Of a stretch of DNA of 64,000 nucleotides, positions 1 to 64,000 are shown piece after piece. The DNA is taken from positions 1-64,000 of the forward strand of contig JAOZFN010000009.1 of assembly GCA_027492205.1 (NCBI GenBank), given 5' to 3'. The notes beneath the pieces are model-generated. The model saw only the letters and a list, made by a program, of their open reading frames with translations, was not told the DNA's origin and did not search any database. A program made the position numbers and the translations under genes. The stretch comes from Thermoproteota archaeon (GTDB lineage: Archaea > Korarchaeota > Korarchaeia > Korarchaeales > Korarchaeaceae). The number at the start of each line of letters is the position of its first letter. The stretch's first letter is position 1.

Positions 1-420
1 GAAGATATCAATGTGGGCGGCGAGGTGAGAAGTCCAGACGGGCTCGTGGAGCCCGTCGTCCGAGACGCCAACAAGAAGGACGTGAGGCAGATAACCAGGG
101 AAATAGAGGGGCTTGCAAGCAGGGCTCGGAGCGAGGAGGGGCTCAGCCCCAGGGACGGCTCCGGGGGCACATTCACGGGCTCGAACCGGGGCTCCGAGGG
201 AGTGGAGATAGTCACGCCGATCATCAATCCGCCTCAGTCTGCCATACTCGGCGTGGGCGCGATCACCCAGACGCCGGTCGTAACTGGAGGGGAGATCGAG
301 GTCAGGCCCCAGATGGCCCTCTGTCTGGTCTTCGACCACAGGGTCGTGGACGGCGTGCCCGCCTCCAGGTTCCTCAGGCGGGTGGTCGAACTCTTGGAGA
401 ACCCGGAGGAGCTGGTTTAA
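1..420 (+). CDS. 2-oxoacid dehydrogenase E2 acyltransferase, C-terminal end (5' truncated by window)
   Basis: The frame is open from the first base, so only about the last 139 residues of the gene are present. They match the catalytic domain of lipoyl-dependent acyltransferases (E2 of pyruvate or branched-chain 2-oxoacid dehydrogenase complexes). The stretch resembling GGTFT-SN-GS is followed by TPIINPPQSAILGVG and the active-site motif DHRVVDG, whose His and Asp are the transferase catalytic residues. The lipoyl and subunit-binding domains must lie upstream, and the substrate class cannot be told from this end. A T-run near 438-443 follows the stop and could end transcription. Confidence 0.9.
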   Translation, partial: EDINVGGEVRSPDGLVEPVVRDANKKDVRQITREIEGLASRARSEEGLSPRDGSGGTFTGSNRGSEGVEIVTPIINPPQSAILGVGAITQTPVVTGGEIEVRPQMALCLVFDHRVVDGVPASRFLRRVVELLENPEELV

Positions 421-421
421 G

Positions 422-586
422 CTCCTCCCCGAGTCCCTTTTTTGGCGTTTCTCTCACAGGATCGACGGTCTTTCGAAAGAAGAGGCGGAGAGGTTGGCCG
501 ATCTAGCGGAGAGGTACTGTCACCTCGCAAGGACCTTGAGGGACTGCGTGGACATCGAGTTCAACCTGGAGTGGGGAGGAGCGTGA
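422..586 (+). pseudogene. OsmC-like C-terminal remnant
   Basis: Between the E2 stop and the cupin start, the +2 frame encodes an acidic helix followed by ERYCHLARTLRDCVDIEF. This looks like the C-terminal helix, second conserved cysteine region and last strand of OsmC/Ohr peroxidase-family proteins (usually ...AEKYCPVxRTL...). Everything N-terminal, including the first cysteine, is missing and there is no start codon. The stop TGA (584-586) overlaps the cupin ATG (586-588) as TGATG, the junction expected of a once-complete gene translated just before the cupin. The family call rests on a short stretch and is an inference. Confidence 0.4.
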
Positions 587-942
587 TGCGGCCCAAGGTC
601 GGGCACTGGAGAGAGATCCCGGAGGAGACGGTCTCGTCGGCGAAGGGTCTCTACAGGAGGTGGCTCATAACCCCGAGGGACGGGGCCCCGAACTTCGCCA
701 TGAGGCTCTTTAGGATGGTTCCGGGAGGGGAGACTCCACCGCACTCGCACGACTGGGAGCACGAGGTCTTCATTCTCTCCGGTAGGGGGAGGGCCATCTT
801 GGATGGAGAGGATTATGAGCTGACCCCGGGCACGTTTCTGTTTATTCCTGGGGGAGTCGAACACACATTCCAAAACAACGGCGGGGGGGACCTGGTGTTC
901 CTCTGTCTGATCCCGGCGAGCGCGGTCCCGCCAGGCAAGTGA
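586..942 (+). CDS. Single-domain cupin protein
   Basis: This 118-residue protein carries both cupin motifs. The first is GGETPPHSHDWEHEVFILSG, with a His-x-His and a Glu as metal ligands. The second is GTFLFIPGGVEHTFQN with the fourth ligand His. Small cupins of this type bind a metal and act as dioxygenases, isomerases or sensors, and the substrate cannot be predicted. The start is taken at ATG 586, preceded by GGGGAGGA at 573-580. The open frame extends 48 codons further upstream, but that stretch overlaps the OsmC-like remnant in another frame and looks non-coding. Confidence 0.85.
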   Translation: MRPKVGHWREIPEETVSSAKGLYRRWLITPRDGAPNFAMRLFRMVPGGETPPHSHDWEHEVFILSGRGRAILDGEDYELTPGTFLFIPGGVEHTFQNNGGGDLVFLCLIPASAVPPGK

Positions 943-954
943 ACAGAACACCCC

Positions 955-2133
955 TCATGGTCGGGAGTAGATCAGGATCGAGGCGTCCACGCCGCCGTAC
1001 CTCACGGCCCTCCTCTCCTCGAGCCTGAGCGCGCTCATGGCCCTCTCGAACTTAGGCAAAGCGGGGCCGCCGAGTATGGCGGAGGCCTTCAGCTCGAGCT
1101 TTTCCGCCAGCGCCCTGGCCAGCCCACCGAAAGCCGCCTCGATGTCCCTCCTCCGACCGGTCCTGAGTTCGTAGGGCGGGTTGGTTGACAGGGCGCCAAT
1201 CCTATCCACCCGCTCAGGCAGGAACTCCGCGCTAAACACGGAGAACGTTATGGAGTCCTGCACCCCGGCCGAGACCGCGTTTCTCGCGGCGCCCGCGACG
1301 TGCTTCGGGCTCACGTCGGATGCGAGGATTGCCGGTCGAAAGTACGGCCTCGCCCCAGCGTCCACCCGGTCTAGTATCTCTTCGACCGGGAGGTCGCGGA
1401 ACGGCTTTAGGAGTCTGAAGGGCCAGCCCTCTGCCCTCCTCCACGTGCCCGGAGGGATTCTCTTGGCCGCCAGAGCCGCCTCTATCGGGATGGTCCCACC
1501 TCCGCACATCGGGTCGACAAGGGGCGACGACGGGTCCCTCTCTACCTCGGCGAGCCAGCCGGTCAACCTGACCAGGGAGTACGCGACCACCGGGCTGAGG
1601 GAGGCGGGGTGCTGGTACACCCTGTACCTGCGCTTGTGGAGACTCTCCCCGACGAGGTCTATACCGAGCAAGAGCACGCTGCCGGAGACGTAGGCCCTGA
1701 CGGTGACGTCCGGGCTCTTCAGGTTGGCCCTTATTCTCTCCCCGCTACGCCGGAGGAAGTGCTCCACCACGGCGGCCCCAACCTCCGCGGCTATCTCCGG
1801 GCTCCTGTATGCGTGTTTCCCCGCCCGCTCCGCCCTGACCGCGAACGTCACGTTGGGGTCGAAGTAGTCTGACCACTCCACCCAGCCGGCCATCTCGCCG
1901 ACCGACGCAAGGTCGCTCGGGTCGACCTCCCCCTCCCCAACCAGGAGGAGTATTCTGTTGGCCGACCGTATACCGTACACCAGTTCAACCGCCTTCTCGG
2001 GTTCTGCAAGGAACCGCACCTTTCCGGGAACGACCGGCCGCGCCGCCTCGCCTATCAGCTCCTCGATCTCCCCCCTCACCACATCCTCGAGACCCGGAAG
2101 GGTGACGGCAAGATACTCGTGCTGGCGTCCCAC
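955..2133 (-). CDS. trm14: THUMP-domain tRNA (guanine-N2-)-methyltransferase, Trm14/TrmN-like
   Basis: The 392-residue protein has an N-terminal THUMP-type RNA-binding region (about 1-165) and a Rossmann-fold SAM-dependent methyltransferase (about 170-392). DPMCGGGTIPIEAAL is the SAM-binding motif I, and STNPPYELR is the NPPY catalytic motif of N2-guanine methyltransferases. This architecture is that of archaeal Trm14/TrmN, which makes m2G6 in the tRNA acceptor stem. A related archaeal enzyme, Trm-G10, acts at position 10, so the exact nucleotide is inferred. The gene is convergent with the cupin gene, with 12 bp between stops. Confidence 0.85.
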   Translation of the reverse strand: MGRQHEYLAVTLPGLEDVVRGEIEELIGEAARPVVPGKVRFLAEPEKAVELVYGIRSANRILLLVGEGEVDPSDLASVGEMAGWVEWSDYFDPNVTFAVRAERAGKHAYRSPEIAAEVGAAVVEHFLRRSGERIRANLKSPDVTVRAYVSGSVLLLGIDLVGESLHKRRYRVYQHPASLSPVVAYSLVRLTGWLAEVERDPSSPLVDPMCGGGTIPIEAALAAKRIPPGTWRRAEGWPFRLLKPFRDLPVEEILDRVDAGARPYFRPAILASDVSPKHVAGAARNAVSAGVQDSITFSVFSAEFLPERVDRIGALSTNPPYELRTGRRRDIEAAFGGLARALAEKLELKASAILGGPALPKFERAMSALRLEERRAVRYGGVDASILIYSRP

Positions 2134-2157
2134 GCGACGACCCCCGCCGTTCGGCCG

Positions 2158-3918
2158 CTACATCCTGGCGGCCTCCTCGAGGTCCTTCATGAGGACGGCC
2201 CTCTCGTAGGCCTTGACGACATCGGTTCTCGTCAGTATGCCCACGAGCCTCCCGTCCTCGACGACGGGAAGCCTCCCCACGTCGCACCTCAGCATCTTCA
2301 GGAGCGCGTCGTGCACGGACATACCCGGGGTGACGGTGACCGGCTGCCTGTTCATCACGTCCCTCACCCTGACGCGATCCCACTGGCTCGGGTGAATCCT
2401 CCTCAAGTCGGCGAAGGCCACCATGCCCACGAGCTTACCCTCCGGGTCCACGACCGGAAACCCCATGTGGTGGGTCCTGAGCATGATCTCGTGGAGTTCC
2501 CCCAGCGTTATGTCCGGCTGGACGGTCACGACCTCCCTGACCATGGCGTCGGAGACCCTCAGCCTGTCCAGCACCTCGAGGCCGACTACGGGAACTCGCT
2601 TTCCCCTCTCCTCGATGCGTCTGGTGTAGATCGTGCTCTCCATCAGAATGAGGGAGAGGAAGTAAGCGGTCGAGCACGAGGCGAGGAGAGATGGGATCAG
2701 CTTGTAGTTTCTCCCCAGCTCGGTTATGATCACCACGGCCGTGAGCGGGGCCCTGGCGGCAGCGGCAAAGGTGGCGGCCATCCCGGCGAGTGCGAACATC
2801 TCGGGCGTGCGGAAAACCCCTGGAGAGATCGCGTGGAGTACCTTACCAACCAACGCCCCGGAGGTAGCTCCGATGAAGAGCGTCGGGGTGAATATCCCGC
2901 CCGACCCGCCTGATCCCACGGAAAAAGAGGTTGCGAGTATCTTGACGGCCGTCAGCGTGAGCAGGAGGTGGAGGGTCCCCTCTCCGGAGAGGATTCTATT
3001 CAACCCGTCGAAACCCGGCCCCATGACACCCCATCCCAGACTCCAGAAGGCGAGCAGGCCACTTAGCAGACCACCTAGGGCAGGTTTCAGCCACGCGGGG
3101 GCGGCCCACGCCTCAAACCGATCCTCGACCTCATAGAGTGTGTCGACCCAGACCCTGGCCACGGCGGCCGAGAGGGCCCCGAGCGCCAGCAGGGCGGCTA
3201 CCTCCACGGGGTTCGGAAACGGGATGTGCGCCGGTATCAGGATCACCGGCATGGACTTTCTCAGCGTCCAGGAGACGGATACCGCGGATATCGATGCTAC
3301 AAACGCTGGAATGAGTTCAACGGAGTATACTGCCCCCAGGAGTATCTCCAGGCCGAAGAGAACCCCTCCCAGAGGGGCGTCGAAGGCGGCCGCTATCCCG
3401 GCGGAGAGCCCGGCAATAAGGAGGAGCTTCCTCGGCCTGGCCGGCACCTTGAGGACCTCGGCCGCAAAGGAACCCAGACCCGCCCCGACCTGGCCTATCG
3501 GGCCCTCCCTGCCCGCGCTTCCGCCGAGACCGATCAGGGCCCCGGACGCGAGTATCCTCGCCACCGGAACCCTGGGGGGTATCCTGCCCTCCTTGAACAG
3601 GAAGGCCTCGAGGACGTTTGGAATCCCGTGACCCCTGACGTCGGGCGCGATCTTCCACGCGATCACACCGGAGACCAGCCCGCCCGCCGCGGGGGCGAGG
3701 ATCAACCCCAGGTCGATGAACCCCAGGGTCAGCTCCCCCTCAATCACTTCCAGGAATTCTCTGAAGATCTCTATGGACTTGTCCAGAGCCACGGCGGAGA
3801 GGCCCGCTATCGCTCCGATCGCAACGGCGGAGAGTTCCAGCTTCCCGTAGCGCCTGGTGAGTCCAGCGATTCGCCGCCAGAACACCTGCCTCCTTATCTC
3901 CCTGTGAGGCTCTAACAT
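2158..3918 (-). CDS. ClC-family chloride channel/transporter with C-terminal CBS pair
   Basis: This 586-residue protein has about ten hydrophobic helices (residues about 20-430) with ClC filter signatures: GHGIPNV, GREGPIGQVG and GGSGGIFTPTL. The Glu in GREGP, the gating/proton glutamate, is present. Two CBS domains follow (about 455-580: VRDVM...DITLGELHEIM and VMNRQPVTV...GILTRTDVV) and probably sense adenine nucleotides. It could be a channel or a Cl-/H+ antiporter. An 83 bp divergent promoter region with a TATA-like CTTAATTATT (3971-3980) separates it from the next gene. Confidence 0.93.
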   Translation of the reverse strand: MLEPHREIRRQVFWRRIAGLTRRYGKLELSAVAIGAIAGLSAVALDKSIEIFREFLEVIEGELTLGFIDLGLILAPAAGGLVSGVIAWKIAPDVRGHGIPNVLEAFLFKEGRIPPRVPVARILASGALIGLGGSAGREGPIGQVGAGLGSFAAEVLKVPARPRKLLLIAGLSAGIAAAFDAPLGGVLFGLEILLGAVYSVELIPAFVASISAVSVSWTLRKSMPVILIPAHIPFPNPVEVAALLALGALSAAVARVWVDTLYEVEDRFEAWAAPAWLKPALGGLLSGLLAFWSLGWGVMGPGFDGLNRILSGEGTLHLLLTLTAVKILATSFSVGSGGSGGIFTPTLFIGATSGALVGKVLHAISPGVFRTPEMFALAGMAATFAAAARAPLTAVVIITELGRNYKLIPSLLASCSTAYFLSLILMESTIYTRRIEERGKRVPVVGLEVLDRLRVSDAMVREVVTVQPDITLGELHEIMLRTHHMGFPVVDPEGKLVGMVAFADLRRIHPSQWDRVRVRDVMNRQPVTVTPGMSVHDALLKMLRCDVGRLPVVEDGRLVGILTRTDVVKAYERAVLMKDLEEAARM

Positions 3919-4001
3919 CCACCGCGTCCCTCTCGCCTCGACAGACCTGTCGGCTTTCGCCTGTCAGGCCCTTAATTATTGCTCCCCCACTCAACGACCT
4001 G

Positions 4002-5153
4002 ATGGGCGTCAGAGTCCCGATCTCAAGGCCGCTGCTCGGAGCGGAAGAAGTGGAGGAGGTGGGGCTTGTCCTCAAGAGCGGAATGCTAGCGCAAGGGAAG
4101 AGGGTGAAAGAGCTGGAGGATGGGTTTGCCGAGTACGTGGGCGCTGAGCACGGCATCGCAGTGTCCAACGGGACGCTCGCCCTCCTGGTGGCCCTTCAGG
4201 CCATGGGGATTGGGCCGGGGGACGAGGTCATCACGACCCCCCTCTCGTTCTTCGCGACGGCCTCGACCATCCTCATGACGGGCGCCGTCCCCGTATTCGT
4301 TGACGTTGACCCGGAGACCTACAACCTCGATCCCGGGCGGGTGGAGGAGGTCCTGTCGGATCGCACCCGGGCGATAGTTCCGGTCCACCTCTTCGGCCAC
4401 CCCGTCGACATGGACCCCCTGCTGAAGATAGCTCGGGAGAGGGATCTGCTGATTCTCGAGGACGCCGCGCAGGCTCACGGAGCTGAGTACAGGGGAAGGA
4501 AGGTCGGATCCATCGGCCACGCGGCCGCGTTCAGCTTCTACCCGACGAAGAACATGACGACCGCCGAGGGTGGGATGATAACGACGAGCGACGACCGGCT
4601 GGCAGAGAGGTGTAGGCTCCTCAGAGACCACGGACAGGAGTCAAAGTACGTCCACATCATGCTCGGAATGAACTGCAGGATGACGGATCTCCAGGCGGCC
4701 ATAGGGATAGTGCAGCTGAAAAAGCTGGATAGCATGAATGAGAGAAGGCGGGAGATAGCCAGAACGTACGTAGACGAACTCGGTGGACTCGAAGGGATCG
4801 AAATGCCGGTTGAACGCCCCTGGGCAAGGCACTCCTGGCACCTCTTTGCGGTCAGGGTCACCGGCCCGTCGAGGGACAGGCTGGTGGGAGCGCTCCGCGA
4901 TCGGGGAGTGGATGCCAGGCCGAGTTATCCCATGCCGATATACGACCAGCCTGTGATGAAGAAGCTGGGGATCAGGGAGTTCGACCCACTGTGGTTCGCA
5001 AGGTCGGGGAAGGGGTTCAAGAGGGCGGAGTGCCCGAACGCGGAGAGGCTCGTCGATCAGCTCCTTCTCCTCCCCATCCATCCCGGAATGAGCGACGAGG
5101 ACGTCCAATTCGTCACGAGAGCGGTTAAGGAGGCCCTGAGGGAGGTCAGCTGA
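4002..5153 (+). CDS. DegT/DnrJ/EryC1/StrS-family PLP aminotransferase
   Basis: The 383-residue protein matches sugar aminotransferases of the DegT/StrS family. It has the N-terminal SNGTLALLVAL helix, the VPVHLFGHPVDMD core, the PLP-ring Asp in LILEDAAQAHGA, and the Schiff-base lysine in FYPTKNMTTAEGG. These enzymes transfer an amino group to keto-sugar nucleotides for glycans or lipopolysaccharide-like polymers. No other nucleotide-sugar gene is nearby, so the substrate is unknown. A TATA-like box about 27 nt upstream suggests a leaderless transcript. The stop overlaps the convergent ECF gene by 8 bp. Confidence 0.9.
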   Translation: MGVRVPISRPLLGAEEVEEVGLVLKSGMLAQGKRVKELEDGFAEYVGAEHGIAVSNGTLALLVALQAMGIGPGDEVITTPLSFFATASTILMTGAVPVFVDVDPETYNLDPGRVEEVLSDRTRAIVPVHLFGHPVDMDPLLKIARERDLLILEDAAQAHGAEYRGRKVGSIGHAAAFSFYPTKNMTTAEGGMITTSDDRLAERCRLLRDHGQESKYVHIMLGMNCRMTDLQAAIGIVQLKKLDSMNERRREIARTYVDELGGLEGIEMPVERPWARHSWHLFAVRVTGPSRDRLVGALRDRGVDARPSYPMPIYDQPVMKKLGIREFDPLWFARSGKGFKRAECPNAERLVDQLLLLPIHPGMSDEDVQFVTRAVKEALREVS

Positions 5154-5646
5154 CCCACCTGCTCAGGGCCGCCCTGAGAACTTTGGATAAGGGGGCGCCG
5201 ACCAGAACTCCAGCCGCCGCCTGAAAGAGGTTCCCGGGCAGCTCCGCGACCGCCGCCCCCGGTCCCAGCAGAATGGCCTCCACGGTGAAGTAGCCCAGCA
5301 CCATCTCGGCCACCGCGACGGTCGCGCCTGCGATCTCCGCCAACCTCCCCCGGCCCGAGACCAAGCCGGCTAGGGCGCCCTCAACTCCCTTGATGGCCAG
5401 AGTGTAGGGGGCGTAGTGAGCGTATCCAGACAGCAGGTCGGCGAGGGCCGAGCCGACTCCTCCGCAGAACGCCCCCACCGTGGGACCGAGAGCCAGTCCC
5501 AGGGCGATCACCACGGTGTCGCCCAAGTTTATGTATCCCTGAGTCGCCGGAACCGGGATCTGCACTACCAGAGTGGTTGCTGCCACGAGGGCGGCGCCCA
5601 TGCCTGCGAAGGCGGCCCAGACGGACCCGTTCCTCGGCCCGGCCAT
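5146..5646 (-). CDS. ECF transporter S component (HmpT/PdxU-like)
   Basis: This hydrophobic protein of 166 residues has about five or six membrane helices and the core GYINLGDTVVIALGLALGP followed by GGVGSALADLLSGY and TLAIKGVEGA. These are hallmarks of ECF-type vitamin-uptake S components related to HmpT/PdxU and ThiW-like proteins. The S component binds the vitamin and needs a separate EcfAAT module, which is not in this window. The ligand (hydroxymethylpyrimidine, pyridoxine or another) is not determined. ATG 5646 is chosen because it fits a TATA-like box centred near 5682; an ATG ten codons upstream is possible. It is divergent from the PLP-fold regulator-like gene. Confidence 0.75.
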   Translation of the reverse strand: MAGPRNGSVWAAFAGMGAALVAATTLVVQIPVPATQGYINLGDTVVIALGLALGPTVGAFCGGVGSALADLLSGYAHYAPYTLAIKGVEGALAGLVSGRGRLAEIAGATVAVAEMVLGYFTVEAILLGPGAAVAELPGNLFQAAAGVLVGAPLSKVLRAALSRWVS

Positions 5647-5659
5647 CGCGGGCACCGAA

Positions 5660-5690
5660 GATGTATAAGTCAGCATTCTTATATTTGAGT
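5660..5690. promoter_or_regulatory. Divergent promoter region between ECF S component and PLP-fold/HTH gene
   Basis: The 54 bp between the divergent starts holds two TATA-like boxes: GTATAAGT (5663-5670) for the plus-strand gene and CTTATATT (5678-5685), which reads AATATAAG on the minus strand, about 36 nt before the ECF start. The two promoters overlap, so one bound regulator could control both genes. No clear operator palindrome was found by eye. Confidence 0.55.
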
Positions 5691-5700
5691 CAGAAAGCTT

Positions 5701-7086
5701 ATGTATCGGACTATGACGAAGTGGCTGGCCCGCTGCCCCAAGTGTGGGCTGAGCCGCGAGCTGATTCAGGTAACGCCTACCTGCCCCAAATGCGGTACCC
5801 CCCTCCTTCTCCTGCCAGACCTCCAGGAACTGCGGGACAGGGTGACCCCCGACGTCTTGGCCAACAGGGTTGCGGGAGTCTGGAGATACAGGGAACTCCT
5901 GCCGGTCTCTCGGGATCCCGTCACGCTCGGAGAGGGTGGAACCAGGCTCCACGCGTGCAGGAGACTCGGGAGGGAGGCGGATCTGCGCGGCCTCCTGGTG
6001 AAGGACGAGACGAAGAACCCCACAGGCTGCTTCATAGACAGGGGATCCACGGTGCTGGTATCTCGAATAGTTGAAGAGGGATACCAGGGCGTCTACGGAA
6101 CTGTCAAAGGAAACCTTGGGGCCTCTCTCGCTGCCTACTCGGCCAGGGCGGGGGTGGGGTGCGCGGTGAGGGTGGACGGGCCGACCGACCCGGCGAAGCT
6201 CTATCAGATGATTGCCTACGGGGCTGCAGTCTCCCCACCAGACGGCCGAATGGAGGCTCCAGAGCGATACTACAACGTCTTGAACTCTGACCCCCTCCTC
6301 GTGGAGGGCGAGAAGACGATATCGCTGGAGGTGCTGGAGTCCCTGGGGTGGGAGGAGCCTGACGCGATCGTCGTGCCCGTGGGTAGCGGCTCCCTCATGA
6401 CCGCGGTCTGGAAGGGAATCACGGAGGCCAGGGAGCTGGGACTCGTGCGGTCGATGGGCGTCCGACTCTACGGGGTGAGGCCGGGCGAGGAGAGCGCCGT
6501 CGCCCTGGACCTCCACTTTCCTGAGCCAGACCGCTTGGACCAGGCTAGTGAGGCTGTCAGGGAGAGCGGCGGGGACTTGATCACGGTCGGAGACGAGGAG
6601 ATGCTGGAGGCCTCGAGGAAGCTCGCCCGCGCCGAGGGGATATTCGCCGAACCCGCCGCGGCCTCCACGCTGGCGGCCGCGGAGATGCTGAGGGTAGAGG
6701 GAGAGATCTCTCCCTCAGACACGGTCGTCCTCATAGTGACCGGGTCCGGGCTGAAGGACCCCACCGCCGCCGTCAGGGAGCTTGAGAGGCTCCATTTAAC
6801 CGACGCCTACGTGAAGGGGGAGCGCGTTGGCAGGCCGCTCGGGAGGACGAAGACGGCGATCCTGAGGATACTGACCTCTGGTAAGATGCACGGGTACGAG
6901 GTCTGGAGGAGGCTGAGGGGATCCGGCGTGGAGATCTCGCTTCCGGCAGTTTACCAGCACCTCAAGTCGCTAGAGGAGATGGGCGCGATTGCCAGGGTCC
7001 AGACGGTGTCAAAGAATGGGAGGTCTCGCGTGGTCTACTCCATAACCCCGAGAGGCAGGCTCCTCCTGTCGACCGTGGAGGGATGA
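5701..7086 (+). CDS. Threonine-synthase-fold protein lacking the PLP lysine, fused to PadR-like winged helix
   Basis: Residues about 10-35 form a zinc ribbon (CPKC...CPKC). Residues about 50-370 are a threonine-synthase fold (fold-type II PLP enzyme) with GNLGASLAAYSARAG, the phosphate loop VPVGSGSLMTAVWKG and VTGSGLKDP. The catalytic motif reads NPTGCFIDRG where active enzymes have SFKDRG, so the Schiff-base lysine is Ile112 (codon ATA at 6034-6036) and normal PLP chemistry is not expected. Residues about 378-461 are a PadR-like winged helix (MHGYEVWRRLRGSGVEIS then LPAVYQHLKSLEEMGAIARV). I infer a ligand-sensing transcription regulator derived from an enzyme. ATG 5713 is an alternative start. 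Confidence 0.85.
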   Translation: MYRTMTKWLARCPKCGLSRELIQVTPTCPKCGTPLLLLPDLQELRDRVTPDVLANRVAGVWRYRELLPVSRDPVTLGEGGTRLHACRRLGREADLRGLLVKDETKNPTGCFIDRGSTVLVSRIVEEGYQGVYGTVKGNLGASLAAYSARAGVGCAVRVDGPTDPAKLYQMIAYGAAVSPPDGRMEAPERYYNVLNSDPLLVEGEKTISLEVLESLGWEEPDAIVVPVGSGSLMTAVWKGITEARELGLVRSMGVRLYGVRPGEESAVALDLHFPEPDRLDQASEAVRESGGDLITVGDEEMLEASRKLARAEGIFAEPAAASTLAAAEMLRVEGEISPSDTVVLIVTGSGLKDPTAAVRELERLHLTDAYVKGERVGRPLGRTKTAILRILTSGKMHGYEVWRRLRGSGVEISLPAVYQHLKSLEEMGAIARVQTVSKNGRSRVVYSITPRGRLLLSTVEG

Positions 7087-7124
7087 GGTCGCGTTAATTA
7101 ACGCCCACCCATCGAGAGCGCCCG

Positions 7125-7547
7125 GTGGGTGATTCCGTGAGCTCGGAGGAAAAGAGGCTGAGGATCCTCACGGCCCTGAGGGGGGTCTATGACCCTGAGA
7201 TACCCATCAACGTCGTAGATCTCGGTCTGATCAGGGAGGTCACCGTCGAAGAGAAGGAGGGACCCACTACTGTGAGGGTCAGGTACACTCTCACGGCCCC
7301 CGGGTGTCCGCTGGCCCAGATGCTCTCTTCCCTCATCAAGAAGACCGTAGAGGCCGCAGTCGGCAGCGACGTCAACGTTGAGCTGATCTACGAGGACTTC
7401 CCGCCCTGGACCCCGGCCGACATGACCGAGGAGGGCAGAGAGGAGTTCAAGAGGAGGTACGGCTACGACATAATGGACTCCTTCCTCAAGCAGTGGGGTA
7501 GCATCGAGAACTACGTCGAGGCGGTCAGGAAGGCCCTTGGGAAGTGA
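7125..7547 (+). CDS. MIP18/DUF59-family iron-sulfur assembly protein
   Basis: This 140-residue protein has a DUF59 domain at about 10-90: YDPEIPINVVDLGLIREV followed by LTAPGCPLAQML, with the conserved Cys. The family (SufT, PaaD, MIP18/CIA2) helps mature Fe-S proteins, and stand-alone archaeal copies are common. A C-terminal extension of about 45 residues, rich in acidic and aromatic residues, is not part of the core domain. GTG 7125 lies close to the start site expected from the TATA-like GTTAATTAAC (7093-7102). GTG 7137 is an alternative. Confidence 0.85.
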   Translation: MGDSVSSEEKRLRILTALRGVYDPEIPINVVDLGLIREVTVEEKEGPTTVRVRYTLTAPGCPLAQMLSSLIKKTVEAAVGSDVNVELIYEDFPPWTPADMTEEGREEFKRRYGYDIMDSFLKQWGSIENYVEAVRKALGK

Positions 7548-7560
7548 AGGTGGCGGGGAC

Positions 7561-8460
7561 TCACCCCCGCTCCGACCCGGTGACGGCCAGCGTCACCCCA
7601 GCCAAGAGGACCGCGCCGCCAATCACGACCCTTAGGGACGGGACCTCGCCCAGCACGACCCAGGCCAGGACCGTCGCTCCTATGGGCTCCATCAGGATCG
7701 CCAGCGAGACCACGTGCGCCTTGACGTACTTCAGGGCGTAGTTGTAGAGGGTGTGACCCACGCATGAGGGTCCCAGGGCCAGGGCCAGAAAGATCGCGTA
7801 CTCCCTGAACGGGTAGCCAGTTAGGGGGCTCCCTATCGAGAGCGCGCCGGCAGCCAGCGCGAGCCCAGAGACCCCGTAGACGGACGCCGCGTAAGACAGG
7901 GTGTCGAGGCTCCTCCTCAGCGCCCTGCCCGCCACCAAGTAGAGTGCCAGGGCCACCGCGCCCGCGAGGGCGAGGGTTGCTCCCAAGAGGTCGCGCTCGG
8001 TGAGGGTCCAGGCCTCGCCTACGATCGCGGCGGCGCCCAGCATTCCCAGAGCGATTCCGACGGCCTCTCGAAGGGTTATCCTGTCTCCAAGGAGGGCCCA
8101 CCCCAAGACGGCGGCAAACATCGGGGCAGAGTCGACCAGCACAACGCTCACCGCAACGGAGGTGTACTTGAGGGAGGTCACCCAAGTCGCGAAGTGAACG
8201 GCCAGGGCGATCCCCGAGGCCGCTAGGTGTGGGAGCAAACCCTCAACGACCTCTACAGATCTCAGTAGGGATGGGAGTGAGACGAGCGACATAATCGCGG
8301 CCGCTATCAGAAGTCTGTTGGCCGCTATCACCATGGCCGGCGCGTTGCTCAGCTTGATCAGGACGCTGGCGGAGGACACGGAGGAGACCCCTATCGCCAG
8401 CGCCAGCCTCGGGTCGAGCCCGCGTTGACCCCGCGCCACGGCCGAGCGCTCCCCCCTCAC
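7561..8460 (-). CDS. EamA/DMT-family permease
   Basis: The 299-residue protein is almost entirely hydrophobic, with ten predicted helices arranged as two five-helix EamA repeats (about 15-140 and 155-295). LGDRITLREAVGIALGMLGAA and LGEVPSLRVVIGGAVLLAGVTL mark the ends of the repeats. DMT transporters export amino acids, nucleobases or other small metabolites, and the substrate cannot be told. The gene is convergent with the DUF59 gene, with 13 bp between stops. Confidence 0.9.
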   Translation of the reverse strand: MRGERSAVARGQRGLDPRLALAIGVSSVSSASVLIKLSNAPAMVIAANRLLIAAAIMSLVSLPSLLRSVEVVEGLLPHLAASGIALAVHFATWVTSLKYTSVAVSVVLVDSAPMFAAVLGWALLGDRITLREAVGIALGMLGAAAIVGEAWTLTERDLLGATLALAGAVALALYLVAGRALRRSLDTLSYAASVYGVSGLALAAGALSIGSPLTGYPFREYAIFLALALGPSCVGHTLYNYALKYVKAHVVSLAILMEPIGATVLAWVVLGEVPSLRVVIGGAVLLAGVTLAVTGSERG

Positions 8461-8492
8461 GGTATTAAGGAGATCGGGAGCAGGCGACCAGA

Positions 8493-8975
8493 GTGGGTAC
8501 CTGGAGGGGGATCATCTGCCAGAGGGACTGTCCAGACGCGTGCGGCCTCCCGGTCAGGGTCGAGGGAAGCTCCAGAGGAATTCCCGATAAGGCTCCTCAC
8601 GAGTTCAGTTCCCCCGATACGAGCGCCCAGGACGAACTCGACTCGCTAGATGAGGTTCACGTGAGTCCTGAAGACGCGAGGAGCTTGGACTCACGGACGG
8701 GGCCCTGGACAGACCTCGAGTCCTCGGCGGGTGGGAGGGCCGTGGCTGGGGTTAGGGTTGTCGGGTCGCTTCTAGAGGCGGTGGCGTGGGTCAGGAGGTC
8801 AGGCAGGCTGACGAACGGGTTTGTTAACGATCTCGTCAGCCCCGAGAAGCAGGCCGTCGGGGGCGGCAACACGTTCAACTCTACCTACGTTAGGCTGAGG
8901 CCCCTCAGCGTGAGGCGAGGCTCGGACGGCACCTTTTTTGAGTGGAGAGCGGGAACTCAAACTGAGAGGCTGTCT
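8493..8975 (+). pseudogene. Internally deleted molybdopterin oxidoreductase remnant
   Basis: The first 24 codons from GTG 8493 encode GIICQRDCPDACGLPVRVEG, the typical N-terminal Fe-S segment of molybdopterin oxidoreductases. About 30 codons later the frame matches the far C-terminus of the same family: VHVSPEDARSL, then a short beta-rich stretch, then FVNDLVSPEK and VGGGNTFNSTYVRLRPL from the molybdopterin-dinucleotide-binding domain. About 500-600 residues of the middle are missing. The frame stays open and runs straight into the acetyltransferase gene, giving an apparent 458-residue fusion. I read this as an in-frame deletion scar rather than a working protein. Confidence 0.7.
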
Positions 8976-8978
8976 ATC

Positions 8979-9869
8979 ATGATCCTGCGGGAGGCAGATG
9001 AAGGCGACGTGGGCGACATCGTCGCCGTCTACACCTACGGAGAGCGAATAGACGACCGGCTGGAGAGGGTCCGGAGGTTCGGCTGGTGGGGAGACGAGGA
9101 GGCGCTCGCCTGGTACCTGAAGTCGCTGAAGAGGACCGGAGGTATCTCGATAGTCGCGGTGGAAGAGGAGAAGGTCGTTGGAGAGGCCGAGATAGCCCCC
9201 GACAGTGGCCCCAGTCTCGTCGGAGAGCACGCATTTCTGCTGAGCCTCTGGACGCACCCCAAGTACCGGGGGAAGGGGGTGGGGAAGGCCCTCCTGGACA
9301 GGTGCCTCGAGATAGCCAAGGAGTGGGGCTTCCGAGTGGTCGACACGATCCCGATACCGGGGAGCGAGAAGTTCTTCTCCGCCACGGGGTTCTCCAAGGT
9401 GGCCAGGCAGGTCGTCGCCGAGGCCAGCAGCAGGCCGACCCCTGGGTTGGCAGGGTTAGTCAGCTTGGGGCCGGGGGACTTCCCAGAGAACCTCTGTCTC
9501 CTTGCAGGACACGTGAGGCCTGGAAGGCTCAGCTGGGAACTCCTCTGGGGGCAGGCGGAGGTAGGTCTTGGGCTACCCTCCCCTAAGGCGTTCAGGCTCA
9601 GGGTGGGGTCGTGGAACTTCGCGCTTCTCCTCTACGCCATTCCTTCAAGGAATGGGCCAAAGGCGGCTGCCCTGCTGTGGGGGGAACCCCGAGTGGGAGT
9701 TGGCCAGGTTTTCGACGCCGTCGAGGTCAGCCTCAGAATTGCGTCTGAGGCGGGGTTCAAGAGGGTAAGGGCTCAGCTGTGGGAGAAGTTCCTGCCCTCC
9801 TTCTCGGCCGCTGGATTCGATGAGGTGAAGAAGGTGCCCTGGGTGCGGAAGCAGATCAGGCCCAGATGA
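8979..9869 (+). CDS. GNAT-family N-acetyltransferase
   Basis: With ATG 8979 (purine-rich TGAGAGG at 8963-8969) this is a 296-residue protein. The N-terminal half is a GNAT domain whose acetyl-CoA motif A is clear: LLSLWTHPKYRGKGVGKALL, containing the RGKGVG pyrophosphate loop. The C-terminal half (about 150-296) is a second, weaker alpha/beta unit that may be a degenerate GNAT copy, as in tandem-GNAT proteins. The substrate is unknown. The frame is open upstream into the molybdopterin remnant, so a longer translation product cannot be ruled out. Confidence 0.8.
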   Translation: MILREADEGDVGDIVAVYTYGERIDDRLERVRRFGWWGDEEALAWYLKSLKRTGGISIVAVEEEKVVGEAEIAPDSGPSLVGEHAFLLSLWTHPKYRGKGVGKALLDRCLEIAKEWGFRVVDTIPIPGSEKFFSATGFSKVARQVVAEASSRPTPGLAGLVSLGPGDFPENLCLLAGHVRPGRLSWELLWGQAEVGLGLPSPKAFRLRVGSWNFALLLYAIPSRNGPKAAALLWGEPRVGVGQVFDAVEVSLRIASEAGFKRVRAQLWEKFLPSFSAAGFDEVKKVPWVRKQIRPR

Positions 9870-9932
9870 CCGGTGGGGACCCTGTGAGATTAATTAACCC
9901 CCTCGTAGCCGCGCCTGCGGAGGAGTGAGGAA

Positions 9933-10964
9933 ATGGCTGGAGCTTCGTTTGGAGACGGGAAGTACGACGCCATCGTTGTTGGAGGCGGCATAGCGGGCCT
10001 CACGGCGGCCCTCTATCTGGCCAGGCAGAATCTGAGGACCTTGGTGGTCACGATGGACGTCGGCGGACAGCTGCTCTTGGCCACTGAGATTCAGAACTAC
10101 CCGGGATTCAAGTCGATCGACGGATTCAGCCTCTCCAAGAAGGTCGAGGAACAGGCCAAGCTATTTGGAGCCGAGTTCAAGTACGATGAGGTCGTGGAGA
10201 TCGTCAGAGACGGAGACCTCTTCGCAGTCAGGACCGTGACTGGAGGGGAGTATGAGGCAGACGCTCTAATCCTCGCGTTTGGGAAGAAGCCGAGGGAGCT
10301 GGGAGTTCCAGGGGAGGAGAAATTCAAGGGGAGAGGTGTGAGCTACTGCGCGACGTGCGACGCCCCCCTGTTCAAGGGAAAGAGGGTGGTTCTCGCGGGG
10401 GTCGGGCCGCACGGGATCGAGGCCGCCAGCATGCTCTCCGACCTAGTCAGCGAACTGTACTGGGTGTTCCCGGGGGACACTCCCGGGGGAGAGGAGGAGG
10501 TGCTCAAATCGGTGGCCTCGCGACCCAACGTGCGGGTGCTCGCCAAGTCCAAGATAGTGGAGATCCGGGGGGGTTCCAAGGTGGAGGCGGTCCTTGTGGA
10601 GACTCCGGACGGCAGGGTGGAGCTCGAGGTCGACGGGGTGTTCGTAGAGATGGGATACGTGCCCGAGACGGGCATGGTCCGCGGGCTGGTCGAGCTCAAT
10701 GAGAAGGGTGAGATCGTCGTGGACAAGCTCTGCAGGACGTCCGCCCAGGGGGTCTTCGCGGCCGGAGACGTGACGGACGTCCCGTACAAGCAGGCGATCA
10801 TTTCCGCGGGGATGGGCGCCACGGCCGCGCTCTCCGCCTACGGCTACCTGATGAGGAAGAGGGGGAAGGAGCTCAAGACCCTGTCCGACTGGAAGCACGT
10901 CGATGTGGGTGGAGAGAAGGAAGGGCCTGGAGGGGGAGGGCTCTTCTTTGCCCCCCCATCCTAA
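9933..10964 (+). CDS. Thioredoxin-reductase-like flavoprotein without canonical NADPH motifs
   Basis: The 343-residue protein has the FAD-binding VVGGGIAGLTAALYLARQ, the ATEIQNYPGF segment, the redox-active disulfide CATCD (Cys139, Cys142) and the C-terminal GVFAAGDVTD motif of low-molecular-weight thioredoxin reductases. The NADPH domain is unusual. GVGPHG (156-161) replaces GGGxxA, and WVFPGDTPGG stands where the 2'-phosphate-binding HRRxxxR should be. NADPH is therefore unlikely to be the donor, as known for some archaeal homologs. The gene has a TATA-like TTAATTAA (9890-9897) and a GGAGGAG site before ATG 9933. Confidence 0.88.
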   Translation: MAGASFGDGKYDAIVVGGGIAGLTAALYLARQNLRTLVVTMDVGGQLLLATEIQNYPGFKSIDGFSLSKKVEEQAKLFGAEFKYDEVVEIVRDGDLFAVRTVTGGEYEADALILAFGKKPRELGVPGEEKFKGRGVSYCATCDAPLFKGKRVVLAGVGPHGIEAASMLSDLVSELYWVFPGDTPGGEEEVLKSVASRPNVRVLAKSKIVEIRGGSKVEAVLVETPDGRVELEVDGVFVEMGYVPETGMVRGLVELNEKGEIVVDKLCRTSAQGVFAAGDVTDVPYKQAIISAGMGATAALSAYGYLMRKRGKELKTLSDWKHVDVGGEKEGPGGGGLFFAPPS

Positions 10965-10968
10965 ACAC

Positions 10969-11079
10969 TCACGCCGGCATCGGGTGAGTCCCCGCCACCT
11001 TGTCGCCCTGCCTGAGCGCGATGAGATCCTCCCAAACCGGCTTCGCGCTCACCGGCAGGGGTCGGTTCCATTCAATCAC
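10969..11079 (-). CDS. Possible small protein overlapping the thyX stop
   Basis: A short frame of 36 residues starts at GTG 11079 (or GTG 11085) and overlaps the last 8 bp of thyX, the arrangement of a translationally coupled gene. Its sequence begins VIEWNRPLPVSAKPVWEDLI and ends GTHPMPA, hydrophilic with three Trp/His-type residues. No family is recognised. It contains, antisense, the 20-base repeat shared with 7547-7566. It could be chance. Confidence 0.25.
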   Translation of the reverse strand: MIEWNRPLPVSAKPVWEDLIALRQGDKVAGTHPMPA

Positions 11080-11983
11080 CGACACTGGGTTCCAAGCCTG
11101 AGAGTCGCCGTATCATTTGTGCAACGAGTCTGATCTCCCTCTGAGCCTCGGGCGCCGCCCTGAGCCTGATGAAGTGGGTCCACGCAGAGTCCCTACCGCT
11201 AATCAGGATCCTAGTGGTGCACGCCTGTGGGAGGATGTACCTGGCGTCCTCCATCTCCACGCCAGCGTCAACAAGTCCGTAGTAGATTTTGAGGGATCTC
11301 TCGACTTCCCTCTCCATCCTCCTCCTCAGCTCGGCGTCGAGGTGGCCGGGTAGGTAGTACCCGGCGACCTGAGACACCCTCTGGCTCTGCTGAGTGAAGC
11401 TCAGCGCCCTGTGCCTGACCAGCTGGTGGCTGCAGACCCTGGATATCCCTTCCACCAAGAACGCGTGGAAGCCGTGCCTCGGATCTGGCCAGGGAGAAGA
11501 CAGGAGCATGTGGACCCAGATGTCCTCCACCTCCTCGCTCGACAGCTCGACCCAGAAACCGACCCCTGGGCCCCCTCCTTCTGAACTCAGTCCCAGGGCC
11601 CTGGAGAGAATTGGGAAGTGGAGGAGGATCCTCTTGGCCAACTCTCTGACCTCAGGGTCACCGCGCTCGATCATCTCGACGGCGACGCGGGGGTTCATGG
11701 ACAGAAGTCCCTCGTCCTCGGACAGCTCCACGAACTTCCAGTGAAAGAGCCTCGACTTAACCTCCTCCGGATCGTCCTCGATCCACACTCGGATGAGGCT
11801 GTGCTCGAACACGGAGAGGTGTCCCCAACCCAGGAGCTTTCTGAAGAGTAGCTCCATCCTCTTGGGCGTCGCCTCCCCGATCATGCCCTCCACGGGCTTG
11901 GAACTCCGGGACACCCTCGCGCCCAGATACAGGAGCCAGTCCCCTCCGGCGACCTCAACCCTTGAGACCCTCAACCTCACCAC
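11072..11983 (-). CDS. thyX: Flavin-dependent thymidylate synthase ThyX
   Basis: The 303-residue protein carries the ThyX signature RHRALSFTQQSQRVS (RHRxxSxxxxSxR), which binds dUMP and FAD, plus GHLSVFEH near residue 53. It makes dTMP from dUMP using methylene-tetrahydrofolate and reduced flavin. An acidic insertion at about 130-150 lengthens it beyond the usual 220-260 residues. The start overlaps the end of dcd by 29 bp, so dCTP deamination to the dUMP precursor and dUMP methylation are encoded as one unit. Confidence 0.95.
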   Translation of the reverse strand: MVRLRVSRVEVAGGDWLLYLGARVSRSSKPVEGMIGEATPKRMELLFRKLLGWGHLSVFEHSLIRVWIEDDPEEVKSRLFHWKFVELSEDEGLLSMNPRVAVEMIERGDPEVRELAKRILLHFPILSRALGLSSEGGGPGVGFWVELSSEEVEDIWVHMLLSSPWPDPRHGFHAFLVEGISRVCSHQLVRHRALSFTQQSQRVSQVAGYYLPGHLDAELRRRMEREVERSLKIYYGLVDAGVEMEDARYILPQACTTRILISGRDSAWTHFIRLRAAPEAQREIRLVAQMIRRLSGLEPSVGD

Positions 11984-12509
11984 CCAGGCTCTTGGGGAGG
12001 CTCACGCCCCTCTGCCCCTGATAGAAGCCGGAGTACGGCCTCGAGGACTTGCCGTCGAGCCTGAAGAAGACCACGTGAAGGAACCTGACCCCCCTGTAGA
12101 TCTTCACGGGGGATGGCCTGGTCCAGGCGACCTCTACGGTCAGCTGCCCCTCAAAGCCAGCGTCTACGAGAGTCGGGGCGGACAGGAACCCCCACCGGGC
12201 GAAGGTGCTCCTGAGACCGCAGAGCCCTGCCACGTCCTCCGGGAGCCTAACCCTCTCCTGAGTGACCAGGAGAAGGCTCGTGTCTCCGGGGACTATGAGT
12301 CCCTCATCTGGGATCTCTCTTATCACGAAGTGCTTCTCCGGATCGGCGCTCCTGAGGTCGATCACTTCGCCCCCGAAGGATGGAAACGCCACCTCCTCAC
12401 CGATTCTCAGGTCGACACCGTTTTCTCGAATAGTGTCTGGGTAGAGGGGATCTATCTCAAGTCTACCCGACTCTAACAGGCCTCTTATGGCCTTGTCGCT
12501 CAGTAGCAT
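11955..12509 (-). CDS. dcd: dCTP deaminase
   Basis: With ATG 12509 this is a 184-residue protein beginning MLLSDKAIRGLLESG, the usual Dcd N-terminus. It has the nucleotide-binding CGLRSTFARWG segment (RSTxAR) and the catalytic glutamate in LVDAGFEGQLTVEV. It deaminates dCTP to dUTP, feeding dTMP synthesis by the overlapping thyX. Some archaeal members also have dUTPase activity, which cannot be told here. A TATA-like ATTAAATC on the minus strand (about 12536-12543) supports this start over an in-frame start 20 codons upstream. Confidence 0.94.
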   Translation of the reverse strand: MLLSDKAIRGLLESGRLEIDPLYPDTIRENGVDLRIGEEVAFPSFGGEVIDLRSADPEKHFVIREIPDEGLIVPGDTSLLLVTQERVRLPEDVAGLCGLRSTFARWGFLSAPTLVDAGFEGQLTVEVAWTRPSPVKIYRGVRFLHVVFFRLDGKSSRPYSGFYQGQRGVSLPKSLGGEVEGLKG

Positions 12510-12586
12510 GTCTCCGCCCACCCTCGTGGGCCCAGGATTTAATGCCGCGTTGGCCGCCTGTCCAAGCACGTTCCCAGGCAGTCACC

Positions 12587-13009
12587 TCAGATTGCGTACT
12601 CCAGCGAGCCCGACCCCTGCTGGCCTCTCTGCTGCCTCGATATCACGGGTGCGGGGAGCGGCGGGGGGACGCCGATGGATCGGCTGGCCACCACGGCGTC
12701 GGCCATCGCGGATGAGAACACCGCCTGGACCACGGCGTCGGGGGGCTTACCAGAGCTGGACCTCTGAACGGCTTCCTTAACCTCCTTTTCGCTTCCCTGG
12801 ATCAGGACTATCCCTCTGATCGTTATCTGAGCCACCGCCGGATTGTAAGTTGCCGAGACGACGAACGATCCCTTTGCCTTTCCCTGGCCAGCTGGCTCAA
12901 GCTTGTGAACGGTCACGTTAAGCTGTATCTGAACAGGAGCAGGTAAAGGGGTCTCGACGTCCCAGAGACGCTCTGCGGAGATGCTTGTGGTCCTCACGCT
13001 CACCATCAT
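12587..13009 (-). CDS. Small beta-rich conserved-looking protein, possibly SecB-like
   Basis: This 140-residue protein has alternating beta-strand patterns (VQIQLNVTVHKLE, SFVVSATYNPAVAQITIRG), then a helix ending SSAMADAVVASRS and IGVPPPLPAPVIS, and a flexible Gln/Gly-rich tail. A strand-strand-strand-helix order ending in a Leu/Pro-rich segment is how SecB-fold proteins, including an archaeal SecB-like chaperone, are built. The match is structural pattern only, and I would not assign the function. A TATA-like element on the minus strand near 13040 precedes it. Confidence 0.55.
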   Translation of the reverse strand: MMVSVRTTSISAERLWDVETPLPAPVQIQLNVTVHKLEPAGQGKAKGSFVVSATYNPAVAQITIRGIVLIQGSEKEVKEAVQRSSSGKPPDAVVQAVFSSAMADAVVASRSIGVPPPLPAPVISRQQRGQQGSGSLEYAI

Positions 13010-13103
13010 GGCGGTACTTGCGCACTCCCTCGAGGCCTATTTTTAATGATCTTGTGGCCCTAGGGTCAGACGTGCACACTCTCCTGTCCAGGGAGGTCTA
13101 AGA

Positions 13104-13985
13104 TTGGGCGCCCTGATCGGCTTGATAGGGAGATACCCGCCCCCCGTTGTCGTAGAGCCCCAGACGCCTCTAGTAAACGTCCTAAGGGGGTTGAAGAACA
13201 GGGCGGTTAGGCACGCGCTCGTGCAGGAGGAGGGGCGGCTTGTCGGGATAATATCTGCCAGGGACATCCTCCGCGATATCGTCAGGGCCGAGGATAGAAC
13301 TCTCTCACAACTGAACGAGAGACTCGCAAGGGATGTGATGACCCGGGACGTCGTAACGGTCGGCTTCGAGGAGGGCTTCGCGAGGCTGGTGGAGAAGTTC
13401 CTTGAGCACGACTTCGGGACAATCCCCGTTGTCGGCGCCAAAGGCAAGGCTGTGGGCGTTGTATCAGAGCGCCACATCGTGGACGCGCTTTCCGGACACG
13501 TGACTTATGTTCGCGTCGGTGAGATAGCCAGCTCCCCGTTGATCACGGCTGACGCCGGATCCACGCTCTACGACGCGATCGCCAAGATGGTCGAGTTCAA
13601 CATACGGAGAGTTCCGTTCATCGGAGAGACCGGAAGCCTGACGGGGATCATCACGCTGAAGGATGTCGTCTCTCTCTTGGGATCTTGGAGGACGGTGGAG
13701 GCAATTGAGGTGGGGAGAGGGGGCGAGATCCTCGATACTCCGCTCGACCCAACGTGGAGGTGCTCTATCGCCTCGATCGACTCCAAGGTCGACGTCAGTG
13801 AGGCTCTCAAGAAGATGAGGTCGCTGGGGGTCGGAAGCCTGCTGGTGAGAGACGGTGACCAGATAGTGGGGATAGTGACGGAGAGGGACGTGGTCAGGAA
13901 ACTACCCAAGGTCATGGGCGCTGACGTCTTCGTCGACGCGGTCAGGCAGGAGATCTTCGTGGGTAGGATATCCAAGTACGGATGA
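13104..13985 (+). CDS. Protein with four CBS domains
   Basis: The 293-residue protein is made entirely of four CBS motifs (about 15-65, 75-130, 140-195 and 215-285), each ending in a phrase such as VGIISARDIL, VGVVSERHIV, TGIITLKDVV or VGIVTERDVV. Such two-Bateman-module proteins bind adenosine ligands (AMP, ATP, SAM) and act as sensors for partner enzymes. No catalytic domain is present. The start is TTG 13104, supported by GGGAGGT (13091-13097). The gene ends one base before the convergent AIR-synthase-like gene. Confidence 0.88.
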   Translation: MGALIGLIGRYPPPVVVEPQTPLVNVLRGLKNRAVRHALVQEEGRLVGIISARDILRDIVRAEDRTLSQLNERLARDVMTRDVVTVGFEEGFARLVEKFLEHDFGTIPVVGAKGKAVGVVSERHIVDALSGHVTYVRVGEIASSPLITADAGSTLYDAIAKMVEFNIRRVPFIGETGSLTGIITLKDVVSLLGSWRTVEAIEVGRGGEILDTPLDPTWRCSIASIDSKVDVSEALKKMRSLGVGSLLVRDGDQIVGIVTERDVVRKLPKVMGADVFVDAVRQEIFVGRISKYG

Positions 13986-13986
13986 T

Positions 13987-14982
13987 CTAACCCGAGAGGA
14001 CCCTCCAGAGTTCCTCAGAAACGGGTCTGTTGAGGTCAAGCTTCGATCCGTCTAACCTCTCCAAGACGCGGACGGAGGGATCAGAGACGAACTCTCCCAC
14101 TACTGCCGCGGCGATGCCGTTCGCCCTGAGCTCGCGGACGATCTCCTCGGCCGAGTCCACTGGGGCCGCTATGAGCAGGGAGCCCGAACTCACGAGTCGA
14201 AGGGGGTCAGCCCCCAGGGCCTCGCACACTACCTGGGTCTCCGGCCTGATCGGGATATCCTCCTCGCGGACAACGACCCCGACGCCGGACGCCATGGCGA
14301 CCTCCTGAATTCCGGCGGCTATTCCCCCCTCGGTGGGGTCGTGGAGCGCGTGCGCCCCTAAGTCGGCGGCGATCCTCGCGTCCCTGACAACGCTTATCTC
14401 TCGGATGAACTCCGCAGCCCTGTCTAAAACGCCCTCGTCGACCTTTTCGGCGAGCCTCTCCCTCAGGTCGGTCGCCAAGATGGCCGTCCCCTCGAGGGCA
14501 GCCGCCTTGGTTACTATGGCCAGATCGCCGGGCTTCGCTCCGGAACTCCTGATGAGCTTGTCGGGGCTCGTGAATCCTATGGCCGTCGTGACAATTATGT
14601 CTCGGTCGAGCCAGGGTGTAACCTCCGTGTGGCCGCCGACCACGCTCGCCCCGACCTCGTCGGCGGCGGACCTTATCTGATCGGCCAGCTCCTCGAGCCT
14701 CTCGAACGTAGTGCCGCCGCTGGCCAGGAGGGTCACGACGAGCCACCTCGGGTCGGCCCCCGAGGTGGCGACGTCGTTGCACGCCACGTGGACAGACAGC
14801 CATCCCGCGTTCCTACCGGCCCCGGTGATGGGGTCCGAGTGAACCACCACTGCGACCCCGTCGGCCAAGAGGGCCGCGTAGTCCTCGCCCAACCCTGGAC
14901 CCAGGAGGACGTCGTCCCTTGGCTCGTAGATTCTGCTCAGGAATTCCCCCAGCTGATCGGGTGGGAGCTTTCCAGCCAGCAC
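13987..14982 (-). CDS. AIR synthase-related (PurM/HypE-superfamily) protein
   Basis: The protein belongs to the PurM-like ATP-binding superfamily (HypE, ThiL, SelD, PurL). LLGPGLGEDYAALLADG is the N-terminal Asp-containing loop, VVHSDPITGAGRNAGWLSVH and SVHVACNDVATSGADPRW match HypE-like stand-alone archaeal members, and HDPTEGGIAAGIQEVA is the C-terminal domain signature. No other hydrogenase-maturation gene is nearby, so HypE activity is unlikely and the function is unknown. GTG 14982 (beginning VLAGKLPPDQLG) is preferred. The frame extends to 15075, but the extra 31 residues are Pro/Ser/Gly-rich and non-homologous. Confidence 0.8.
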   Translation of the reverse strand: MLAGKLPPDQLGEFLSRIYEPRDDVLLGPGLGEDYAALLADGVAVVVHSDPITGAGRNAGWLSVHVACNDVATSGADPRWLVVTLLASGGTTFERLEELADQIRSAADEVGASVVGGHTEVTPWLDRDIIVTTAIGFTSPDKLIRSSGAKPGDLAIVTKAAALEGTAILATDLRERLAEKVDEGVLDRAAEFIREISVVRDARIAADLGAHALHDPTEGGIAAGIQEVAMASGVGVVVREEDIPIRPETQVVCEALGADPLRLVSSGSLLIAAPVDSAEEIVRELRANGIAAAVVGEFVSDPSVRVLERLDGSKLDLNRPVSEELWRVLSG

Positions 14983-15078
14983 GGGCCGATCACTCGGACG
15001 CAGTGAAAAAAGTTGACTGAATGGGGGACCCGACCCGGACTCGGGCCGGGACCCCTTGGAGGGTGGCCCGTGCATCCG

Positions 15079-15096
15079 TAAAGCCCCGAGGCTTTA
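15079..15096. repeat. Perfect inverted repeat (7 bp arms, 4 bp loop)
   Basis: TAAAGCC-CCGA-GGCTTTA lies between the stop of the adenosine-specific kinase gene and the start of the AIR-synthase-like gene, both on the minus strand. It could be an operator for the downstream gene or a weak transcription terminator hairpin. No U-run follows it on the minus strand, which makes an operator a little more likely. Confidence 0.4.
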
Positions 15097-15157
15097 TGGA
15101 TTTCGATTAGAACCGTCGGCGGACCATTGACAACGTTTTGAAACGGTCATCCACGCG

Positions 15158-15661
15158 TCAAAGCTTGTAGCCGAACCTCCTCAGAAGCTCCTTGCGCTCC
15201 CTTACGTCCTCGTCGCCCTCGACGCCAAGCGGCGTGAGGCCGTCAACGACCCCAAGGAGCCCCCTCCCTTGGCTGGTCTCCGCCACTATGGCCTGAAGCG
15301 GGTTTGCCGTGGCGGCGAAGATGTTGGCGATCTCGCTCACGGTCTTCAGCCTGTTCAGGACGTTGATCGGCCACGCGTCGCGAATCAGGATGACGAGGGT
15401 GTGGCCCGCGGCGAGCCTCTTCGCCCTCTCGATGGCCTCCTTCTCCAGCTCGGGGTCGTTTCCGACGTGCCTGATCAGCCTCTTCCCCGACGACTCGCAG
15501 AAGGCTATCCCGAACTTTATCGAAGGACACGATTCGATCAGGGCCTCGTAGACATCCTCTACCGTCTTGATGAAGTGAGACTGAGCCACGATTATGTTGG
15601 TCCCCTCTGGAGGGGAGATGTCCACCACATGGATCTTCACGCCCTCACACATTCCATCCAC
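15158..15661 (-). CDS. Adenosine-specific kinase family (PF04008) protein
   Basis: The 167-residue protein matches the small archaeal/bacterial family named adenosine-specific kinase: [20 protein letters not shown] at about 20-40, then [35 protein letters not shown] and [10 protein letters not shown]. Structural work on an archaeal member gave the family its name, but physiological activity is not well established. ATG 15661 or ATG 15652 could be used. A TATA-like stretch on the minus strand near 15690 precedes the gene. Confidence 0.85.
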
Positions 15662-15828
15662 CCCGCGCCGCTATCGTAACATCTGGGGAAAAATACGTAA
15701 AGTTGACGGCCCCTCGGGCACTACGAGCTAATGGCTTCTGTCGCCAGGCGAAGCTGCCAGGCGGATGAGCCCCGCATGTGTCGAAATACCTATCTATACC
15801 CGTCGAGGGGGGTGGTCCGGAGGGTGGC

Positions 15829-17445
15829 TTGAGGAAAAGCGGCCTCGTGTTGCTGATCCTGCTCTCGGCCCTCATGGCGGCGCCAAGCGGGACGGGTACT
15901 GCTAGTGAGGGATTGGCCAGGCTCCCGACAGGTGCGTGCACCCTATTCTGCCCAATATCCGACTACGTGAAGGTGTGGTACGTAGACCTGAACTCGTCCC
16001 TTGCCGGGAGTCAGAGGATCGCGAGGGTGGGGGTTGGCGAAGAGTTTGAAGTTTACGTGGAGGTCTGGCTGAAGAAGACATCTTCCGATGCTCCAATGGC
16101 GCTCATACTTGTTGGGTCGTGGTCCAATGAGTGGCCTCCTGTGAGGGGGGCCTTCGTTAAGATATATGAGGGAATCCCCAGCTCCACAGGGTCGAAGTAC
16201 AGGCTCAGGGCGACCATGGGGGCGCCACAAACCCCTGGAAACTACAGCCTATGGGTAATGTACGTCCCGCCGCCGCAAGAGCCCGGCGCCGATCCGGTCG
16301 AGAACCTCTTCAAGATCTGGAGTGAGACCGAGAACCTCACGGGCAAGGCCCCCTGGGAGCTGCCGAACTGCGGTCCCCCTCACGCTCGAGTGGAGGTTGT
16401 TGCCAAGCCCAAGATCACCCTCACGAACTTCTGGGTGAGCAAGCATCAAGTATCGCCGGGAGAGACTGTAGAGTTTGGCGCCAGGGTAAACAACGTGGGT
16501 ACCGCGGAGGGAACCTACGAGGTTGAGGCAAAGCTAGACGGCTCACACCTGGAGACGAAGACGGGCGTGCTGGCCCCCGGACAGAGCCGAGACCTGACGT
16601 GGAGGGTCAAGCTGAACCAGCCAGGAGACCACTGGATAGACGTCGGCGGCTCCTTCTCCGCCCAGATTCACGTGCTCGAGCCCGGGGAACTTAAGGTAAA
16701 GAACCTGAGGGCCAGCTCCTCCGAGCTGATGCCCGGGGATACGCTCAAGGTGTACGTTACCGTGGAGAACGATGGGGAAATGGAGAGAGACATCCAGCTC
16801 GCGCTGGTCGTCGACGGAAAGGTTGTCAACAGCAAGACGGTCCTGATCGAACCGATGTCGTCAAAAGACGTGCAATTCGAAGTCACCCTTGAGAAGCCGG
16901 GTGTGCACGAGGTGAAGGTAGGCAAGCTGGGTCCCCTGGAGGTTCGCGTCCTGTCTCCCGGCGAGTGCAGGCTGCTCGAAGTAACCGTGGGCAACGGCAC
17001 GGTCGTTTCCGGCGAGGTCGTTAACTTGACGGCCACGCTAAGCAACGTGGGTGATCTAGAGACGACCTGTGTCGTTGAGGTTAATGTAAATGGGACGGTA
17101 AAGACCTCAGAAGTCGTCCGCATCCCCGGCAAGGGCACGAAAAACGTCACCTTCTCCTTCCCCACCTGGGCCGCCGGGCTTTACTTCGTCGACGTCAACG
17201 GCACAGAATACACGGTGGAGGCCATGAGTCCTCCGAGTCCAGAGGGCGAAGCTGAAGGTGGGAGTGGGAGGTTGAGGGTCGCAGCAGGGGTCGCATCGCT
17301 CGCAGCCGGTGGGGCGGTGGCTGCTTACGTTATGGTAGGGAGACTGAGGTCCTCTAAGTCAAGGCACGGCTTGGGCGCCAGGAAGACGCGGAGACACAAG
17401 AAGAGAAGGCCCGTGGGAGCCAGGAGGAGGAGCGGTCTGCGATGA
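15829..17445 (+). CDS. Secreted CARDB-repeat surface protein with C-terminal membrane anchor
   Basis: The protein has an N-terminal signal peptide (GLVLLILLSALMAAPSG), a unique domain of about 160 residues with a Cys pair, and three or more CARDB-type beta-sandwich repeats. The repeats are seen in recurring phrases such as VSPGETVEFGARVNNVGTAEG, LMPGDTLKVYVTVENDGEME and VSGEVVNLTATLSNVGDLET. A membrane helix near 500 and a very basic cytoplasmic tail (about 45 residues rich in Arg/Lys) follow. It is probably an outward-facing adhesion or scaffold protein. TTG 15829 (GGAGGG at 15819-15824) is preferred over GTG 15778, because it places the signal peptide at the N-terminus. Confidence 0.8.
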   Translation: MRKSGLVLLILLSALMAAPSGTGTASEGLARLPTGACTLFCPISDYVKVWYVDLNSSLAGSQRIARVGVGEEFEVYVEVWLKKTSSDAPMALILVGSWSNEWPPVRGAFVKIYEGIPSSTGSKYRLRATMGAPQTPGNYSLWVMYVPPPQEPGADPVENLFKIWSETENLTGKAPWELPNCGPPHARVEVVAKPKITLTNFWVSKHQVSPGETVEFGARVNNVGTAEGTYEVEAKLDGSHLETKTGVLAPGQSRDLTWRVKLNQPGDHWIDVGGSFSAQIHVLEPGELKVKNLRASSSELMPGDTLKVYVTVENDGEMERDIQLALVVDGKVVNSKTVLIEPMSSKDVQFEVTLEKPGVHEVKVGKLGPLEVRVLSPGECRLLEVTVGNGTVVSGEVVNLTATLSNVGDLETTCVVEVNVNGTVKTSEVVRIPGKGTKNVTFSFPTWAAGLYFVDVNGTEYTVEAMSPPSPEGEAEGGSGRLRVAAGVASLAAGGAVAAYVMVGRLRSSKSRHGLGARKTRRHKKRRPVGARRRSGLR

Positions 17446-17560
17446 AGGTAGTCGCCGAATACGCCACCCTTTGTGTCCACTAGCGGGGCTTGCGTCGCAT
17501 CTTTTTATCTATAGACCCCAGACAGGGCGTGAAGGTCCCACTGGTTCGAGGGGATCTCTC

Positions 17561-17992
17561 TTGGGCGCCAGCGATCGGGGCAAGACTGGGGGCGATAAGT
17601 TACGAAAGCTCGTCAGAACCCTCAGAAGAAAGAGTTCTAAGATCTCTCTAACGGTTGCTGAGGCAGGAATGATACAGAGGTCGATCAGGAGGGCTTCGAA
17701 CAGGCTGCGCGGTAGAAAGGGCACGGTCGTAGTTGGGAGAAAGACCATAGCGTTTGACGGGGAGATGGCGTTCGTCTTTCCGGGCCATCCCAAGGTGAGC
17801 GCCTTCGTCGAGAGGCTGTGGAAGAGGGGGTTCGTAGAGCTCGTCAGCAGCAAGCCTAAGGTCTACGTTGGTCCAGGCGTCGTCGTCGCGGCCATTGTGC
17901 TGTTAAGAAACGAGATAGTAGCAAAAAGACGGTGGGCGGAGGGAGTAGATGACCTAGTCCTGTCTCTGCTCATTAAGGAGCTGGGGGAGTGA
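17561..17992 (+). CDS. Hypothetical protein with C-terminal hydrophobic helix
   Basis: From TTG 17561 (GAGGGGAT at 17548-17555) the product has 143 residues. It starts with a basic region (KLRKLVRTLRRKSSKI), has a central beta-rich segment (GTVVVGRKTIAFDGEMAFVF), and ends with a hydrophobic stretch (VYVGPGVVVAAIVLL) followed by an amphipathic helix. No family is recognised. A TATA-like TTTTTATCTATAG (17502-17514) lies upstream. The next gene starts 4 bp after its stop, so the two are likely cotranscribed. Confidence 0.7.
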   Translation: MGASDRGKTGGDKLRKLVRTLRRKSSKISLTVAEAGMIQRSIRRASNRLRGRKGTVVVGRKTIAFDGEMAFVFPGHPKVSAFVERLWKRGFVELVSSKPKVYVGPGVVVAAIVLLRNEIVAKRRWAEGVDDLVLSLLIKELGE

Positions 17993-17996
17993 TGTC

Positions 17997-18563
17997 TTGG
18001 AGGGTGTTCACGGGAGTAAATCGCGAATATGGGTTGGAAGACCTCCGACCGTCTACATAGGCGCCGATGACTTGGGAGACAATGACGGAACCGGCGAGAT
18101 ATGCGTGGAAGGAGTCGAACACTTGGAATCCTTCTCCCCGACCGGAGTCAGGTTGTTTAGAGTGAAGCTGGCAGATCCCTCCCTAATCGGCAGGGGCCGT
18201 GAGAACATGGCTTGGGCCATTGAAGCCCGTGGAGATCCCTGGCTGCTCCTGGAGGAGTTTGGATCCATCGTGGCGGATAGAAGTGGGATGGACAGCAACC
18301 CGGGGCTGGCCCTCCTACTAGACTCCCCTCCCACCGACGCCCTGGTAGAGTTGGCGGAGAGGATCCGCAGAGAACGGGTTGCCCTGGAAGAAGTTCACAG
18401 GGTAGCTGAAGCCCACGGCGTAGAGCTATGGGAACTGGGAGGCAGCGGCTTAGGGGTTATCGGGGCCTTTGCAGCCGCCGTCCTGAGTTCCGCAGGGATC
18501 GCAGAGGAGGTCTCCGTTGAGGGTTTAAATCCGCAGAGAGGACGTCGATCCAGGCGCCAATGA
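17997..18563 (+). CDS. Stand-alone domain related to the N-terminal part of TiaS
   Basis: This 188-residue protein follows the pattern of the N-terminal half of TiaS (tRNA-Ile2 2-agmatinylcytidine synthetase, about 420 residues): an Asp-rich GADDLGDNDGTG in place of GIDDTDS, GRGRENMAWAIEA for TRGNGAV, DSNPGLALL for TNPGAV, and GSGLGVIGAFAAAV for GRGLIGALAAV. The OB and zinc-ribbon domains of TiaS are absent. It could be a diverged kinase/agmatine-binding domain with another role. TTG 17997 is the first usable start. Family membership is by motif order only. Confidence 0.5.
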   Translation: MEGVHGSKSRIWVGRPPTVYIGADDLGDNDGTGEICVEGVEHLESFSPTGVRLFRVKLADPSLIGRGRENMAWAIEARGDPWLLLEEFGSIVADRSGMDSNPGLALLLDSPPTDALVELAERIRRERVALEEVHRVAEAHGVELWELGGSGLGVIGAFAAAVLSSAGIAEEVSVEGLNPQRGRRSRRQ

Positions 18564-18841
18564 GGTTAATTCCTTCACCTGAGCGGTGAGGACTGATGGG
18601 CGGACCGAGGCGCCCAACCAATCCCCTCTCCCGCGAGACGCCAGCTAAGAACTCACTGCATTGACGAACTCTCCGGTCAGCCTCACCTCTCAGCCTGCGA
18701 GACCCTCCTACGGTGCTACGAGGACGAGATGCGCTCCACGCCAGCCGAACCACCCGAGTCGCAGGCGGCCTATCCGGCCGACTCACACGCGGGATACCTA
18801 AACCCTTTAATCGCTCTCTAATCCCGCCGTGATGATGCAAA

Positions 18842-20212
18842 GTGTGGAGCTTGTTAGAAATCCTCAGAACCAACCCGAGTTCCCTCAAGGAAGACCTAGA
18901 ACGGAGAGGGATGGATCCCACGGTGGTCGATGAAATCGTCGACTTAGACAGGAGATGGAGGGAGGCCAAGTTCAAGCTCGACGAGATGAGGAGGTATAGA
19001 AACGAGGTCACCGCAAGGATAGCGAGGGCCCGGGGAGACGAGAAAGAAGGCCTCCTGAAGGAAGCCAAGCGGGCGGCCCAAGAGGTCAAGTTACTGGAAG
19101 CCGAGTACTCCAGGCTCACAAAGCTGAGGATGGAGGCCCTGTGGAGACTTCCGGCGGCCCCCCTCCACCCGGAGGTCCCTACGTGCCCCGAAGGAGAGGA
19201 GGGGGTTCCCATCAGGTTCTGGGGCAAGCCGATGGTCTGGGAGGGCCACCTCGAGCAATTCCGCAAGGAGACAGAGAGGTGGGGTTTCAGGGTGGACTAC
19301 GAGGTCATTGACTGGAAGCCGAAGGGCCACGCGGACGAGGCGGAGATGGTGCTGGGGCTGGGAGACACCAAGAGGGCGGCCAAGGTCTCGGGCGCCAGGT
19401 TCTACTACCTATACGAGGACCTGGTCTGGCTCGACATGGCTCTGATGCTCTTTGCGGTGGACAGGCTGACGGCCAAGGGCTTCCGCCTCGTCATCCCGCC
19501 CTACATGATGAGGGGAGAGCTCTACAGGGGGGTAACACCCCTCGAGGACTTCATCGACGCGATATACAAGGTCGAGGGGGAGGACCTCTTCCTGATATCC
19601 ACGTCCGAGCACCCGCTCGTCGCGCAGCACGCGAGGGAGGAGATACAGGACGCAAGCCTACCCCTCCTGTACGTCGGGGTGAGCCCCTGCTTCCGCAAGG
19701 AGGCGGGCGCCCACGGGAGAGACACGAAGGGAATATTCAGGGTGCATCAGTTCCACAAGGTGGAGCAGGTCGTCTTCAGCATGCCTGAGGAGAGCTGGGA
19801 GTGGCACGAGAGGCTCATTCAAAATGCAGAGGAACTCTGGCAGGCCCTCGAGATTCCGTATAGGATAGTCGACATATGCGCCACGGAGCTCGGGCCGCAG
19901 GCGGCCAGGAAGTTCGACCTGGAGGCCTGGATGCCGGCGCAGGGCAGGTACCGCGAGATGGTTAGCTGCAGCAACTGCCTAGACTGGCAGGCCTTCAGGC
20001 TGGGGATTAGGTACATAAGGGGTGACGGGACGAGAGGTTACGTCCACACCCTCAACAGCACGGCCATCGCCACGACCAGGGCAATCACCGCGATCTTGGA
20101 GAACTACCAGCGGCCTGACGGAGCCGTGGAGATCCCAAGGGTCCTGAGACCGTACCTAGAACCGTTCAGTCGCGCTCCAAAGGAGTTGATCCTTCCAGCC
20201 TCCAATAGGTAG
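18842..20212 (+). CDS. serS: Seryl-tRNA synthetase
   Basis: The 456-residue protein begins MWSLLEILRTNPSSLKEDLE with the long N-terminal helical arm (about 30-110) that binds the tRNA-Ser variable arm. Class II motifs are clear: motif 2 in FRKEAGAHGRDTKGIFRVHQF and motif 3 in STAIATTRAITAILENYQ. It is the common type of SerRS, not the rare methanogen type. A TATA-like CCCTTTAAT (18803-18811) lies upstream of GTG 18842. The 278 bp before it hold no gene I can support. Confidence 0.97.
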   Translation: MWSLLEILRTNPSSLKEDLERRGMDPTVVDEIVDLDRRWREAKFKLDEMRRYRNEVTARIARARGDEKEGLLKEAKRAAQEVKLLEAEYSRLTKLRMEALWRLPAAPLHPEVPTCPEGEEGVPIRFWGKPMVWEGHLEQFRKETERWGFRVDYEVIDWKPKGHADEAEMVLGLGDTKRAAKVSGARFYYLYEDLVWLDMALMLFAVDRLTAKGFRLVIPPYMMRGELYRGVTPLEDFIDAIYKVEGEDLFLISTSEHPLVAQHAREEIQDASLPLLYVGVSPCFRKEAGAHGRDTKGIFRVHQFHKVEQVVFSMPEESWEWHERLIQNAEELWQALEIPYRIVDICATELGPQAARKFDLEAWMPAQGRYREMVSCSNCLDWQAFRLGIRYIRGDGTRGYVHTLNSTAIATTRAITAILENYQRPDGAVEIPRVLRPYLEPFSRAPKELILPASNR

Positions 20213-20246
20213 GACGGATCCGACCATCTCGATAACGCTCAATAAG

Positions 20247-20720
20247 ATGCGGATATCGTTCCTATTGGGAGGGTTCGAGCTGACCGAGATAACGCGCACC
20301 GGCGTATCCATCCCGAGCGGACTCCTCAAGGAGCTCGATAGAATCGTCGAAGCGCTGGATGTGCCGAGCAGGTCAAAGGCCATAAGCGAGGCCATAGCCG
20401 AGTACATAGGCGACCGCGCCTGGTTGCTGGAGGGCGGCGAGGACTACGAGGTTGTGGGGTCGGTGACCGTCCTGTACAGACACGAGGAGACCTCGGAGAG
20501 GATCACCGAGATCCAGCACAGGTTCATCGAGATAATCAGGTCGACCTCCCACGTACACCTGGACGTGGGCAGGTGTCTAGAGGTCACGATAGTAGCTGGG
20601 CCTGTGTCGAAGGCGAGGGAGCTGGTGAGGACGCTCCACTCCATCAGGGGCGTAGAGGCTATAAGGGCGTCGGTCTTTCCCGTGGGGAGGGCGGGGGACC
20701 GTGGCCACCCCCACGGCTGA
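20247..20720 (+). CDS. nikR: NikR-family nickel-responsive regulator
   Basis: The 157-residue protein has an N-terminal ribbon-helix-helix domain (LTEITRTGVSIPSGLLKELD, about 11-55) and a C-terminal ACT-like metal domain. The nickel ligands are all present with the E. coli spacing: His91, His102, His104 and Cys110, in TEIQHRF and SHVHLDVGRC. It should repress or activate nickel-related genes. No nickel transporter is in the window. Its last 20 bp overlap the start of speE, so it is translationally coupled to spermidine synthase. Confidence 0.92.
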   Translation: MRISFLLGGFELTEITRTGVSIPSGLLKELDRIVEALDVPSRSKAISEAIAEYIGDRAWLLEGGEDYEVVGSVTVLYRHEETSERITEIQHRFIEIIRSTSHVHLDVGRCLEVTIVAGPVSKARELVRTLHSIRGVEAIRASVFPVGRAGDRGHPHG

Positions 20721-21579
20721 GAGAGAGAAGGCCAACGTGTGGTTCACGGACCACCACACGGAGAACCTCACTCTCTCCTTCAGAGTCAAGGACCTCCTCT
20801 GGTCGGAGAAGAGCAAGTACCAGAGGATAGACGTGCTGGACACGTACGAGTACGGCCGAATACTAGTGTTGGACGGCCTGATCCAGTTAACGGAGCGGGA
20901 CGAGTTCATCTACCACGAGATGCTGGTCCATCCGGCGATGATGACCCACCCCAGACCCCGGAGCGTGTTGATCGTGGGGGGAGGAGACGGCGGGGCGGCG
21001 AGAGAGGTCCTGAAGCACCCCACCGTCCGTAGGGTGGTTCAGGCAGAGCTGGACGAGAGGGTGGTGGAGGTCTCTAAGAGGTTCTTCCCTCAGCTCGCGG
21101 CGTCCTACTCGGACCCTAGGCACGAACTCGTGATAGCGGACGGGTACGAGTTCATGGACCAGACAGAGGAGCGGTTCGATGTGGTCATCGTCGACAGCAC
21201 CGATCCGGTCGGCGAGGCGAGAAAGCTCTTCACGAGGGATTTCTACTCCAAGGTCAAGGGCGTCTTGGCTCAGGGCGGCATAGCCGTCGCCCAGGCCGAG
21301 ACCCCCTTCCTCTACCCGCAGGTCACCAAGGGACTCTACGACGTCTTCAAGTCCGTGTTCGGGCACGTTAAGCTCTACCTGGCCTTCACGCCCACCTACC
21401 AGAGCGGGATGTGGGGGTTCGTGATGGGCTCCGACACCCCCCTCGAGGTAGACAGGGACCTCCTCGAGGAGCGGTATGCGGAGAGGGGATTGAGGGGATC
21501 CCTGAAGTTCTACAACCCCGGGGTCCACCTGGGCCTCGCCGAGCTGCCGAACTTCCTGAGGGACCTCGTCTCTCGCTAG
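20701..21579 (+). CDS. speE: Spermidine synthase-family aminopropyltransferase
   Basis: The 292-residue protein has the full aminopropyltransferase layout: N-terminal beta domain with the YQRIDVLDTYEYGRILVLDG stretch, the decarboxylated-SAM-binding GGGDGGAAREVLKH, and VIVDSTDPVGEARKLF with the catalytic Asp. It transfers an aminopropyl group to a diamine. In archaea the acceptor may be putrescine, agmatine or longer amines. Start GTG 20701 is preceded by GGGGAGGG inside nikR. It is convergent with the XPD gene, overlapping by 4 bp. Confidence 0.94.
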   Translation: MATPTAEREKANVWFTDHHTENLTLSFRVKDLLWSEKSKYQRIDVLDTYEYGRILVLDGLIQLTERDEFIYHEMLVHPAMMTHPRPRSVLIVGGGDGGAAREVLKHPTVRRVVQAELDERVVEVSKRFFPQLAASYSDPRHELVIADGYEFMDQTEERFDVVIVDSTDPVGEARKLFTRDFYSKVKGVLAQGGIAVAQAETPFLYPQVTKGLYDVFKSVFGHVKLYLAFTPTYQSGMWGFVMGSDTPLEVDRDLLEERYAERGLRGSLKFYNPGVHLGLAELPNFLRDLVSR

Positions 21580-23444
21580 CCCCCCTCTAGGTTCTTGGAA
21601 GTCCACTGCCGGAGGTAGTGAGGCAGGTCTTCGTGGTACACGACCGTGGCCGTCTCCCTAACGAAGTCTGGGAGGAGGGAGAAGTAGGCTGGCCTGGCGT
21701 ACCGATTGTCCCCGAGAACGAACACGCCTGGCTCGTCGTGAGATCTTATGACCCTGCCCAGAGCCTGGGAGGCCCTTCGGAGAGCGGGAACCACGTAGGC
21801 AAGGTACCTTCCCCTCTCCCTTCCGTGCTCCTTCTCTCTGAACTCGAGCAGGAGCCTGGTCCTGGTGTTCATTCGATCGAAGGGTATCCCAACCAAGTAG
21901 ACTCCGACCAGCTCCCTCCCCGGGAAGTCAGCACCCTCGCTGAACCTCCCGCCCATTGGGGCGAGCAGGACCGCGGGACTCTCGGTCTCGGCGGCGCCCT
22001 TGAACTCCTCAAGCACCCTCCGGGCCTCGTCCCCGCTCATGTCCTCTCTCTCCACGAAGAGAGGTCTGCCGAGCCTCGCGCAGGCCTCCGAGACGCCGTC
22101 AATTATCACGCCCTGAATCCTGTAGCTGGCGGTGAACACCGCGACGTTCCCCGGAACGTTCTCCAAGAAGTCTGAGACGGAATCCACGTAGGCTTCGGCC
22201 ATGCCGGGCGGTAGCGACTCGCCCCTAGTGGTGAGGTCTCTGGTGATGAAGGACTCCACCCTCTCTGGATCGACCTCGGAGGGCACGTTGGCGGGGGCGC
22301 ACGAGTCCAGGCCGACGGCCTCTGCGAAGGCGTCTACCGGGGCGAGGGTGCCGGACATGAATATCCTGGCGTAGAACCTTGGCCAGATTTTGGAGAGAAA
22401 CTCCCTGGCCCGCATGTCCCAGACCTCGAACTCTAGGCGATCCCCCCGCGCCCTCGAGACTATGAAGGCCACCCCATCCTCTCCCGCAAGCTTGAGGCAC
22501 TTCTCGAAGAACTCTCCCAAGTGGTGCAGAGACGACCTGGGCGCCTTCCCTTCGGCGGCCCTCAACTTTTGAACCTGGTTACCAAGCTTGATGATGCTTG
22601 CGACGTCCCCCTCCTCGAGCCCGCCCGCCGCCAGGAGGTCTAGCGGGTAGAAGACCCCGTCCTCATCTATTTTCTGGCCCACTCTCCTCATCTCGAGCAG
22701 GATCGATCTGAGGCTCTCGAGCAGGCCGTCCTCCTCGGGGAAGTACTCTCTAACCTCGGCGATCGCCCTCTCCACCGTGGTAGTGGTCACTTTCTCCGAG
22801 TTTATCGACATGGCGGCTCCCTCGATGTTGTGGGCCTCGTCCACCACGAGGATAGACTTGCTGAAGGGTATGATCCTCCTTATTGCCCAGCCAGCCGGTC
22901 CCAAGATGTAGTTGTAGCTCAGGGCCACCAGCGTGGCATCTCTCAGGACCAAGAACTGCAGGTAGTATGGGCACATCCCCCTCTCCGCCGACACCCTCAT
23001 CAGCTCCGAGAACGTCAGCGGCCTGTCGGTCAGGCCCTCCAGTGGGCGAACCCTCCTGTAGTACACGCACGTCTCCTTCTTCAGGCGACAGAGGTTTTCG
23101 ACGGCCCTGTAGTCCCTGATCCCCCTCTCCCTCGCAAGCAGGCACATGTCCCTCTTGCCCCGGAGCGAGAGTCCGAAGGGCCCCTTACCCCAGCTCTTCC
23201 ACACGGCCGTCAGCTCCTCTATTGGCCTGTCCGTCTCGTTTCCTGTCCTGACCGCCCAGATGATCCTCAGGTCGGAGCCCTCCACCTGGTCGAGAAGGGC
23301 CGCAAGGACCACCGGGGTCTTGCCGAACCCCGTTGGCGCCTGGATGCATATGTTGGCCCCCCTCCTCAGGTTGGCCGCTATGAACTCGATCAGTTCGACT
23401 TGGCGCTTTCTCGGCCTGTATGGAAAGTACTTGAAGCGGCTCAT
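21576..23444 (-). CDS. xpd: XPD/Rad3-family DNA helicase
   Basis: The 622-residue protein is a superfamily 2 helicase with Walker A QAPTGFGKT (35-43), DEAH box (202-205) and a C-terminal QALGRVIRS motif VI. Four cysteines at 101, 119, 126 and 158 match the Fe-S cluster domain of XPD. It unwinds DNA 5' to 3' in repair. Length and order match archaeal XPD. A TATA-like ATTTATCA on the minus strand near 23476 precedes ATG 23444. Confidence 0.95.
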   Translation of the reverse strand: MSRFKYFPYRPRKRQVELIEFIAANLRRGANICIQAPTGFGKTPVVLAALLDQVEGSDLRIIWAVRTGNETDRPIEELTAVWKSWGKGPFGLSLRGKRDMCLLARERGIRDYRAVENLCRLKKETCVYYRRVRPLEGLTDRPLTFSELMRVSAERGMCPYYLQFLVLRDATLVALSYNYILGPAGWAIRRIIPFSKSILVVDEAHNIEGAAMSINSEKVTTTTVERAIAEVREYFPEEDGLLESLRSILLEMRRVGQKIDEDGVFYPLDLLAAGGLEEGDVASIIKLGNQVQKLRAAEGKAPRSSLHHLGEFFEKCLKLAGEDGVAFIVSRARGDRLEFEVWDMRAREFLSKIWPRFYARIFMSGTLAPVDAFAEAVGLDSCAPANVPSEVDPERVESFITRDLTTRGESLPPGMAEAYVDSVSDFLENVPGNVAVFTASYRIQGVIIDGVSEACARLGRPLFVEREDMSGDEARRVLEEFKGAAETESPAVLLAPMGGRFSEGADFPGRELVGVYLVGIPFDRMNTRTRLLLEFREKEHGRERGRYLAYVVPALRRASQALGRVIRSHDEPGVFVLGDNRYARPAYFSLLPDFVRETATVVYHEDLPHYLRQWTSKNLEGG

Positions 23445-23492
23445 TGACCTCCGCGTTCTCCCACGCGGGTTACGTGATAAATGGTGGGCGAC

Positions 23493-24328
23493 TCAGGAAA
23501 GGGAGACCAACCTTCTTCCCATAACTCTCCGGGTCTCAACCAGCCCAAGCTTCTCTAATATGTCGACGTTCCTCTTGAGGGTCCCGGTCGAGACGCCAAG
23601 CCTGTCCGCTAAGGGCCTTATGGGTTGGGGCCCCTCCCTCTCAAGGAGAACTAAGATGTTCTTCAGAGTTGAATTGCGCAAGGCCACGCGCACCGCGGCG
23701 TCCCTCCTCCTGCCCGGCAGAAAGTAGACCCGTTCCCCCAAGATCTCTTCCGACGTGATCAAACCGGCCCTTTCCATTACCCCCCAAGTGATGCTTGAGC
23801 GTGCTGCGTGGGATCTGAAGCTGATCAAGCTCGGACACGCTGGCGGCCCCCACATCGTCCAAGAGGGGGAGGAGTACTGCCCTGATAGGGTGAGATAAAA
23901 CACCAGATTTGGGAATCCCCTTGACTCTCTGCGGCTGGTGAATCTGCCTCCGCCTGCTAAACGTTGCTCTCAGGGAGCCCAAGACGACGAGCCCAGCCAG
24001 CGAGACCGCGATGAATTTGAGTGGGGTTGCGGCGCCTGGAGAAAGATAGGGGCAGGGAGATTTGGAATCTCGCCCATCATTTCTATGCCCACGAAAATTG
24101 GGAGCCTTTTAGGGGAGGAAGAGGGTCCCGCCGACCAAAATCAGCGCGGCGCCTCGCCTCTCAGATCGAGGAGACCCGGCGTCCAGACTACTATCAGAGA
24201 AGTCCCGTTTGCAGAAGCGAGGCCCTCCAGAGCCTCGTCAGCCTCGTGTACCCAGGCAGACAACTTGCCCTCGCCGACGGTCGAGGCGGCCGTTGCTGGG
24301 ATAAATGCCGGTAGGAAGAAAGAGGCAT
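23493..24328 (-). pseudogene. Decayed membrane-anchored two-HTH regulator (frameshifted)
   Basis: Read on the minus strand, pieces in different frames add up to one ancestral protein. The pieces are a signal-peptide-like FFLPAFIPATAAS and a short extracytoplasmic part (24330-24150), a membrane helix FIAVSLAGLVVLGS near 23990, a first winged helix (SHPIRAVLLPLLDDVG...STLKHHLG), then a second one (ITSEEILGERVYFLPG...LKRNVDILEKLGLVET). The two HTH parts are joined only if one base is removed from the run of six C (plus strand) at 23780-23785, and stops interrupt the upstream part. It is a pseudogene unless the run is a sequencing error, which would repair only the C-terminal part. Confidence 0.6.
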
Positions 24329-24617
24329 GTTAGTACGAGTAGCTGAACCCTCAGTCGCTGAGTTCTGGGCGGAACCTTCATCAGCTTTTCAAATTTGGCC
24401 ACGGAGGATCTTTTGTCATACCCCTTTTGTTTCGGCCGCTAGGACTGCGCTGAGGAGATCTGGTTCTATGCAGAGGGTCCCCCCATTATTCACATGTCAG
24501 CTCTCGGACTATCCGTATCCCGACCTCCCCAACGCACAACGGCCAGCTTCTCACATAAGCGCTCGACTTGATCAAAACACGGTCGATGCTCAAAAACGGT
24601 ATGAGGGGGAAGCCCCC
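24329..24617. other. Intergenic stretch without recognisable gene
   Basis: Nothing supportable is seen here on either strand. Base composition is lower in G+C than the flanks and no homology-like reading frame or RNA fold stands out. It may be decayed DNA linked to the adjacent pseudogene. Confidence 0.5.
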
Positions 24618-24989
24618 CTATCCGAGCAGGGGGAGGAGCAGCGAGATGCCCAGCAAGAGCCCGACGATTGCCGACAGCACTATGCCCAGTACGAAGGCCA
24701 CTACCGCTATAACTATGGCCTGTCCCCAGCCTATGTCAAACCAGACCTTGATCAGCCATATCCAGACGACGATGGCCACCAAGAACCCTATGACCGGAAT
24801 TAGCTTCACCAAGATGACGTTCAGTACGGCGCCGATGAGGGCTAGTAGGGCCACGGAGAGCAGGCCCTTTTCTTTTTCTTTCGGCAGGACGAACCTCTGA
24901 GAGAGCCACAGCGCGGTCACGTTAGCAACAAATGCGGCCAGTGCGACGGCGGGCGCCCAGGTCACACTCCCAACTCCGAAAGCTGGCAT
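24618..24989 (-). CDS. Small membrane protein, four predicted helices
   Basis: From ATG 24989 the product has 123 residues with about four hydrophobic helices (WAPAVALAAFVANVTALWL, LLSVALLALIGAVLNVILV, IPVIGFLVAIVVWIWLI, and AIVIAVVAFVLGIVLSAIVG) and a short basic loop KEKEKG. No family is recognised. The minus-strand TATA-like CTTATATCTC (about 25012-25021) is 28 nt before ATG 24989, which fits a leaderless start. The frame is open 14 codons further upstream. Confidence 0.75.
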   Translation of the reverse strand: MPAFGVGSVTWAPAVALAAFVANVTALWLSQRFVLPKEKEKGLLSVALLALIGAVLNVILVKLIPVIGFLVAIVVWIWLIKVWFDIGWGQAIVIAVVAFVLGIVLSAIVGLLLGISLLLPLLG

Positions 24990-25037
24990 TGTAAGATTCT
25001 GCCTCTTCCCCTGAGATATAAGCCTACTCAACCCGGG

Positions 25038-25634
25038 TCACATGCCAGGCCTCCTCAGCCTCGGGTCGGAGGGGGAGTACGGAAATGGACGGCCGAGCGT
25101 GTCGAGGGTGACGATCTCTTCGACCGGCCTCCTGCCTGTGGTTCTCGGTGAGGCCCGCGGCCTCCCGACGGTGAGCACAGCAACGGGACGCAGACCCGCG
25201 CCGACAGCCCCGACGGCTCTGAGCACGGCCTCATCGTTGAAGGCGCCCACCCAGCAGGTCCCGTATCCGAGGGCGTGGGCGGCGAGCATGGCGAACGTGC
25301 ACGCTATCGTGGCATCCTGAAGCGAGTAGAGCTCAGCCCCCCTGGTCCCGTACCTCCTCGCCGACACCGCAGGTTCAGCGAGAAACACCAGGGACACTGG
25401 GGCCTCAGCTACGAATCTCTGCCCCCAGCAGGCATCGGCGAGTCTCCTCCTAGTCTCCGGATCCTTCGCGACTACAATTCTATACGCTTGCAGGTTGCCG
25501 GCCGACGGCGCGCTGCAGGCCGCCTCTATTATCCTGTTCAGGTCTTCCTCACCCACCGGATCCGGGAGGTAAGACCTCACCGACCTCCTGCGGCCCATCA
25601 CCTCGAACAGGTCGGTGCAGTCCTTCCTCCCCAT
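25038..25634 (-). CDS. Nitroreductase-family FMN oxidoreductase
   Basis: The 198-residue protein matches the nitroreductase fold: RRRSVRSYLPDPV at the N-terminus (FMN phosphate), CSAPSAGNLQAYRIVV, LGYGTCWVGAFND, and LTVGRPRASP near the end. Such proteins reduce nitro compounds, quinones or flavins, or act in F420/flavin chemistry, and the substrate is unknown. It directly follows the aminotransferase gene on the same strand (1 bp gap), so the two are probably one operon. Confidence 0.9.
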   Translation of the reverse strand: MGRKDCTDLFEVMGRRRSVRSYLPDPVGEEDLNRIIEAACSAPSAGNLQAYRIVVAKDPETRRRLADACWGQRFVAEAPVSLVFLAEPAVSARRYGTRGAELYSLQDATIACTFAMLAAHALGYGTCWVGAFNDEAVLRAVGAVGAGLRPVAVLTVGRPRASPRTTGRRPVEEIVTLDTLGRPFPYSPSDPRLRRPGM

Positions 25635-25635
25635 G

Positions 25636-26745
25636 TCACCCCAGCTCCTTCCTCAGCTCCCTCTCCATGAGCTCGACGTCCTCCATCGTCAGCCTGCCGT
25701 AGCTGATCCTCATCCACTCCGGGGGCGCCCCGAAGGCCGCGCCCGGAACCACCCCCACCACGACATCCCTGGACGGGTCGAGGAGCCTCGAGACCAGTTC
25801 AGAAGAGTCCGGGAACTTAGGGTGCCTAGCGAAGACGTAGAACGCCCCCTTAGGCTCGACGAACTCGAATCCGAGCTTCATAAGGGCCCCTACCAAGGCG
25901 TCTCTCCTGAGCCTGTAGAACTCCCTCACCCCCTCGAAGTAGACTTCGTCGGCGGCCCGCACCTCCTCCGCGAACACCATCTGGGAGATGTCGCTGGACC
26001 CGGCCGTCGTGTGGTAGACGATTCTCCCTATCCTCTGAGCGACCTCCCTGTCCGACGAGTAGATGTAGCCTATCCTTATCCCCGGGAGGGAGAGGCTCTT
26101 CGAGGCAGTGTCCAGTATTAGATCCCCGGGGAAGGGTGGCCTGCCCTGGAAGTATATCTCATGGTACACGGCGTCGTTTATCAGGGCAACTCCCCGCCTG
26201 CTAAGCTCCTCCCAGAGCTCCTCGATCTGCCTCGAGGGTGGTACGTGCCCCGTAGGGTTATTGGGGAAGTTGATCAGCACACCCCTGACATCGTCCGAGA
26301 GCTTGGACAGGATCTCCTCAACGAGGTCCCCGGACAGGGGGTCGTACGTGTCGTACTTGACGCCAGCAGTCTCTGCCTGTGGATAGTAGAGCGGAAAGCC
26401 GGGCTTCGGTAGAAGTAACTTCCCCCCTCGGAACAGGGCCATGGACACGAAGCAGGCATGTGCCCCGCTGGCGGTTATGACAATCCTCTCAGGATCTTCG
26501 GGCAGGCCGAGCGTCCTCGCAGCGAACTCCGCGGCCGCCTTCCGCGTGGATTTCGTCCCCACAAAAGGTGTGTAGGACCTCCCCACCCCCTTAGCTCTCC
26601 GTAGAACGTCCTCCACGGGTAAGGGGGGATCGTGAGAGGGGGCCCCTATGTGAGCGTCGACCACGACTTTCCCCTGGCCTCTCAGGCTATCGCACCGAGC
26701 GAAAACGTCTCTAATGGACAGTACCTGAGTCCGCGAACCCGACAA
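25636..26745 (-). CDS. Class I/II PLP-dependent aminotransferase
   Basis: The 369-residue protein has fold-type I aminotransferase landmarks: NFPNNPTGHVPP, the PLP-lysine motif DTASKSLSLPGIRIGY (SKxxxxxGxRxG) and the substrate-carboxylate Arg in MRISYGRLT. It resembles archaeal aspartate/alanine-type aminotransferases, but the amino acid used cannot be told. The adjacent nitroreductase-family gene is cotranscribed. Confidence 0.9.
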   Translation of the reverse strand: MSGSRTQVLSIRDVFARCDSLRGQGKVVVDAHIGAPSHDPPLPVEDVLRRAKGVGRSYTPFVGTKSTRKAAAEFAARTLGLPEDPERIVITASGAHACFVSMALFRGGKLLLPKPGFPLYYPQAETAGVKYDTYDPLSGDLVEEILSKLSDDVRGVLINFPNNPTGHVPPSRQIEELWEELSRRGVALINDAVYHEIYFQGRPPFPGDLILDTASKSLSLPGIRIGYIYSSDREVAQRIGRIVYHTTAGSSDISQMVFAEEVRAADEVYFEGVREFYRLRRDALVGALMKLGFEFVEPKGAFYVFARHPKFPDSSELVSRLLDPSRDVVVGVVPGAAFGAPPEWMRISYGRLTMEDVELMERELRKELG

Positions 26746-26823
26746 CTAGTCTCCCTTGCCCCCAGTCAGGTATTGGAAAAACCTTTTTCTCCCGGTGGGG
26801 CGGCCCCTCCGAGCGAAGTTCTG

Positions 26824-28200
26824 CTAAACTCTCCCTAGCCCGGACGTCTTGCTGAATTTCTCGCCCAACACCGACTCCATTGCGGCCCTCTTCCTAGCGT
26901 ACTCGGCCATGGACTCGGCGCCCAGCTCCTCGAACAGGCTTGCAGCCTTCAGGTACCACCCGGCTGCCTCCGCATGGGATACCTCCGAGACGAGCTCGGC
27001 AATCCACAGCGTGGCGCGGGCCTCGACTTCGGCCACACCCGGTAGGTCGATGCCGGCCTCCCTGACACCCGCGGTCGAGAGCTTGAGCTCAGCCCACGCC
27101 CTAAACGCCCGATGCTTCAGCCCAGACTCGGTGAAGGCGAGGGCGGCCCTCTCAAGCGCCTCGTGATACTGAGCGAGGACCGGGGCCCCGGAATCGGCGT
27201 GGGGTCGGAGGGTCTCGGCGGCCTCTTGAAAAAGAACGCCTGCTAAAGCGCTCTTTCCGGACTTAACGGCCAGGCGTCCAGCTTTCATCAGCAACCTCCA
27301 CCTCCTAATGGGATCACGGCCTCTAGAGGACAGGGTTGACAGGATCGCCGCGGCAGCAAGCGGGAGCTCGGCCGCCTGAGCCTCCTCCGCGACCTCCTCC
27401 GAGTTCAGCTCCGGGGCGACCCGGATGACGGCAACCGCCTCAGCCCAGAAGCCGGCGTCTATCATGGCGTCCAAGGTCGCCAGCCGAGCACGTCGACTAA
27501 GCTCGGCCGCCGTTAGGCGGCCGATTAGACTCCACACGAAGGATGGCCAGTTCCCCAGGATGGATACCAGTACATCTCTCAAAGATCGGGCGGAGATTCT
27601 TCCGTCCTCCGCCCTCTCATACGACTCCTTCATGACGGATAGTACGATACCAGCGGGCCATCCAACCCTGCCCAGGGCGTCAACTCCTCTAAGATCTCTC
27701 CCAGACCGCTCAAATTCCTTGGCCAGGGACTGCTCGAGCCTCCGAAGTATGGCCGGATGAACATTCGTCAGGGATCCCGTCGCCAGCCTCAGGGCACTCG
27801 CAACGGGGCCATCCGCTCGCTTGGGCGAGTCTCGTTCAGCCCACTTGTGGTGAAGGGTCGCGGCGGCGAGCGCGCCCATGAAGAGGGCCTCCGGGTTAAC
27901 ATCCAAGCGATCCAGCGCCTTGAGGATCCGGGGGACTGCGGACGGATCCCGCAGGGTTAGGGCGTAGCCGAACCGGTACCACCAGTCGTAGTCGGTGGGA
28001 AGGTCCCCTCGGGGGCTGATGCCGAAGAGCGCCGCCCTGCGAAGCAGGGGAAGCCAGAGCACTAGTGACCTGAGCTTTGAGGCGTTCGCCGCCTTGGCTA
28101 AGCTCGAGAGGATCTCCTCCGACGAGGAACTCTCGGTCCGACGGTGCGACCGCAAGGCCGCCGAGAACAGCCTGGCCGCCAATCCGGGCTGAGGGAGCAC
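26824..28200 (-). CDS. Alpha-helical repeat protein of unknown function
   Basis: The 458-residue product is almost wholly helical, with Ala/Leu/Arg-rich amphipathic helix pairs (for example AALAFTESGLKHRAFRAWAE and AEAAGWYLKAASLFEELGA) that look like TPR/SEL1-type hairpins. No catalytic motif is seen. Such solenoids usually act as protein-binding scaffolds. It lies on the same strand as the glyS cluster but 57 bp downstream of glyS, and readthrough is possible. Confidence 0.7.
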   Translation of the reverse strand: MLPQPGLAARLFSAALRSHRRTESSSSEEILSSLAKAANASKLRSLVLWLPLLRRAALFGISPRGDLPTDYDWWYRFGYALTLRDPSAVPRILKALDRLDVNPEALFMGALAAATLHHKWAERDSPKRADGPVASALRLATGSLTNVHPAILRRLEQSLAKEFERSGRDLRGVDALGRVGWPAGIVLSVMKESYERAEDGRISARSLRDVLVSILGNWPSFVWSLIGRLTAAELSRRARLATLDAMIDAGFWAEAVAVIRVAPELNSEEVAEEAQAAELPLAAAAILSTLSSRGRDPIRRWRLLMKAGRLAVKSGKSALAGVLFQEAAETLRPHADSGAPVLAQYHEALERAALAFTESGLKHRAFRAWAELKLSTAGVREAGIDLPGVAEVEARATLWIAELVSEVSHAEAAGWYLKAASLFEELGAESMAEYARKRAAMESVLGEKFSKTSGLGRV

Positions 28201-28256
28201 GACGCCGCCGCAGCTCTGTACGTTAAGACTTGGACATTCCGAACGTAATACGTCGG

Positions 28257-29798
28257 TCAGCCGAGGGGTGTTCCTAGCTCCTCTAGGGGAGCCCCGGCCA
28301 GGAACCTCTTGACGGCCTCGACAAGGACGGCCCTGTCTGCCCTCACCTGGGCCATGGTGTCCCTGTCCCTGAGGGTGACGGTCCCGTCATCGAGCGTCTG
28401 ATAGTCGACCGTGATGCATAGCGGCGTTCCGACCTCGTCCATGCGCCTGTACCTCCTGCCTATGGAGTCCTTCTCGTCATAGTAGACGAAGAACTCGCCC
28501 GAGAGCTCCCGAGCTAGCTCCCTCGCGACCTCCGGGAGCCCGTCCTTCGAGACGAGTGGAAACACGGCCACGTCGATCGGGGCGAGGTACCTCGGTATCT
28601 TGAGCCACTTTCTCTTCTCATCCTCCACGTAGGACATCATGAGCAGGTGGAGAACCGTCCGGTCCAGGCCGATAGACGGCTCGTAGAGGTGCGGCGCCAC
28701 CTTTCCCCTCGGGGTCTGGACCGAGAGATCGATACCAGACGCCTTGGAGTGACCCTTCAGGTCGTAGTCGGTTCGGTAGGCATTGTTGACCAGCTCCACC
28801 CAACCGAGATCCTCTGTGTACACCTCGAGGTCCCAGTGGGCGGAGGCGTAGTGGGCCCTCTCGTCAGGGCCCAGCTCCCGATACCTGAGCCTCTCCAGCG
28901 GGAGGCCGATTACCTCGTTGAAGAACTTCTGATAGATCACCAGCCAGTAAGTGATGAGCGAGTTTATGGTGTAGCCGCTCTCCAGGGCCTCGCGGGCCGT
29001 AATCTCCGTGATCTCGCCCGTGTCTCTGTCATCCAACCGAAGGAACCTGAGCCTGTAGTCCAGCAGGGGCCTCAGCTTCTCGTCGTACTGAGATGTGTCC
29101 TCCGGATCGAAGAATACGTGGATCTCGAGCTGCTGGAACTCCCTCATCCTCACCAGGGCACGCCTGGGCGCTATCTCGTTCCTGAACACCCTCCCCCTCT
29201 GGGCCATTATGAAGGGGAGCTTCCCCCTCATGGTCAGGAAGGTCCTCCTGAACTCGACCACGCTGCCCTGAGTCGTCTCAGGCCTCAGAGCGGCGTTAGG
29301 CTCCTCTGCCTCGGCCCCGACTGCGATGGTGAACATCAGGTTGAACCTCTTCACCTCGGTCCAGTCGAAGGCCCCGCACTTGGGGCACCTGACCTCCCCC
29401 TCCAGCAGCATGCGGTGCAGCTCCTCGTCTGGGTATCCCTCGAGGTTCTCCTTCACCCCCAGCTTCTCCTCCAAGAGCTTGTCGATCCTGAACCTCGAGT
29501 GGCACCTCTTACACTCCACCAGCCTGTCGAAGAAGTGCTTGAGGTGTCCAGAGGCATCGAAGACCTGTATGGGAAGCATCAGCGGGGTCTCGAGCTCGAA
29601 CGCCCCTTCTGGCCTGACGATGTGCCTCCTCCACAGGTCGGCAATCTTTTCCTTAAGCCTGTAGCCCAGGGGCCCGTAGACCCAGAAGCCCGCGGGGGCC
29701 TGGGGGTACAGGTCCCTAGCGGAGGGCCAGAAGAATCCCCTCCGATTCGCCAGCTCGACAACCTTCTCGAACGTCCCCTTCACAGCAGGCCCAGCCAT
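28257..29798 (-). CDS. glyS: Glycyl-tRNA synthetase (alpha2 type)
   Basis: From ATG 29798 the product has 513 residues and begins MAGPAVKGTFEKVVELANRR. It has GFFWPSARDLYPQAPAGFWVYGPLG, a zinc-ribbon-like CKRCHSRFRID...CPKCGAFDW insert, motif 2 in FRNEIAPRRALVRMREFQQ and the C-terminal anticodon-binding domain (APIDVAVFPLV onward). This is the single-chain archaeal/eukaryotic type. The start overlaps the phosphoribosyltransferase gene by 19 bp, and an open frame further upstream is not coding. Confidence 0.96.
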   Translation of the reverse strand: MAGPAVKGTFEKVVELANRRGFFWPSARDLYPQAPAGFWVYGPLGYRLKEKIADLWRRHIVRPEGAFELETPLMLPIQVFDASGHLKHFFDRLVECKRCHSRFRIDKLLEEKLGVKENLEGYPDEELHRMLLEGEVRCPKCGAFDWTEVKRFNLMFTIAVGAEAEEPNAALRPETTQGSVVEFRRTFLTMRGKLPFIMAQRGRVFRNEIAPRRALVRMREFQQLEIHVFFDPEDTSQYDEKLRPLLDYRLRFLRLDDRDTGEITEITAREALESGYTINSLITYWLVIYQKFFNEVIGLPLERLRYRELGPDERAHYASAHWDLEVYTEDLGWVELVNNAYRTDYDLKGHSKASGIDLSVQTPRGKVAPHLYEPSIGLDRTVLHLLMMSYVEDEKRKWLKIPRYLAPIDVAVFPLVSKDGLPEVARELARELSGEFFVYYDEKDSIGRRYRRMDEVGTPLCITVDYQTLDDGTVTLRDRDTMAQVRADRAVLVEAVKRFLAGAPLEELGTPLG

Positions 29799-30349
29799 CG
29801 GACCACCTTCTCCGGAATCTTGGCCTCCTCTAGGATCACCCGAAGGGCGTCCTCCTTGCTCGAGCCCTCCATGGTCAGCATCTCCATTAGAAACTTGGCG
29901 GTCTCCGCGTACTCCCAGGGGTATATCACCCAGCTCTCGGTCTGCTCCACGTAGTAGTCCGGAGTTACCTTGCTCCAAGGCTTGTAGTGGAGCGTCGCGG
30001 CGCGGACCTCCGAGGCCCCCATTTCCCTCACGTGCCTGACGGCCTCGGCTAGGCTGTCTCCCGTGTCGGCCACGTCGTCCACCACCAGCACCCTCTTTCC
30101 GTCCACCCTTTCCCTGAGGGGCTCCACGATCCTAGCTCCCTCCCTCTTCTCGAGGGCGGAGTAGTGCTCTATCCTCACGCTCCTTATCTCCCTAACGTCC
30201 AGGAAGTCGCTGAGATAGCGGGCGATGACCATGCCACCCCTGAAGATGGACACGAGGACCTCGGGCCGGTATCCGTTCCTGGTGATCTTGTCTGCCAGCT
30301 TCATGGTCATCTCGAGGATGTCGTTCGGCCTAACGGTCAGAAACTCCAC
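29780..30349 (-). CDS. Purine phosphoribosyltransferase family protein
   Basis: The type I phosphoribosyltransferase motif VLVVDDVADTGDSL binds PRPP, and SIFRGGMVIARYLSDFL matches the family N-terminal half. The C-terminal WVIYPWEYAETA is typical of archaeal Gpt/hypoxanthine-guanine-type enzymes, which salvage purine bases. GTG 30349 (preceded by GGGAGGT) is chosen over an in-frame ATG 15 nt upstream. It overlaps both neighbours, mazG and glyS, in a tight operon. Confidence 0.87.
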   Translation of the reverse strand: MEFLTVRPNDILEMTMKLADKITRNGYRPEVLVSIFRGGMVIARYLSDFLDVREIRSVRIEHYSALEKREGARIVEPLRERVDGKRVLVVDDVADTGDSLAEAVRHVREMGASEVRAATLHYKPWSKVTPDYYVEQTESWVIYPWEYAETAKFLMEMLTMEGSSKEDALRVILEEAKIPEKVVRWLGLL

Positions 30350-30656
30350 CAGACCACCTCCCAACCTGAAGGGGAGGACAGCGACACGGCTTGAAGCCGC
30401 ACCGGGGACACCCCCAACCGTACCTCTCGACGAACGCCGACTCCAAGTCGACGTCCAGGAGGTCGAGGGTGCTTAACAGCCAGGCGAAGACGTCCGCCGC
30501 CTCGGCCCTGATGTCCTCCTCAGATCCCCGCCTGATAGCCTCCAGCAGCTCACCCAGCTCCTCAACGAGGTGCAGAGCCGTGAGCGGGGCGCCCCTCTCC
30601 GAGTCCCTCTCGTGGTAGGTCTCCCGAATGAGCGCCTGGGCCTCGGAGATCCTCAA
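30330..30656 (-). CDS. MazG-like NTP pyrophosphohydrolase with zinc-binding tail
   Basis: The 108-residue protein has the MazG helical signature LVEELGELLEAIRRG (EExxE metal-binding) and EAADVFAWLLSTLD (ExxD). A Cys-rich tail, GCPRCGFKPCRCPP, probably binds zinc, which most MazG proteins lack. It should hydrolyse non-canonical or excess nucleoside triphosphates. It is 12 bp downstream of the Sec61-beta gene and overlaps the purine phosphoribosyltransferase by 20 bp. Confidence 0.85.
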   Translation of the reverse strand: MRISEAQALIRETYHERDSERGAPLTALHLVEELGELLEAIRRGSEEDIRAEAADVFAWLLSTLDLLDVDLESAFVERYGWGCPRCGFKPCRCPPLQVGRWSGGVSDR

Positions 30657-30668
30657 CTGGCAGGCACC

Positions 30669-30833
30669 TCACGCGGCCGCCCTAAGCACTAGGAGGATCA
30701 CGGAAGACGCTATGGAGACCGCCACGGGGAACCACTTTGGAACCTTCAGGCCGCCGGACTCCTCCTGTGAGAAGGACAGCAAGCCGGCGGTCGACATCGG
30801 CATGAAGCTCCGCTCCTTCTTTTTCTTGGGCAT
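30669..30833 (-). CDS. secG: Preprotein translocase Sec61-beta subunit
   Basis: This 54-residue reading frame has a basic N-terminus (MPKKKKERS), the conserved MPMSTAGLLSFSQEES, a short linker KVPKWFP and one C-terminal membrane helix (VAVSIASSVILLVL). That is the layout of archaeal Sec61-beta, a small partner of SecY in the membrane. A TATA-like GTTATATCC on the minus strand (about 30866-30874) lies 37 nt before ATG 30833. It is the first gene of the cluster with mazG, the phosphoribosyltransferase and glyS. Confidence 0.88.
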   Translation of the reverse strand: MPKKKKERSFMPMSTAGLLSFSQEESGGLKVPKWFPVAVSIASSVILLVLRAAA

Positions 30834-30943
30834 ACTCCCTCCCCTTCGCCCACCGAGGGGACGAGGGATATAACTTTGACTCCAACCGCTGTAACTGGGT
30901 CAGGGGCCGACCAGTGGAAAAATCTTAAGGTCGAGCGGACGGG

Positions 30944-31918
30944 GTGAGCGCCTCGTTGGAGATAAGACTCTCAAACGGCGTAGAGGTTCGTGAGGGGGAC
31001 ACCAGAATCCTCCTCGACCCGAGGAGGACGGAGCCAGGCGTGCCCACCCTGGTGTCCCACGCACACGCCGATCACGTGCCGAGGGACCTCAAGACCTCCT
31101 CCTCACCGCTCGCCTGCACCCGAGCAACGGCGGACGTGATATGGGCCAGGTACGGGGGTATCAGGAGGCCGGTGATAGTCGAGTTTGGGGAGCCCATAGA
31201 GGTTGGCAGCCTGACGATCACGGCCTATCCAGCCGGGCACATCCTCGGCTCGGCCATGTTCCTCATCGAGGGCAGGGGACCTTCCCTCCTGTACACGGGC
31301 GACGTTAACCCCCTGGGGGGCCTCACGGTCGAGTCGCCAGCGATCGTTCCGAGGGCGGACGTGATAGTCATGGAGTCCACCTACGGCTCCCCGAGGTTCG
31401 GGTTTCCCCACCCCCAGAGGGTCAGGGCTGAGCTCGCCCTCTGGGCGGCCAGGGTCATGAGGGAAGGGTCTACGCCCGCCGTGCTGGCCTACGCCGTTGG
31501 AAAGGCCCAAGAGGTCATCGCAGCGCTGAACAGGCTGCTCGACGTCCCGGTTCAGGCCGATCCTGAGATCATGAGGGTGACCGAGGCTTACAAAAACCAC
31601 ACTAAGGCAGATCTCTCTGCCTCCCCGCTGGGAGGCCACGAAGGTGGAGTCGCCGTCGTGAGCGCCCGAAGCAGGGCGGTCGCCAGAAGGCTCTCCTTGG
31701 CGACTGGGTGGGTGGTACTGAGGGTTCCCAGGTGGGCTGACGCCGGATTCCCTCTGAGCTCTCACGCGGATTACGCGGGGCTGGTGGAGGTCGCGAGGAG
31801 ATCAGAAGCAGGTAGGGCTTACACGGTTTGGGGACGGACGAGAGAGCTTGCGAGAGGGCTAACCCTGGAGCTGGGCGTGGAGGCCAAGCCACTCAGCTCG
31901 AGGTGGGAGTCCCTCTAA
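30944..31918 (+). CDS. Beta-lactamase-fold (beta-CASP-like) exonuclease-type protein
   Basis: The 324-residue protein has the metallo-beta-lactamase motif SHAHADH, further metal ligands in YPAGHILGSAMF and YTGDVNPLGG, then VIVMESTYGSPRF and the late LSSHADYAGL. This is the set found in the YhcE/DNA-ligase-associated exonuclease and RNA 3'-processing factor group. It probably acts on nucleic acid. GTG 30944 lies 25 nt after a TATA-like AATCTTAAGG, so it is probably leaderless; TTG 30956 is an alternative. Confidence 0.85.
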   Translation: MSASLEIRLSNGVEVREGDTRILLDPRRTEPGVPTLVSHAHADHVPRDLKTSSSPLACTRATADVIWARYGGIRRPVIVEFGEPIEVGSLTITAYPAGHILGSAMFLIEGRGPSLLYTGDVNPLGGLTVESPAIVPRADVIVMESTYGSPRFGFPHPQRVRAELALWAARVMREGSTPAVLAYAVGKAQEVIAALNRLLDVPVQADPEIMRVTEAYKNHTKADLSASPLGGHEGGVAVVSARSRAVARRLSLATGWVVLRVPRWADAGFPLSSHADYAGLVEVARRSEAGRAYTVWGRTRELARGLTLELGVEAKPLSSRWESL

Positions 31919-31959
31919 CCGGCCTCCATGCCCAGCCCTCCCCTACAACCCTCCGAACC

Positions 31960-32466
31960 TCAGGCCTTAGCGAGGGACCGGAGGACCTCAGGCGGGATCT
32001 CGTCGGGCACTATAGATGCCTGCTCCCTGACGGTCTCCAGCACGAGCGAGGTGTTGGTCTCCCTCACGCCGGGGATGCTAAGTATCCTCTTCAGGAGCTC
32101 GTTGAGCTCGTGCTGATCGCCAGCGATGAGCTTCACGACTATGTCGTACGGGCCCGTTATCTCGTGGACCTCGAGCACGTTCTGTGGGGCGATATCGACA
32201 ACCTTCTTGGCCACCTCTGCGTGCTTGCCTGGCTCTGTCCTCATGAGGATTATGTACTTGTACCCCTTGCCCAGCTTGGCGTGGTCCACTAGGGCCGTGT
32301 ACCCCTTGATGATCCCCAGCTCCTCCAGCTTCCTGACCTTCTTCATGACGCCAGCTGGACTCATGCCAAGCTCCCTGGCGATCTGGGTGTATGTCACCCT
32401 CCCGTCCTCCACGAGCTTCTTCAGGATATTTAACTCCCGGTTGGTTATACCCTTCCTTCTGGGCAT
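31960..32466 (-). CDS. Lrp/AsnC-family transcription regulator
   Basis: The 168-residue protein has an N-terminal HTH (LEDGRVTYTQIARELGMSPA-like segment, about 15-60) and a C-terminal RAM/ACT-type ligand domain (EVHEITGPYDIVVKLIAGDQ and IPGVRETNTSLVLE). Lrp-type proteins form octamers and sense amino acids. The divergent DUF2070 gene is 110 bp away, and the lower-G+C intergenic stretch may hold its operator. Confidence 0.92.
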   Translation of the reverse strand: MPRRKGITNRELNILKKLVEDGRVTYTQIARELGMSPAGVMKKVRKLEELGIIKGYTALVDHAKLGKGYKYIILMRTEPGKHAEVAKKVVDIAPQNVLEVHEITGPYDIVVKLIAGDQHELNELLKRILSIPGVRETNTSLVLETVREQASIVPDEIPPEVLRSLAKA

Positions 32467-32576
32467 TACAAAGTCACCCCTACATCCTCGACTCCGAAGG
32501 GCGCATTATCGCGCCCTACCAACCCTAAACATCAGAAACCTAAATAAAAAGTTTCAAGTTAAGGCCGTGTCTCCCA

Positions 32577-34310
32577 ATGGCCTTCCCAATATTTTACAGG
32601 GGAATAATCAAAGCCGCTAGAAGGGTCTTCAGATTAGGCAGTTTTCGACTGGCGGTCGGCATAGGAGCCCTTGAGGGCGCAGCACTATTCTTAGCGTGTT
32701 TTTGGGTGTGCGACATCAACGCAACGATTTGGTTAACACTAACATATTCCGCATCTCTCGTAATTGCGTTCACACTGTTGAGCGGCGTCGGCGGGCCACT
32801 CGACTCGAGGAGGGCCGCCTGGCTGGTAACACTCACACAGGCACCTCTTGCCATCGCACCCCTGGCGCTCGCCCCCCTCGGGGCCAGGGGGATCTACTCG
32901 GGGCTGCTGGCTGGCCTCCACGCCTCCATCTATCTGAGGGCCCTCTCGGTCCTGTCAATGACCATGGAGGTTGGGAGGGCGCTTCCATCCTTTCTTGCGC
33001 CTCTTCTCGTGGCTTGGTGGCCGGTTAAGTCCGGTGAGATGGGACTTCCACTGCTCGGCCTCCCACTGCTGACCGCGGCACTCACACTCTGGCTGACGCT
33101 GGAGACGGAAGACAGGATTTCGAGGAGGCTCGTCGGAGAGAACGCCCTTCAGACGGTGAGGGCAATTGCCAGGCTCCTGCTTGTGGGCGACCCGGACCCC
33201 CTGGAGAGCATCCTCGCCGCGAGGGCCAAGCCGGGGAGGGTGGGGATCCTGGGGGTGAAGTTGGGGAGCGTGGCGGTTGTGGCCCCCGACTTCCACCCCG
33301 GACCGCTTGGAGATGCCGGCAGCTCCAACGGGCCCTACAGGGTCTTATCAAGCTTAGAGGGGGCTGGACTCAAGGCGATATTCCTCAGGAGGGTGAGCAC
33401 TCACGGGAGGAACCTCCCCAGCAGGTGGTGGATTGACAAGGTGGCCGAGCGCACCCTGGTGATCTTGAATTCTGCCCCCCCGGTTGAAGTGGGTCCCCCG
33501 GTGATCGTCAGATCGGAGACGGAGAGCATCGAGGTGTCCGCCCAGCGATTTGGCGACTACGTGCTGCTAGCAATATCCGGCTGGCCCAGAGACGCCGAGG
33601 ACTTCCCTGAGACGGTCGAGCTGAGGCTGAAGGAGCGGGTTTCCGCCTCGGGCGGCGGGCCTATCCCGCTGATCGTTGACAGGCACGACTCCCTCGGGGC
33701 CGGCGAGCCGTGGAGCGTTGAGCCCTTCAGCGTGGAGGAGGAGCTCATCTTGGAAGCCGCCTGGAGGGCGTATCGGGGGGCGGTCGGCTCCCCCACCTCC
33801 AAGCGAGTGCTCGTGGGATTCGGCTCGGCCCACGGTCTCAAGGATGAACTCTCAAGCGTGGGGCCCGGTGGAGTGAGGGTCGTAACCTTGAGGGCGGCCG
33901 ACGGATCCTGGGCCGTCGCCTACGTGTCTGTGGACGGAAACAACATGGTGCCGGAGCTCAGGGCCAGGATATGCGCGAGGCTCAGGTCGGCCAGATACGA
34001 GCCCATAGTCGCCACCACTGACACGCACTACACGCTCTCGCCCGAGACCCCGATCAACCCGGTGGGGTGGGAGGGTGAGGAGGAGGCCGTCCTTAGGCTG
34101 GTAGAGACGGCCCTGGAGGAGGCCGAGTCATCGGAGGCACCAGCGCCCGTGAGCGCAGGCTACGGTGAGTTGGAGGTCATGCTGGTCGGTCGAGAAGCCG
34201 TCGACTCCATCGCCCTCGCGGCCGTGACGGCAGACCACGCGGCCCCCCTCGTGGCGATGGGGGCCGCGGTGCCGATGCTGCCTACGGCGCTGGTGGGCCT
34301 CCTGTTCTGA
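32577..34310 (+). CDS. DUF2070-family membrane protein
   Basis: The 577-residue protein has about seven membrane helices in its first 190 residues and a large soluble C-terminal domain. The soluble part has conserved His/Asp-containing phrases (VVAPDFHPGPLGDAG, VDRHDSLGAG, IVATTDTHYTLSPE), typical of the archaeal DUF2070 family. These His/Asp clusters look like a metal-dependent hydrolase site, but no activity is established. The first 150 bp are lower in G+C than the rest. TATA-like AAATAAAAA (about 32540) precedes ATG 32577. Confidence 0.82.
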   Translation: MAFPIFYRGIIKAARRVFRLGSFRLAVGIGALEGAALFLACFWVCDINATIWLTLTYSASLVIAFTLLSGVGGPLDSRRAAWLVTLTQAPLAIAPLALAPLGARGIYSGLLAGLHASIYLRALSVLSMTMEVGRALPSFLAPLLVAWWPVKSGEMGLPLLGLPLLTAALTLWLTLETEDRISRRLVGENALQTVRAIARLLLVGDPDPLESILAARAKPGRVGILGVKLGSVAVVAPDFHPGPLGDAGSSNGPYRVLSSLEGAGLKAIFLRRVSTHGRNLPSRWWIDKVAERTLVILNSAPPVEVGPPVIVRSETESIEVSAQRFGDYVLLAISGWPRDAEDFPETVELRLKERVSASGGGPIPLIVDRHDSLGAGEPWSVEPFSVEEELILEAAWRAYRGAVGSPTSKRVLVGFGSAHGLKDELSSVGPGGVRVVTLRAADGSWAVAYVSVDGNNMVPELRARICARLRSARYEPIVATTDTHYTLSPETPINPVGWEGEEEAVLRLVETALEEAESSEAPAPVSAGYGELEVMLVGREAVDSIALAAVTADHAAPLVAMGAAVPMLPTALVGLLF

Positions 34311-34370
34311 GGTGGGTTGGCCTAAGCTGAGGCGCGACAGATTTAATTCAGGAGAGGGGAGATTAAAGAG

Positions 34371-35640
<1,270 letters not shown>

Positions 35641-35644
<4 letters not shown>

Positions 35645-37194
35645 TCCTCACCCCTCGGGGCCCGCGCCGAGAGCCTGCCGATCACCAGCCCTATGCCCGC
35701 GGCCGCGACGGCCACCACCGCGGTAAAGGTGCTCGAGGCTCCCCCCAGCGGGGCTGACCGGGAGGGCGCGGCCGGGGTTCGCTCAGGCGAAGCCGACGGA
35801 ACGCTCACCTCAAAGTCGGAGAACTCCGGCTGTCCGGGCGCGGCCGCGTAGTAGACGCGCAGAGTCGAGGAGGTCTCGTTTCTGGACGGCTCGCACGATA
35901 TGGAGAACGTCAGGGTCTCCTCGGGATCGAGCTCGCCGAGGAAAACGCCCTGCCCCTCGCAAGCGCCCTCCACGACCGTGACGTTTACGCCCTTCGCTTG
36001 CCCGTCGCCGACGTTCGCCAGCAGACCGCGGACGTAGAGCTTGCCAGCCACCCACTCGGCCGAGGCTGAGGTGAGCGTCACCCGAGCCCTCTGGCTCCTG
36101 TAGAACCCGAGGGTCACGGTCCTCTGGGCTGGCCTGCCCCCGCTCGAGTACGCCAACTCGACCGTCAGGGAGTACGTCTCCGGGGCCTCGGACGGGAGCA
36201 CGCGGAGCCTGACCAGCGCAGACTCCCCCGGGGCTATGTCTCCGAGCCTAAGGGAGGAGGGTCCGAGAACCGTGGCCCCCTGCGAATGCACCGACAGGTG
36301 GACGTCCTCGGCCCCCAGCTCCCCCTCATTCGCGACCCTCAGGTCGATCACGTTCTCGACGCCAGGGGTCAGGCCCTCCTGGGCGATCGAGACCACGAGG
36401 TCGGCCTCGCCCTCCGATGACACCAGAACCGGCAGAGAGAACTCGGCCGTCCTCTCACCGGCCTCGAAGGCGTACCTCACCTTCAGGGCAATCACTGCCT
36501 CGCCCTCAAAGTCCGCCGGGGCGGAGACCGGTATGTCGAGCTCGGCCCACCCTCCGGGGCCTATCACGATCCCCTCGGCCAGGCTCGTCAGGAGGGGGGT
36601 GAGCTCCCTGGAGACCACCTGCACGGAGACTATGCGGGCGTCGACCCCTCCTCTGTTGATGAGGGTCACGCGAAGGGTGCCGGTGGACCCCTGCCTCAAG
36701 GAGAGTGATTGATGGGTTAGAACTAGCTCTGGGGGACCAGCCACCCTCAGGCCGTAGGTTAGGGCGCAAGCCTGGGCCTCCGCCGAGCGCATCCCCGCCT
36801 CCGAGAAGTTCAGCTCGAGCGTGATGAGCGCCGTCCCAGGGCCGGCGGCGGCCGTGACGTACGCGTCGAACTCTAGTGCCGCGCTCTGGGAGGGGCCTAT
36901 CACGATGGGAGTCGGGAGTTCGATAGAGGAGGCTCCCGACGCCGACCTGACCCCAGGCGGGAGCCTGACCCTCGCGTCCAGCACGGTCACCGACCTGGTC
37001 CCGTTGTTGCGGACGGCGAGCGAGACATGGACCAGACCCGTGCCCGGGAAGACGGGTCCCTGGTAAGTCGCGGGAGTCCACGAGGCCCCGTCCGCCTGGA
37101 GGACGCCACCACAGGACTGATCGGCCCCGGCCCGCGCGGGGGCCAAGGGGGCCGAGAGTAGGAGCACTAAGAGGGCCGCCTCACGGTATCGCAT
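35641..37194 (-). CDS. Secreted CARDB/S-layer-type protein of an ABC exporter unit
   Basis: The 517-residue protein has a signal peptide (ALLVLLLSAPLAPARAG), four or five beta-sandwich repeats (recurrent NNGTRSVTV, NRGGVDARIV, NEGELGAEDV and NVGDGQAKGV phrases), a Pro/Ser-rich linker and a C-terminal membrane helix (VAVAAAGIGLVIGRL). COG1361-like proteins of this kind are often encoded with MacB-type ABC genes in archaea. It probably forms the extracellular part of the complex. It overlaps both neighbours (4 and 14 bp). Confidence 0.82.
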
Positions 37195-37876
37195 CCGGGC
37201 TCACCTCCCTGAGGACCCTGCCGTCCTTCAGCAGAATCACCCTGTCGGCCCGAGAGGCCATCTCGCGGTCGTGCGTGACCATGACGACGGTCCTTCCCTG
37301 GCGGGCGAGGTCTGCCAGCATCCGAACGACCTGCTCTCCCGACCTGGAGTCCAGGTTGCCGGTAGGCTCGTCGGCCAGCACGATCCTGGGGTCGTTGGCC
37401 AAGGCCCTCGCTATGGCCACCCTCTGCTGCTCGCCGCCGCTGAGCTCCCCCGGCCTGTGGTGGGCGCGCTCCCTGAGCCCCACCTGGTCCAGCAGCTCCA
37501 TGGCCCTGCGCCTCCTGCCCCCCCTGTGGTCTCCAATGGCGAGCGCCAGCTCCACGTTCTCGACGGCCGTCAGCCAAGGCACCAAGTTGAAGGTCTGGAA
37601 GACCAACCCTATGCTCCCCCTCCTGAGCCTGGTCGCCTCGGCGTCCCGTACCCTGGTGACGTCGGACCCGAGCAGGCTGACCGTCCCCCTGGTGGGCCTC
37701 GTCATGAGGCCGAGCACCATGAGGAGGGTCGTCTTCCCAGACCCGGACGGCCCCATCACCGCGACGAACTCTCCGGCGTAGATCCTGAGGCTGACTCCCC
37801 TCAGCGCCGCCACCGCAGAGCTCCCCGCCCCGTAGATCTTCCAGACGTCGCTGAGCTCGTAGACTTCCTTGGGCAT
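37181..37876 (-). CDS. MacB/LolD-type ABC transporter ATPase
   Basis: The 231-residue protein has Walker A GPSGSGKTT, Q-loop region VFQTFNLVPWLTAVENVELAL, signature LSGGEQQRVAIARAL and Walker B IVLADEPTGNLDS, the profile of the LolD/MacB/FtsE ATPase group. It is the first gene of the unit with the surface protein and permease that follow. Confidence 0.95.
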   Translation of the reverse strand: MPKEVYELSDVWKIYGAGSSAVAALRGVSLRIYAGEFVAVMGPSGSGKTTLLMVLGLMTRPTRGTVSLLGSDVTRVRDAEATRLRRGSIGLVFQTFNLVPWLTAVENVELALAIGDHRGGRRRRAMELLDQVGLRERAHHRPGELSGGEQQRVAIARALANDPRIVLADEPTGNLDSRSGEQVVRMLADLARQGRTVVMVTHDREMASRADRVILLKDGRVLREVSPDAIP

Positions 37877-37992
37877 CTGCGGGATTATGGCGGCCCCGAT
37901 ATATTAACCTCCGGCCCCCTGCCGCCCCCAGCGACGCCCCAGATCGCCCGGAGAATAAGCCTTTTTATCGAGGGGAGGGAGGCCCGCCCCAG

Positions 37993-40905
37993 GTGATCTA
38001 CTTCGCTGGCGAGGGGAGAGATGAGTTCAAGGATTGGCTCCGCTCGATAGAGGCCAAGTGGCAGAAGAGGTGGAGAGAGGCCAGGATCTTCGAGGCGGAC
38101 CCTGACCCCTCGCGACCAAAGTACTTCCTCACGGTACCGTACCCGTACACCTCGGGGCCGCTTCACATAGGCCACGGCAGGACCTACACCATCGGGGACG
38201 TGCACGCCCGCTACCTGAGGCACAAGGGCTACAACGTGCTCTGGCCGATGGCGTTCCACATCACCGGCACCCCCATAGAGGCCATCTCGGCCAGGATCAG
38301 GATGGGGGACGAGGAGTACATCAGACTCTACCGCTCCTACCTCAAGCTCTACGTGAAGGGCGAGGACGAGATCGACAGGCTCATTGAGAGGTTCAAGGAC
38401 CCGTGGGAGGTCATGAAGTTCTTCTCCAGCGTTATCAGCTCAGACTTCGACGCCCTCGGCTACTCCATCGACTGGAGGCGGAGGTTCACCACCGGAGACC
38501 CCGAGTACAACTCCTTCGTGTCCTGGCAGTTCATCAGGCTGAGGGAGAAGGGGTACATAGTCCAAGGGGGCCACCCAGTGCTCTACGACGTGATGGAGGA
38601 GCAGGCGGTCGGCGAGGACGACATACTCGGCGGCGACGAGATCAAGCCCGGGATTGTGGAGTTCACCGCCGTGAAGTTCGACGCCGGGGAGGGCAGGTAC
38701 CTAGTGGCGGCCACGCTGAGGCCGGAGACCCTGCCCGGCGTCACCAACGTCTGGGTGAACCCGGACGCAAGGTACGTGGAGCTCGAGGCCAAGGGAGAGC
38801 GGTGGATAGTCTCGGAGGAGGCAGAGGTCAAGCTCAGGCTCCAGCAGCACCCAGTGAAGAGGGTCGGGGAGCTCAGGGGAAGGGAGCTCGTCGGGCTCAG
38901 GGTCAGGGACCCGCTGGTGGGCAGGTCCGTCCCCGTGCTGCCCGGAACGTTCGTCGACCCGGACGAGGCCACCGGAGTGGTCTACAGCGTCCCGGCCCAC
39001 GCCCCCTACGACTACGCCGCCCTCATGGATGTCAAGGCGGACCCTGAGAGGTTCGGCGTCCCGAGAGAACTCGTGGAGGGCCTGCAGCCCATCCCCATAA
39101 TCAGGCTTCCGGGGTACGGCGAGCTGCCCGCCAAGGAGGCCTGCGAGCGACACGGGGTCCGGAGCCAGGAGGACAGGGAGGCCCTGGAGGCGGCCACGGA
39201 GGAGATCTACAAGAAGGAGTTCTACGAGGGCGTCATGACCGCCGGTCCCTTCGCCGGGCTCAAGGTGACGGAAGCCAAGGAGAGGACGAGGGAGTTCCTG
39301 TTCGGGCGGGGCCTGGGATTCACCTTCTACGAGGTGACTGCCCTCAAGAAGCCCGTCGTGAGCAGGTCGGGAGGGAAGGTCGTCGTCGCCGTGCTGCCAG
39401 ACCAGTGGTTCCTAGACTTCAACGCGCCCGGCTGGAAGGAGCGCGGCAGGGAGGCCCTCAAGGCAATGGCCATAGTCCCCGAGAAGTACAGGAAGCTGTT
39501 CGAGGACACGATAGAGTGGCTCGACAAGAGGCCCTGCGCCAGGAAGAGGGGCATAGGCACCAGGCTACCGTTCGACCCCCAGTGGATCATCGAGTCGCTC
39601 AGCGATTCCACGATCTACATGGCATTCTACACGGTCATCCACAGGATCAGGGCCCTCGGGATAGATCCCTCCAAGATGGGCGTCGAGTTCTGGGACTACG
39701 TGTTCTGGGGGAAGGGGGACCCGGACGAGCTGGCCCAGAGGGTGGAGGTCAGTCCTGAGGACCTCAAGGGCCTCAGGGAGGAGTTCGAGTACTGGTACCC
39801 GGTCGACCACAGGCACACCATGATCGCCCACATCACCAACCACCTGACGTTCTTCATCATGCACCACGCGGCCCTGTTCGACGAGAGGTACTGGCCCAAG
39901 AAGATCACCCTGAACGAGCCCGTCATCAGGGAGGGGACCAAGATGAGCAAGAGCAAGGGGAACGTGATACCGCTGGTGGAGATCCCGAAGGTGTACTCGG
40001 CCGACTGGTTCAGGCTCTACTCCGTCAGCGCCGCGGACCTGGCGACCGTGCTGGACTGGAGGGACAGGGACGTCCAGACCGTCGGCGGGAGGCTCAGGAG
40101 GTTCGTCGAGATATTCCGGATGGTGGCAGAGTCAGAGCCCAGCGGGGAGAGGGACGTCGGGGTGCTGGCGAGGTGGCTGGAGTCCAGGACGGCCTCCATG
40201 CTCCGGCAGGTCGACGAGATGCTGGCCAACCACAGGTACAGGGACGCCGCGATCCGGGCCTTCTTCGACCATCTCAGAGACGTGGAGATCTACCTGAGGT
40301 ACGGCGGGCGGGACTTTGGCCTGCTGAGGAAGATCTTCCGGAGCTGGGCCGTTGCCCTGGAGCCGTTCATCCCTCACCTCGCCGAGGAGGTCTGGGAGCG
40401 GCTGGGAGGGGAGGGGTTCGTCTCCCTCGCGCCGTGGCCGGAGCCCGAGGAGGGGGCCGTGAGGCCGGAACTCGAGGAGGCCTTCAGGGTGGTCGAGAGG
40501 ACCATAGAGGACGTCAACAAGATACTGCGGACGGTGAGGGAGAGGAAGGAGAGGCTGTTCATCTACCTAGCCCCGGACTGGAAGTACGAGATTATCTCGA
40601 GGCTGGAGGCGGAACTCAAGCCCCCCATCAGCCAGAAAGATGCCTTCAGAGTCGCGTCTGAGTTCCTCAGAGCCCACGGGAAGGAGGCCCAGCACCTGAT
40701 CAGGGAGTTCGTGGGCGAGCAGGGCGCCATAAGGCACTCCACCCCCGAGGCCGAGAGGGAGATGTTCTCGGCCCTTGTGGACATGATCAAGGACAGGACC
40801 GGCGTAAGGGAGGTCGTCATAGCCCTGCCGGGAGAGGGAGTCCCAGACCCGATGGGCAAGGCCAAGCTGGCGATTCCGGGCAGGCCGGCGCTCTACCTAG
40901 AGTAG
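37993..40905 (+). CDS. leuS: Leucyl-tRNA synthetase (archaeal type)
   Basis: The 970-residue class I synthetase has HIGH (58-61 in GPLHIGHGRTY), an editing CP1 domain (about 190-390) with TLRPETLPGVTNVWVNP, and KMSKS at 650-654 in GTKMSKSKGNVIPL. Length and layout are of the archaeal/eukaryotic type. TATA-like CTTTTTATC (37960-37968) precedes GTG 37993, consistent with a leaderless transcript. Confidence 0.97.
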   Translation: MIYFAGEGRDEFKDWLRSIEAKWQKRWREARIFEADPDPSRPKYFLTVPYPYTSGPLHIGHGRTYTIGDVHARYLRHKGYNVLWPMAFHITGTPIEAISARIRMGDEEYIRLYRSYLKLYVKGEDEIDRLIERFKDPWEVMKFFSSVISSDFDALGYSIDWRRRFTTGDPEYNSFVSWQFIRLREKGYIVQGGHPVLYDVMEEQAVGEDDILGGDEIKPGIVEFTAVKFDAGEGRYLVAATLRPETLPGVTNVWVNPDARYVELEAKGERWIVSEEAEVKLRLQQHPVKRVGELRGRELVGLRVRDPLVGRSVPVLPGTFVDPDEATGVVYSVPAHAPYDYAALMDVKADPERFGVPRELVEGLQPIPIIRLPGYGELPAKEACERHGVRSQEDREALEAATEEIYKKEFYEGVMTAGPFAGLKVTEAKERTREFLFGRGLGFTFYEVTALKKPVVSRSGGKVVVAVLPDQWFLDFNAPGWKERGREALKAMAIVPEKYRKLFEDTIEWLDKRPCARKRGIGTRLPFDPQWIIESLSDSTIYMAFYTVIHRIRALGIDPSKMGVEFWDYVFWGKGDPDELAQRVEVSPEDLKGLREEFEYWYPVDHRHTMIAHITNHLTFFIMHHAALFDERYWPKKITLNEPVIREGTKMSKSKGNVIPLVEIPKVYSADWFRLYSVSAADLATVLDWRDRDVQTVGGRLRRFVEIFRMVAESEPSGERDVGVLARWLESRTASMLRQVDEMLANHRYRDAAIRAFFDHLRDVEIYLRYGGRDFGLLRKIFRSWAVALEPFIPHLAEEVWERLGGEGFVSLAPWPEPEEGAVRPELEEAFRVVERTIEDVNKILRTVRERKERLFIYLAPDWKYEIISRLEAELKPPISQKDAFRVASEFLRAHGKEAQHLIREFVGEQGAIRHSTPEAEREMFSALVDMIKDRTGVREVVIALPGEGVPDPMGKAKLAIPGRPALYLE

Positions 40906-40980
40906 TTTGCCTCCACCGCACACTTTTTATTTCACCCTTTGTTATACGTTATACCGATATACCGCGGCGTGGGGAGGGCC

Positions 40981-41505
40981 TTGTCGTCGCGCCAGCCTGA
41001 TGACGCAGAGGACCCCAGGGAGCAGAGCGGACTGCTCGAGAGGCTGATGAAGATCGAGCGTGAGATCAGGGCCGTTGAGAAGAGGTTGGCGACGATAGAG
41101 AAGCTGTTGGAGGGGGATCCCGAGGCGAGGGCCATAGTCCTCCTGTACATGAAGATCGTGGGTCTCCACAGGGCGAGCGTGGACAGGATCGCCACGGCCC
41201 TTCAGGCTCAGAGGGCCCTGACTCAGGCCGGCGTGATAGACGACATAGCGAGGGATGTGATAGAGGCCCTGGCCGTGAGGGGGCCTATGAACATTTCGGA
41301 ACTCACGAGAGAACTCAGAAAGGTGAGAGGATCGGCCTCGAGGAGGATAATCGCCCAGAGGCTCAGAATGCTGGAGAACTTGGGCGTAGTGAGGAGGGTT
41401 CCAGGCGGCAAGGGCAGGAGGTACGAGCTGTCGGGCGCGCTCACGGGTGGGCAGGAAGGATATAGCAATGATCCAAACGGTGATAGCGCAGGTGATTGGG
41501 AGTGA
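40981..41505 (+). CDS. Coiled-coil/winged-helix transcription regulator-like protein
   Basis: From TTG 40981 (GGGGAGGG just upstream) the product has 174 residues. An N-terminal coiled coil (LLERLMKIEREIRAVEKRL) is followed by a helical part and a C-terminal winged helix (IEALAVRGPMNISELTRELR and IIAQRLRMLENLGVVRRV). It begins an overlapping series with the next five genes and may regulate them. The upstream TATA-like GTTATACGTTATACC (40941-40955) fits this start. Confidence 0.75.
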   Translation: MSSRQPDDAEDPREQSGLLERLMKIEREIRAVEKRLATIEKLLEGDPEARAIVLLYMKIVGLHRASVDRIATALQAQRALTQAGVIDDIARDVIEALAVRGPMNISELTRELRKVRGSASRRIIAQRLRMLENLGVVRRVPGGKGRRYELSGALTGGQEGYSNDPNGDSAGDWE

Positions 41506-41846
41506 TAGATGTGGACTGGGAGGAGGACGGGGGGAGCGACGTTGAGGAGCTGAGGGAGGTCCTCTCTGCCGTTTCCGAGTTCCTCGACAAGCTGCCCGAG
41601 CTCGTGAAGAAGGTGCTCGACGCCCTATACTCCAAGGATCTCGGGGAGAGGGTGGGGGACAGCGTGGCCACCTTCTACAGGAAGCTCAGGGAGTCTGGGA
41701 TGCCCGAGGACATGGTGAACAAGATGACGATGGAGTTCTTCGACAGGAGCATGATCGTCGACCGCCTGGTGAGGGAGATTGTAGGGTCCATCAGAAAGGA
41801 GCTCGCCGAGGAGAAAGAGAGCGAGGATGAGGAAGAGGAGATATGA
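41502..41846 (+). CDS. Small acidic helical protein upstream of PAC2
   Basis: GTG 41502 overlaps the previous stop as GTGA. The 114-residue product is helical, with very acidic ends (IDVDWEEDGGSDVEE, EEKESEDEEEE). It contains the phrase FYRKLRESGMPEDMVNKMTM, which resembles FSRRLKRAGLPAELRSQL in the next protein. No family is recognised. Confidence 0.7.
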   Translation: MIDVDWEEDGGSDVEELREVLSAVSEFLDKLPELVKKVLDALYSKDLGERVGDSVATFYRKLRESGMPEDMVNKMTMEFFDRSMIVDRLVREIVGSIRKELAEEKESEDEEEEI

Positions 41847-42151
41847 GTAGGGGCTCCGGCCTGAGGGTGGCGTCGAGGGTTCTGCTGTTCCTGGCTGGAG
41901 CACTGGCCGTGATCGCGGTCTACGCCCCCCTGCTCGCCCTCGGCACAGCGTGGCGCTACAGGAGAATGAGGTCTGGGTTCAGCCGCAGACTCAAGCGAGC
42001 CGGACTTCCGGCCGAGTTGAGGAGCCAGCTGTCCTCTCGCTTTGGGGAGGCAACCTCCCCCACCGGCCTGATGGACGCCCTGTCCGAGGGGCTCTCACGG
42101 GGGGCGCGCTTTTACAAGTGGCCCGGATTTGGACCTCGGGGTAGGGAATGA
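41843..42151 (+). CDS. Small single-helix membrane protein
   Basis: The 102-residue product starts with an ATGA overlap. One or two hydrophobic helices (VLLFLAGALAVIAVYAPLLAL) are followed by a basic region and the helix FSRRLKRAGLPAELRSQLSSRF, similar to a stretch of the preceding protein. It may be a membrane partner of that protein. Function is unknown. Confidence 0.68.
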   Translation: MSRGSGLRVASRVLLFLAGALAVIAVYAPLLALGTAWRYRRMRSGFSRRLKRAGLPAELRSQLSSRFGEATSPTGLMDALSEGLSRGARFYKWPGFGPRGRE

Positions 42152-42876
42152 CTGCGGTCGTGAAGGAATGGGGACCGCGCCAGAGCAACCCCGTGGTGCT
42201 GCTCGGAATTCCGGGGCCTGGGCTCGTCGGGATCATAGCCGCTGACTACCTGATTGAGAAGCTGGGACTCCAGGAGAGCGGGGTGGTGGAAGTGCCCGCG
42301 CTCCCCTCGGTGGCCGCCGTGAGAGACGGCGTCCTCGTCCCCCCAGTCCGGGTGTACTCCGGGGGCGGCGTCTACGTCGTGAAGTCCGACGTGCCCCTCC
42401 TGCCAGACGCCTTCGTGGCGGTCGTGGAGGGAGTGATGAACTGGGCCATGGAGAAGAGGCCGAGGATGGCCGTGTTCATCGGGGGCGTTCCGGAGCAGTC
42501 CAGGATGGACATACAGAAGCCGGAGGTATTCGTGGTGTTCAACGGCCAGGACGCCAGCCGTGCGGCGGGGGACGTCAAGGCCACGAGGCTGGGGGACGGG
42601 CTCCTGTCGGGCTACCCGGTGGTCTTCCTGTGGGCGGCCAAGAGGAGGGGAATACCGGCGATGGCGCTGATGGTGCAGTCCTTCATGAAGTACCCAGACC
42701 CGGGGGCCGCCGCCGAGGCGATCAGGTCCATGGAGCCCTTCGTTGGTGAGATCGACCTTGGAGAGCTTGAGGCCAGGTCAGAGGCCATCAGGCTCAAGCT
42801 CAAGGACCTTATGGAGCAGACTAGCCAGGTGATGGCTCAGGGGGAGGAGGCGAAGGCCGTCCCGTACATCGCGTGA
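42148..42876 (+). CDS. PAC2-family protein (proteasome assembly chaperone-like)
   Basis: The 242-residue protein has the PAC2 core: VVLLGIPGPGLVGIIAADYL near residue 20 and later LLSGYPVVFLWAAKRRGIPAMAL. Archaeal members (PbaA/PbaB group) include proteasome-activating chaperones and related proteins with ATP-independent assembly roles. It overlaps both neighbours by 4 bp (ATGA and GTGA), which ties it to Hsp20 and ligase production. Confidence 0.85.
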   Translation: MTAVVKEWGPRQSNPVVLLGIPGPGLVGIIAADYLIEKLGLQESGVVEVPALPSVAAVRDGVLVPPVRVYSGGGVYVVKSDVPLLPDAFVAVVEGVMNWAMEKRPRMAVFIGGVPEQSRMDIQKPEVFVVFNGQDASRAAGDVKATRLGDGLLSGYPVVFLWAAKRRGIPAMALMVQSFMKYPDPGAAAEAIRSMEPFVGEIDLGELEARSEAIRLKLKDLMEQTSQVMAQGEEAKAVPYIA

Positions 42877-43226
42877 GGGGGGTGGTGGGAGTGGGGTGGT
42901 ACTACAGGGAGGTTAGGTGGGCCGTCTACTCCGTTAGGGGTCCAGTCGAGCCCATATCGGACGTGTTCGTTGAGAGGGACAGGGTGAAGGTCGTCGTGGA
43001 CCTGCCGGGGACGAGGAAGGAGGACGTCAACCTGCTGGTCAGGGAAGACGCCGTCTTCCTGGAGGCCAGGGCCAACGTCGGGGGGAATCCGGTGACGTAC
43101 AGGAAGCTCATCAGGCTGCCCGTCGAGGTCGACCCCGAGGGGGCCAGGGCGACCATGAGGTCCGGCATGCTCGTCGTCGAGGCCCCCATCAAGAGGCCCC
43201 AGTTCAGGAGGATAGGTGTAGAGTGA
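42873..43226 (+). CDS. Hsp20/alpha-crystallin-type small heat-shock protein
   Basis: The 117-residue protein has an alpha-crystallin-like domain: PISDVFVERDRVKVVVDLPG, KEDVNLLVREDAVFLEA and the terminal strand RSGMLVVEAPIKR, close to the A-x-x-x-n-G-v-L motif. It prevents aggregation of unfolded proteins. Start GTG 42873 overlaps the PAC2 stop. The DNA ligase gene starts 1 bp after its stop. Confidence 0.87.
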   Translation: MRGVVGVGWYYREVRWAVYSVRGPVEPISDVFVERDRVKVVVDLPGTRKEDVNLLVREDAVFLEARANVGGNPVTYRKLIRLPVEVDPEGARATMRSGMLVVEAPIKRPQFRRIGVE

Positions 43227-43227
43227 T

Positions 43228-45012
43228 ATGCCCGACGAGCGGGACCTGCCCTTCGGCGTCCTCGCCGAGTGCTACTACAGGCTGGAGTCGACGTCCGGCC
43301 GACTGGACATGATATCCCTCCTGAGGGATCTCCTTAGCAGGACCCCCCCCGACGTCATAGACAAGGTCGTCTACCTGACGCTGGGTCGGGTTGCCCCGGA
43401 GTTCGTCGACCTTGAGCTGGGGATAGGGGAGAAGCTGGCCCTCAGGGCCATCGCCATGGCCAGCGGCATGGCGGAGAGCAAGGTGGAGGCCAAGTACAAG
43501 GAGCTGGGCGACATCGGCCTAGTCGCGGAGTGGGCGATCCAGAACAGGAGCGTCCTGGCGTTTCTCAAGGAGGAGCTCACCGTCAACAGGGTCTTCAATG
43601 CCCTCGTCAAGATAGCCAAGACGTCCGGCCCGAGTTCTCAAGACATCAAGCTGAAGACCCTCTCAGGCCTTCTGGCGGATGCGGAGCCCCTGGAGGCAAG
43701 GTACATCATGAGAATCATAACGGAGAAGCTCAGGCTGGGCGTCAGGGACATGACGATCCTGGACGCGCTGGCAGAAGCCTTCCTAGGAGGCAGGCAGAGG
43801 AGGGAGATGCTCGAGAGGAAGTACAACACCTACCCCGACATCGGGAGGATAGCAAGGGTGCTCGCCGAGAAGGGCGAGGCTGGCCTGGAGGAGATAAAGG
43901 TCTCCCTAGGGGTCCCGATAAGGCCCATGCTCGCCCAGAGGCTCAGAGAGGCGTCGGAGATCCTCGAGAAGATGGGCAGCAGGTTCCTCGCGGAGATGAA
44001 GTACGACGGGGAGAGGATGCAGGTACACGTGTGGCCGGACGGGCGCGTGGAGATATTCTCCAGGAGGCTGGAGAACATCACCCACCCGTATCCGGACGTG
44101 AGGGAGGGCGTTCGAGAGGCCTTCAAGGGAGAGAGCGCGATACTAGATGGAGAGGGGGTGGCCTTCAACCCCGATACCGGCGAGCTGTACCCGTTCCAGG
44201 AGCTGATGCACCGCAGGCGGAAGTACGGCGTGGAGGAGATGATGGAGAAGTACCCGGTCGTGCTCTTCCTGTTCGATCTGCTCTACCTCAATGGCGAGGA
44301 GCTGATCGACAGGCCGCTGGAGGAGAGGCGGAGGCTTCTAGAGCACGTGATCGAGGAGAGCGACCGGATAAAGCTGGCCGAGGGCTGGCTCCAGGAGTGG
44401 ACCACCGAGGAGCTGGAGAAGAGGCTAGAGCTGGCCGTGGAGAGGGGCACCGAGGGGCTGATGATCAAGGACCCGGCCTCCAGGTACCAGGCGGGCGTCA
44501 GGGGCTGGAGCTGGGTGAAGTACAAGAGGAGCTACGTCAGCAAGATGGTCGAGCCCGTCGACCTGGTGGCGGTGGGCGGGTTCTGGGGGAGGGGGAAGAG
44601 GGCGGGAACCTACGGGGCCCTGCTCCTGGCGGTATACGACCCGGGGACCGACACGTTCAAGACCGTCTGCAAGATGGGCACCGGCTTCACCGACGAGCAG
44701 CTCGCCCAGCTCCCGGAGATCTTCAAGGAGTACGTGATAGAGCACAGGCACCCCAGCGTGGTCAGCAACATAGAGGCCGACGTCTGGTTCGTCCCGGCCA
44801 AGGTCCTGGAGGTCATAGGAGACGAGATCACGCTGAGCCCGGTGCACACCTGCGCCTGGGGGAAGGTGAAACCCGACGCCGGCCTGGCAATCAGGTTCCC
44901 GAGGTTCACCGGCAGGTGGAGAGACGACAAGTCGCCTCAAGACGCGACCACCGAGCAGGAGATAGTTGAGATGTACAGAGAGCAGCTAAGAATTATTTCA
45001 GAAAAGCGTTGA
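43228..45012 (+). CDS. lig: ATP-dependent DNA ligase
   Basis: The 594-residue protein has the nucleotidyltransferase motif I in EMKYDGERMQVHV with the AMP-accepting Lys258, motif III LFDLLYLNGE, motif IV TEGLMIKD and motif V WVKYKRSYV. An N-terminal DNA-binding domain (about 1-225) and a C-terminal OB fold complete the archaeal Lig layout. It joins Okazaki fragments. It is the last gene of the six-gene overlapping series, and a T-rich terminator follows directly. Confidence 0.97.
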   Translation: MPDERDLPFGVLAECYYRLESTSGRLDMISLLRDLLSRTPPDVIDKVVYLTLGRVAPEFVDLELGIGEKLALRAIAMASGMAESKVEAKYKELGDIGLVAEWAIQNRSVLAFLKEELTVNRVFNALVKIAKTSGPSSQDIKLKTLSGLLADAEPLEARYIMRIITEKLRLGVRDMTILDALAEAFLGGRQRREMLERKYNTYPDIGRIARVLAEKGEAGLEEIKVSLGVPIRPMLAQRLREASEILEKMGSRFLAEMKYDGERMQVHVWPDGRVEIFSRRLENITHPYPDVREGVREAFKGESAILDGEGVAFNPDTGELYPFQELMHRRRKYGVEEMMEKYPVVLFLFDLLYLNGEELIDRPLEERRRLLEHVIEESDRIKLAEGWLQEWTTEELEKRLELAVERGTEGLMIKDPASRYQAGVRGWSWVKYKRSYVSKMVEPVDLVAVGGFWGRGKRAGTYGALLLAVYDPGTDTFKTVCKMGTGFTDEQLAQLPEIFKEYVIEHRHPSVVSNIEADVWFVPAKVLEVIGDEITLSPVHTCAWGKVKPDAGLAIRFPRFTGRWRDDKSPQDATTEQEIVEMYREQLRIISEKR

Positions 45013-45030
45013 TTTTTTTTATCATAATTA
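45011..45030 (+). terminator. T-rich terminator after DNA ligase
   Basis: The ligase stop TGA is followed by a run of eight to nine T and then AT-rich sequence (TTTTTTTTATCATAATTAT), standing out sharply from the G+C-rich surroundings. This matches archaeal intrinsic termination at T-runs without a required hairpin. Confidence 0.65.
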
Positions 45031-45358
45031 TGGGAAGAGGGCATGTTGCTGGGAAGACCAGCACAAATTAAGCCTTGCGAAGGGCAATACCTTCGACAAC
45101 AGGAACTCCACGCCTCGGTCACCTGCCCCCAGGCCATCCCCATGTCTCTCCGGCCTGTGCCTGGCCCTCCCCACCTTCTCCACGACCTTGACGTAGAAGG
45201 CCTCCACCTCCTCCGGAGTGAACTCGACCGCCAAGCCCCGAGGCCCTCCCGCGCCTGCCGGTAACCTTCGACATCTGCTGACGGCCTGCTTACAACGCAA
45301 GTCGGTAACGCACCGGGCCCTCATCCTTTTATGGTGGTGCCGCAGAGATCAATCAGGC
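45031..45358. other. Gene-free stretch with a possible decayed minus-strand frame
   Basis: No supported gene. On the minus strand 45028-45324 is open and part of it looks protein-like (VEFTPEEVEAFYVKVVEKVG), but the rest is low-complexity Arg/Gly sequence and no start site fits; it may be a decayed gene. A TATA-like CCTTTTATGG (45325-45334) reads as CCATAAAAGG on the other strand and probably serves the 45359 gene. Confidence 0.4.
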
Positions 45359-45577
45359 ATGCCTGCCAAGGCAAAGGTGAGGCCCAACATCAGGGTGAGC
45401 TACGAGGGCAACCCGGAGGAGGACGACCTCACCCCAGAGGAGGTCGAGTCCCTCAAGGAGGCAATAATGGATGTCCTCATGGGCAGGACGATGAGCTTCA
45501 ACGAGCTTCTAGACGAGCTGGTGAGAGAGGGGAAGCTCACCGAGGAGGAGGCGGAGGAACTCAGGGAGCCCGAATAG
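45359..45577 (+). CDS. Small acidic protein, possibly antitoxin-like
   Basis: The 72-residue product has a short basic N-terminus (MPAKAKVRPNIRVSYEG) and an acidic helical rest (LTPEEVESLKEAIMDVLMG, NELLDELVREGKLTEEEAEE). It lies about 30 nt after a TATA-like box. It is convergent with, and overlaps, the end of the RelE-like toxin remnant. An antitoxin role is suggested only by size, acidity and position; no DNA-binding motif is seen. Confidence 0.6.
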   Translation: MPAKAKVRPNIRVSYEGNPEEDDLTPEEVESLKEAIMDVLMGRTMSFNELLDELVREGKLTEEEAEELREPE

Positions 45578-45787
45578 GATCGAGGGGATCCTGAACCCCA
45601 TTCCCCTGAACCCCCTCCTTCTGTGCCAGACGTCCGGGAGGTAGATGACCTTTTCCTCCCAACCGATCGCGTAGAAGACCCTGTAGGCCCTCCTGGGGCC
45701 GACCTTCAGCTCCCAGATCGGGGCCTCGACCCGACCCATGGGGGTATCCACGGGGAAGGAGCCCCTCAGCCTCTTCCCCGTCGTGGG
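45509..45787 (-). pseudogene. RelE-like toxin, C-terminal part (split by IS607-type element)
   Basis: Reading from the left end of the insertion element, this frame encodes PTTGKRLRGSFPV, IWELKVGPRRAYRVFYAIG and EEKVIYLPDVWHRR, the middle and end of a RelE/ParE-superfamily ribonuclease toxin (GKrLrG, the yRvfY strand, and the last core strand). The N-terminal part lies on the far side of the element at 47626-47745. Joined at the shared GG dinucleotide the frame is continuous. Beyond the core the frame runs about 30 more codons into the neighbouring gene. Confidence 0.7.
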
Positions 45788-45848
45788 CTGCTACATGAAA
45801 TAAGACAAACAGCGCATTTATATTCGAGTGAGTTGTATGTAAAAGTGA

Positions 45849-46457
45849 ATGAAACACCTCTACCGCATCGGCCAGGCCGCAAAGCTGCTGGGCGTCAGCA
45901 CCACCACGCTCAGGCGCTGGATCTACGCTGGCAAGGTCAAGGCAGTCAGGACGCAGGGAGGTCACTTCAGGATACCCGAATCGGAGGTCAAGAGGCTGCT
46001 GGGCGGCGCGGAGGAAGTCAGGGCCGCGATATACGCCAGGGTGAGCAGCAGGGATCAGCTAGATGACTTGGATAGGCAGGTGGAGAGGCTCCAGGACTAC
46101 TGCTCCGCCAGGGGATACAGGGTGGTGGCCACGATAACGGATGTCGCCTCTGGCCTCAACGAAAACAGGAGAGGGCTGAACAGGCTCTTCAAGCTTGTGG
46201 TGAGTGGGGAGGTGGATGCGGTGGTCATCGCATACAGAGACAGGCTGACCAGGTTCGGCTTCCGCTACCTGGAGAGGCTGTTTCGCGGGTATGGCGCCAG
46301 GATAGATGTGGTGCTGGGAGAAACTCCCAGAGACGCCAGGCAGGAGCTTGTGGAAGATCTGATATCGATTGTCACATCATTCGCTGGCAGGCTCTATGAG
46401 ATGAGGAGCAGGAGGGCCAGGGAGGTGGCCAAGGCTGTCCGAGAGCTGTTCAGTTAG
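45849..46457 (+). CDS. tnpA: IS607-type serine recombinase TnpA
   Basis: The 202-residue protein starts with a MerR-like helix-turn-helix (YRIGQAAKLLGVSTTTLRRW) followed by a small serine recombinase catalytic domain: AAIYARVSSRDQLDDLDRQ, with the nucleophilic Ser66/67, then DVASGLNENRRGLNRL and YRDRLTRFGFRYLERLF. TATA-like TTTATATT at 45817-45824 lies about 28 nt before ATG 45849. The stop overlaps the extended tnpB frame. Confidence 0.93.
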   Translation: MKHLYRIGQAAKLLGVSTTTLRRWIYAGKVKAVRTQGGHFRIPESEVKRLLGGAEEVRAAIYARVSSRDQLDDLDRQVERLQDYCSARGYRVVATITDVASGLNENRRGLNRLFKLVVSGEVDAVVIAYRDRLTRFGFRYLERLFRGYGARIDVVLGETPRDARQELVEDLISIVTSFAGRLYEMRSRRAREVAKAVRELFS

Positions 46458-46530
46458 GCTGACGGCGAACTTCAAACTCGACGGCCCTACGGAGCGGCTG
46501 GAGCCGCTGTTCTCCACCTACAAAGATCTG

Positions 46531-47613
46531 GTGCGGGAACTCCTGGACCACGCCGTAAAACGCAACGTGACCAGCTTCAAGAGACTGAAGTCAGAGAAGT
46601 ATCGCGAGTTGCGGGCAAAGTATCCAGATCTGCCCTCTCACTACGTTTACACGGCCTGTCAGATGGCTGCCAGCATCTACAGGTCCTTCAGGAAGCACAA
46701 GAGGCGAGGGAAAGTCAGGAAGGAGAGACCGAGATTCAGGGGCTCGGTGCTGATGCTGGACGACCACCTGTTCAGGCTAGATCTGGAGAGGTGGGAGGCG
46801 CGGATCTCAACTCCCAGGGGGAGGCTGGCATTCAGGCTGATGCACGGAGACTACCACGAGAGGTTCAAGAGCGCCAAGGTAGGCCAGGCCTGGATAGTTC
46901 GCAGGGGCGATGAATACTACCTCAAGGCGGTCTTCCGGTTTGACGTGGAGCTAAGGGAACTGGATGGCTGCATCTTGGGCGTGGATGTCAACGAGAACAA
47001 CGTCACCGTGGCCTGGGACTCTGGGGCCGAGCGTGTGAAGACGGGAGAGCGCTCGATAAGGACGGCCTACTTCCTCAAGCGCAGGCGCATACAGTCCGCC
47101 CTAAAGGCTGGGGAGACGAGGGAGAGGCTCCTTGTCAAATACCGCGAGCGGGAGCGCAACCGCATAGCCGACCTCTACCACAAGTTGGCGCTTCAGATAG
47201 TCGAGAGAGCAATCGAGATCGGAGCCTCTGTGGTTGCGATGGAGGATCTAAAAGGAATCAGGAGAAGGATTCGCTACTCCCGGGCAATGAACGGGAGGCT
47301 GCACAGGTGGAGCTTCCGCAGGTTTCAGCAGATACTTGAGTACAAGGCCAGGCTTGCGGGGTTAAATGTCATATACGTGAACCCGAGGGGCACGTCCAGG
47401 CGGTGCCCGATATGTGGGGGCAAGCTGAGCCCGAATGGGCACCGCAGGCTCAAGTGCCCCAGATGTGGATTCGAGGGCGACCGAGACGTCGTGGGAGCCC
47501 TCAACGTGATGAAGAGGGCACGCGAGATGTGGGGAGCATCCGTTCCCCCCGAAGGCCCCCGTGTGAAGCCCCTGGCGGCGGACGGGGGAAGGCCCTCGCA
47601 TCATTTGATCTGA
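46531..47613 (+). CDS. tnpB: TnpB RNA-guided nuclease of IS607-type element
   Basis: The 360-residue protein has the three RuvC acidic residues: Asp152 in GVDVNENN, Glu238 in VAMEDLKG and Asp319 in GDRDVVGALN. A zinc ribbon (CPICGG...CPRCG, 292-312) lies between the last two. TnpB cleaves DNA guided by an RNA from the element's 3' end. The frame continues upstream of GTG 46531 with TnpB-like sequence (VRLTANFKLDGPTERLEPLF) back to 46453, where a GTT stands in the position expected for a GTG start overlapping the tnpA stop. The first 26 residues may have been lost to a start-codon change. Confidence 0.9.
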   Translation: MRELLDHAVKRNVTSFKRLKSEKYRELRAKYPDLPSHYVYTACQMAASIYRSFRKHKRRGKVRKERPRFRGSVLMLDDHLFRLDLERWEARISTPRGRLAFRLMHGDYHERFKSAKVGQAWIVRRGDEYYLKAVFRFDVELRELDGCILGVDVNENNVTVAWDSGAERVKTGERSIRTAYFLKRRRIQSALKAGETRERLLVKYRERERNRIADLYHKLALQIVERAIEIGASVVAMEDLKGIRRRIRYSRAMNGRLHRWSFRRFQQILEYKARLAGLNVIYVNPRGTSRRCPICGGKLSPNGHRRLKCPRCGFEGDRDVVGALNVMKRAREMWGASVPPEGPRVKPLAADGGRPSHHLI

Positions 47614-47625
47614 ATGTATGCAAGG

Positions 47626-47745
47626 GTTAGAACGGTCCCGCTCGAGTCCAGACTCCCTGACGTCCCTCAGGATCTCCCTGACCACTGGCGGGTCGAGCTT
47701 TCCGAGCCTCTTGCAGAACCTCGACGTGGGGACGAGCCTCCACAT
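47626..47745 (-). pseudogene. RelE-like toxin, N-terminal part (split by IS607-type element)
   Basis: From ATG 47745 the frame encodes MWRLVPTSRFCKRLGKLDPP and VVREILRDVRESGLERDRSN, the two N-terminal helices of a RelE/HigB-type toxin. It then runs into the insertion element. A TATA-like CTATTTAAAAG on the minus strand (about 47774-47784) and GGAGGAG upstream of the ATG are still present, so a truncated transcript may be made. Confidence 0.7.
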
Positions 47746-47825
47746 GCCAGACGCGCTCCTCCACGTCGTCTCGTCTTTTAAATAGGGATGTGCTCTTTTC
47801 CACTCTGAGGCCTCCCAAACCTCGC

Positions 47826-47841
47826 GCGTTACGCGTAACGC
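47826..47841. repeat. 16 bp perfect palindrome upstream of the split toxin gene
   Basis: GCGTTACGCGTAACGC is its own reverse complement. It lies about 45 bp upstream of the TATA-like box of the split RelE-like gene, so it could be the operator of the former toxin-antitoxin locus. It could also be unrelated. Confidence 0.55.
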
Positions 47842-48015
47842 CCGGATCGTGGAGCTGGCCAGCCTCCCGACCTCTAAGAGCCGGAGGGTCGCTAAAAACC
47901 GCCTAGGAACAGGGTCCACGAGCGCGAGCTGGGCCGTCTAGGTCTTGCTGGCCCCCTTGTTCCCTATAAAGCCTATGCAGGCGGCTTCCCCTGGCGAGGA
48001 TCTGCTCTGGGTAGC

Positions 48016-48409
48016 TCAGCCCTCCTCGGGACTATGCTCAACTCTCCTCAGGGCCTTCTCGATCTCGCTCTTAGGCGGGCTGACGCGCGTCCTGACTATG
48101 CCCACGGCCTCCCTGAGGACAACGGGGGCGCGCTCTCTGACGGTCTAGCCATCTCCTCGTTCTCCCTGCGCTCTAAGTACCTCTTCTCTCCCTCGAGCCT
48201 GAGACCTTAGCCAGTCAGCGCGCGAAGGGTTCGCGGATCTCCTCCAATAAGCAAGCATACGACGCAAGCTTATAGGTCTCGGAGAGTGACCCCACGCCGA
48301 TCTCGGCATTAATCTCGATTCTCGTGGTTCTCATGTAGAGTTCGCAGGCGCTTACAATCTCTCTAATGCTCTTTGGGATGGACTCAAACGCCGCTTTATC
48401 GCCAGAGCC
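48016..48409 (-). pseudogene. Decayed helical-protein gene fragment
   Basis: Three minus-strand stretches in shifting frames read like protein. The first is SIPKSIREIVSACELYMRTT...SETYKLASYACLLEEIREP, which ends at a stop (48215-48217). The second is LEGEKRYLERRENEEMAR. The third is VRERAPVVLREAVGIVRTRV...IEKALRRVEHSPEEG, which ends at 48016. No start codon fits and at least one frameshift and one stop interrupt it. The family is not recognised. The remaining sequence between 47746 and 48465 shows nothing else supportable apart from the palindrome. Confidence 0.35.
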
Positions 48410-48465
48410 CGCTCATCAGCCCAGGGAGCGGGACCTTCCCTAAGAGAGTTTATCGCGCGATGGGA

Positions 48466-49257
48466 CTAGTCAGGAGAGTCGGGAGGCTGCCTGTAATACC
48501 TCAGCCTCTGTAGGTGGTAGTCCCTGATAACCTGCCTGGCCGCCTCCGTAAGGTTGGGCTCTCCAGTGCTGGAGAATGTGAGGTTCCTCCTCCTAGCGAT
48601 CTCGGTCAAGACCTCCACAGGGTCTCCCTCCTCAACCCCGTAGACCCTGGACACCTCCCCGGGCAGCCTCCTCATGACGTCCCCCAGGAGGGCTGCGGCG
48701 GCCTCGACTGGATTCTCGAGGGCCTCCGGCTTGGCGCCCCTGAGGACCATCTCCAGGGGTGCTCCCTCGGGGGGGAGTATCCCGGGGGAGTCCACGAGAT
48801 AGAGGCCGCCTTCAACCCTGAACAGCTGGAAGTGCCTCGTGTATCCCGAGCTTCCGGGAACGGCGCTGACGCTGGCCGAGCGCCTTCCCTTTAGAACGTT
48901 GATTATGGAGCTCTTTCCGACCTTTGGAAAGCCGACCACCAGTATCCTTGAGGGCCTCTCGGTCGCGATCCTCCTCAGCTCCCTTCTCAGCCTCAGCGTG
49001 CCCAGCCTCTTTGTGGCGCTCGTGGTAAGGACGCTGAGGCCCTCGGCCCTGAACGCATTCACCCACCCCCAGAGTACTTCTTCCGGCACGAGGTCCGACT
49101 TGTTTACCACGACCAAGAGCCTCCTGCCTGCGTCGGAGACAAGCTCCTCAAGTCTTCCGTGTCTGGTCACGTCCGGCGCCCTCGCGTCCGTCACCTCAAT
49201 CACTATGTGGACGTCGCCCAGCATTCTCCTGATGTCCCTCAGCGTGGCGACCCTCAT
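48466..49257 (-). CDS. Circularly permuted GTPase (YlqF/RbgA/MMR1-HSR1 type)
   Basis: The 263-residue protein has the G motifs in permuted order: NKSDLVPEEV (G4) before GFPKVGKSSIINVLKG (G1) and DSPGILPPE (G3). Such GTPases help assemble large ribosomal subunits in bacteria and eukaryotes, and archaeal copies are presumed to do the same. It is the first housekeeping gene after the accessory region and is divergent from the UDG gene, with decayed DNA between them. Confidence 0.9.
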   Translation of the reverse strand: MRVATLRDIRRMLGDVHIVIEVTDARAPDVTRHGRLEELVSDAGRRLLVVVNKSDLVPEEVLWGWVNAFRAEGLSVLTTSATKRLGTLRLRRELRRIATERPSRILVVGFPKVGKSSIINVLKGRRSASVSAVPGSSGYTRHFQLFRVEGGLYLVDSPGILPPEGAPLEMVLRGAKPEALENPVEAAAALLGDVMRRLPGEVSRVYGVEEGDPVEVLTEIARRRNLTFSSTGEPNLTEAARQVIRDYHLQRLRYYRQPPDSPD

Positions 49258-49438
49258 CCGGCATCACGTTCCCCTCGTCCCCACCGTTCAGGCGGCTCTG
49301 GCGTTCCGATCGTTTGAGGAACCTTCTCCAAACCAAAAAAGTGAAGTGCCCGCCGGTTAAAGCGGCGGGAGAGGAAACGGTTGGATCACCCCTTGGGGAT
49401 CGTTGCCAACAGTCGCCGGAGACCTGACGCCGCGCTCT
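49258..49438. other. Intergenic stretch with a GC-rich stem-loop
   Basis: No gene is seen. CCCGCCG (49349-49355) and CGGCGGG (49363-49369) can pair around a 7-base loop, and GATC-A-CCCC-TT-GGGGATC follows at about 49384. These may be chance GC pairing or remnants of a structured element. No known RNA family is recognised. Confidence 0.35.
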
Positions 49439-49642
49439 CTAAGAGCCGTCGCAGTTCGCCGAAGATCCACAGCGCGAGGAGAGCACCTTCTCCAGAATTC
49501 TCTCTAAGGTTCCGAAGAATCGCGGCGGTGCTAGTTTGACCCCTGAGACGTGCCCTGCGGAGTCCTTTGCCATCAGGGTAATAGAATGCCTCCCCTTGGT
49601 CAGGTTAACAGTCACGACGCTCCCGTTGCCCACTGCGGCGGT
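49439..49642 (-). pseudogene. Fragment of a beta-sandwich surface protein
   Basis: The minus-strand frame encodes GNGSVVTVNLTKGRHSITLM followed by AKDSAGHVS, the last strands of a PKD/Ig-like surface-protein repeat. An in-frame stop lies just upstream, and the upstream part of the gene is missing. It ends after a short tail. A remnant of a large secreted protein is the simplest reading. Confidence 0.45.
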
Positions 49643-49683
49643 ACGGTCTTAAGCAGGTCAGTGATGCGGCCCCTTCGATGTAG

Positions 49684-50298
49684 ATGGTGAGCTTTCCCTC
49701 GAGTCTGGATGAGATAGGGAGGCTGATCGCATCGTGCACGCTATGCGACCTACACATGTTTAGGAAGAACCCCGTGCCGGGGGAAGGCAGTCCCGACGCG
49801 GACCTGATGCTGATAGGGGAGGCCCCCGGGCGGACGGAGGATGAGACGGGCAGGCCGTTCGTGGGGTCGGCCGGAAAGATCCTCGATGAGGCCCTGGCCA
49901 AGGCCGGCCTCTCCAGAGAGGTCGTCTACATCACGAACGTGGTGAAGTGCCGTCCCCCCAACAACAGGGACCCGAGGCCGGAGGAGGTGCGGGCCTGCTC
50001 CCCCTACCTTGAGGCGCAGGTGAGGATTATATCCCCCAGGGTGATCCTGACGCTGGGGAGGCACAGCACGGGCCTCGTGTTCTCCTGGGCGGGCCTGCCC
50101 TTCAGGTCCATCATGGCGGTCAGGGGGAGAGCCCGTCGAGTGGAGGTGCTGGGTCTCCGGGTGACGGTGGTTCCCACCGTCCACCCGGCCGCATGCCTCT
50201 ACAACCCAAAGCTGAGACCCCTCCTCGAGGAGGACGTGAAGCTGGCCTCCCGGTTGTCGCGGGGAATGGGACTTGAGGGATCGCTTGAGCTGGAGTGA
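49684..50298 (+). CDS. udg: Family 4 uracil-DNA glycosylase
   Basis: The 204-residue protein has four Fe-S cysteines (18, 21, 89, 105), the active-site motif LIGEAPGRTEDETGRPFVG and the second motif VPTVHPAACLYNP. It removes uracil from DNA, a needed repair step at high temperature. The stop overlaps the next gene. Confidence 0.94.
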   Translation: MVSFPSSLDEIGRLIASCTLCDLHMFRKNPVPGEGSPDADLMLIGEAPGRTEDETGRPFVGSAGKILDEALAKAGLSREVVYITNVVKCRPPNNRDPRPEEVRACSPYLEAQVRIISPRVILTLGRHSTGLVFSWAGLPFRSIMAVRGRARRVEVLGLRVTVVPTVHPAACLYNPKLRPLLEEDVKLASRLSRGMGLEGSLELE

Positions 50299-51688
50299 GC
50301 TGTACACGCTGATGGAGCGCGTCGAGGGCACCTACCGGTCCCTCGACATCAGGCTGCTCGCCTCTAGGCGCGGGTCTCTCCTTGAGCTCGTGACGGGCAG
50401 GGTGCTCCCCCTCCCCACCAGGAGGGCGAGGAAGAGGGAGAAGGTCCGGTTAGGGGGCTCCCTCGTCCTCGTCAGGGAGGTGACCGAACCCGACACTCTC
50501 GAGGGTCTCATGGAATCCGCCTCCTCCGGACAGGTGAGCGTGGCGGGCGCGAGGGTGAACCTCAGGCCCATAGAGGCGACCGTGTCTGAGAGGCCCCCGT
50601 GGCTGCAGGCCGTTGTGTGGGCGTTTCCATTCCCACTGGTGGTGGGGGAGCTGGCCAACTCGACGAGACCCCCAAACGAGATCGGGCCTGTGGTCCTGGA
50701 CGGTAGGGCCTACGAGGACCTCGACGCCCTAGTGAGGCAGGAGGTCATAATCCCGGAGGGGGTCGCGGCGTGGCGGCCCGGTCGCGGGTACCTCAGGTTC
50801 CTGCTCCCCATCTACGCCGGGATCACCGACGTCAAGCTCTCTGGGAGGGACGCGATAGTGACGGTGATACACCACGAGGACCTCTCTGGCAGGATATCGC
50901 TTCTCCCTGCAGTGAGGGGCGAAAGTCCGGGTGATTGCGGGGGAGCGGGGCTGAAGGAGGTTGCCAAGGCCGGTTCGCTGGTGAGGTCGAGGGCGCGCCT
51001 GCGCCTCTCTGGGTCGGTTGGTGGGTCGGCCGTGCTCACCCTTGACGGGGCGCCGGTGGACGAGGTCCCACTGGTACCTCGGAGAATACTCACCGGGGCC
51101 AGGATGGCCGTCTACAGCCACTTCGATCGCGGGCTCAGGAGGCTGAGGACCTGGCTGAGGCAGACTGACAGGATGGACGGCAGGAACTTTGAGTTTGCCG
51201 TGTTCTCCCTGCTCTACGTCCTTGGATTCGATCCCGTCTGGCTGGGGTACATGCCGTCCGACTCCCCAGACGTCGTGGCCGTCTCAGGAGACAGGGCCAT
51301 TCTGGTGGAGTGCACGGTGGCCCCGCCCAAGCCGGAGAAGGTGGCCATACTCGGCTCGAGGGCTGAAGATCTGGCCTACGCCACCGGCCTAAAGGTGGTG
51401 CCGGTCCTCTTCTTCGTGGGGAGAAGGAGCGAGCTGGATTCCGAGGTGATCGAGGAGGCCGAAGCCTCTGGGGTCCTGCTGGCGGACTCCCCCGTCATGG
51501 AGACGCTCCTGAAGGTGGCCTCCACTGGAGGGGGCGTGGAGAGGGCTCTGGAGGTCCTGCGACTGGGACTGGACTCTTATCCGACCTACAGGGCTTCAAA
51601 GCGGGAGATAGCCTGGGAGTGGCTCAGGGACGACGTGATGCCCGAGGTCCGAATTCTTCTCAGGGGACCTAGCCGCCGCCAAGCATGA
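50285..51688 (+). CDS. Hypothetical protein with C-terminal restriction-endonuclease-like fold
   Basis: TTG 50285 (MSWSELYTLM) or TTG 50273 gives about 467-471 residues. An N-terminal beta-rich region (about 40-280) of no known family is followed, at about 300-420, by a helix with GRNFEFAVFSLLYVLGFDPV and then SPDVVAVSGDRAILVECTVA. The order helix, D, strand, E-C-T resembles a PD-(D/E)xK nuclease core in which the catalytic Lys is replaced by Thr. The function could be DNA binding, an altered nuclease or a structural role. It overlaps udg. Confidence 0.65.
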   Translation: MSWSELYTLMERVEGTYRSLDIRLLASRRGSLLELVTGRVLPLPTRRARKREKVRLGGSLVLVREVTEPDTLEGLMESASSGQVSVAGARVNLRPIEATVSERPPWLQAVVWAFPFPLVVGELANSTRPPNEIGPVVLDGRAYEDLDALVRQEVIIPEGVAAWRPGRGYLRFLLPIYAGITDVKLSGRDAIVTVIHHEDLSGRISLLPAVRGESPGDCGGAGLKEVAKAGSLVRSRARLRLSGSVGGSAVLTLDGAPVDEVPLVPRRILTGARMAVYSHFDRGLRRLRTWLRQTDRMDGRNFEFAVFSLLYVLGFDPVWLGYMPSDSPDVVAVSGDRAILVECTVAPPKPEKVAILGSRAEDLAYATGLKVVPVLFFVGRRSELDSEVIEEAEASGVLLADSPVMETLLKVASTGGGVERALEVLRLGLDSYPTYRASKREIAWEWLRDDVMPEVRILLRGPSRRQA

Positions 51689-51935
51689 GGGATCCCCGAA
51701 GCACCTCCAGCGCTTCCGAGTCCCCCTCTGCGAGCACCTCTGTCCTCTCCATCACTATGGATCCGATCCTCCTCTCTCCGAGCGCCCTCAACCTCACCTC
51801 CACTCCTGGGCCCTCGATACTCACCTCGACGTCGAGGCCCGCTTCTAGGAGCTTGGAGACAACCCTCTTAACCGCCTCAGCCAGCGGCAGGGAGTACTCT
51901 CCGGAGAGGCGAGCCAGCTCCCTCAAGCTAGACAC
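51669..51935 (-). CDS. Hypothetical protein following archaemetzincin
   Basis: From GTG 51935, inside the end of the archaemetzincin gene, the product has 88 residues: a helical start (SSLRELARLSGEYSLPLAEA) and beta strands (VEVSIEGPGVEVRLRAL, IVMERTEVLAEG). No family is recognised. The 8 bp overlap suggests coupled translation. Its end overlaps the convergent nuclease-fold gene by 20 bp. Confidence 0.6.
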   Translation of the reverse strand: MSSLRELARLSGEYSLPLAEAVKRVVSKLLEAGLDVEVSIEGPGVEVRLRALGERRIGSIVMERTEVLAEGDSEALEVLRGSLMLGGG

Positions 51936-52506
51936 CCCCAGACAGTGAGGATATGCCTGAGACTGACCGCTCACACTTGGTGCAGAGCCGCCAACCCTTT
52001 CGGTCCACGTCGGAGATCGAGTTGCTGAAGCTCATGACGCACCTCGGGTCGTCGCAGTGGCCCAGACCCAGGGTGTGACCGAGTTCGTGAACGGCCTCCT
52101 TAAGGGCCCTCACCGCGAGGAGCCTGGAGTCCGCCCCCGCCGCGAGCCGATCCAAGTAGATTACGGCGTAGGTTCCCCCAACCTCAGCCTGTCCGAAGAC
52201 GAAGTTTAGGGACTCCTCGTAGGCGTCAGCCGCCATGACGCCAAGGGCCTTCCCGAAGGGCTCTCCCACCATGGACCTCCTCCTGAGGAAGTCAAGGATC
52301 AGGCTCGATCTGAACTGACCCCTGAGGGAATCGTACGCGGACTTGGGGGCCACCAAGGAAGGTCCGAGCGAGACTGACGTGAAGTCGAGCGCCCTGGGGA
52401 TGTTCTTCAGTAGGAACTCTAAGAGCCAAGACGGCGGGGCCAGTCTGGTCAGTGGGTCCACGAGGGGGTGGAGCGTGATGTGGACGGGCTTCGACCGACT
52501 CCGCAC
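51928..52506 (-). CDS. amzA: Archaemetzincin-type zinc metallopeptidase
   Basis: The 192-residue protein has the catalytic motif AVHELGHTLGLGHC (HExxHxxGxxH, three zinc ligands) followed by the four-Cys structural zinc site (GHCDDPRCVMSFSN...GWRLCTKCE). That is the archaemetzincin arrangement. It is a cytosolic peptidase of unknown target. The gene and the HD-domain gene are divergent, with TATA-like GTTTAAAT (52529-52536) between them. Confidence 0.92.
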   Translation of the reverse strand: MRSRSKPVHITLHPLVDPLTRLAPPSWLLEFLLKNIPRALDFTSVSLGPSLVAPKSAYDSLRGQFRSSLILDFLRRRSMVGEPFGKALGVMAADAYEESLNFVFGQAEVGGTYAVIYLDRLAAGADSRLLAVRALKEAVHELGHTLGLGHCDDPRCVMSFSNSISDVDRKGWRLCTKCERSVSGISSLSGGV

Positions 52507-52559
52507 CTGACCCCCGAATCCGGGGCCCGTTTAAATTTCGGCTTGTTGGGTTAGCCTGG

Positions 52560-53141
52560 ATGAAGAGGCTGATAGAGGCCATAGGGGCTCTGAAGTCGCT
52601 CGTTAGGACTGGTTGGTCTCAGTCCTCGGTTCCACCATCAGCGGGAGAGACGGTCGCGGCGCACTCTTTCGAAGCATCGATCATAGCCCTGGTCCTCGCG
52701 TCGCAGGCCAAAGAGCGCGGAATCTCGATTAGCCCCGACAGATCCGCGGCGATGGCCGCGGTCCACGATCTACCGGAGGCGGTTACCGGAGACCTGCCTC
52801 CCTGGAGCAAGGATCGGTGCGGGTCGATGGACGCAGAGGCAGCGTCAGTCTTGAGGGTTCAGGGCGAGCTGCTCCGGCTCGTTGAGGAGTTCAACTCCGG
52901 GGGGAGTCCAGAGGCGCTGGTCGCCCGGGTCGCGGATCTACTTGCCACCGCCGTCCAGGGAGCCAGATACGCCTCAATGGGATTTCGCAGGGCGGGAGAG
53001 GTCGGCGCAGCCTGCCTAGAGGAGGCCCTCGAACTGGCGAAGGGACGCGAGTGGCTCGCGGGGCTGGTATCCGAGAACTTCGAGTGGCTCGCGGAGGAGC
53101 TTCGCGGGTATGGTATTCCATCGGGGGGCTGGTTCGACTGA
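52560..53141 (+). CDS. HD-domain phosphohydrolase (YfbR/5'-deoxynucleotidase-like)
   Basis: The 193-residue protein begins RTGWSQSSVP...ETVAAHSF, then VHDLPEAVTGDLPPW with the HD pair and RVADLLATAVQGARY, matching the YfbR/HDDC2-type nucleotidase group (usually H...HD...D metal ligands). It should dephosphorylate deoxynucleoside monophosphates. It overlaps the MTHFS-like gene. Confidence 0.86.
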   Translation: MKRLIEAIGALKSLVRTGWSQSSVPPSAGETVAAHSFEASIIALVLASQAKERGISISPDRSAAMAAVHDLPEAVTGDLPPWSKDRCGSMDAEAASVLRVQGELLRLVEEFNSGGSPEALVARVADLLATAVQGARYASMGFRRAGEVGAACLEEALELAKGREWLAGLVSENFEWLAEELRGYGIPSGGWFD

Positions 53142-53863
53142 GCGGCGACGAGAAGGCAGCGCTGAGGGAGTGGATTTGGAGGATGCTTGAAGAGAGGGGT
53201 GTTGCCAGGTTCCCAAGGCCCATTAGGGGTAGGATACCCAACTTCGAGGGCGCGGAGAGGGCTGCCGAGAACCTGAGAAGTCTCCCGGAGTATCGAGAGG
53301 CTAGGGTGATCTTCTGCAACCCCGACTCACCCCAGGCTCCGGTCAGAAGGATGGCGCTGGCCGACGGGAAGGTCGTGGTCATGGCCACCCCGAGGCTGAG
53401 GAGGGGGTTTCTAGTCCTCGATCCGAGGGAGATTCCCCCGAGCGAACTTCGAAGGGCAGCGACCATCAGGGGGGCGTTCCGCTACGGCCGGCCCGTCGAT
53501 CCCTGGAGCGTCAGCGTCGACGTGAAGGTTGTCGGGTCCGTGGCCGTCAGCCCCGACGGGAGCAGGCTCGGTAAGGGGCACGGGTACTCCGACCTGGAGT
53601 TCGCCATCCTGAGCGAGGTGGGCGCGGTCACACAGGACACGCTGGTGGTGACGACGGTCCACGACCTCCAAGTGGTTGATCGGGTCCCCTCCTCCGACCA
53701 CGATGTCCCGGTGGACGTGATAGTGACCCCCACTAGGGTCATCAGGGCCCCGAAGAGAGAGAAGCCTTCCCGCATTGAGTGGGAACTCCTGTCGGAAGGG
53801 GCCGTGAGGGAAATGCCGATACTCAGAGATGTCAGGGAGAAGAGGGGCGCCAGAAGCCCTTAG
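53084..53863 (+). CDS. 5-formyltetrahydrofolate cyclo-ligase-family protein
   Basis: The core motifs VARFPRPIRGRIPNFEGAER, GKGHGYSDLEFAILSEVGA and VVTTVHDLQVVD...HDVPVDVIVTPT match the archaeal/eukaryotic MTHFS-like (MTHFSD) group. These enzymes or binding proteins act on folate or related pterins. The N-terminal start is uncertain. GTG 53084 overlaps the previous gene by 58 bp, and no canonical start lies nearer to the conserved region. Confidence 0.82.
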   Translation: MARGGASRVWYSIGGLVRLSGDEKAALREWIWRMLEERGVARFPRPIRGRIPNFEGAERAAENLRSLPEYREARVIFCNPDSPQAPVRRMALADGKVVVMATPRLRRGFLVLDPREIPPSELRRAATIRGAFRYGRPVDPWSVSVDVKVVGSVAVSPDGSRLGKGHGYSDLEFAILSEVGAVTQDTLVVTTVHDLQVVDRVPSSDHDVPVDVIVTPTRVIRAPKREKPSRIEWELLSEGAVREMPILRDVREKRGARSP

Positions 53864-53967
53864 GCGAGCGCAGCACTCCGCCCGGCTCGGGGAGGCGGTG
53901 TCAAGCGGGCCGTCTTTGAGTCAAGCTTATTATTCTCTGCCCGAGGGGGGAGAGCCAGAAAGTGGTC

Positions 53968-54297
53968 ATGGAAGAGAGTATAGAAGGGGAGAGGCTCAGA
54001 GATCCTATCACCGGACTCCCGATTGATCTTCTTGCCTGGGAGGAGATTGAGAAGGAGCAGCAGATCGTCAGAATCAAGGCGGAGCGCAGGAGGCACAAGC
54101 ACGTCACCATAATCGAGGGGCTCGACCTTCCCAAGGACATGATGAAGCGCCTTCTCAAGGACCTCAAGAGCAAGCTCGCCTGCGGCGGGACCTACAAGGA
54201 GGGTTACATACTCCTCCAGGGCGATCACAGGAGGAAGGTAAAGGACATACTCGTGAACGAGTGGGGGATCGAGGAGGACAAGATAGAGCTTGAGTGA
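53968..54297 (+). CDS. Translation initiation factor aIF1 (SUI1)
   Basis: The 109-residue protein matches SUI1/aIF1: DPITGLPIDLLAWEEIEKE, RRRHKHVTIIEGLD, LKSKLACGGTYKEGYILLQG. It guides start-codon selection on the small ribosomal subunit. ATG 53968 lies 38 nt after a TATA-like CTTATTATT (53925-53933); GTG 53962 is two codons upstream. Confidence 0.94.
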   Translation: MEESIEGERLRDPITGLPIDLLAWEEIEKEQQIVRIKAERRRHKHVTIIEGLDLPKDMMKRLLKDLKSKLACGGTYKEGYILLQGDHRRKVKDILVNEWGIEEDKIELE

Positions 54298-54353
54298 TCC
54301 GACAGCGGGGCAGGAATAAAACGGATCCCGGGGGCTGGCCCTGGGGTGATGTC

Positions 54354-55064
54354 ATGAGATACAAGATAATTGGGGATAACCTTCAGATGGTTCTGGTGGA
54401 GTTGGAGCCCGGCGAGAAGATCTACGCCGAGGCGGGCGCCCTTAACCACATGTCGGGGAACGTTCGGCTGAAGGCCACGGTCAGGGGAGGCTTCATCCAG
54501 GGGATAATGAGGAAGATAGCGGGGGAGAGCTTCTTTCTCACCGAGTTCACGGCCGAGGGAAGCCCTGGGGTAGTCGCCTTCTCCGGCACGGTGCCGGGCA
54601 AGATAACGGCCCTGAAGCTGGACGGGACCACTGAGTACTACGTTCAGAGGGGTGGGTTCTTGGCCGCCACCGACAGCGTCACGGTCAAGCCGGGAATCGC
54701 GAGGCGGCTCGGGGCGGCGCTCTTTGGAGGTGAGGGCCTCATAATGGAGAAAGTCAGCGGGGTCGGCACCGTCTTCGTGCACGCAGCCGGAGACTTCCTC
54801 GAGTACGACCTCAAGCCCGGGCAGGTGCTGAAGGTCGACACTGGGCAGCTGGTGGCCTTCGACGCTAGCGTGGACTACGACATCGAGAGGGTCGGCGGGA
54901 TAAGATCGATCCTGTTCGCTGGAGAGGGGCTGTTCCTGGCGACGCTGAGGGGCCCGGGGAGGGTCATCCTCCAGTCCATGAACATCCATGCGCTGGCCGC
55001 GGAGCTCGCGAGGTACATCCCAAGAGGGGGGAGCAGCGGATTCCAGCTGACCTTCGGAGACTGA
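54354..55064 (+). CDS. AIM24/TIGR00266-family protein
   Basis: The 236-residue product is a single beta-rich domain with MVLVELEPGEKIYAEAGALN and VFVHAAGDFLEYDLKPGQVL, the TIGR00266/AIM24 pattern. The family is widespread but has no set biochemical function; the mitochondrial homolog AIM24 affects inner membrane structure. ATG 54354 follows a purine-rich site, and the upstream open frame of 20 codons is not conserved-looking. Confidence 0.85.
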   Translation: MRYKIIGDNLQMVLVELEPGEKIYAEAGALNHMSGNVRLKATVRGGFIQGIMRKIAGESFFLTEFTAEGSPGVVAFSGTVPGKITALKLDGTTEYYVQRGGFLAATDSVTVKPGIARRLGAALFGGEGLIMEKVSGVGTVFVHAAGDFLEYDLKPGQVLKVDTGQLVAFDASVDYDIERVGGIRSILFAGEGLFLATLRGPGRVILQSMNIHALAAELARYIPRGGSSGFQLTFGD

Positions 55065-55068
55065 CCAC

Positions 55069-55395
55069 ATGCGGGCACCCAGCTCGAGGGAGGGGCGCTC
55101 AGACGTGAGGGCCAGGGACATGCTGGCGATCCTGGCCCTCGCCGCCCTCCTGCTGGTCCTGTCGGCGGTCATCCTCCTGTCGATATTGAAGTACCTCCCC
55201 CTGCTGAGCGCGGTCGTCCTCACTCTAATCGCCCTGTCGATAATCGTGTGGTTCGTATGGGGAACGCTCGCGGCCTCCGTGAAGATAATCGCCAGCCTGT
55301 ATTACGCGCTCCGTTCAAAGAGGGAAGGGGAGGTAGTGCGGCCTGTCAGGCTGGAGGAGGCCCGAGAGCCGGACAGGGGAGAGGGGGAGGACTAA
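55069..55395 (+). CDS. Small membrane protein next to AIM24-like gene
   Basis: The 108-residue protein has two long hydrophobic helices (MLAILALAALLLVLSAVILL and LLSAVVLTLIALSIIVWFVWG) and a charged C-terminal tail (SKREGEVVRPVRLEEA). No family is recognised. It starts 4 bp after the AIM24-like gene, so the two are likely one transcript. Confidence 0.72.
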   Translation: MRAPSSREGRSDVRARDMLAILALAALLLVLSAVILLSILKYLPLLSAVVLTLIALSIIVWFVWGTLAASVKIIASLYYALRSKREGEVVRPVRLEEAREPDRGEGED

Positions 55396-55401
55396 GACTC
55401 C

Positions 55402-56853
55402 TCACGGAGCCCCAATCCTCTTCAAAGCCTCCCCGTACTTGATTAAGCCCACCATCGCCCTCGCGGCCCTCTCCGGGGTCGGGTAGGCCGGTATTCCAAG
55501 CTCGTCGAACCTCTCCCTGTAGGCGATTCCGTACTCTCCCTGCCCGATGTCGGCCACCAGGACGGGCTTGTCCCGCCTCTCCCTCACCTCGGCCGCGATC
55601 CTGTCTGGGAGGTCGGAGGTGAGGCCCGGCACGTGGTGAAGCGGGAGCACTATCACCCCGTCGACCTCGGGGGCGTCCAGGAGGATCCGGAGCGACTCCA
55701 CGAACGCGTCGTCCGTGGCGCTCCCCGTGACGTCCACCGGGTTGGCTACGGCCGAGATGGGGGGGATCACGCCCCTGTCCATCAGCTCCCTTAGCCTGGA
55801 CTGCGTCTCCTCGGAGAGCTGGACGACCACGGCCCCCCTGCTCTCGAGCTCGTCGGCCGTCATGACCCCAGCCCCGCCTCCGTCCGTTAGGACGGCGATC
55901 CTGGGCCCCTTGGCCGGAGGCTGCATGGAGAGGGCCTTGGTGACGTCGAAGAGTTCCTCCACTTCGTAGACCCTCACGACGCCAGCCTGCCTGAGGGCGG
56001 CGGAGTAAACCTCGTCAGCCCCCGCCAGCGCGGCTGTGTGCGAGCTCGCCGCCCTGGCGCCCGCCCCGGTCCTGCCAGCCTTGAGCACCACGACCGGCTT
56101 CTTCGGGACGGTTCTCCTGGCGGCCTCGATGAACCTCCTCCCCTCCTCGATCGACTCGGCGTATATCACGATCACCCTGGTTTTGGGGTCGTCGGCCAGG
56201 TACTCCATGAGCTCCACCTCGTCTATGTCCGCCTTGTTGCCGTAGCTTACGAACTTCGCCAGCCCCAGACCCTCGCCAGCCATGTAGTCCACGCAGGCCA
56301 CGCCAAACGCGCCGGACTGGGTGAGGAGGGATATGTTACCAGGCCCGGGCCTCGGGAGGGACAGGAGGTCCCTGCCACCCAGTTCTTTCTTGTAGGGAAG
56401 GAACATGGTGTCCACTCCCGTCTCTGGGCACACTATTCCCACGCAGTTCGGGCCCACCACGCGTATTCCGTGTTTCTTCGCCACCTCAACGAGTTTCTCC
56501 TGAAGCTCGACGCCTTCCCCTCCCACCTCGGCGAACCCACCTGAGATGACGATCACGTGCTTGATCCCCTTCCTGCCGCACTCGTCCACCACGGCCGGAA
56601 CTATCCTCGCCGGGACAACGATCACACCGAGGTCCACCGGCTCCGGCAGGTCGGTGACGCTCGGATAGGTGGGCACGCCCAAGATTGGTTCCTTCGCCTT
56701 GGGGTTCACTGCGTAGAGCCCGCCCTTGTAGAGGCCGCTCCTCTGGTTTTCGACCATAACCCTGAGGAGCTCGTGCCCCACCGAGCCCGGCTCCCGGGAG
56801 GCGCCTATCACGGCAACCGATTCCGGGTAGAAGAAGGGGTCCAGGTGCCCCAC
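55402..56853 (-). CDS. ADP-forming acyl/acetyl-CoA synthetase, alpha-type subunit
   Basis: The protein has a CoA-binding Rossmann domain (FFYPESVAVIGASREPGSVG), a succinyl-CoA-synthetase-like part with LLTQSGAFGVACVDYMAGEG, and the phosphorylated His region SSHTAALAGAD. These make it the alpha half of the archaeal ADP-forming acyl-CoA synthetase, which makes ATP from acyl-CoA. The beta half is not in the window. GTG 56853 is preferred because the TATA-like TTTTTAACG on the minus strand (about 56888) would be too close to ATG 56880. Confidence 0.88.
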   Translation of the reverse strand: MGHLDPFFYPESVAVIGASREPGSVGHELLRVMVENQRSGLYKGGLYAVNPKAKEPILGVPTYPSVTDLPEPVDLGVIVVPARIVPAVVDECGRKGIKHVIVISGGFAEVGGEGVELQEKLVEVAKKHGIRVVGPNCVGIVCPETGVDTMFLPYKKELGGRDLLSLPRPGPGNISLLTQSGAFGVACVDYMAGEGLGLAKFVSYGNKADIDEVELMEYLADDPKTRVIVIYAESIEEGRRFIEAARRTVPKKPVVVLKAGRTGAGARAASSHTAALAGADEVYSAALRQAGVVRVYEVEELFDVTKALSMQPPAKGPRIAVLTDGGGAGVMTADELESRGAVVVQLSEETQSRLRELMDRGVIPPISAVANPVDVTGSATDDAFVESLRILLDAPEVDGVIVLPLHHVPGLTSDLPDRIAAEVRERRDKPVLVADIGQGEYGIAYRERFDELGIPAYPTPERAARAMVGLIKYGEALKRIGAP

Positions 56854-56894
56854 GGTTATCCCGCGCGGCCGGCCGCGCATTCCGTTAAAAATCG

Positions 56895-58091
56895 TTAAGA
56901 CGAGGGGGCCGACTCGGCCTCCTCCCTGGCCTCGGCCGCGGTCAGCAGGTGCCTCTCAACCGCCTGCACGGAGGACTCGAACTCCTCCCTCGGCGTATCC
57001 TCCATCTTGGTGAGCTCCTCCTCGTGCACCTCGTAGTAGAGCCTGGCCTCCTTCAGGAGGGAGGGAAGCCTCACCAGCTCCGGCTCCACCAGCAGGATGG
57101 CTATCTCGAAGTACTTAGACCCAGGGGCGACCGCCAGCCCCTCTCTAACGTCCACCCCAGCTATCTTCTCGCTCAGGAGCCTCTTGGCCTCGAACACCGC
57201 GTCTACGTTGAGGTACTCCTCCGGACCCCTGACCACGAGCGCGGCCTTCAGGGCAGTGCCCGTCCTGACCTCGGCCAGGCAGCCCTCCCTGAGGGCGGCC
57301 TCCGTCAGGAACTCCAGGCTCCCGCCGACGGACTCCACCCTAGCCTTCATGTAGCAGGGTACCGTGAGGGAGGCCTCGAAGAACCTGAGGATGGACTTCA
57401 GGTCCTGCGAGTCGAAGGTGGTCTTGTACCCGCCCCTCAAGGGCTCCACGTCGGCCGCCGACATGGCGACCATGCAGCGGCCCACGAGGGAGTTTATCCT
57501 GTCTAGGACCTGCTCGTCGCTCAGCCCCGGCTCGTCCCTGAGGACGATCTCCCTGGCAGTCTCGTTGTCCAAGAGTATCAGCGAGTCGACCCTGCCGAGC
57601 ATGTTGGCCGTGGCTATGACCGAGTTGTAGGCGAACCTCATGCTCTCCTTGGGGAACTTGAAGGGGAGCACGCCCACGGAGACTATGGGCTGGGTGGGCG
57701 GGCCTCCCCCGCCGAGCATCTCCCTGACGTAGTCGGCTACCACCGGCATGGACCCGCTGCCGGTCCCCCCTCCCAAGGCCGCAGAGAGCACCACCGCCGT
57801 CGAGTTCGCTATGCCCCTCTCGGCGACGACCCTCGTGAAGAGTTCCTTGCTCTCGGGTTCCAGCATGGCCTTCATGGAGTCCTTCCACCTGGCGCCGACC
57901 CCAGCGCCGCCGAATTTGCCGAAGAGGTAGAACCTGTCCTTGAGCACCTGGAGCTTGGCCTGGTCAGACACAGAGGTGTTGAAGACTACGGCGTCCACCA
58001 TGGCCGACGGGGCCTCTCCCGTGAACGTGTCGTAGGTCCTGTCGATGATCGCCCCGCCTGCCCCGCCCAGCCCTATCCCAAACCAGCGCAT
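56895..58091 (-). CDS. FtsZ/tubulin-superfamily GTPase (divergent, CetZ-like)
   Basis: The 398-residue protein has the N-terminal nucleotide loop GIGLGGAGGAIID, the tubulin signature ALGGGTGSGSMPVV (GGGTGSG at 107-113) and a T7-like loop TFDSQD (225-230) in the position of NxDxxD, which keeps both Asp but has Thr for Asn. Polymerisation and GTP hydrolysis are therefore plausible. It is not a standard FtsZ, because loops and the C-terminal half (about 250-398) diverge; it is closest in spirit to CetZ or other non-canonical archaeal types. It lies 60 bp after the coiled-coil gene in the SMC operon. Confidence 0.88.
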   Translation of the reverse strand: MRWFGIGLGGAGGAIIDRTYDTFTGEAPSAMVDAVVFNTSVSDQAKLQVLKDRFYLFGKFGGAGVGARWKDSMKAMLEPESKELFTRVVAERGIANSTAVVLSAALGGGTGSGSMPVVADYVREMLGGGGPPTQPIVSVGVLPFKFPKESMRFAYNSVIATANMLGRVDSLILLDNETAREIVLRDEPGLSDEQVLDRINSLVGRCMVAMSAADVEPLRGGYKTTFDSQDLKSILRFFEASLTVPCYMKARVESVGGSLEFLTEAALREGCLAEVRTGTALKAALVVRGPEEYLNVDAVFEAKRLLSEKIAGVDVREGLAVAPGSKYFEIAILLVEPELVRLPSLLKEARLYYEVHEEELTKMEDTPREEFESSVQAVERHLLTAAEAREEAESAPSS

Positions 58092-58151
58092 TAGGCCACC
58101 TCTTCCTGACGGCCCAAGATGGGAATAATATTAACGAGCGCCGACTCACGC

Positions 58152-60107
58152 TCAGGGTATCCTCCTCGCCAGTCTGCCGAGTAGCTCAGGCAGATCGCTG
58201 GCGGCACGATCGGTCCCGCCCGCTGAGAGTAGTCTCCTGAGTTCCGTGACCAAGCCGGACCTAACGGGCGCGCCCAGCCTCTCCTCCAGAAGGTCAAACA
58301 GTTCGGCGATCGCGTCGACCGCCGGAGCCGTGGGCGGCGCCTCAGGAGCTGGGGCTGGGGCCGGGAGCGGTGCGACGGGCTTCACGGCGGCTTCCTCTAT
58401 AGCCGGGGCTGTAGGTGTTTGCGTGGGCGCCTCCTCGAGTTTCGGTTCTGGCGTCTCGGCTGCGGCCGGCGCTACCGGCCCGCGCTCCGGGGCGCGCTCG
58501 GCCGGCTTAACAGCCTCCAGGCGCCGTACCTCCATCCGGGGAGCGGGCTTGGGCCTCGGGACTTCGACCCTGAGGGGCTTTATGAGATCGCCCTCGAGCT
58601 CCACGAGCCCCTCGTCCCTCAGCCTCCCGATCACCCACGGCCTCCACCTCTCCGGTATCTTCACCAGGTCCCCCACCCTAAGAGTCCCCGCCTTGGAGAG
58701 GGTAGTGAGGGCGTACTCCTTCCAGTAGGGGTAGAACCTCTCGGCGTCCGCCGCGGCCTCGAGGTACTCCGACAGCCTCCTCCGCACCTCCTTGAGCGGC
58801 GCCAGCGCCTGCCGGGCCTTCTCCTCAGGTGACATGGTAGGAACCTGAAGGGCCGCCCTTATGGTGGCCAGGACCGCGTCACCGTCCGAGACGAGCTTCA
58901 GCTGCTGAGAGATGGGTCCGGCCCTCTGCTCGGCTCTCCTGATGTATATCAGAAGTTCTAGGTTCTCTCTGATCCTCCTCACCTCCCGGTCGATCCTGTC
59001 CACGTCGTCTGGGTCCTTGACCTCGGCCCCCGCCCTGATCGAGGACAGCCTCACCGCCAGCGACCCTATCAGGGCGGTGAACGCGTTGGTGTTGAACTCC
59101 CTGTCGAGCATCTCGGCGGCCTTCTCGGCCTCGGAGATCAGGGCGAAGGCGCTCTCAAGCTCCAAGCTCAGTCTCTCTAGCTTCTCGAGCCCGTTCAGGA
59201 GGGGTTTGAGGGCCCTCTGCTCCAGAGACCTGAGGTCCACGAGGGCGTTCTCCATGCACTCCAGGTCCTCAGGGGGGCACCGGTTCTCGATCCGGGCGAT
59301 CCTGGCCTCGATCCACCTCACCGAGTCCTCGACGTAAACTGGGTCTATCCCGCTCTCCCTTATCCTGCTCGCCTTGAGGCGGATCGACTCTATCTGCCCC
59401 CTCACCCTAGAGAGCTCCGCCGCTAGGGCTGCCCTAGCCTCTTTAGACCTGGCGAGAACCTCTCTGATCTCTCTGATTTCTGAGTCGATCCTCTGGGTCT
59501 CTATAAGGGCGGCCTCGAGATCTGAAGTCGACTTCAGGGGAGAGCTCAGGAGTTCTTCCACCTTGGCGAGGTGGCCCCTCAGCTTGGAGGCTATCTCTGA
59601 GAACCCTCCCCTCTCGGCGGCGCCCAGCAGCTCCCTCGCATCCGCCTCGAGCGTCTCCAGCTTCCTCAGTAGGACTTTCCTGGCCTCCTCCCCTATCGCC
59701 CAGAGAACCGCCTCCAGAGAATCCATGAGGGACTCTATCCTGGGTGAGTACCGCCTGGCCACTCCCCCCTTCCCGAACGCCTTTCCCAGCGCCCTGGAGA
59801 GCGGACCCGGCTTCGAGGCGACGTCGGGATCGGAGGCCATCTCTCGAACGAGCTCGTCCACCTTCTCCACGACGCTCGTGAGTCTCGGCTTCAGCTCCTC
59901 CACCTGGAGGCTTCCGAGATCCTCCAGCCTCTGGAGTATGCCGTCCCCCCTCGCCGTCATCAGGAGGAGGAGCCCCAGTGCCTCCAGGATACCCGCCATC
60001 TCCAGGTTCTCGATCATGTACTCGACGACTTCGCTGGAGATCCCTCTCCTCTGCAGCTCTTTGAAGACGTATTCCCTGCTCGACTCGCTGCCCGACAGGG
60101 CAGGCAC
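58152..60107 (-). CDS. Large coiled-coil protein with Pro/Ala-rich linker (SMC/ScpAB operon)
   Basis: The 651-residue protein has an N-terminal helical domain (about 1-80), a long coiled-coil-rich middle (about 80-410) with one Cys-containing stretch ENRCPPEDLECMEN, a possible winged-helix-like part (TLSKAGTLRVGDLVKIPERW, about 470-520), then a Pro/Ala/Glu-rich linker (about 530-600) and a C-terminal helical tail (AIAELFDLLEERLGAPV). The order suggests a tether between partners. No family is recognised. GTG 60107 starts one base after the ScpB stop. Confidence 0.75.
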   Translation of the reverse strand: MPALSGSESSREYVFKELQRRGISSEVVEYMIENLEMAGILEALGLLLLMTARGDGILQRLEDLGSLQVEELKPRLTSVVEKVDELVREMASDPDVASKPGPLSRALGKAFGKGGVARRYSPRIESLMDSLEAVLWAIGEEARKVLLRKLETLEADARELLGAAERGGFSEIASKLRGHLAKVEELLSSPLKSTSDLEAALIETQRIDSEIREIREVLARSKEARAALAAELSRVRGQIESIRLKASRIRESGIDPVYVEDSVRWIEARIARIENRCPPEDLECMENALVDLRSLEQRALKPLLNGLEKLERLSLELESAFALISEAEKAAEMLDREFNTNAFTALIGSLAVRLSSIRAGAEVKDPDDVDRIDREVRRIRENLELLIYIRRAEQRAGPISQQLKLVSDGDAVLATIRAALQVPTMSPEEKARQALAPLKEVRRRLSEYLEAAADAERFYPYWKEYALTTLSKAGTLRVGDLVKIPERWRPWVIGRLRDEGLVELEGDLIKPLRVEVPRPKPAPRMEVRRLEAVKPAERAPERGPVAPAAAETPEPKLEEAPTQTPTAPAIEEAAVKPVAPLPAPAPAPEAPPTAPAVDAIAELFDLLEERLGAPVRSGLVTELRRLLSAGGTDRAASDLPELLGRLARRIP

Positions 60108-60108
60108 C

Positions 60109-60591
60109 TCAGAGGGTTTTCCGCCGCCTATTTTTATCGATGCTGGGTGGCACTTCGAAGAAGTTTCTGGCCAGCCTCGTGGCCCAAGCGTACATCTTGC
60201 CGTTCTTCTTCCTCACGCCGACCAGGCCCTCGCGCCTGAGCCTCTTGACGTGCCTGTAGGCCGACGCCCCCCTCACCCTCGCGAGGTCAACCAAGTACAT
60301 GCCGCCCCTCTCCAAGAGGACGGCGAGGGTCCTGAGCTCTCCCCTGGTCAGCTCCGGTCTCGGGGCCAGCCTCCCCACGACGCCGTGAAACTCCCGCTTG
60401 AGGGTCATGTACCACCCGGTGGGCCTCCGCTCGATGGCTATGGACCTGCCCCTGTAGACCTCCTCGAGTCGAGATATCCAGCCGGGCACCTCCTCTGGGG
60501 GCACACCCGCGACCTTGGCCAGTTCCTCCTCCGAGAGCGGCCTGCCGGCGATGAAGAGCGCGGCCTCAATCACCAACTCCGGTCTGGTCAA
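60109..60591 (-). CDS. scpB: Chromosome segregation/condensation protein ScpB
   Basis: The 160-residue protein has the tandem winged-helix layout of ScpB: LVIEAALFIAGRPLSEEELA at the N-terminus (helix 1 of wing A), RRPTGWYMTLKREFHGVV and a second winged helix with TRGELRTLAVLLERG and YRHVKRLRREGLVGV. ScpB binds ScpA in the SMC complex. It overlaps scpA by 26 bp. Confidence 0.9.
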   Translation of the reverse strand: MTRPELVIEAALFIAGRPLSEEELAKVAGVPPEEVPGWISRLEEVYRGRSIAIERRPTGWYMTLKREFHGVVGRLAPRPELTRGELRTLAVLLERGGMYLVDLARVRGASAYRHVKRLRREGLVGVRKKNGKMYAWATRLARNFFEVPPSIDKNRRRKTL

Positions 60592-61153
60592 CCCGCCTCA
60601 ACCGTATTAGGATCTCACCAAAAAGGGTCTCCTGCTGAAGCTCGACCTCCCCCTCCAGCTCCATGTGGAGGAGGGAGACCATAGCCTCGGCCGCCTCGGA
60701 CCTGTCCCTGGCCAGCTCGTGGAAGGGAACCTCGCGGCGTCCCGATCTGCCGATCAACTCCAGGAGCCTGGACCTCACCCTGTCCAAGTGCTCCGCCAGG
60801 CTCATTGCCGCCGAGATTATCCTGGAGAGGCCGTCCTCAGCCCTCCCGAGCGTTCTCGCCCACTCGATCGCCGCGGCGAACTCTGAGGGTCTGGGCCTCC
60901 GGGCCGGCACCCTCCCCAGCAGGGGCTCGGGAATGGTGGCCGCGGGAGCGGGCCTAATCCGCCTGGCCCCGGGTTTGGTCCCCTGGGGAGCCTCCTCGTC
61001 CTCGCCCAGCTTCGCGAGTGAGTCGGCGAACCTCCTAAGCTCGACCGCCAGGGAGTAGAGGGTCCTGGCAGCCCAGGGCATGTCCCGGGTTCGGCGGAAC
61101 TCTGCGAGGACGCGCTCAACCCTCAGCAGTATATTCGACGCGATCGAACTCAT
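60566..61153 (-). CDS. scpA: Chromosome segregation/condensation protein ScpA
   Basis: The 195-residue protein has the kleisin layout: an N-terminal helical part, a Pro/Arg-rich linker (ARRIRPAPAATIPEP) and a C-terminal winged helix (VPFHELARDRSEAAEAMVSL...LFGEILIRL). ScpA bridges the SMC heads. ATG 61153 overlaps the SMC gene by 38 bp. It is shorter than the usual 240-260 residues, with the N-terminal helix-bundle region reduced. Confidence 0.88.
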   Translation of the reverse strand: MSSIASNILLRVERVLAEFRRTRDMPWAARTLYSLAVELRRFADSLAKLGEDEEAPQGTKPGARRIRPAPAATIPEPLLGRVPARRPRPSEFAAAIEWARTLGRAEDGLSRIISAAMSLAEHLDRVRSRLLELIGRSGRREVPFHELARDRSEAAEAMVSLLHMELEGEVELQQETLFGEILIRLRRVDQTGVGD

Positions 61154-63476
61154 CGAGCCTCACGCCCACCACCTTAGACTCGCCGTTCACCATCCTCACG
61201 CCAAGTATGGCGTCCGCCTCCTCGAGCGTGTCCTTCTTGAGGGAGATTATGATCACCTGCGACCCCCTTGCCACCATCCTCCTCAGGAGGGCCGCGTACC
61301 TCTTGCAGTTCCTCCCGTCCAGCATCATGTCTGCCTCGTCGAAGAAGTAGAGCGGGCTGGGTCGGACGCTCTGGAGGGCGTATATGAAGGCCAAGGCCGT
61401 GAGAGACTTCTCCCCGCCCGAGAGCGCCTCCATCGGAACCTCTCCCTTCTCCGGGAGGTTGACCCTGACCTCGAGCTCCAGTCTCGGCCACTCGCCCGAC
61501 ATCCAGACCTCACCCTCCCCGCCGAACATCTCTCCTATGGCCTCGTTGAATGCCTTCGACACCTTCTCGACGGTTTCCCTCAGGACCGCATCCCTCTCCT
61601 TTGCTATCTCGTCCAGGGCCCTCTCTATCGAGGCCCTCGCCTCTTCCAGCTGGGCCAGCGTCTCATCCATCTCCCGGGCCTTCGCCTCCTCCCTCCTCAG
61701 CTCCTCCAACGCGTCTGGACCGACCAGCGGAATGGTCCGGAGCCTGGCCGCCACGGCGGCGTACTCGGACTCCGGATCGTCGGACTCGGCCGCCTCCACG
61801 TCCTTCAGGCTCGCGAGCCTTGTCCTGAGCTCCTCTAGCCTCTGAGTCAGCTTACCTCTCTCCTCGGCGACGGCGCGCATCCTTCGCTCGTACGCCAGCC
61901 TCGAACTCATGGCCCTCTCAAGGTCGGCTCTGAGTTCGTCTATCCTCCTCCTCACCTCCCTCAGGGCCTCCTCAACCTCATGGGCGCGCTCCGGCGGGGG
62001 GAGTTCCCGCGCCCTCGCCTCCAGCTCCTCCAGCCTCTCCATGACCCTCTCCCGCTCCTCCAGCAGCTCTTCCAGCCTCCTCCTGAGGCGCCTCTCCTGC
62101 GCTGGGGAGGGGGGAGAGGACAGGATGCTGCCGTCCCTCTCGAGGATCTCGCCGTGCAGGCTGACGAATCGGTACCTGCCAACGTCGGACCTGGGGATGG
62201 AGTCCAAGTCCTCCACGAGCACGGCGTTCCCGACAATCGCCCCCACGAGTCCCTCCACGCCGGGCTCCGCCAGGACGTATTCTCTGAGCAGCCCGAGGGA
62301 GTACTCGGGCGGGTTCACGGGTCTCGGAGGCCTCAGGACGTCAAGCGGGAGCACCCTTATCCTGCGGCTCAGTCTCGAGCCTCTGAGGGACCTCACCATC
62401 TCGAGTCCGGCCTCCAGGGTTCTGACCACCGCATCGCCAACCCTCGCCCCGGCGACCGCCCTGTAGGCCATCTCGTAGCCCTCCACGGGCCTCACCAGTT
62501 CCGCGACTATCCCTACGTAATCCGGGTGACTCGTCACCGACCTCGGGGGCGGGGAGGCCCCCATGGTCGCCAAGAGGGTTCTCACCCCCTCCAGCTCCGC
62601 TTCAAGGGACCTGAGCCTCTCCCTGAGGGTCGCTATTCGGGCCTTGACCGTGGCGGCCTCACGGGCCCTCTTGAGTTCTTCCGAGCCCTCCAGCTTCCTG
62701 AGTTCCGACTCAGCCCGCCTGACCTCCCTCTTAATCTCCTCGATCTCCTCCTCGGATATGGCGGGGGCCTCCGGGGGCTGCAGCTCTTCTAGGTCCCTCT
62801 CGGTTCTCTCCATCCTCCTCAGTAGGACGGCCTTCTCCAGGGAAGCCAGTCTGCGCTCCAGCTCTTCCCTCTCGCGGTACGCCTCCGCCCTCCTCCTCAG
62901 AAACTCCAGCCTCTCCAGCCTGTCCCTCTGGAGCGCCCTGAGCACCCTGATGCGCTCCTCCACTCGCTCTAACTCTCTCAGCGTCTCCTCTCTCTTCCTC
63001 TCGAACTCCTCGACTCCGCTGATCTCCAGAATCAGCGCTGCCCTCTCCCTCGGGGTCGACTCGATTACTGCAGTGACCTCGCCCTGGCTGACGAAGTTGT
63101 GTCCGTCGGCCCTTAGGCCGAGCTCTGCCAGGGCGTCTCTGACCTCGTTGGCGGACGCCAACCTGCCGTTGAGTCTGTAGGACCCTCCAGATCTAGTTAT
63201 CCTCCTCTCGAGCCTCAGCGCCCCACCGGGGTGTCTGAGGACCAGCTCGACGGAGCAGGTGGCGGCCCCCTTCCTGATCAGGCCCCTGAGCCCCTGGGAC
63301 CTGAGCCAGCTCCCCCTGGCGCCCATGGCGAACATGACCGCCTCCATCACGTTGGACTTGCCCGAGCCGTTGGGCCCTGTGATGGCGGTCAAGTCGGAGG
63401 GGAACTCTATGGCGGCGCTGCGGAAGGACTTGAAGTTCTTCAGCCTGATCTTCGTGAGCCTGACGCCTGTGGTCAG
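61116..63476 (-). CDS. smc: Short-armed SMC protein with likely CTG start
   Basis: From CTG 63476 the product has 786 residues and starts TTGVRLTKIRLKNFKSFRSA, the normal SMC N-terminus. Walker A is GPNGSGKS (34-41). A first coiled coil runs about 156-306, a hinge domain about 312-456 (from SHPDYVGIVAELV), and a return coil about 457-630. Signature LSGGEKS ends near 691 and Walker B FDEAD is at about 712-716. Typical SMCs have about 1,150 residues with coils of about 300, so the arms are roughly half length. A TTG codon 28 codons downstream (63392) would delete the conserved N-terminus, hence the CTG choice; AGGAGGG precedes it. Confidence 0.87.
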   Translation of the reverse strand: MTTGVRLTKIRLKNFKSFRSAAIEFPSDLTAITGPNGSGKSNVMEAVMFAMGARGSWLRSQGLRGLIRKGAATCSVELVLRHPGGALRLERRITRSGGSYRLNGRLASANEVRDALAELGLRADGHNFVSQGEVTAVIESTPRERAALILEISGVEEFERKREETLRELERVEERIRVLRALQRDRLERLEFLRRRAEAYREREELERRLASLEKAVLLRRMERTERDLEELQPPEAPAISEEEIEEIKREVRRAESELRKLEGSEELKRAREAATVKARIATLRERLRSLEAELEGVRTLLATMGASPPPRSVTSHPDYVGIVAELVRPVEGYEMAYRAVAGARVGDAVVRTLEAGLEMVRSLRGSRLSRRIRVLPLDVLRPPRPVNPPEYSLGLLREYVLAEPGVEGLVGAIVGNAVLVEDLDSIPRSDVGRYRFVSLHGEILERDGSILSSPPSPAQERRLRRRLEELLEERERVMERLEELEARARELPPPERAHEVEEALREVRRRIDELRADLERAMSSRLAYERRMRAVAEERGKLTQRLEELRTRLASLKDVEAAESDDPESEYAAVAARLRTIPLVGPDALEELRREEAKAREMDETLAQLEEARASIERALDEIAKERDAVLRETVEKVSKAFNEAIGEMFGGEGEVWMSGEWPRLELEVRVNLPEKGEVPMEALSGGEKSLTALAFIYALQSVRPSPLYFFDEADMMLDGRNCKRYAALLRRMVARGSQVIIISLKKDTLEEADAILGVRMVNGESKVVGVRLDEFDRVEYTAEG

Positions 63477-64000
63477 GAGATCACCCTCCTGCCCTCCTCA
63501 GTGATCCTGAGGATGCTTCCCCTTGGGGTCTTCTCCATCTCGATGAAGCCCCCCTCGCTCAGCCTCCTAGCCCTGCGCCAGATCGTAGTCTTGGGCATCT
63601 CGAGGGCAGCCCTAAGCTCGGACAGGTAGGCAGATCCGCCCATCTGGTCCAGCTTCCTGAGGAGGGCTATGTCGTCGTACGAGAGCGGGGGCCTCTCTCC
63701 GGAGGTCCTCCTCCCCCGCGCCCGGAGGAGGAGTGCTATAGCGGCCGCCACGACGGCCCCGGCGGTCGCGATCCCGACCCAGAGGTATCTCAGCTCCCAC
63801 TCCGGCTGTGGTCCGTGAGATCTCGCCAGGAGGACGTAGGAGACCCAACAGGGGGTCTCCATGAAGACTATTGTCCTGTTGTCCACCGAGGTGACCGCGG
63901 AGGGCAGCTCAGACATCCCGACTAGGAGCGAGCCCTTCGGGAGTCGGATCTCGCAGGTACCCAGGTTGACGCTCAAGTTCACCGTCCAGACGTCTCCCTC
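63473..64000 (-). CDS. Membrane-anchored winged-helix protein (5' end beyond window)
   Basis: The frame is open to the window edge, so the start lies outside. The visible 175 residues begin with an extracytoplasmic beta-rich part (DVWTVNLSVNLGTCEIRLPK...VDNRTIVFMETPCWVS), then a membrane helix (LWVGIATAGAVVAAAIALLL) and a cytoplasmic winged helix (LLRKLDQMGGSAYLSELRAA, KTTIWRRARRLSEGGFIEME). The stop overlaps the SMC start as CTGA, so the two are made together. The architecture resembles the decayed regulator at 23493-24328. Confidence 0.8.
   Translation of the reverse strand, partial: EGDVWTVNLSVNLGTCEIRLPKGSLLVGMSELPSAVTSVDNRTIVFMETPCWVSYVLLARSHGPQPEWELRYLWVGIATAGAVVAAAIALLLRARGRRTSGERPPLSYDDIALLRKLDQMGGSAYLSELRAALEMPKTTIWRRARRLSEGGFIEMEKTPRGSILRITEEGRRVIS

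Follow-up and report, generated by a model that had tools for sequence, protein, structure and literature searches.

A locus in the genome of a vent korarchaeon raises the question of whether a chromosome-folding complex and a cytoskeletal GTPase that are encoded side by side also work together. The window analyzed here is the first 64,000 bases of a contig (positions 1 to 64,000) of this 1.94-Mb genome (G000), whose nearest relative among the genomes compared, MAG Aegir_M25_B147 (G001), encodes a GTPase that is 97% identical. A sequence-only reading of the window had described six genes on one strand as an operon that joins SMC and its two accessory proteins to a membrane-anchored winged-helix protein, an unrecognized 651-residue coiled-coil protein (here CC), and an FtsZ/tubulin-like GTPase, with a presumed joint role in segregation or division. 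The genes of the region are as follows.

Upstream in the same-strand run, minus strand, saccharopine-dehydrogenase-like gene, named from reading of the sequence
Upstream of the wHTH gene with a gap of 9 bp, minus strand, alaX, named from reading of the sequence
63473..64000, minus strand, 3' part of the gene for a wHTH membrane protein (283 aa; 5' end at contig position 64324, past the window), with a signal/TM segment at residues 6 to 30, a TM segment at 178 to 203, and the wHTH at ~214 to 280
61116..63476, minus strand, smc, short-armed SMC of ~786 aa (Pfam SMC_N, 5e-45; hinge, 9e-15; both above cutoff)
60566..61153, minus strand, scpA, kleisin of 195 aa, recognized at the profile level only
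60109..60591, minus strand, scpB, KITE subunit of 160 aa (PF04079, 6.2e-22)
58152..60107, minus strand, cc, helical-bundle protein of 651 aa, candidate CetZ adaptor or regulator
56895..58091, minus strand, cetZ, divergent CetZ-family GTPase of 398 aa (PF00091, 3.6e-17)
55402..56880, minus strand, acyl-CoA synthetase gene (ACS; CoA-binding/succinyl-CoA-ligase-like), 14 bp from cetZ

The six open reading frames, their common strand, and their order were reproduced, as were all junctions: overlaps of 4 bp between the wHTH gene and smc, 38 bp between smc and scpA (61116 versus 61153), and 26 bp between scpA and scpB (60566 versus 60591), followed by gaps of 1 bp between scpB and cc and 60 bp between cc and cetZ. 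The identifications of SMC, of ScpA and ScpB, of the GTPase as a tubulin-superfamily member, and of a helical partner also hold, and the partner is conserved. The six genes are contiguous, but as a unit they are less well delimited than had been proposed: the wHTH gene exceeds the window, and the same-strand run goes on to alaX and the saccharopine-dehydrogenase-like gene on one side and to ACS on the other, so the six-gene boundary is arbitrary. We favor, with a probability of about two-thirds, the reading that an smc-scpAB operon here abuts a conserved module made up of CetZ and an adaptor, CC, whose task is to regulate or tether the CetZ filaments.

The juxtaposition of smc, scpA, and scpB has already been published for three Korarchaeota species, and the archaeal ScpA-ScpB pairs tested in that work did not interact (PMC7055376). 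The window SMC keeps a two-part ATPase head and a hinge, with Walker A (GPNGSGKS), signature (LSGGEKS), and Walker B (FFDEAD) motifs. As a single sequence ScpA fell under Pfam cutoffs; a profile built from 11 korarchaeal orthologs retrieved the C-terminal domains of ScpA structures in the PDB (4i99_C, 1.8e-10; 5xns_C, 7.7e-10). No ATG, GTG, or TTG lies upstream of Walker A in the smc genes of genus g1, that of the host (window 63330 to 63480; L041 4640 to 4740), and a CTG is needed as the start for this reason. The CTG at 63476, identical in G001, gives the 4-bp overlap, its CTGA spanning the preceding stop, and is the probable start of smc in this genus. The module thus shares with the Smc-ScpAB of bacteria and archaea its three subunits, their order, and the SMC head, hinge, and signature motifs, but differs in its short arms, in a kleisin seen by profile only, and in the probable CTG start in g1.

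Korarchaeal SMCs are short, at ~760 to 790 aa, with arms of 150 to 180 aa as estimated from domain positions (window 61116 to 63476; L042, L095 to L103). These estimated lengths lie near a minor arm-length mode of 163 aa and below the 253 to 267 aa to which the arms of Bacillus subtilis Smc can be cut and still function (PMC5344682).

The GTPase had been described as FtsZ/tubulin-like. It does belong to the tubulin superfamily, as a divergent CetZ and not as an FtsZ. In a profile search of the PDB, CetZ1, CetZ2, and CetZ were the top matches, with Haloferax CetZ1 first (3e-22). The AF2 model (pLDDT 91) had CetZ chains as its best four PDB fold matches (TM to target, 0.79 to 0.90), and the FtsZ chains among the top 50 reached TM 0.72 to 0.85 with weaker E values. 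The window copy scores 17.2 bits against the CetZ_C family (PF21011; cutoff, 21.6), which is exceeded by three orthologs (G008, 31.0 bits; G010, 24.8; G005, 22.4). In a tree the korarchaeal copies form their own long-branch clade, apart from FtsZ1 and FtsZ2, and join the CetZ side with support of 87/88. FtsZ identity was rejected on the same grounds, the window GTPase having no FtsZ_C match, falling outside the FtsZ clade, and matching CetZ first by profile and fold; TIGR00065 gave 40.6 bits against a cutoff of 295. Two true FtsZs with FtsZ_C are encoded elsewhere in the genome, together with a SepF-like protein that scores just below its cutoff. The window GTPase therefore has the tubulin superfamily in common with the FtsZ1/FtsZ2 and SepF system but groups apart from it in a genome that has both FtsZs besides.

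Compared with CetZ1 and CetZ2 of Haloferax volcanii and CetZ of Methanothrix (PDB 4b46, 4b45, and 3zid), the window copy has the T4 motif (GGGTGSG) and a T7 motif (FDSQD) with its aspartate aligned, but it is only 22 to 23% identical to these structures. The CetZs of g2 have lost the acidic T7 residues that those of genera g1, g4, and g5 retain, so GTP hydrolysis is perhaps not universal across the korarchaeal family. A CetZ ortholog is present in 8 of the 29 genomes of the phylum set, all in g1, g4, g5, and g2, and the carriers include Candidatus Methanodesulfokora washburnensis. The set was read as Korarchaeota through the Methanodesulfokora match, and we infer that its genus g3 is Korarchaeum. 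Published CetZ sets are mainly euryarchaeal in the searched text of two surveys, which held no mention of Korarchaeota (PMC9871819, PMC9856176).

CC was rightly called unrecognized: family searches gave no match to any known family, a fold search gave nothing better than an E value of 0.2, and PDB sequence matches were rejected as chance coiled-coil similarity. In its model (pLDDT 79.5), an N-terminal helical domain leads into a long helical bundle and a winged helix at ~474 to 511, followed by a disordered proline-rich linker (514 to 593) and further helices. The CC tree has long branches and weak support (84/85). In Korarchaeum, and also in G002, where the paralog is a second copy, CC paralogs adjoin a gene for a Ras/Arf-like small GTPase; the loci are as follows.

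L109 4794 to 7024, CC paralog with Ras/Arf-like GTPase
L110 5176 to 7397, CC paralog with Ras/Arf-like GTPase
L112 121 to 2377, CC paralog with Ras/Arf-like GTPase
L119 345 to 2920, CC paralog with Ras/Arf-like GTPase

An XPD-like helicase gene that adjoins a CC paralog in g5 was taken as incidental.

Gene order was compared across the relatives. It is identical in G001, and in G004, of genus g4, it reads alaX-SMC-ScpA-ScpB-CC-[464 aa]-CetZ-ACS with a gap of 3 bp between scpB and cc. The order is therefore not unique to the host genome, nor are the GTPase and CC genes apart from smc and scp in all relatives, because G004 keeps the series with a single 464-aa gene inserted. However, collinearity of G004 and G000 orthologs spans ~70 kb (~15 to 85 kb on the G000 contig), so that their shared SMC-CetZ adjacency is what background synteny predicts and is not independent evidence; on this control we rejected the G004 order as separate backing for an SMC-CetZ system. 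No SMC-CetZ adjacency beyond background synteny was found among the relatives, the two being kept together only where ~70 kb are collinear. A 148-aa gene called upstream of smc in G004 was rejected as spurious, the region encoding alaX. The link between cc and cetZ behaves differently. The two are adjacent in G000, G001, G005, and G002 and are separated by the one 464-aa gene in G004; the flanks are unrelated in G005, and G002 retains CC-CetZ-ACS. ACS also adjoins cetZ in G004, G002, and G006, and is probably a neighbor with its own promoter and not part of the system. Given that CC adjoins CetZ in g1, g4, G005, and G002 and that its paralogs adjoin Ras/Arf-like GTPases, its company is GTPases, not SMC. 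This suggests that the CC family serves GTPases and may be a fold of general use as a GTPase adaptor in Korarchaeota.

The spacing of the six genes had also suggested a single operon. Within 55001 to 66400 (11.4 kb, ~65% G+C), 10-mers with at least nine A/T occur only before alaX, CC, and CetZ, the background chance of such a 10-mer in a given 20-position stretch being 0.8%. Those before CC and CetZ are as follows.

60127..60141 (10-mers 60128 to 60138), minus strand, TATA-like element ATCGATAAAAATAGG, ~21 to 34 nt before cc and within the 3' end of scpB, candidate internal promoter
58122..58137 (10-mers 58123 to 58135), minus strand, TATA-like element TCGTTAATATTATTCC, ~31 to 46 nt before cetZ, candidate own promoter

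Both elements recur in G001, and G005 is also AT-rich before CetZ. The bases of TCGTTAATATTATTCC also score as a terminator-like tail. A sigma-70 promoter scan was discarded; its model is not applicable to archaea, and its result was at chance level. The tight spacing is consistent with one operon, but the candidate TATA boxes would split the run and suggest separate transcription units for cc and cetZ.

These data bear directly on the proposal that the locus encodes one joint system, in which CetZ filaments acting through CC would position or pull chromosomes organized by SMC-ScpAB, and the membrane HTH protein would anchor or regulate the assembly. The same-strand series from wHTH to CC, with its overlapping or nearly overlapping genes, the winged helix in CC, and the retention of the order in G004 at an SMC identity of 44% would all fit such a system, as would the precedent of SMC-like proteins that act with cytoskeletal proteins in cell shape (Sph3 in Haloferax; arcadin-4 with crenactin; PMC10869688). 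Yet the SMC tree places g1 and g4 together as sisters (98/98) and their entire region is collinear, and in the three genomes of g5, a third genus in which SMC and the GTPase both occur, SMC-ScpA-ScpB lies apart from both CetZ and CC. Fifteen of the 16 Korarchaeum genomes match the window SMC (partially in G003; the 16th, G020, is 70% complete), and none of the 16 has a window-type CetZ. The wHTH protein belongs to a korarchaeal paralogous family and adjoins smc in g1 only, so it is not part of a conserved set as had been supposed, and the candidate internal promoters also count against joint expression. A dedicated SMC-cytoskeleton system with CC as its linker to SMC is thus not borne out by the comparisons, and we consider it improbable that CC couples CetZ filaments to an Smc-ScpAB loop extruder for chromosome positioning or segregation, an arrangement that would possibly go back to the ancestor of the korarchaea with CetZ and have been dispersed in Methanodesulfokora. 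The apparent SMC-cytoskeleton operon is probably explained for the most part by inheritance of gene order.

A narrower proposal would make CC a lineage-specific partner of Smc, either an additional subunit of SMC-ScpAB or its regulator, with CetZ incidental. Winged helices and long helices of the kind found in kleisin- and MukF-type proteins, and the 1-bp and 3-bp scpB-cc spacings, speak for it; but CC beside scpB was not seen outside g1 and g4, the fold search returned no SMC partner, and CC tracks GTPases and is present in g2, where neither a canonical SMC nor a clear ScpB was found in either of the two MAGs (71 to 78% complete, with the G002 contig ending at the start of CC). We regard this as very improbable indeed. 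It is less far-fetched, although still unlikely, that CC and CetZ are mere neighbors, with CetZ acting alone and CC serving a housekeeping function through binding to DNA or membrane. The two are unlinked in Methanodesulfokora (G008 and G010), where a coiled protein with a weak EzrA match follows CetZ, and Korarchaeum has CC-type paralogs without CetZ. What argues against chance proximity is that the linkage is kept in g1, g4, g2, and G005 across rearranged flanks and that CC paralogs adjoin another kind of GTPase, as if the family served GTPases.

In the two-module reading that we favor, an ordinary korarchaeal smc-scpA-scpB operon would supply the chromosome-folding complex, a short-armed assembly of Smc, kleisin, and KITE subunits, and the cc-cetZ pair would form a second module. 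From its family, the window CetZ is predicted to bind GTP and to polymerize with it. CC would bind CetZ, as the conserved neighborhood and the paralogs beside other GTPases suggest; its helical body would regulate or tether the CetZ filament, while the winged helix and the flexible C-terminal tail could reach DNA, membrane, or another protein. Given that the genome encodes two FtsZs and a SepF-like protein besides, CetZ would act in cell shape or organization rather than in division. The modules would have been neighbors in the g1/g4 ancestor at the latest and held together by general collinearity. Several observations count against this reading: CC and CetZ are no longer linked in G008 and G010 and are interrupted in G004, the 1-bp and 3-bp spacings between scpB and CC would suit cotranscription, the CC tree has weak support and long branches, the g2 CetZs are without the acidic T7 residues, and the evidence from g2 is limited by the completeness and contig end given above.

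CC may do work comparable to that of TubY beside TubZ, or of other filament adaptors. In the type III plasmid partition system (PMC7762940), as here, a tubulin-like GTPase is encoded near a helical HTH-bearing partner. In contrast, the winged helix of CC lies near its C-terminal third, no sequence relation to the MerR-like TubY was found, cetZ is chromosomal, and none of the neighboring genes scanned was noticeably TubR-like, so that the likeness serves as a working analogy and not as a family assignment. Sph3/RdfA with CetZ1 in Haloferax and arcadin-4 with crenactin resemble the present locus in that cell shape brings together SMC-related proteins and proteins of the archaeal cytoskeleton; they differ in being SMC-like proteins rather than canonical Smc-ScpAB, and sph3 and rdfA are not described as adjacent to cetZ1 (PMC10869688). 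Our literature search found no paper in which canonical SMC-ScpAB and CetZ are connected. With a korarchaeal branch that has a conserved partner family of its own, CetZ reaches into another deep archaeal lineage, and CC offers a concrete candidate for an adaptor, open to tests on purified proteins. As this locus illustrates, background collinearity can account for a striking operon, and the SMC link therefore needs a direct test.

Other gene arrangements around tubulin-superfamily genes were observed. The Methanodesulfokora gene that follows cetZ encodes a helical/coiled protein of 471 to 482 aa (L043 7649 to 9064; L045 2501 to 3949) with TM-like segments near both ends in the L043 copy. A relationship of the 464-aa gene of G004 to this EzrA-like gene or to CC was considered and found no support. 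Several Korarchaeum genomes carry five tubulin-superfamily genes in tandem with small proteins between them, one a PRC-barrel protein (L109 10556 to 16105; L110 10572 to 16201; L111 7592 to 13158). Hydrothermarchaeum, Pyrohabitans, and related MAGs share a recurring block in which CetZ is followed by a second tubulin-family gene, a gene for a ~272-aa helical protein, and a third tubulin-family gene (L050 9554 to 13680; L131 10001 to 14144; L137 10001 to 15111; L140 10001 to 14199; L149 7642 to 11836).
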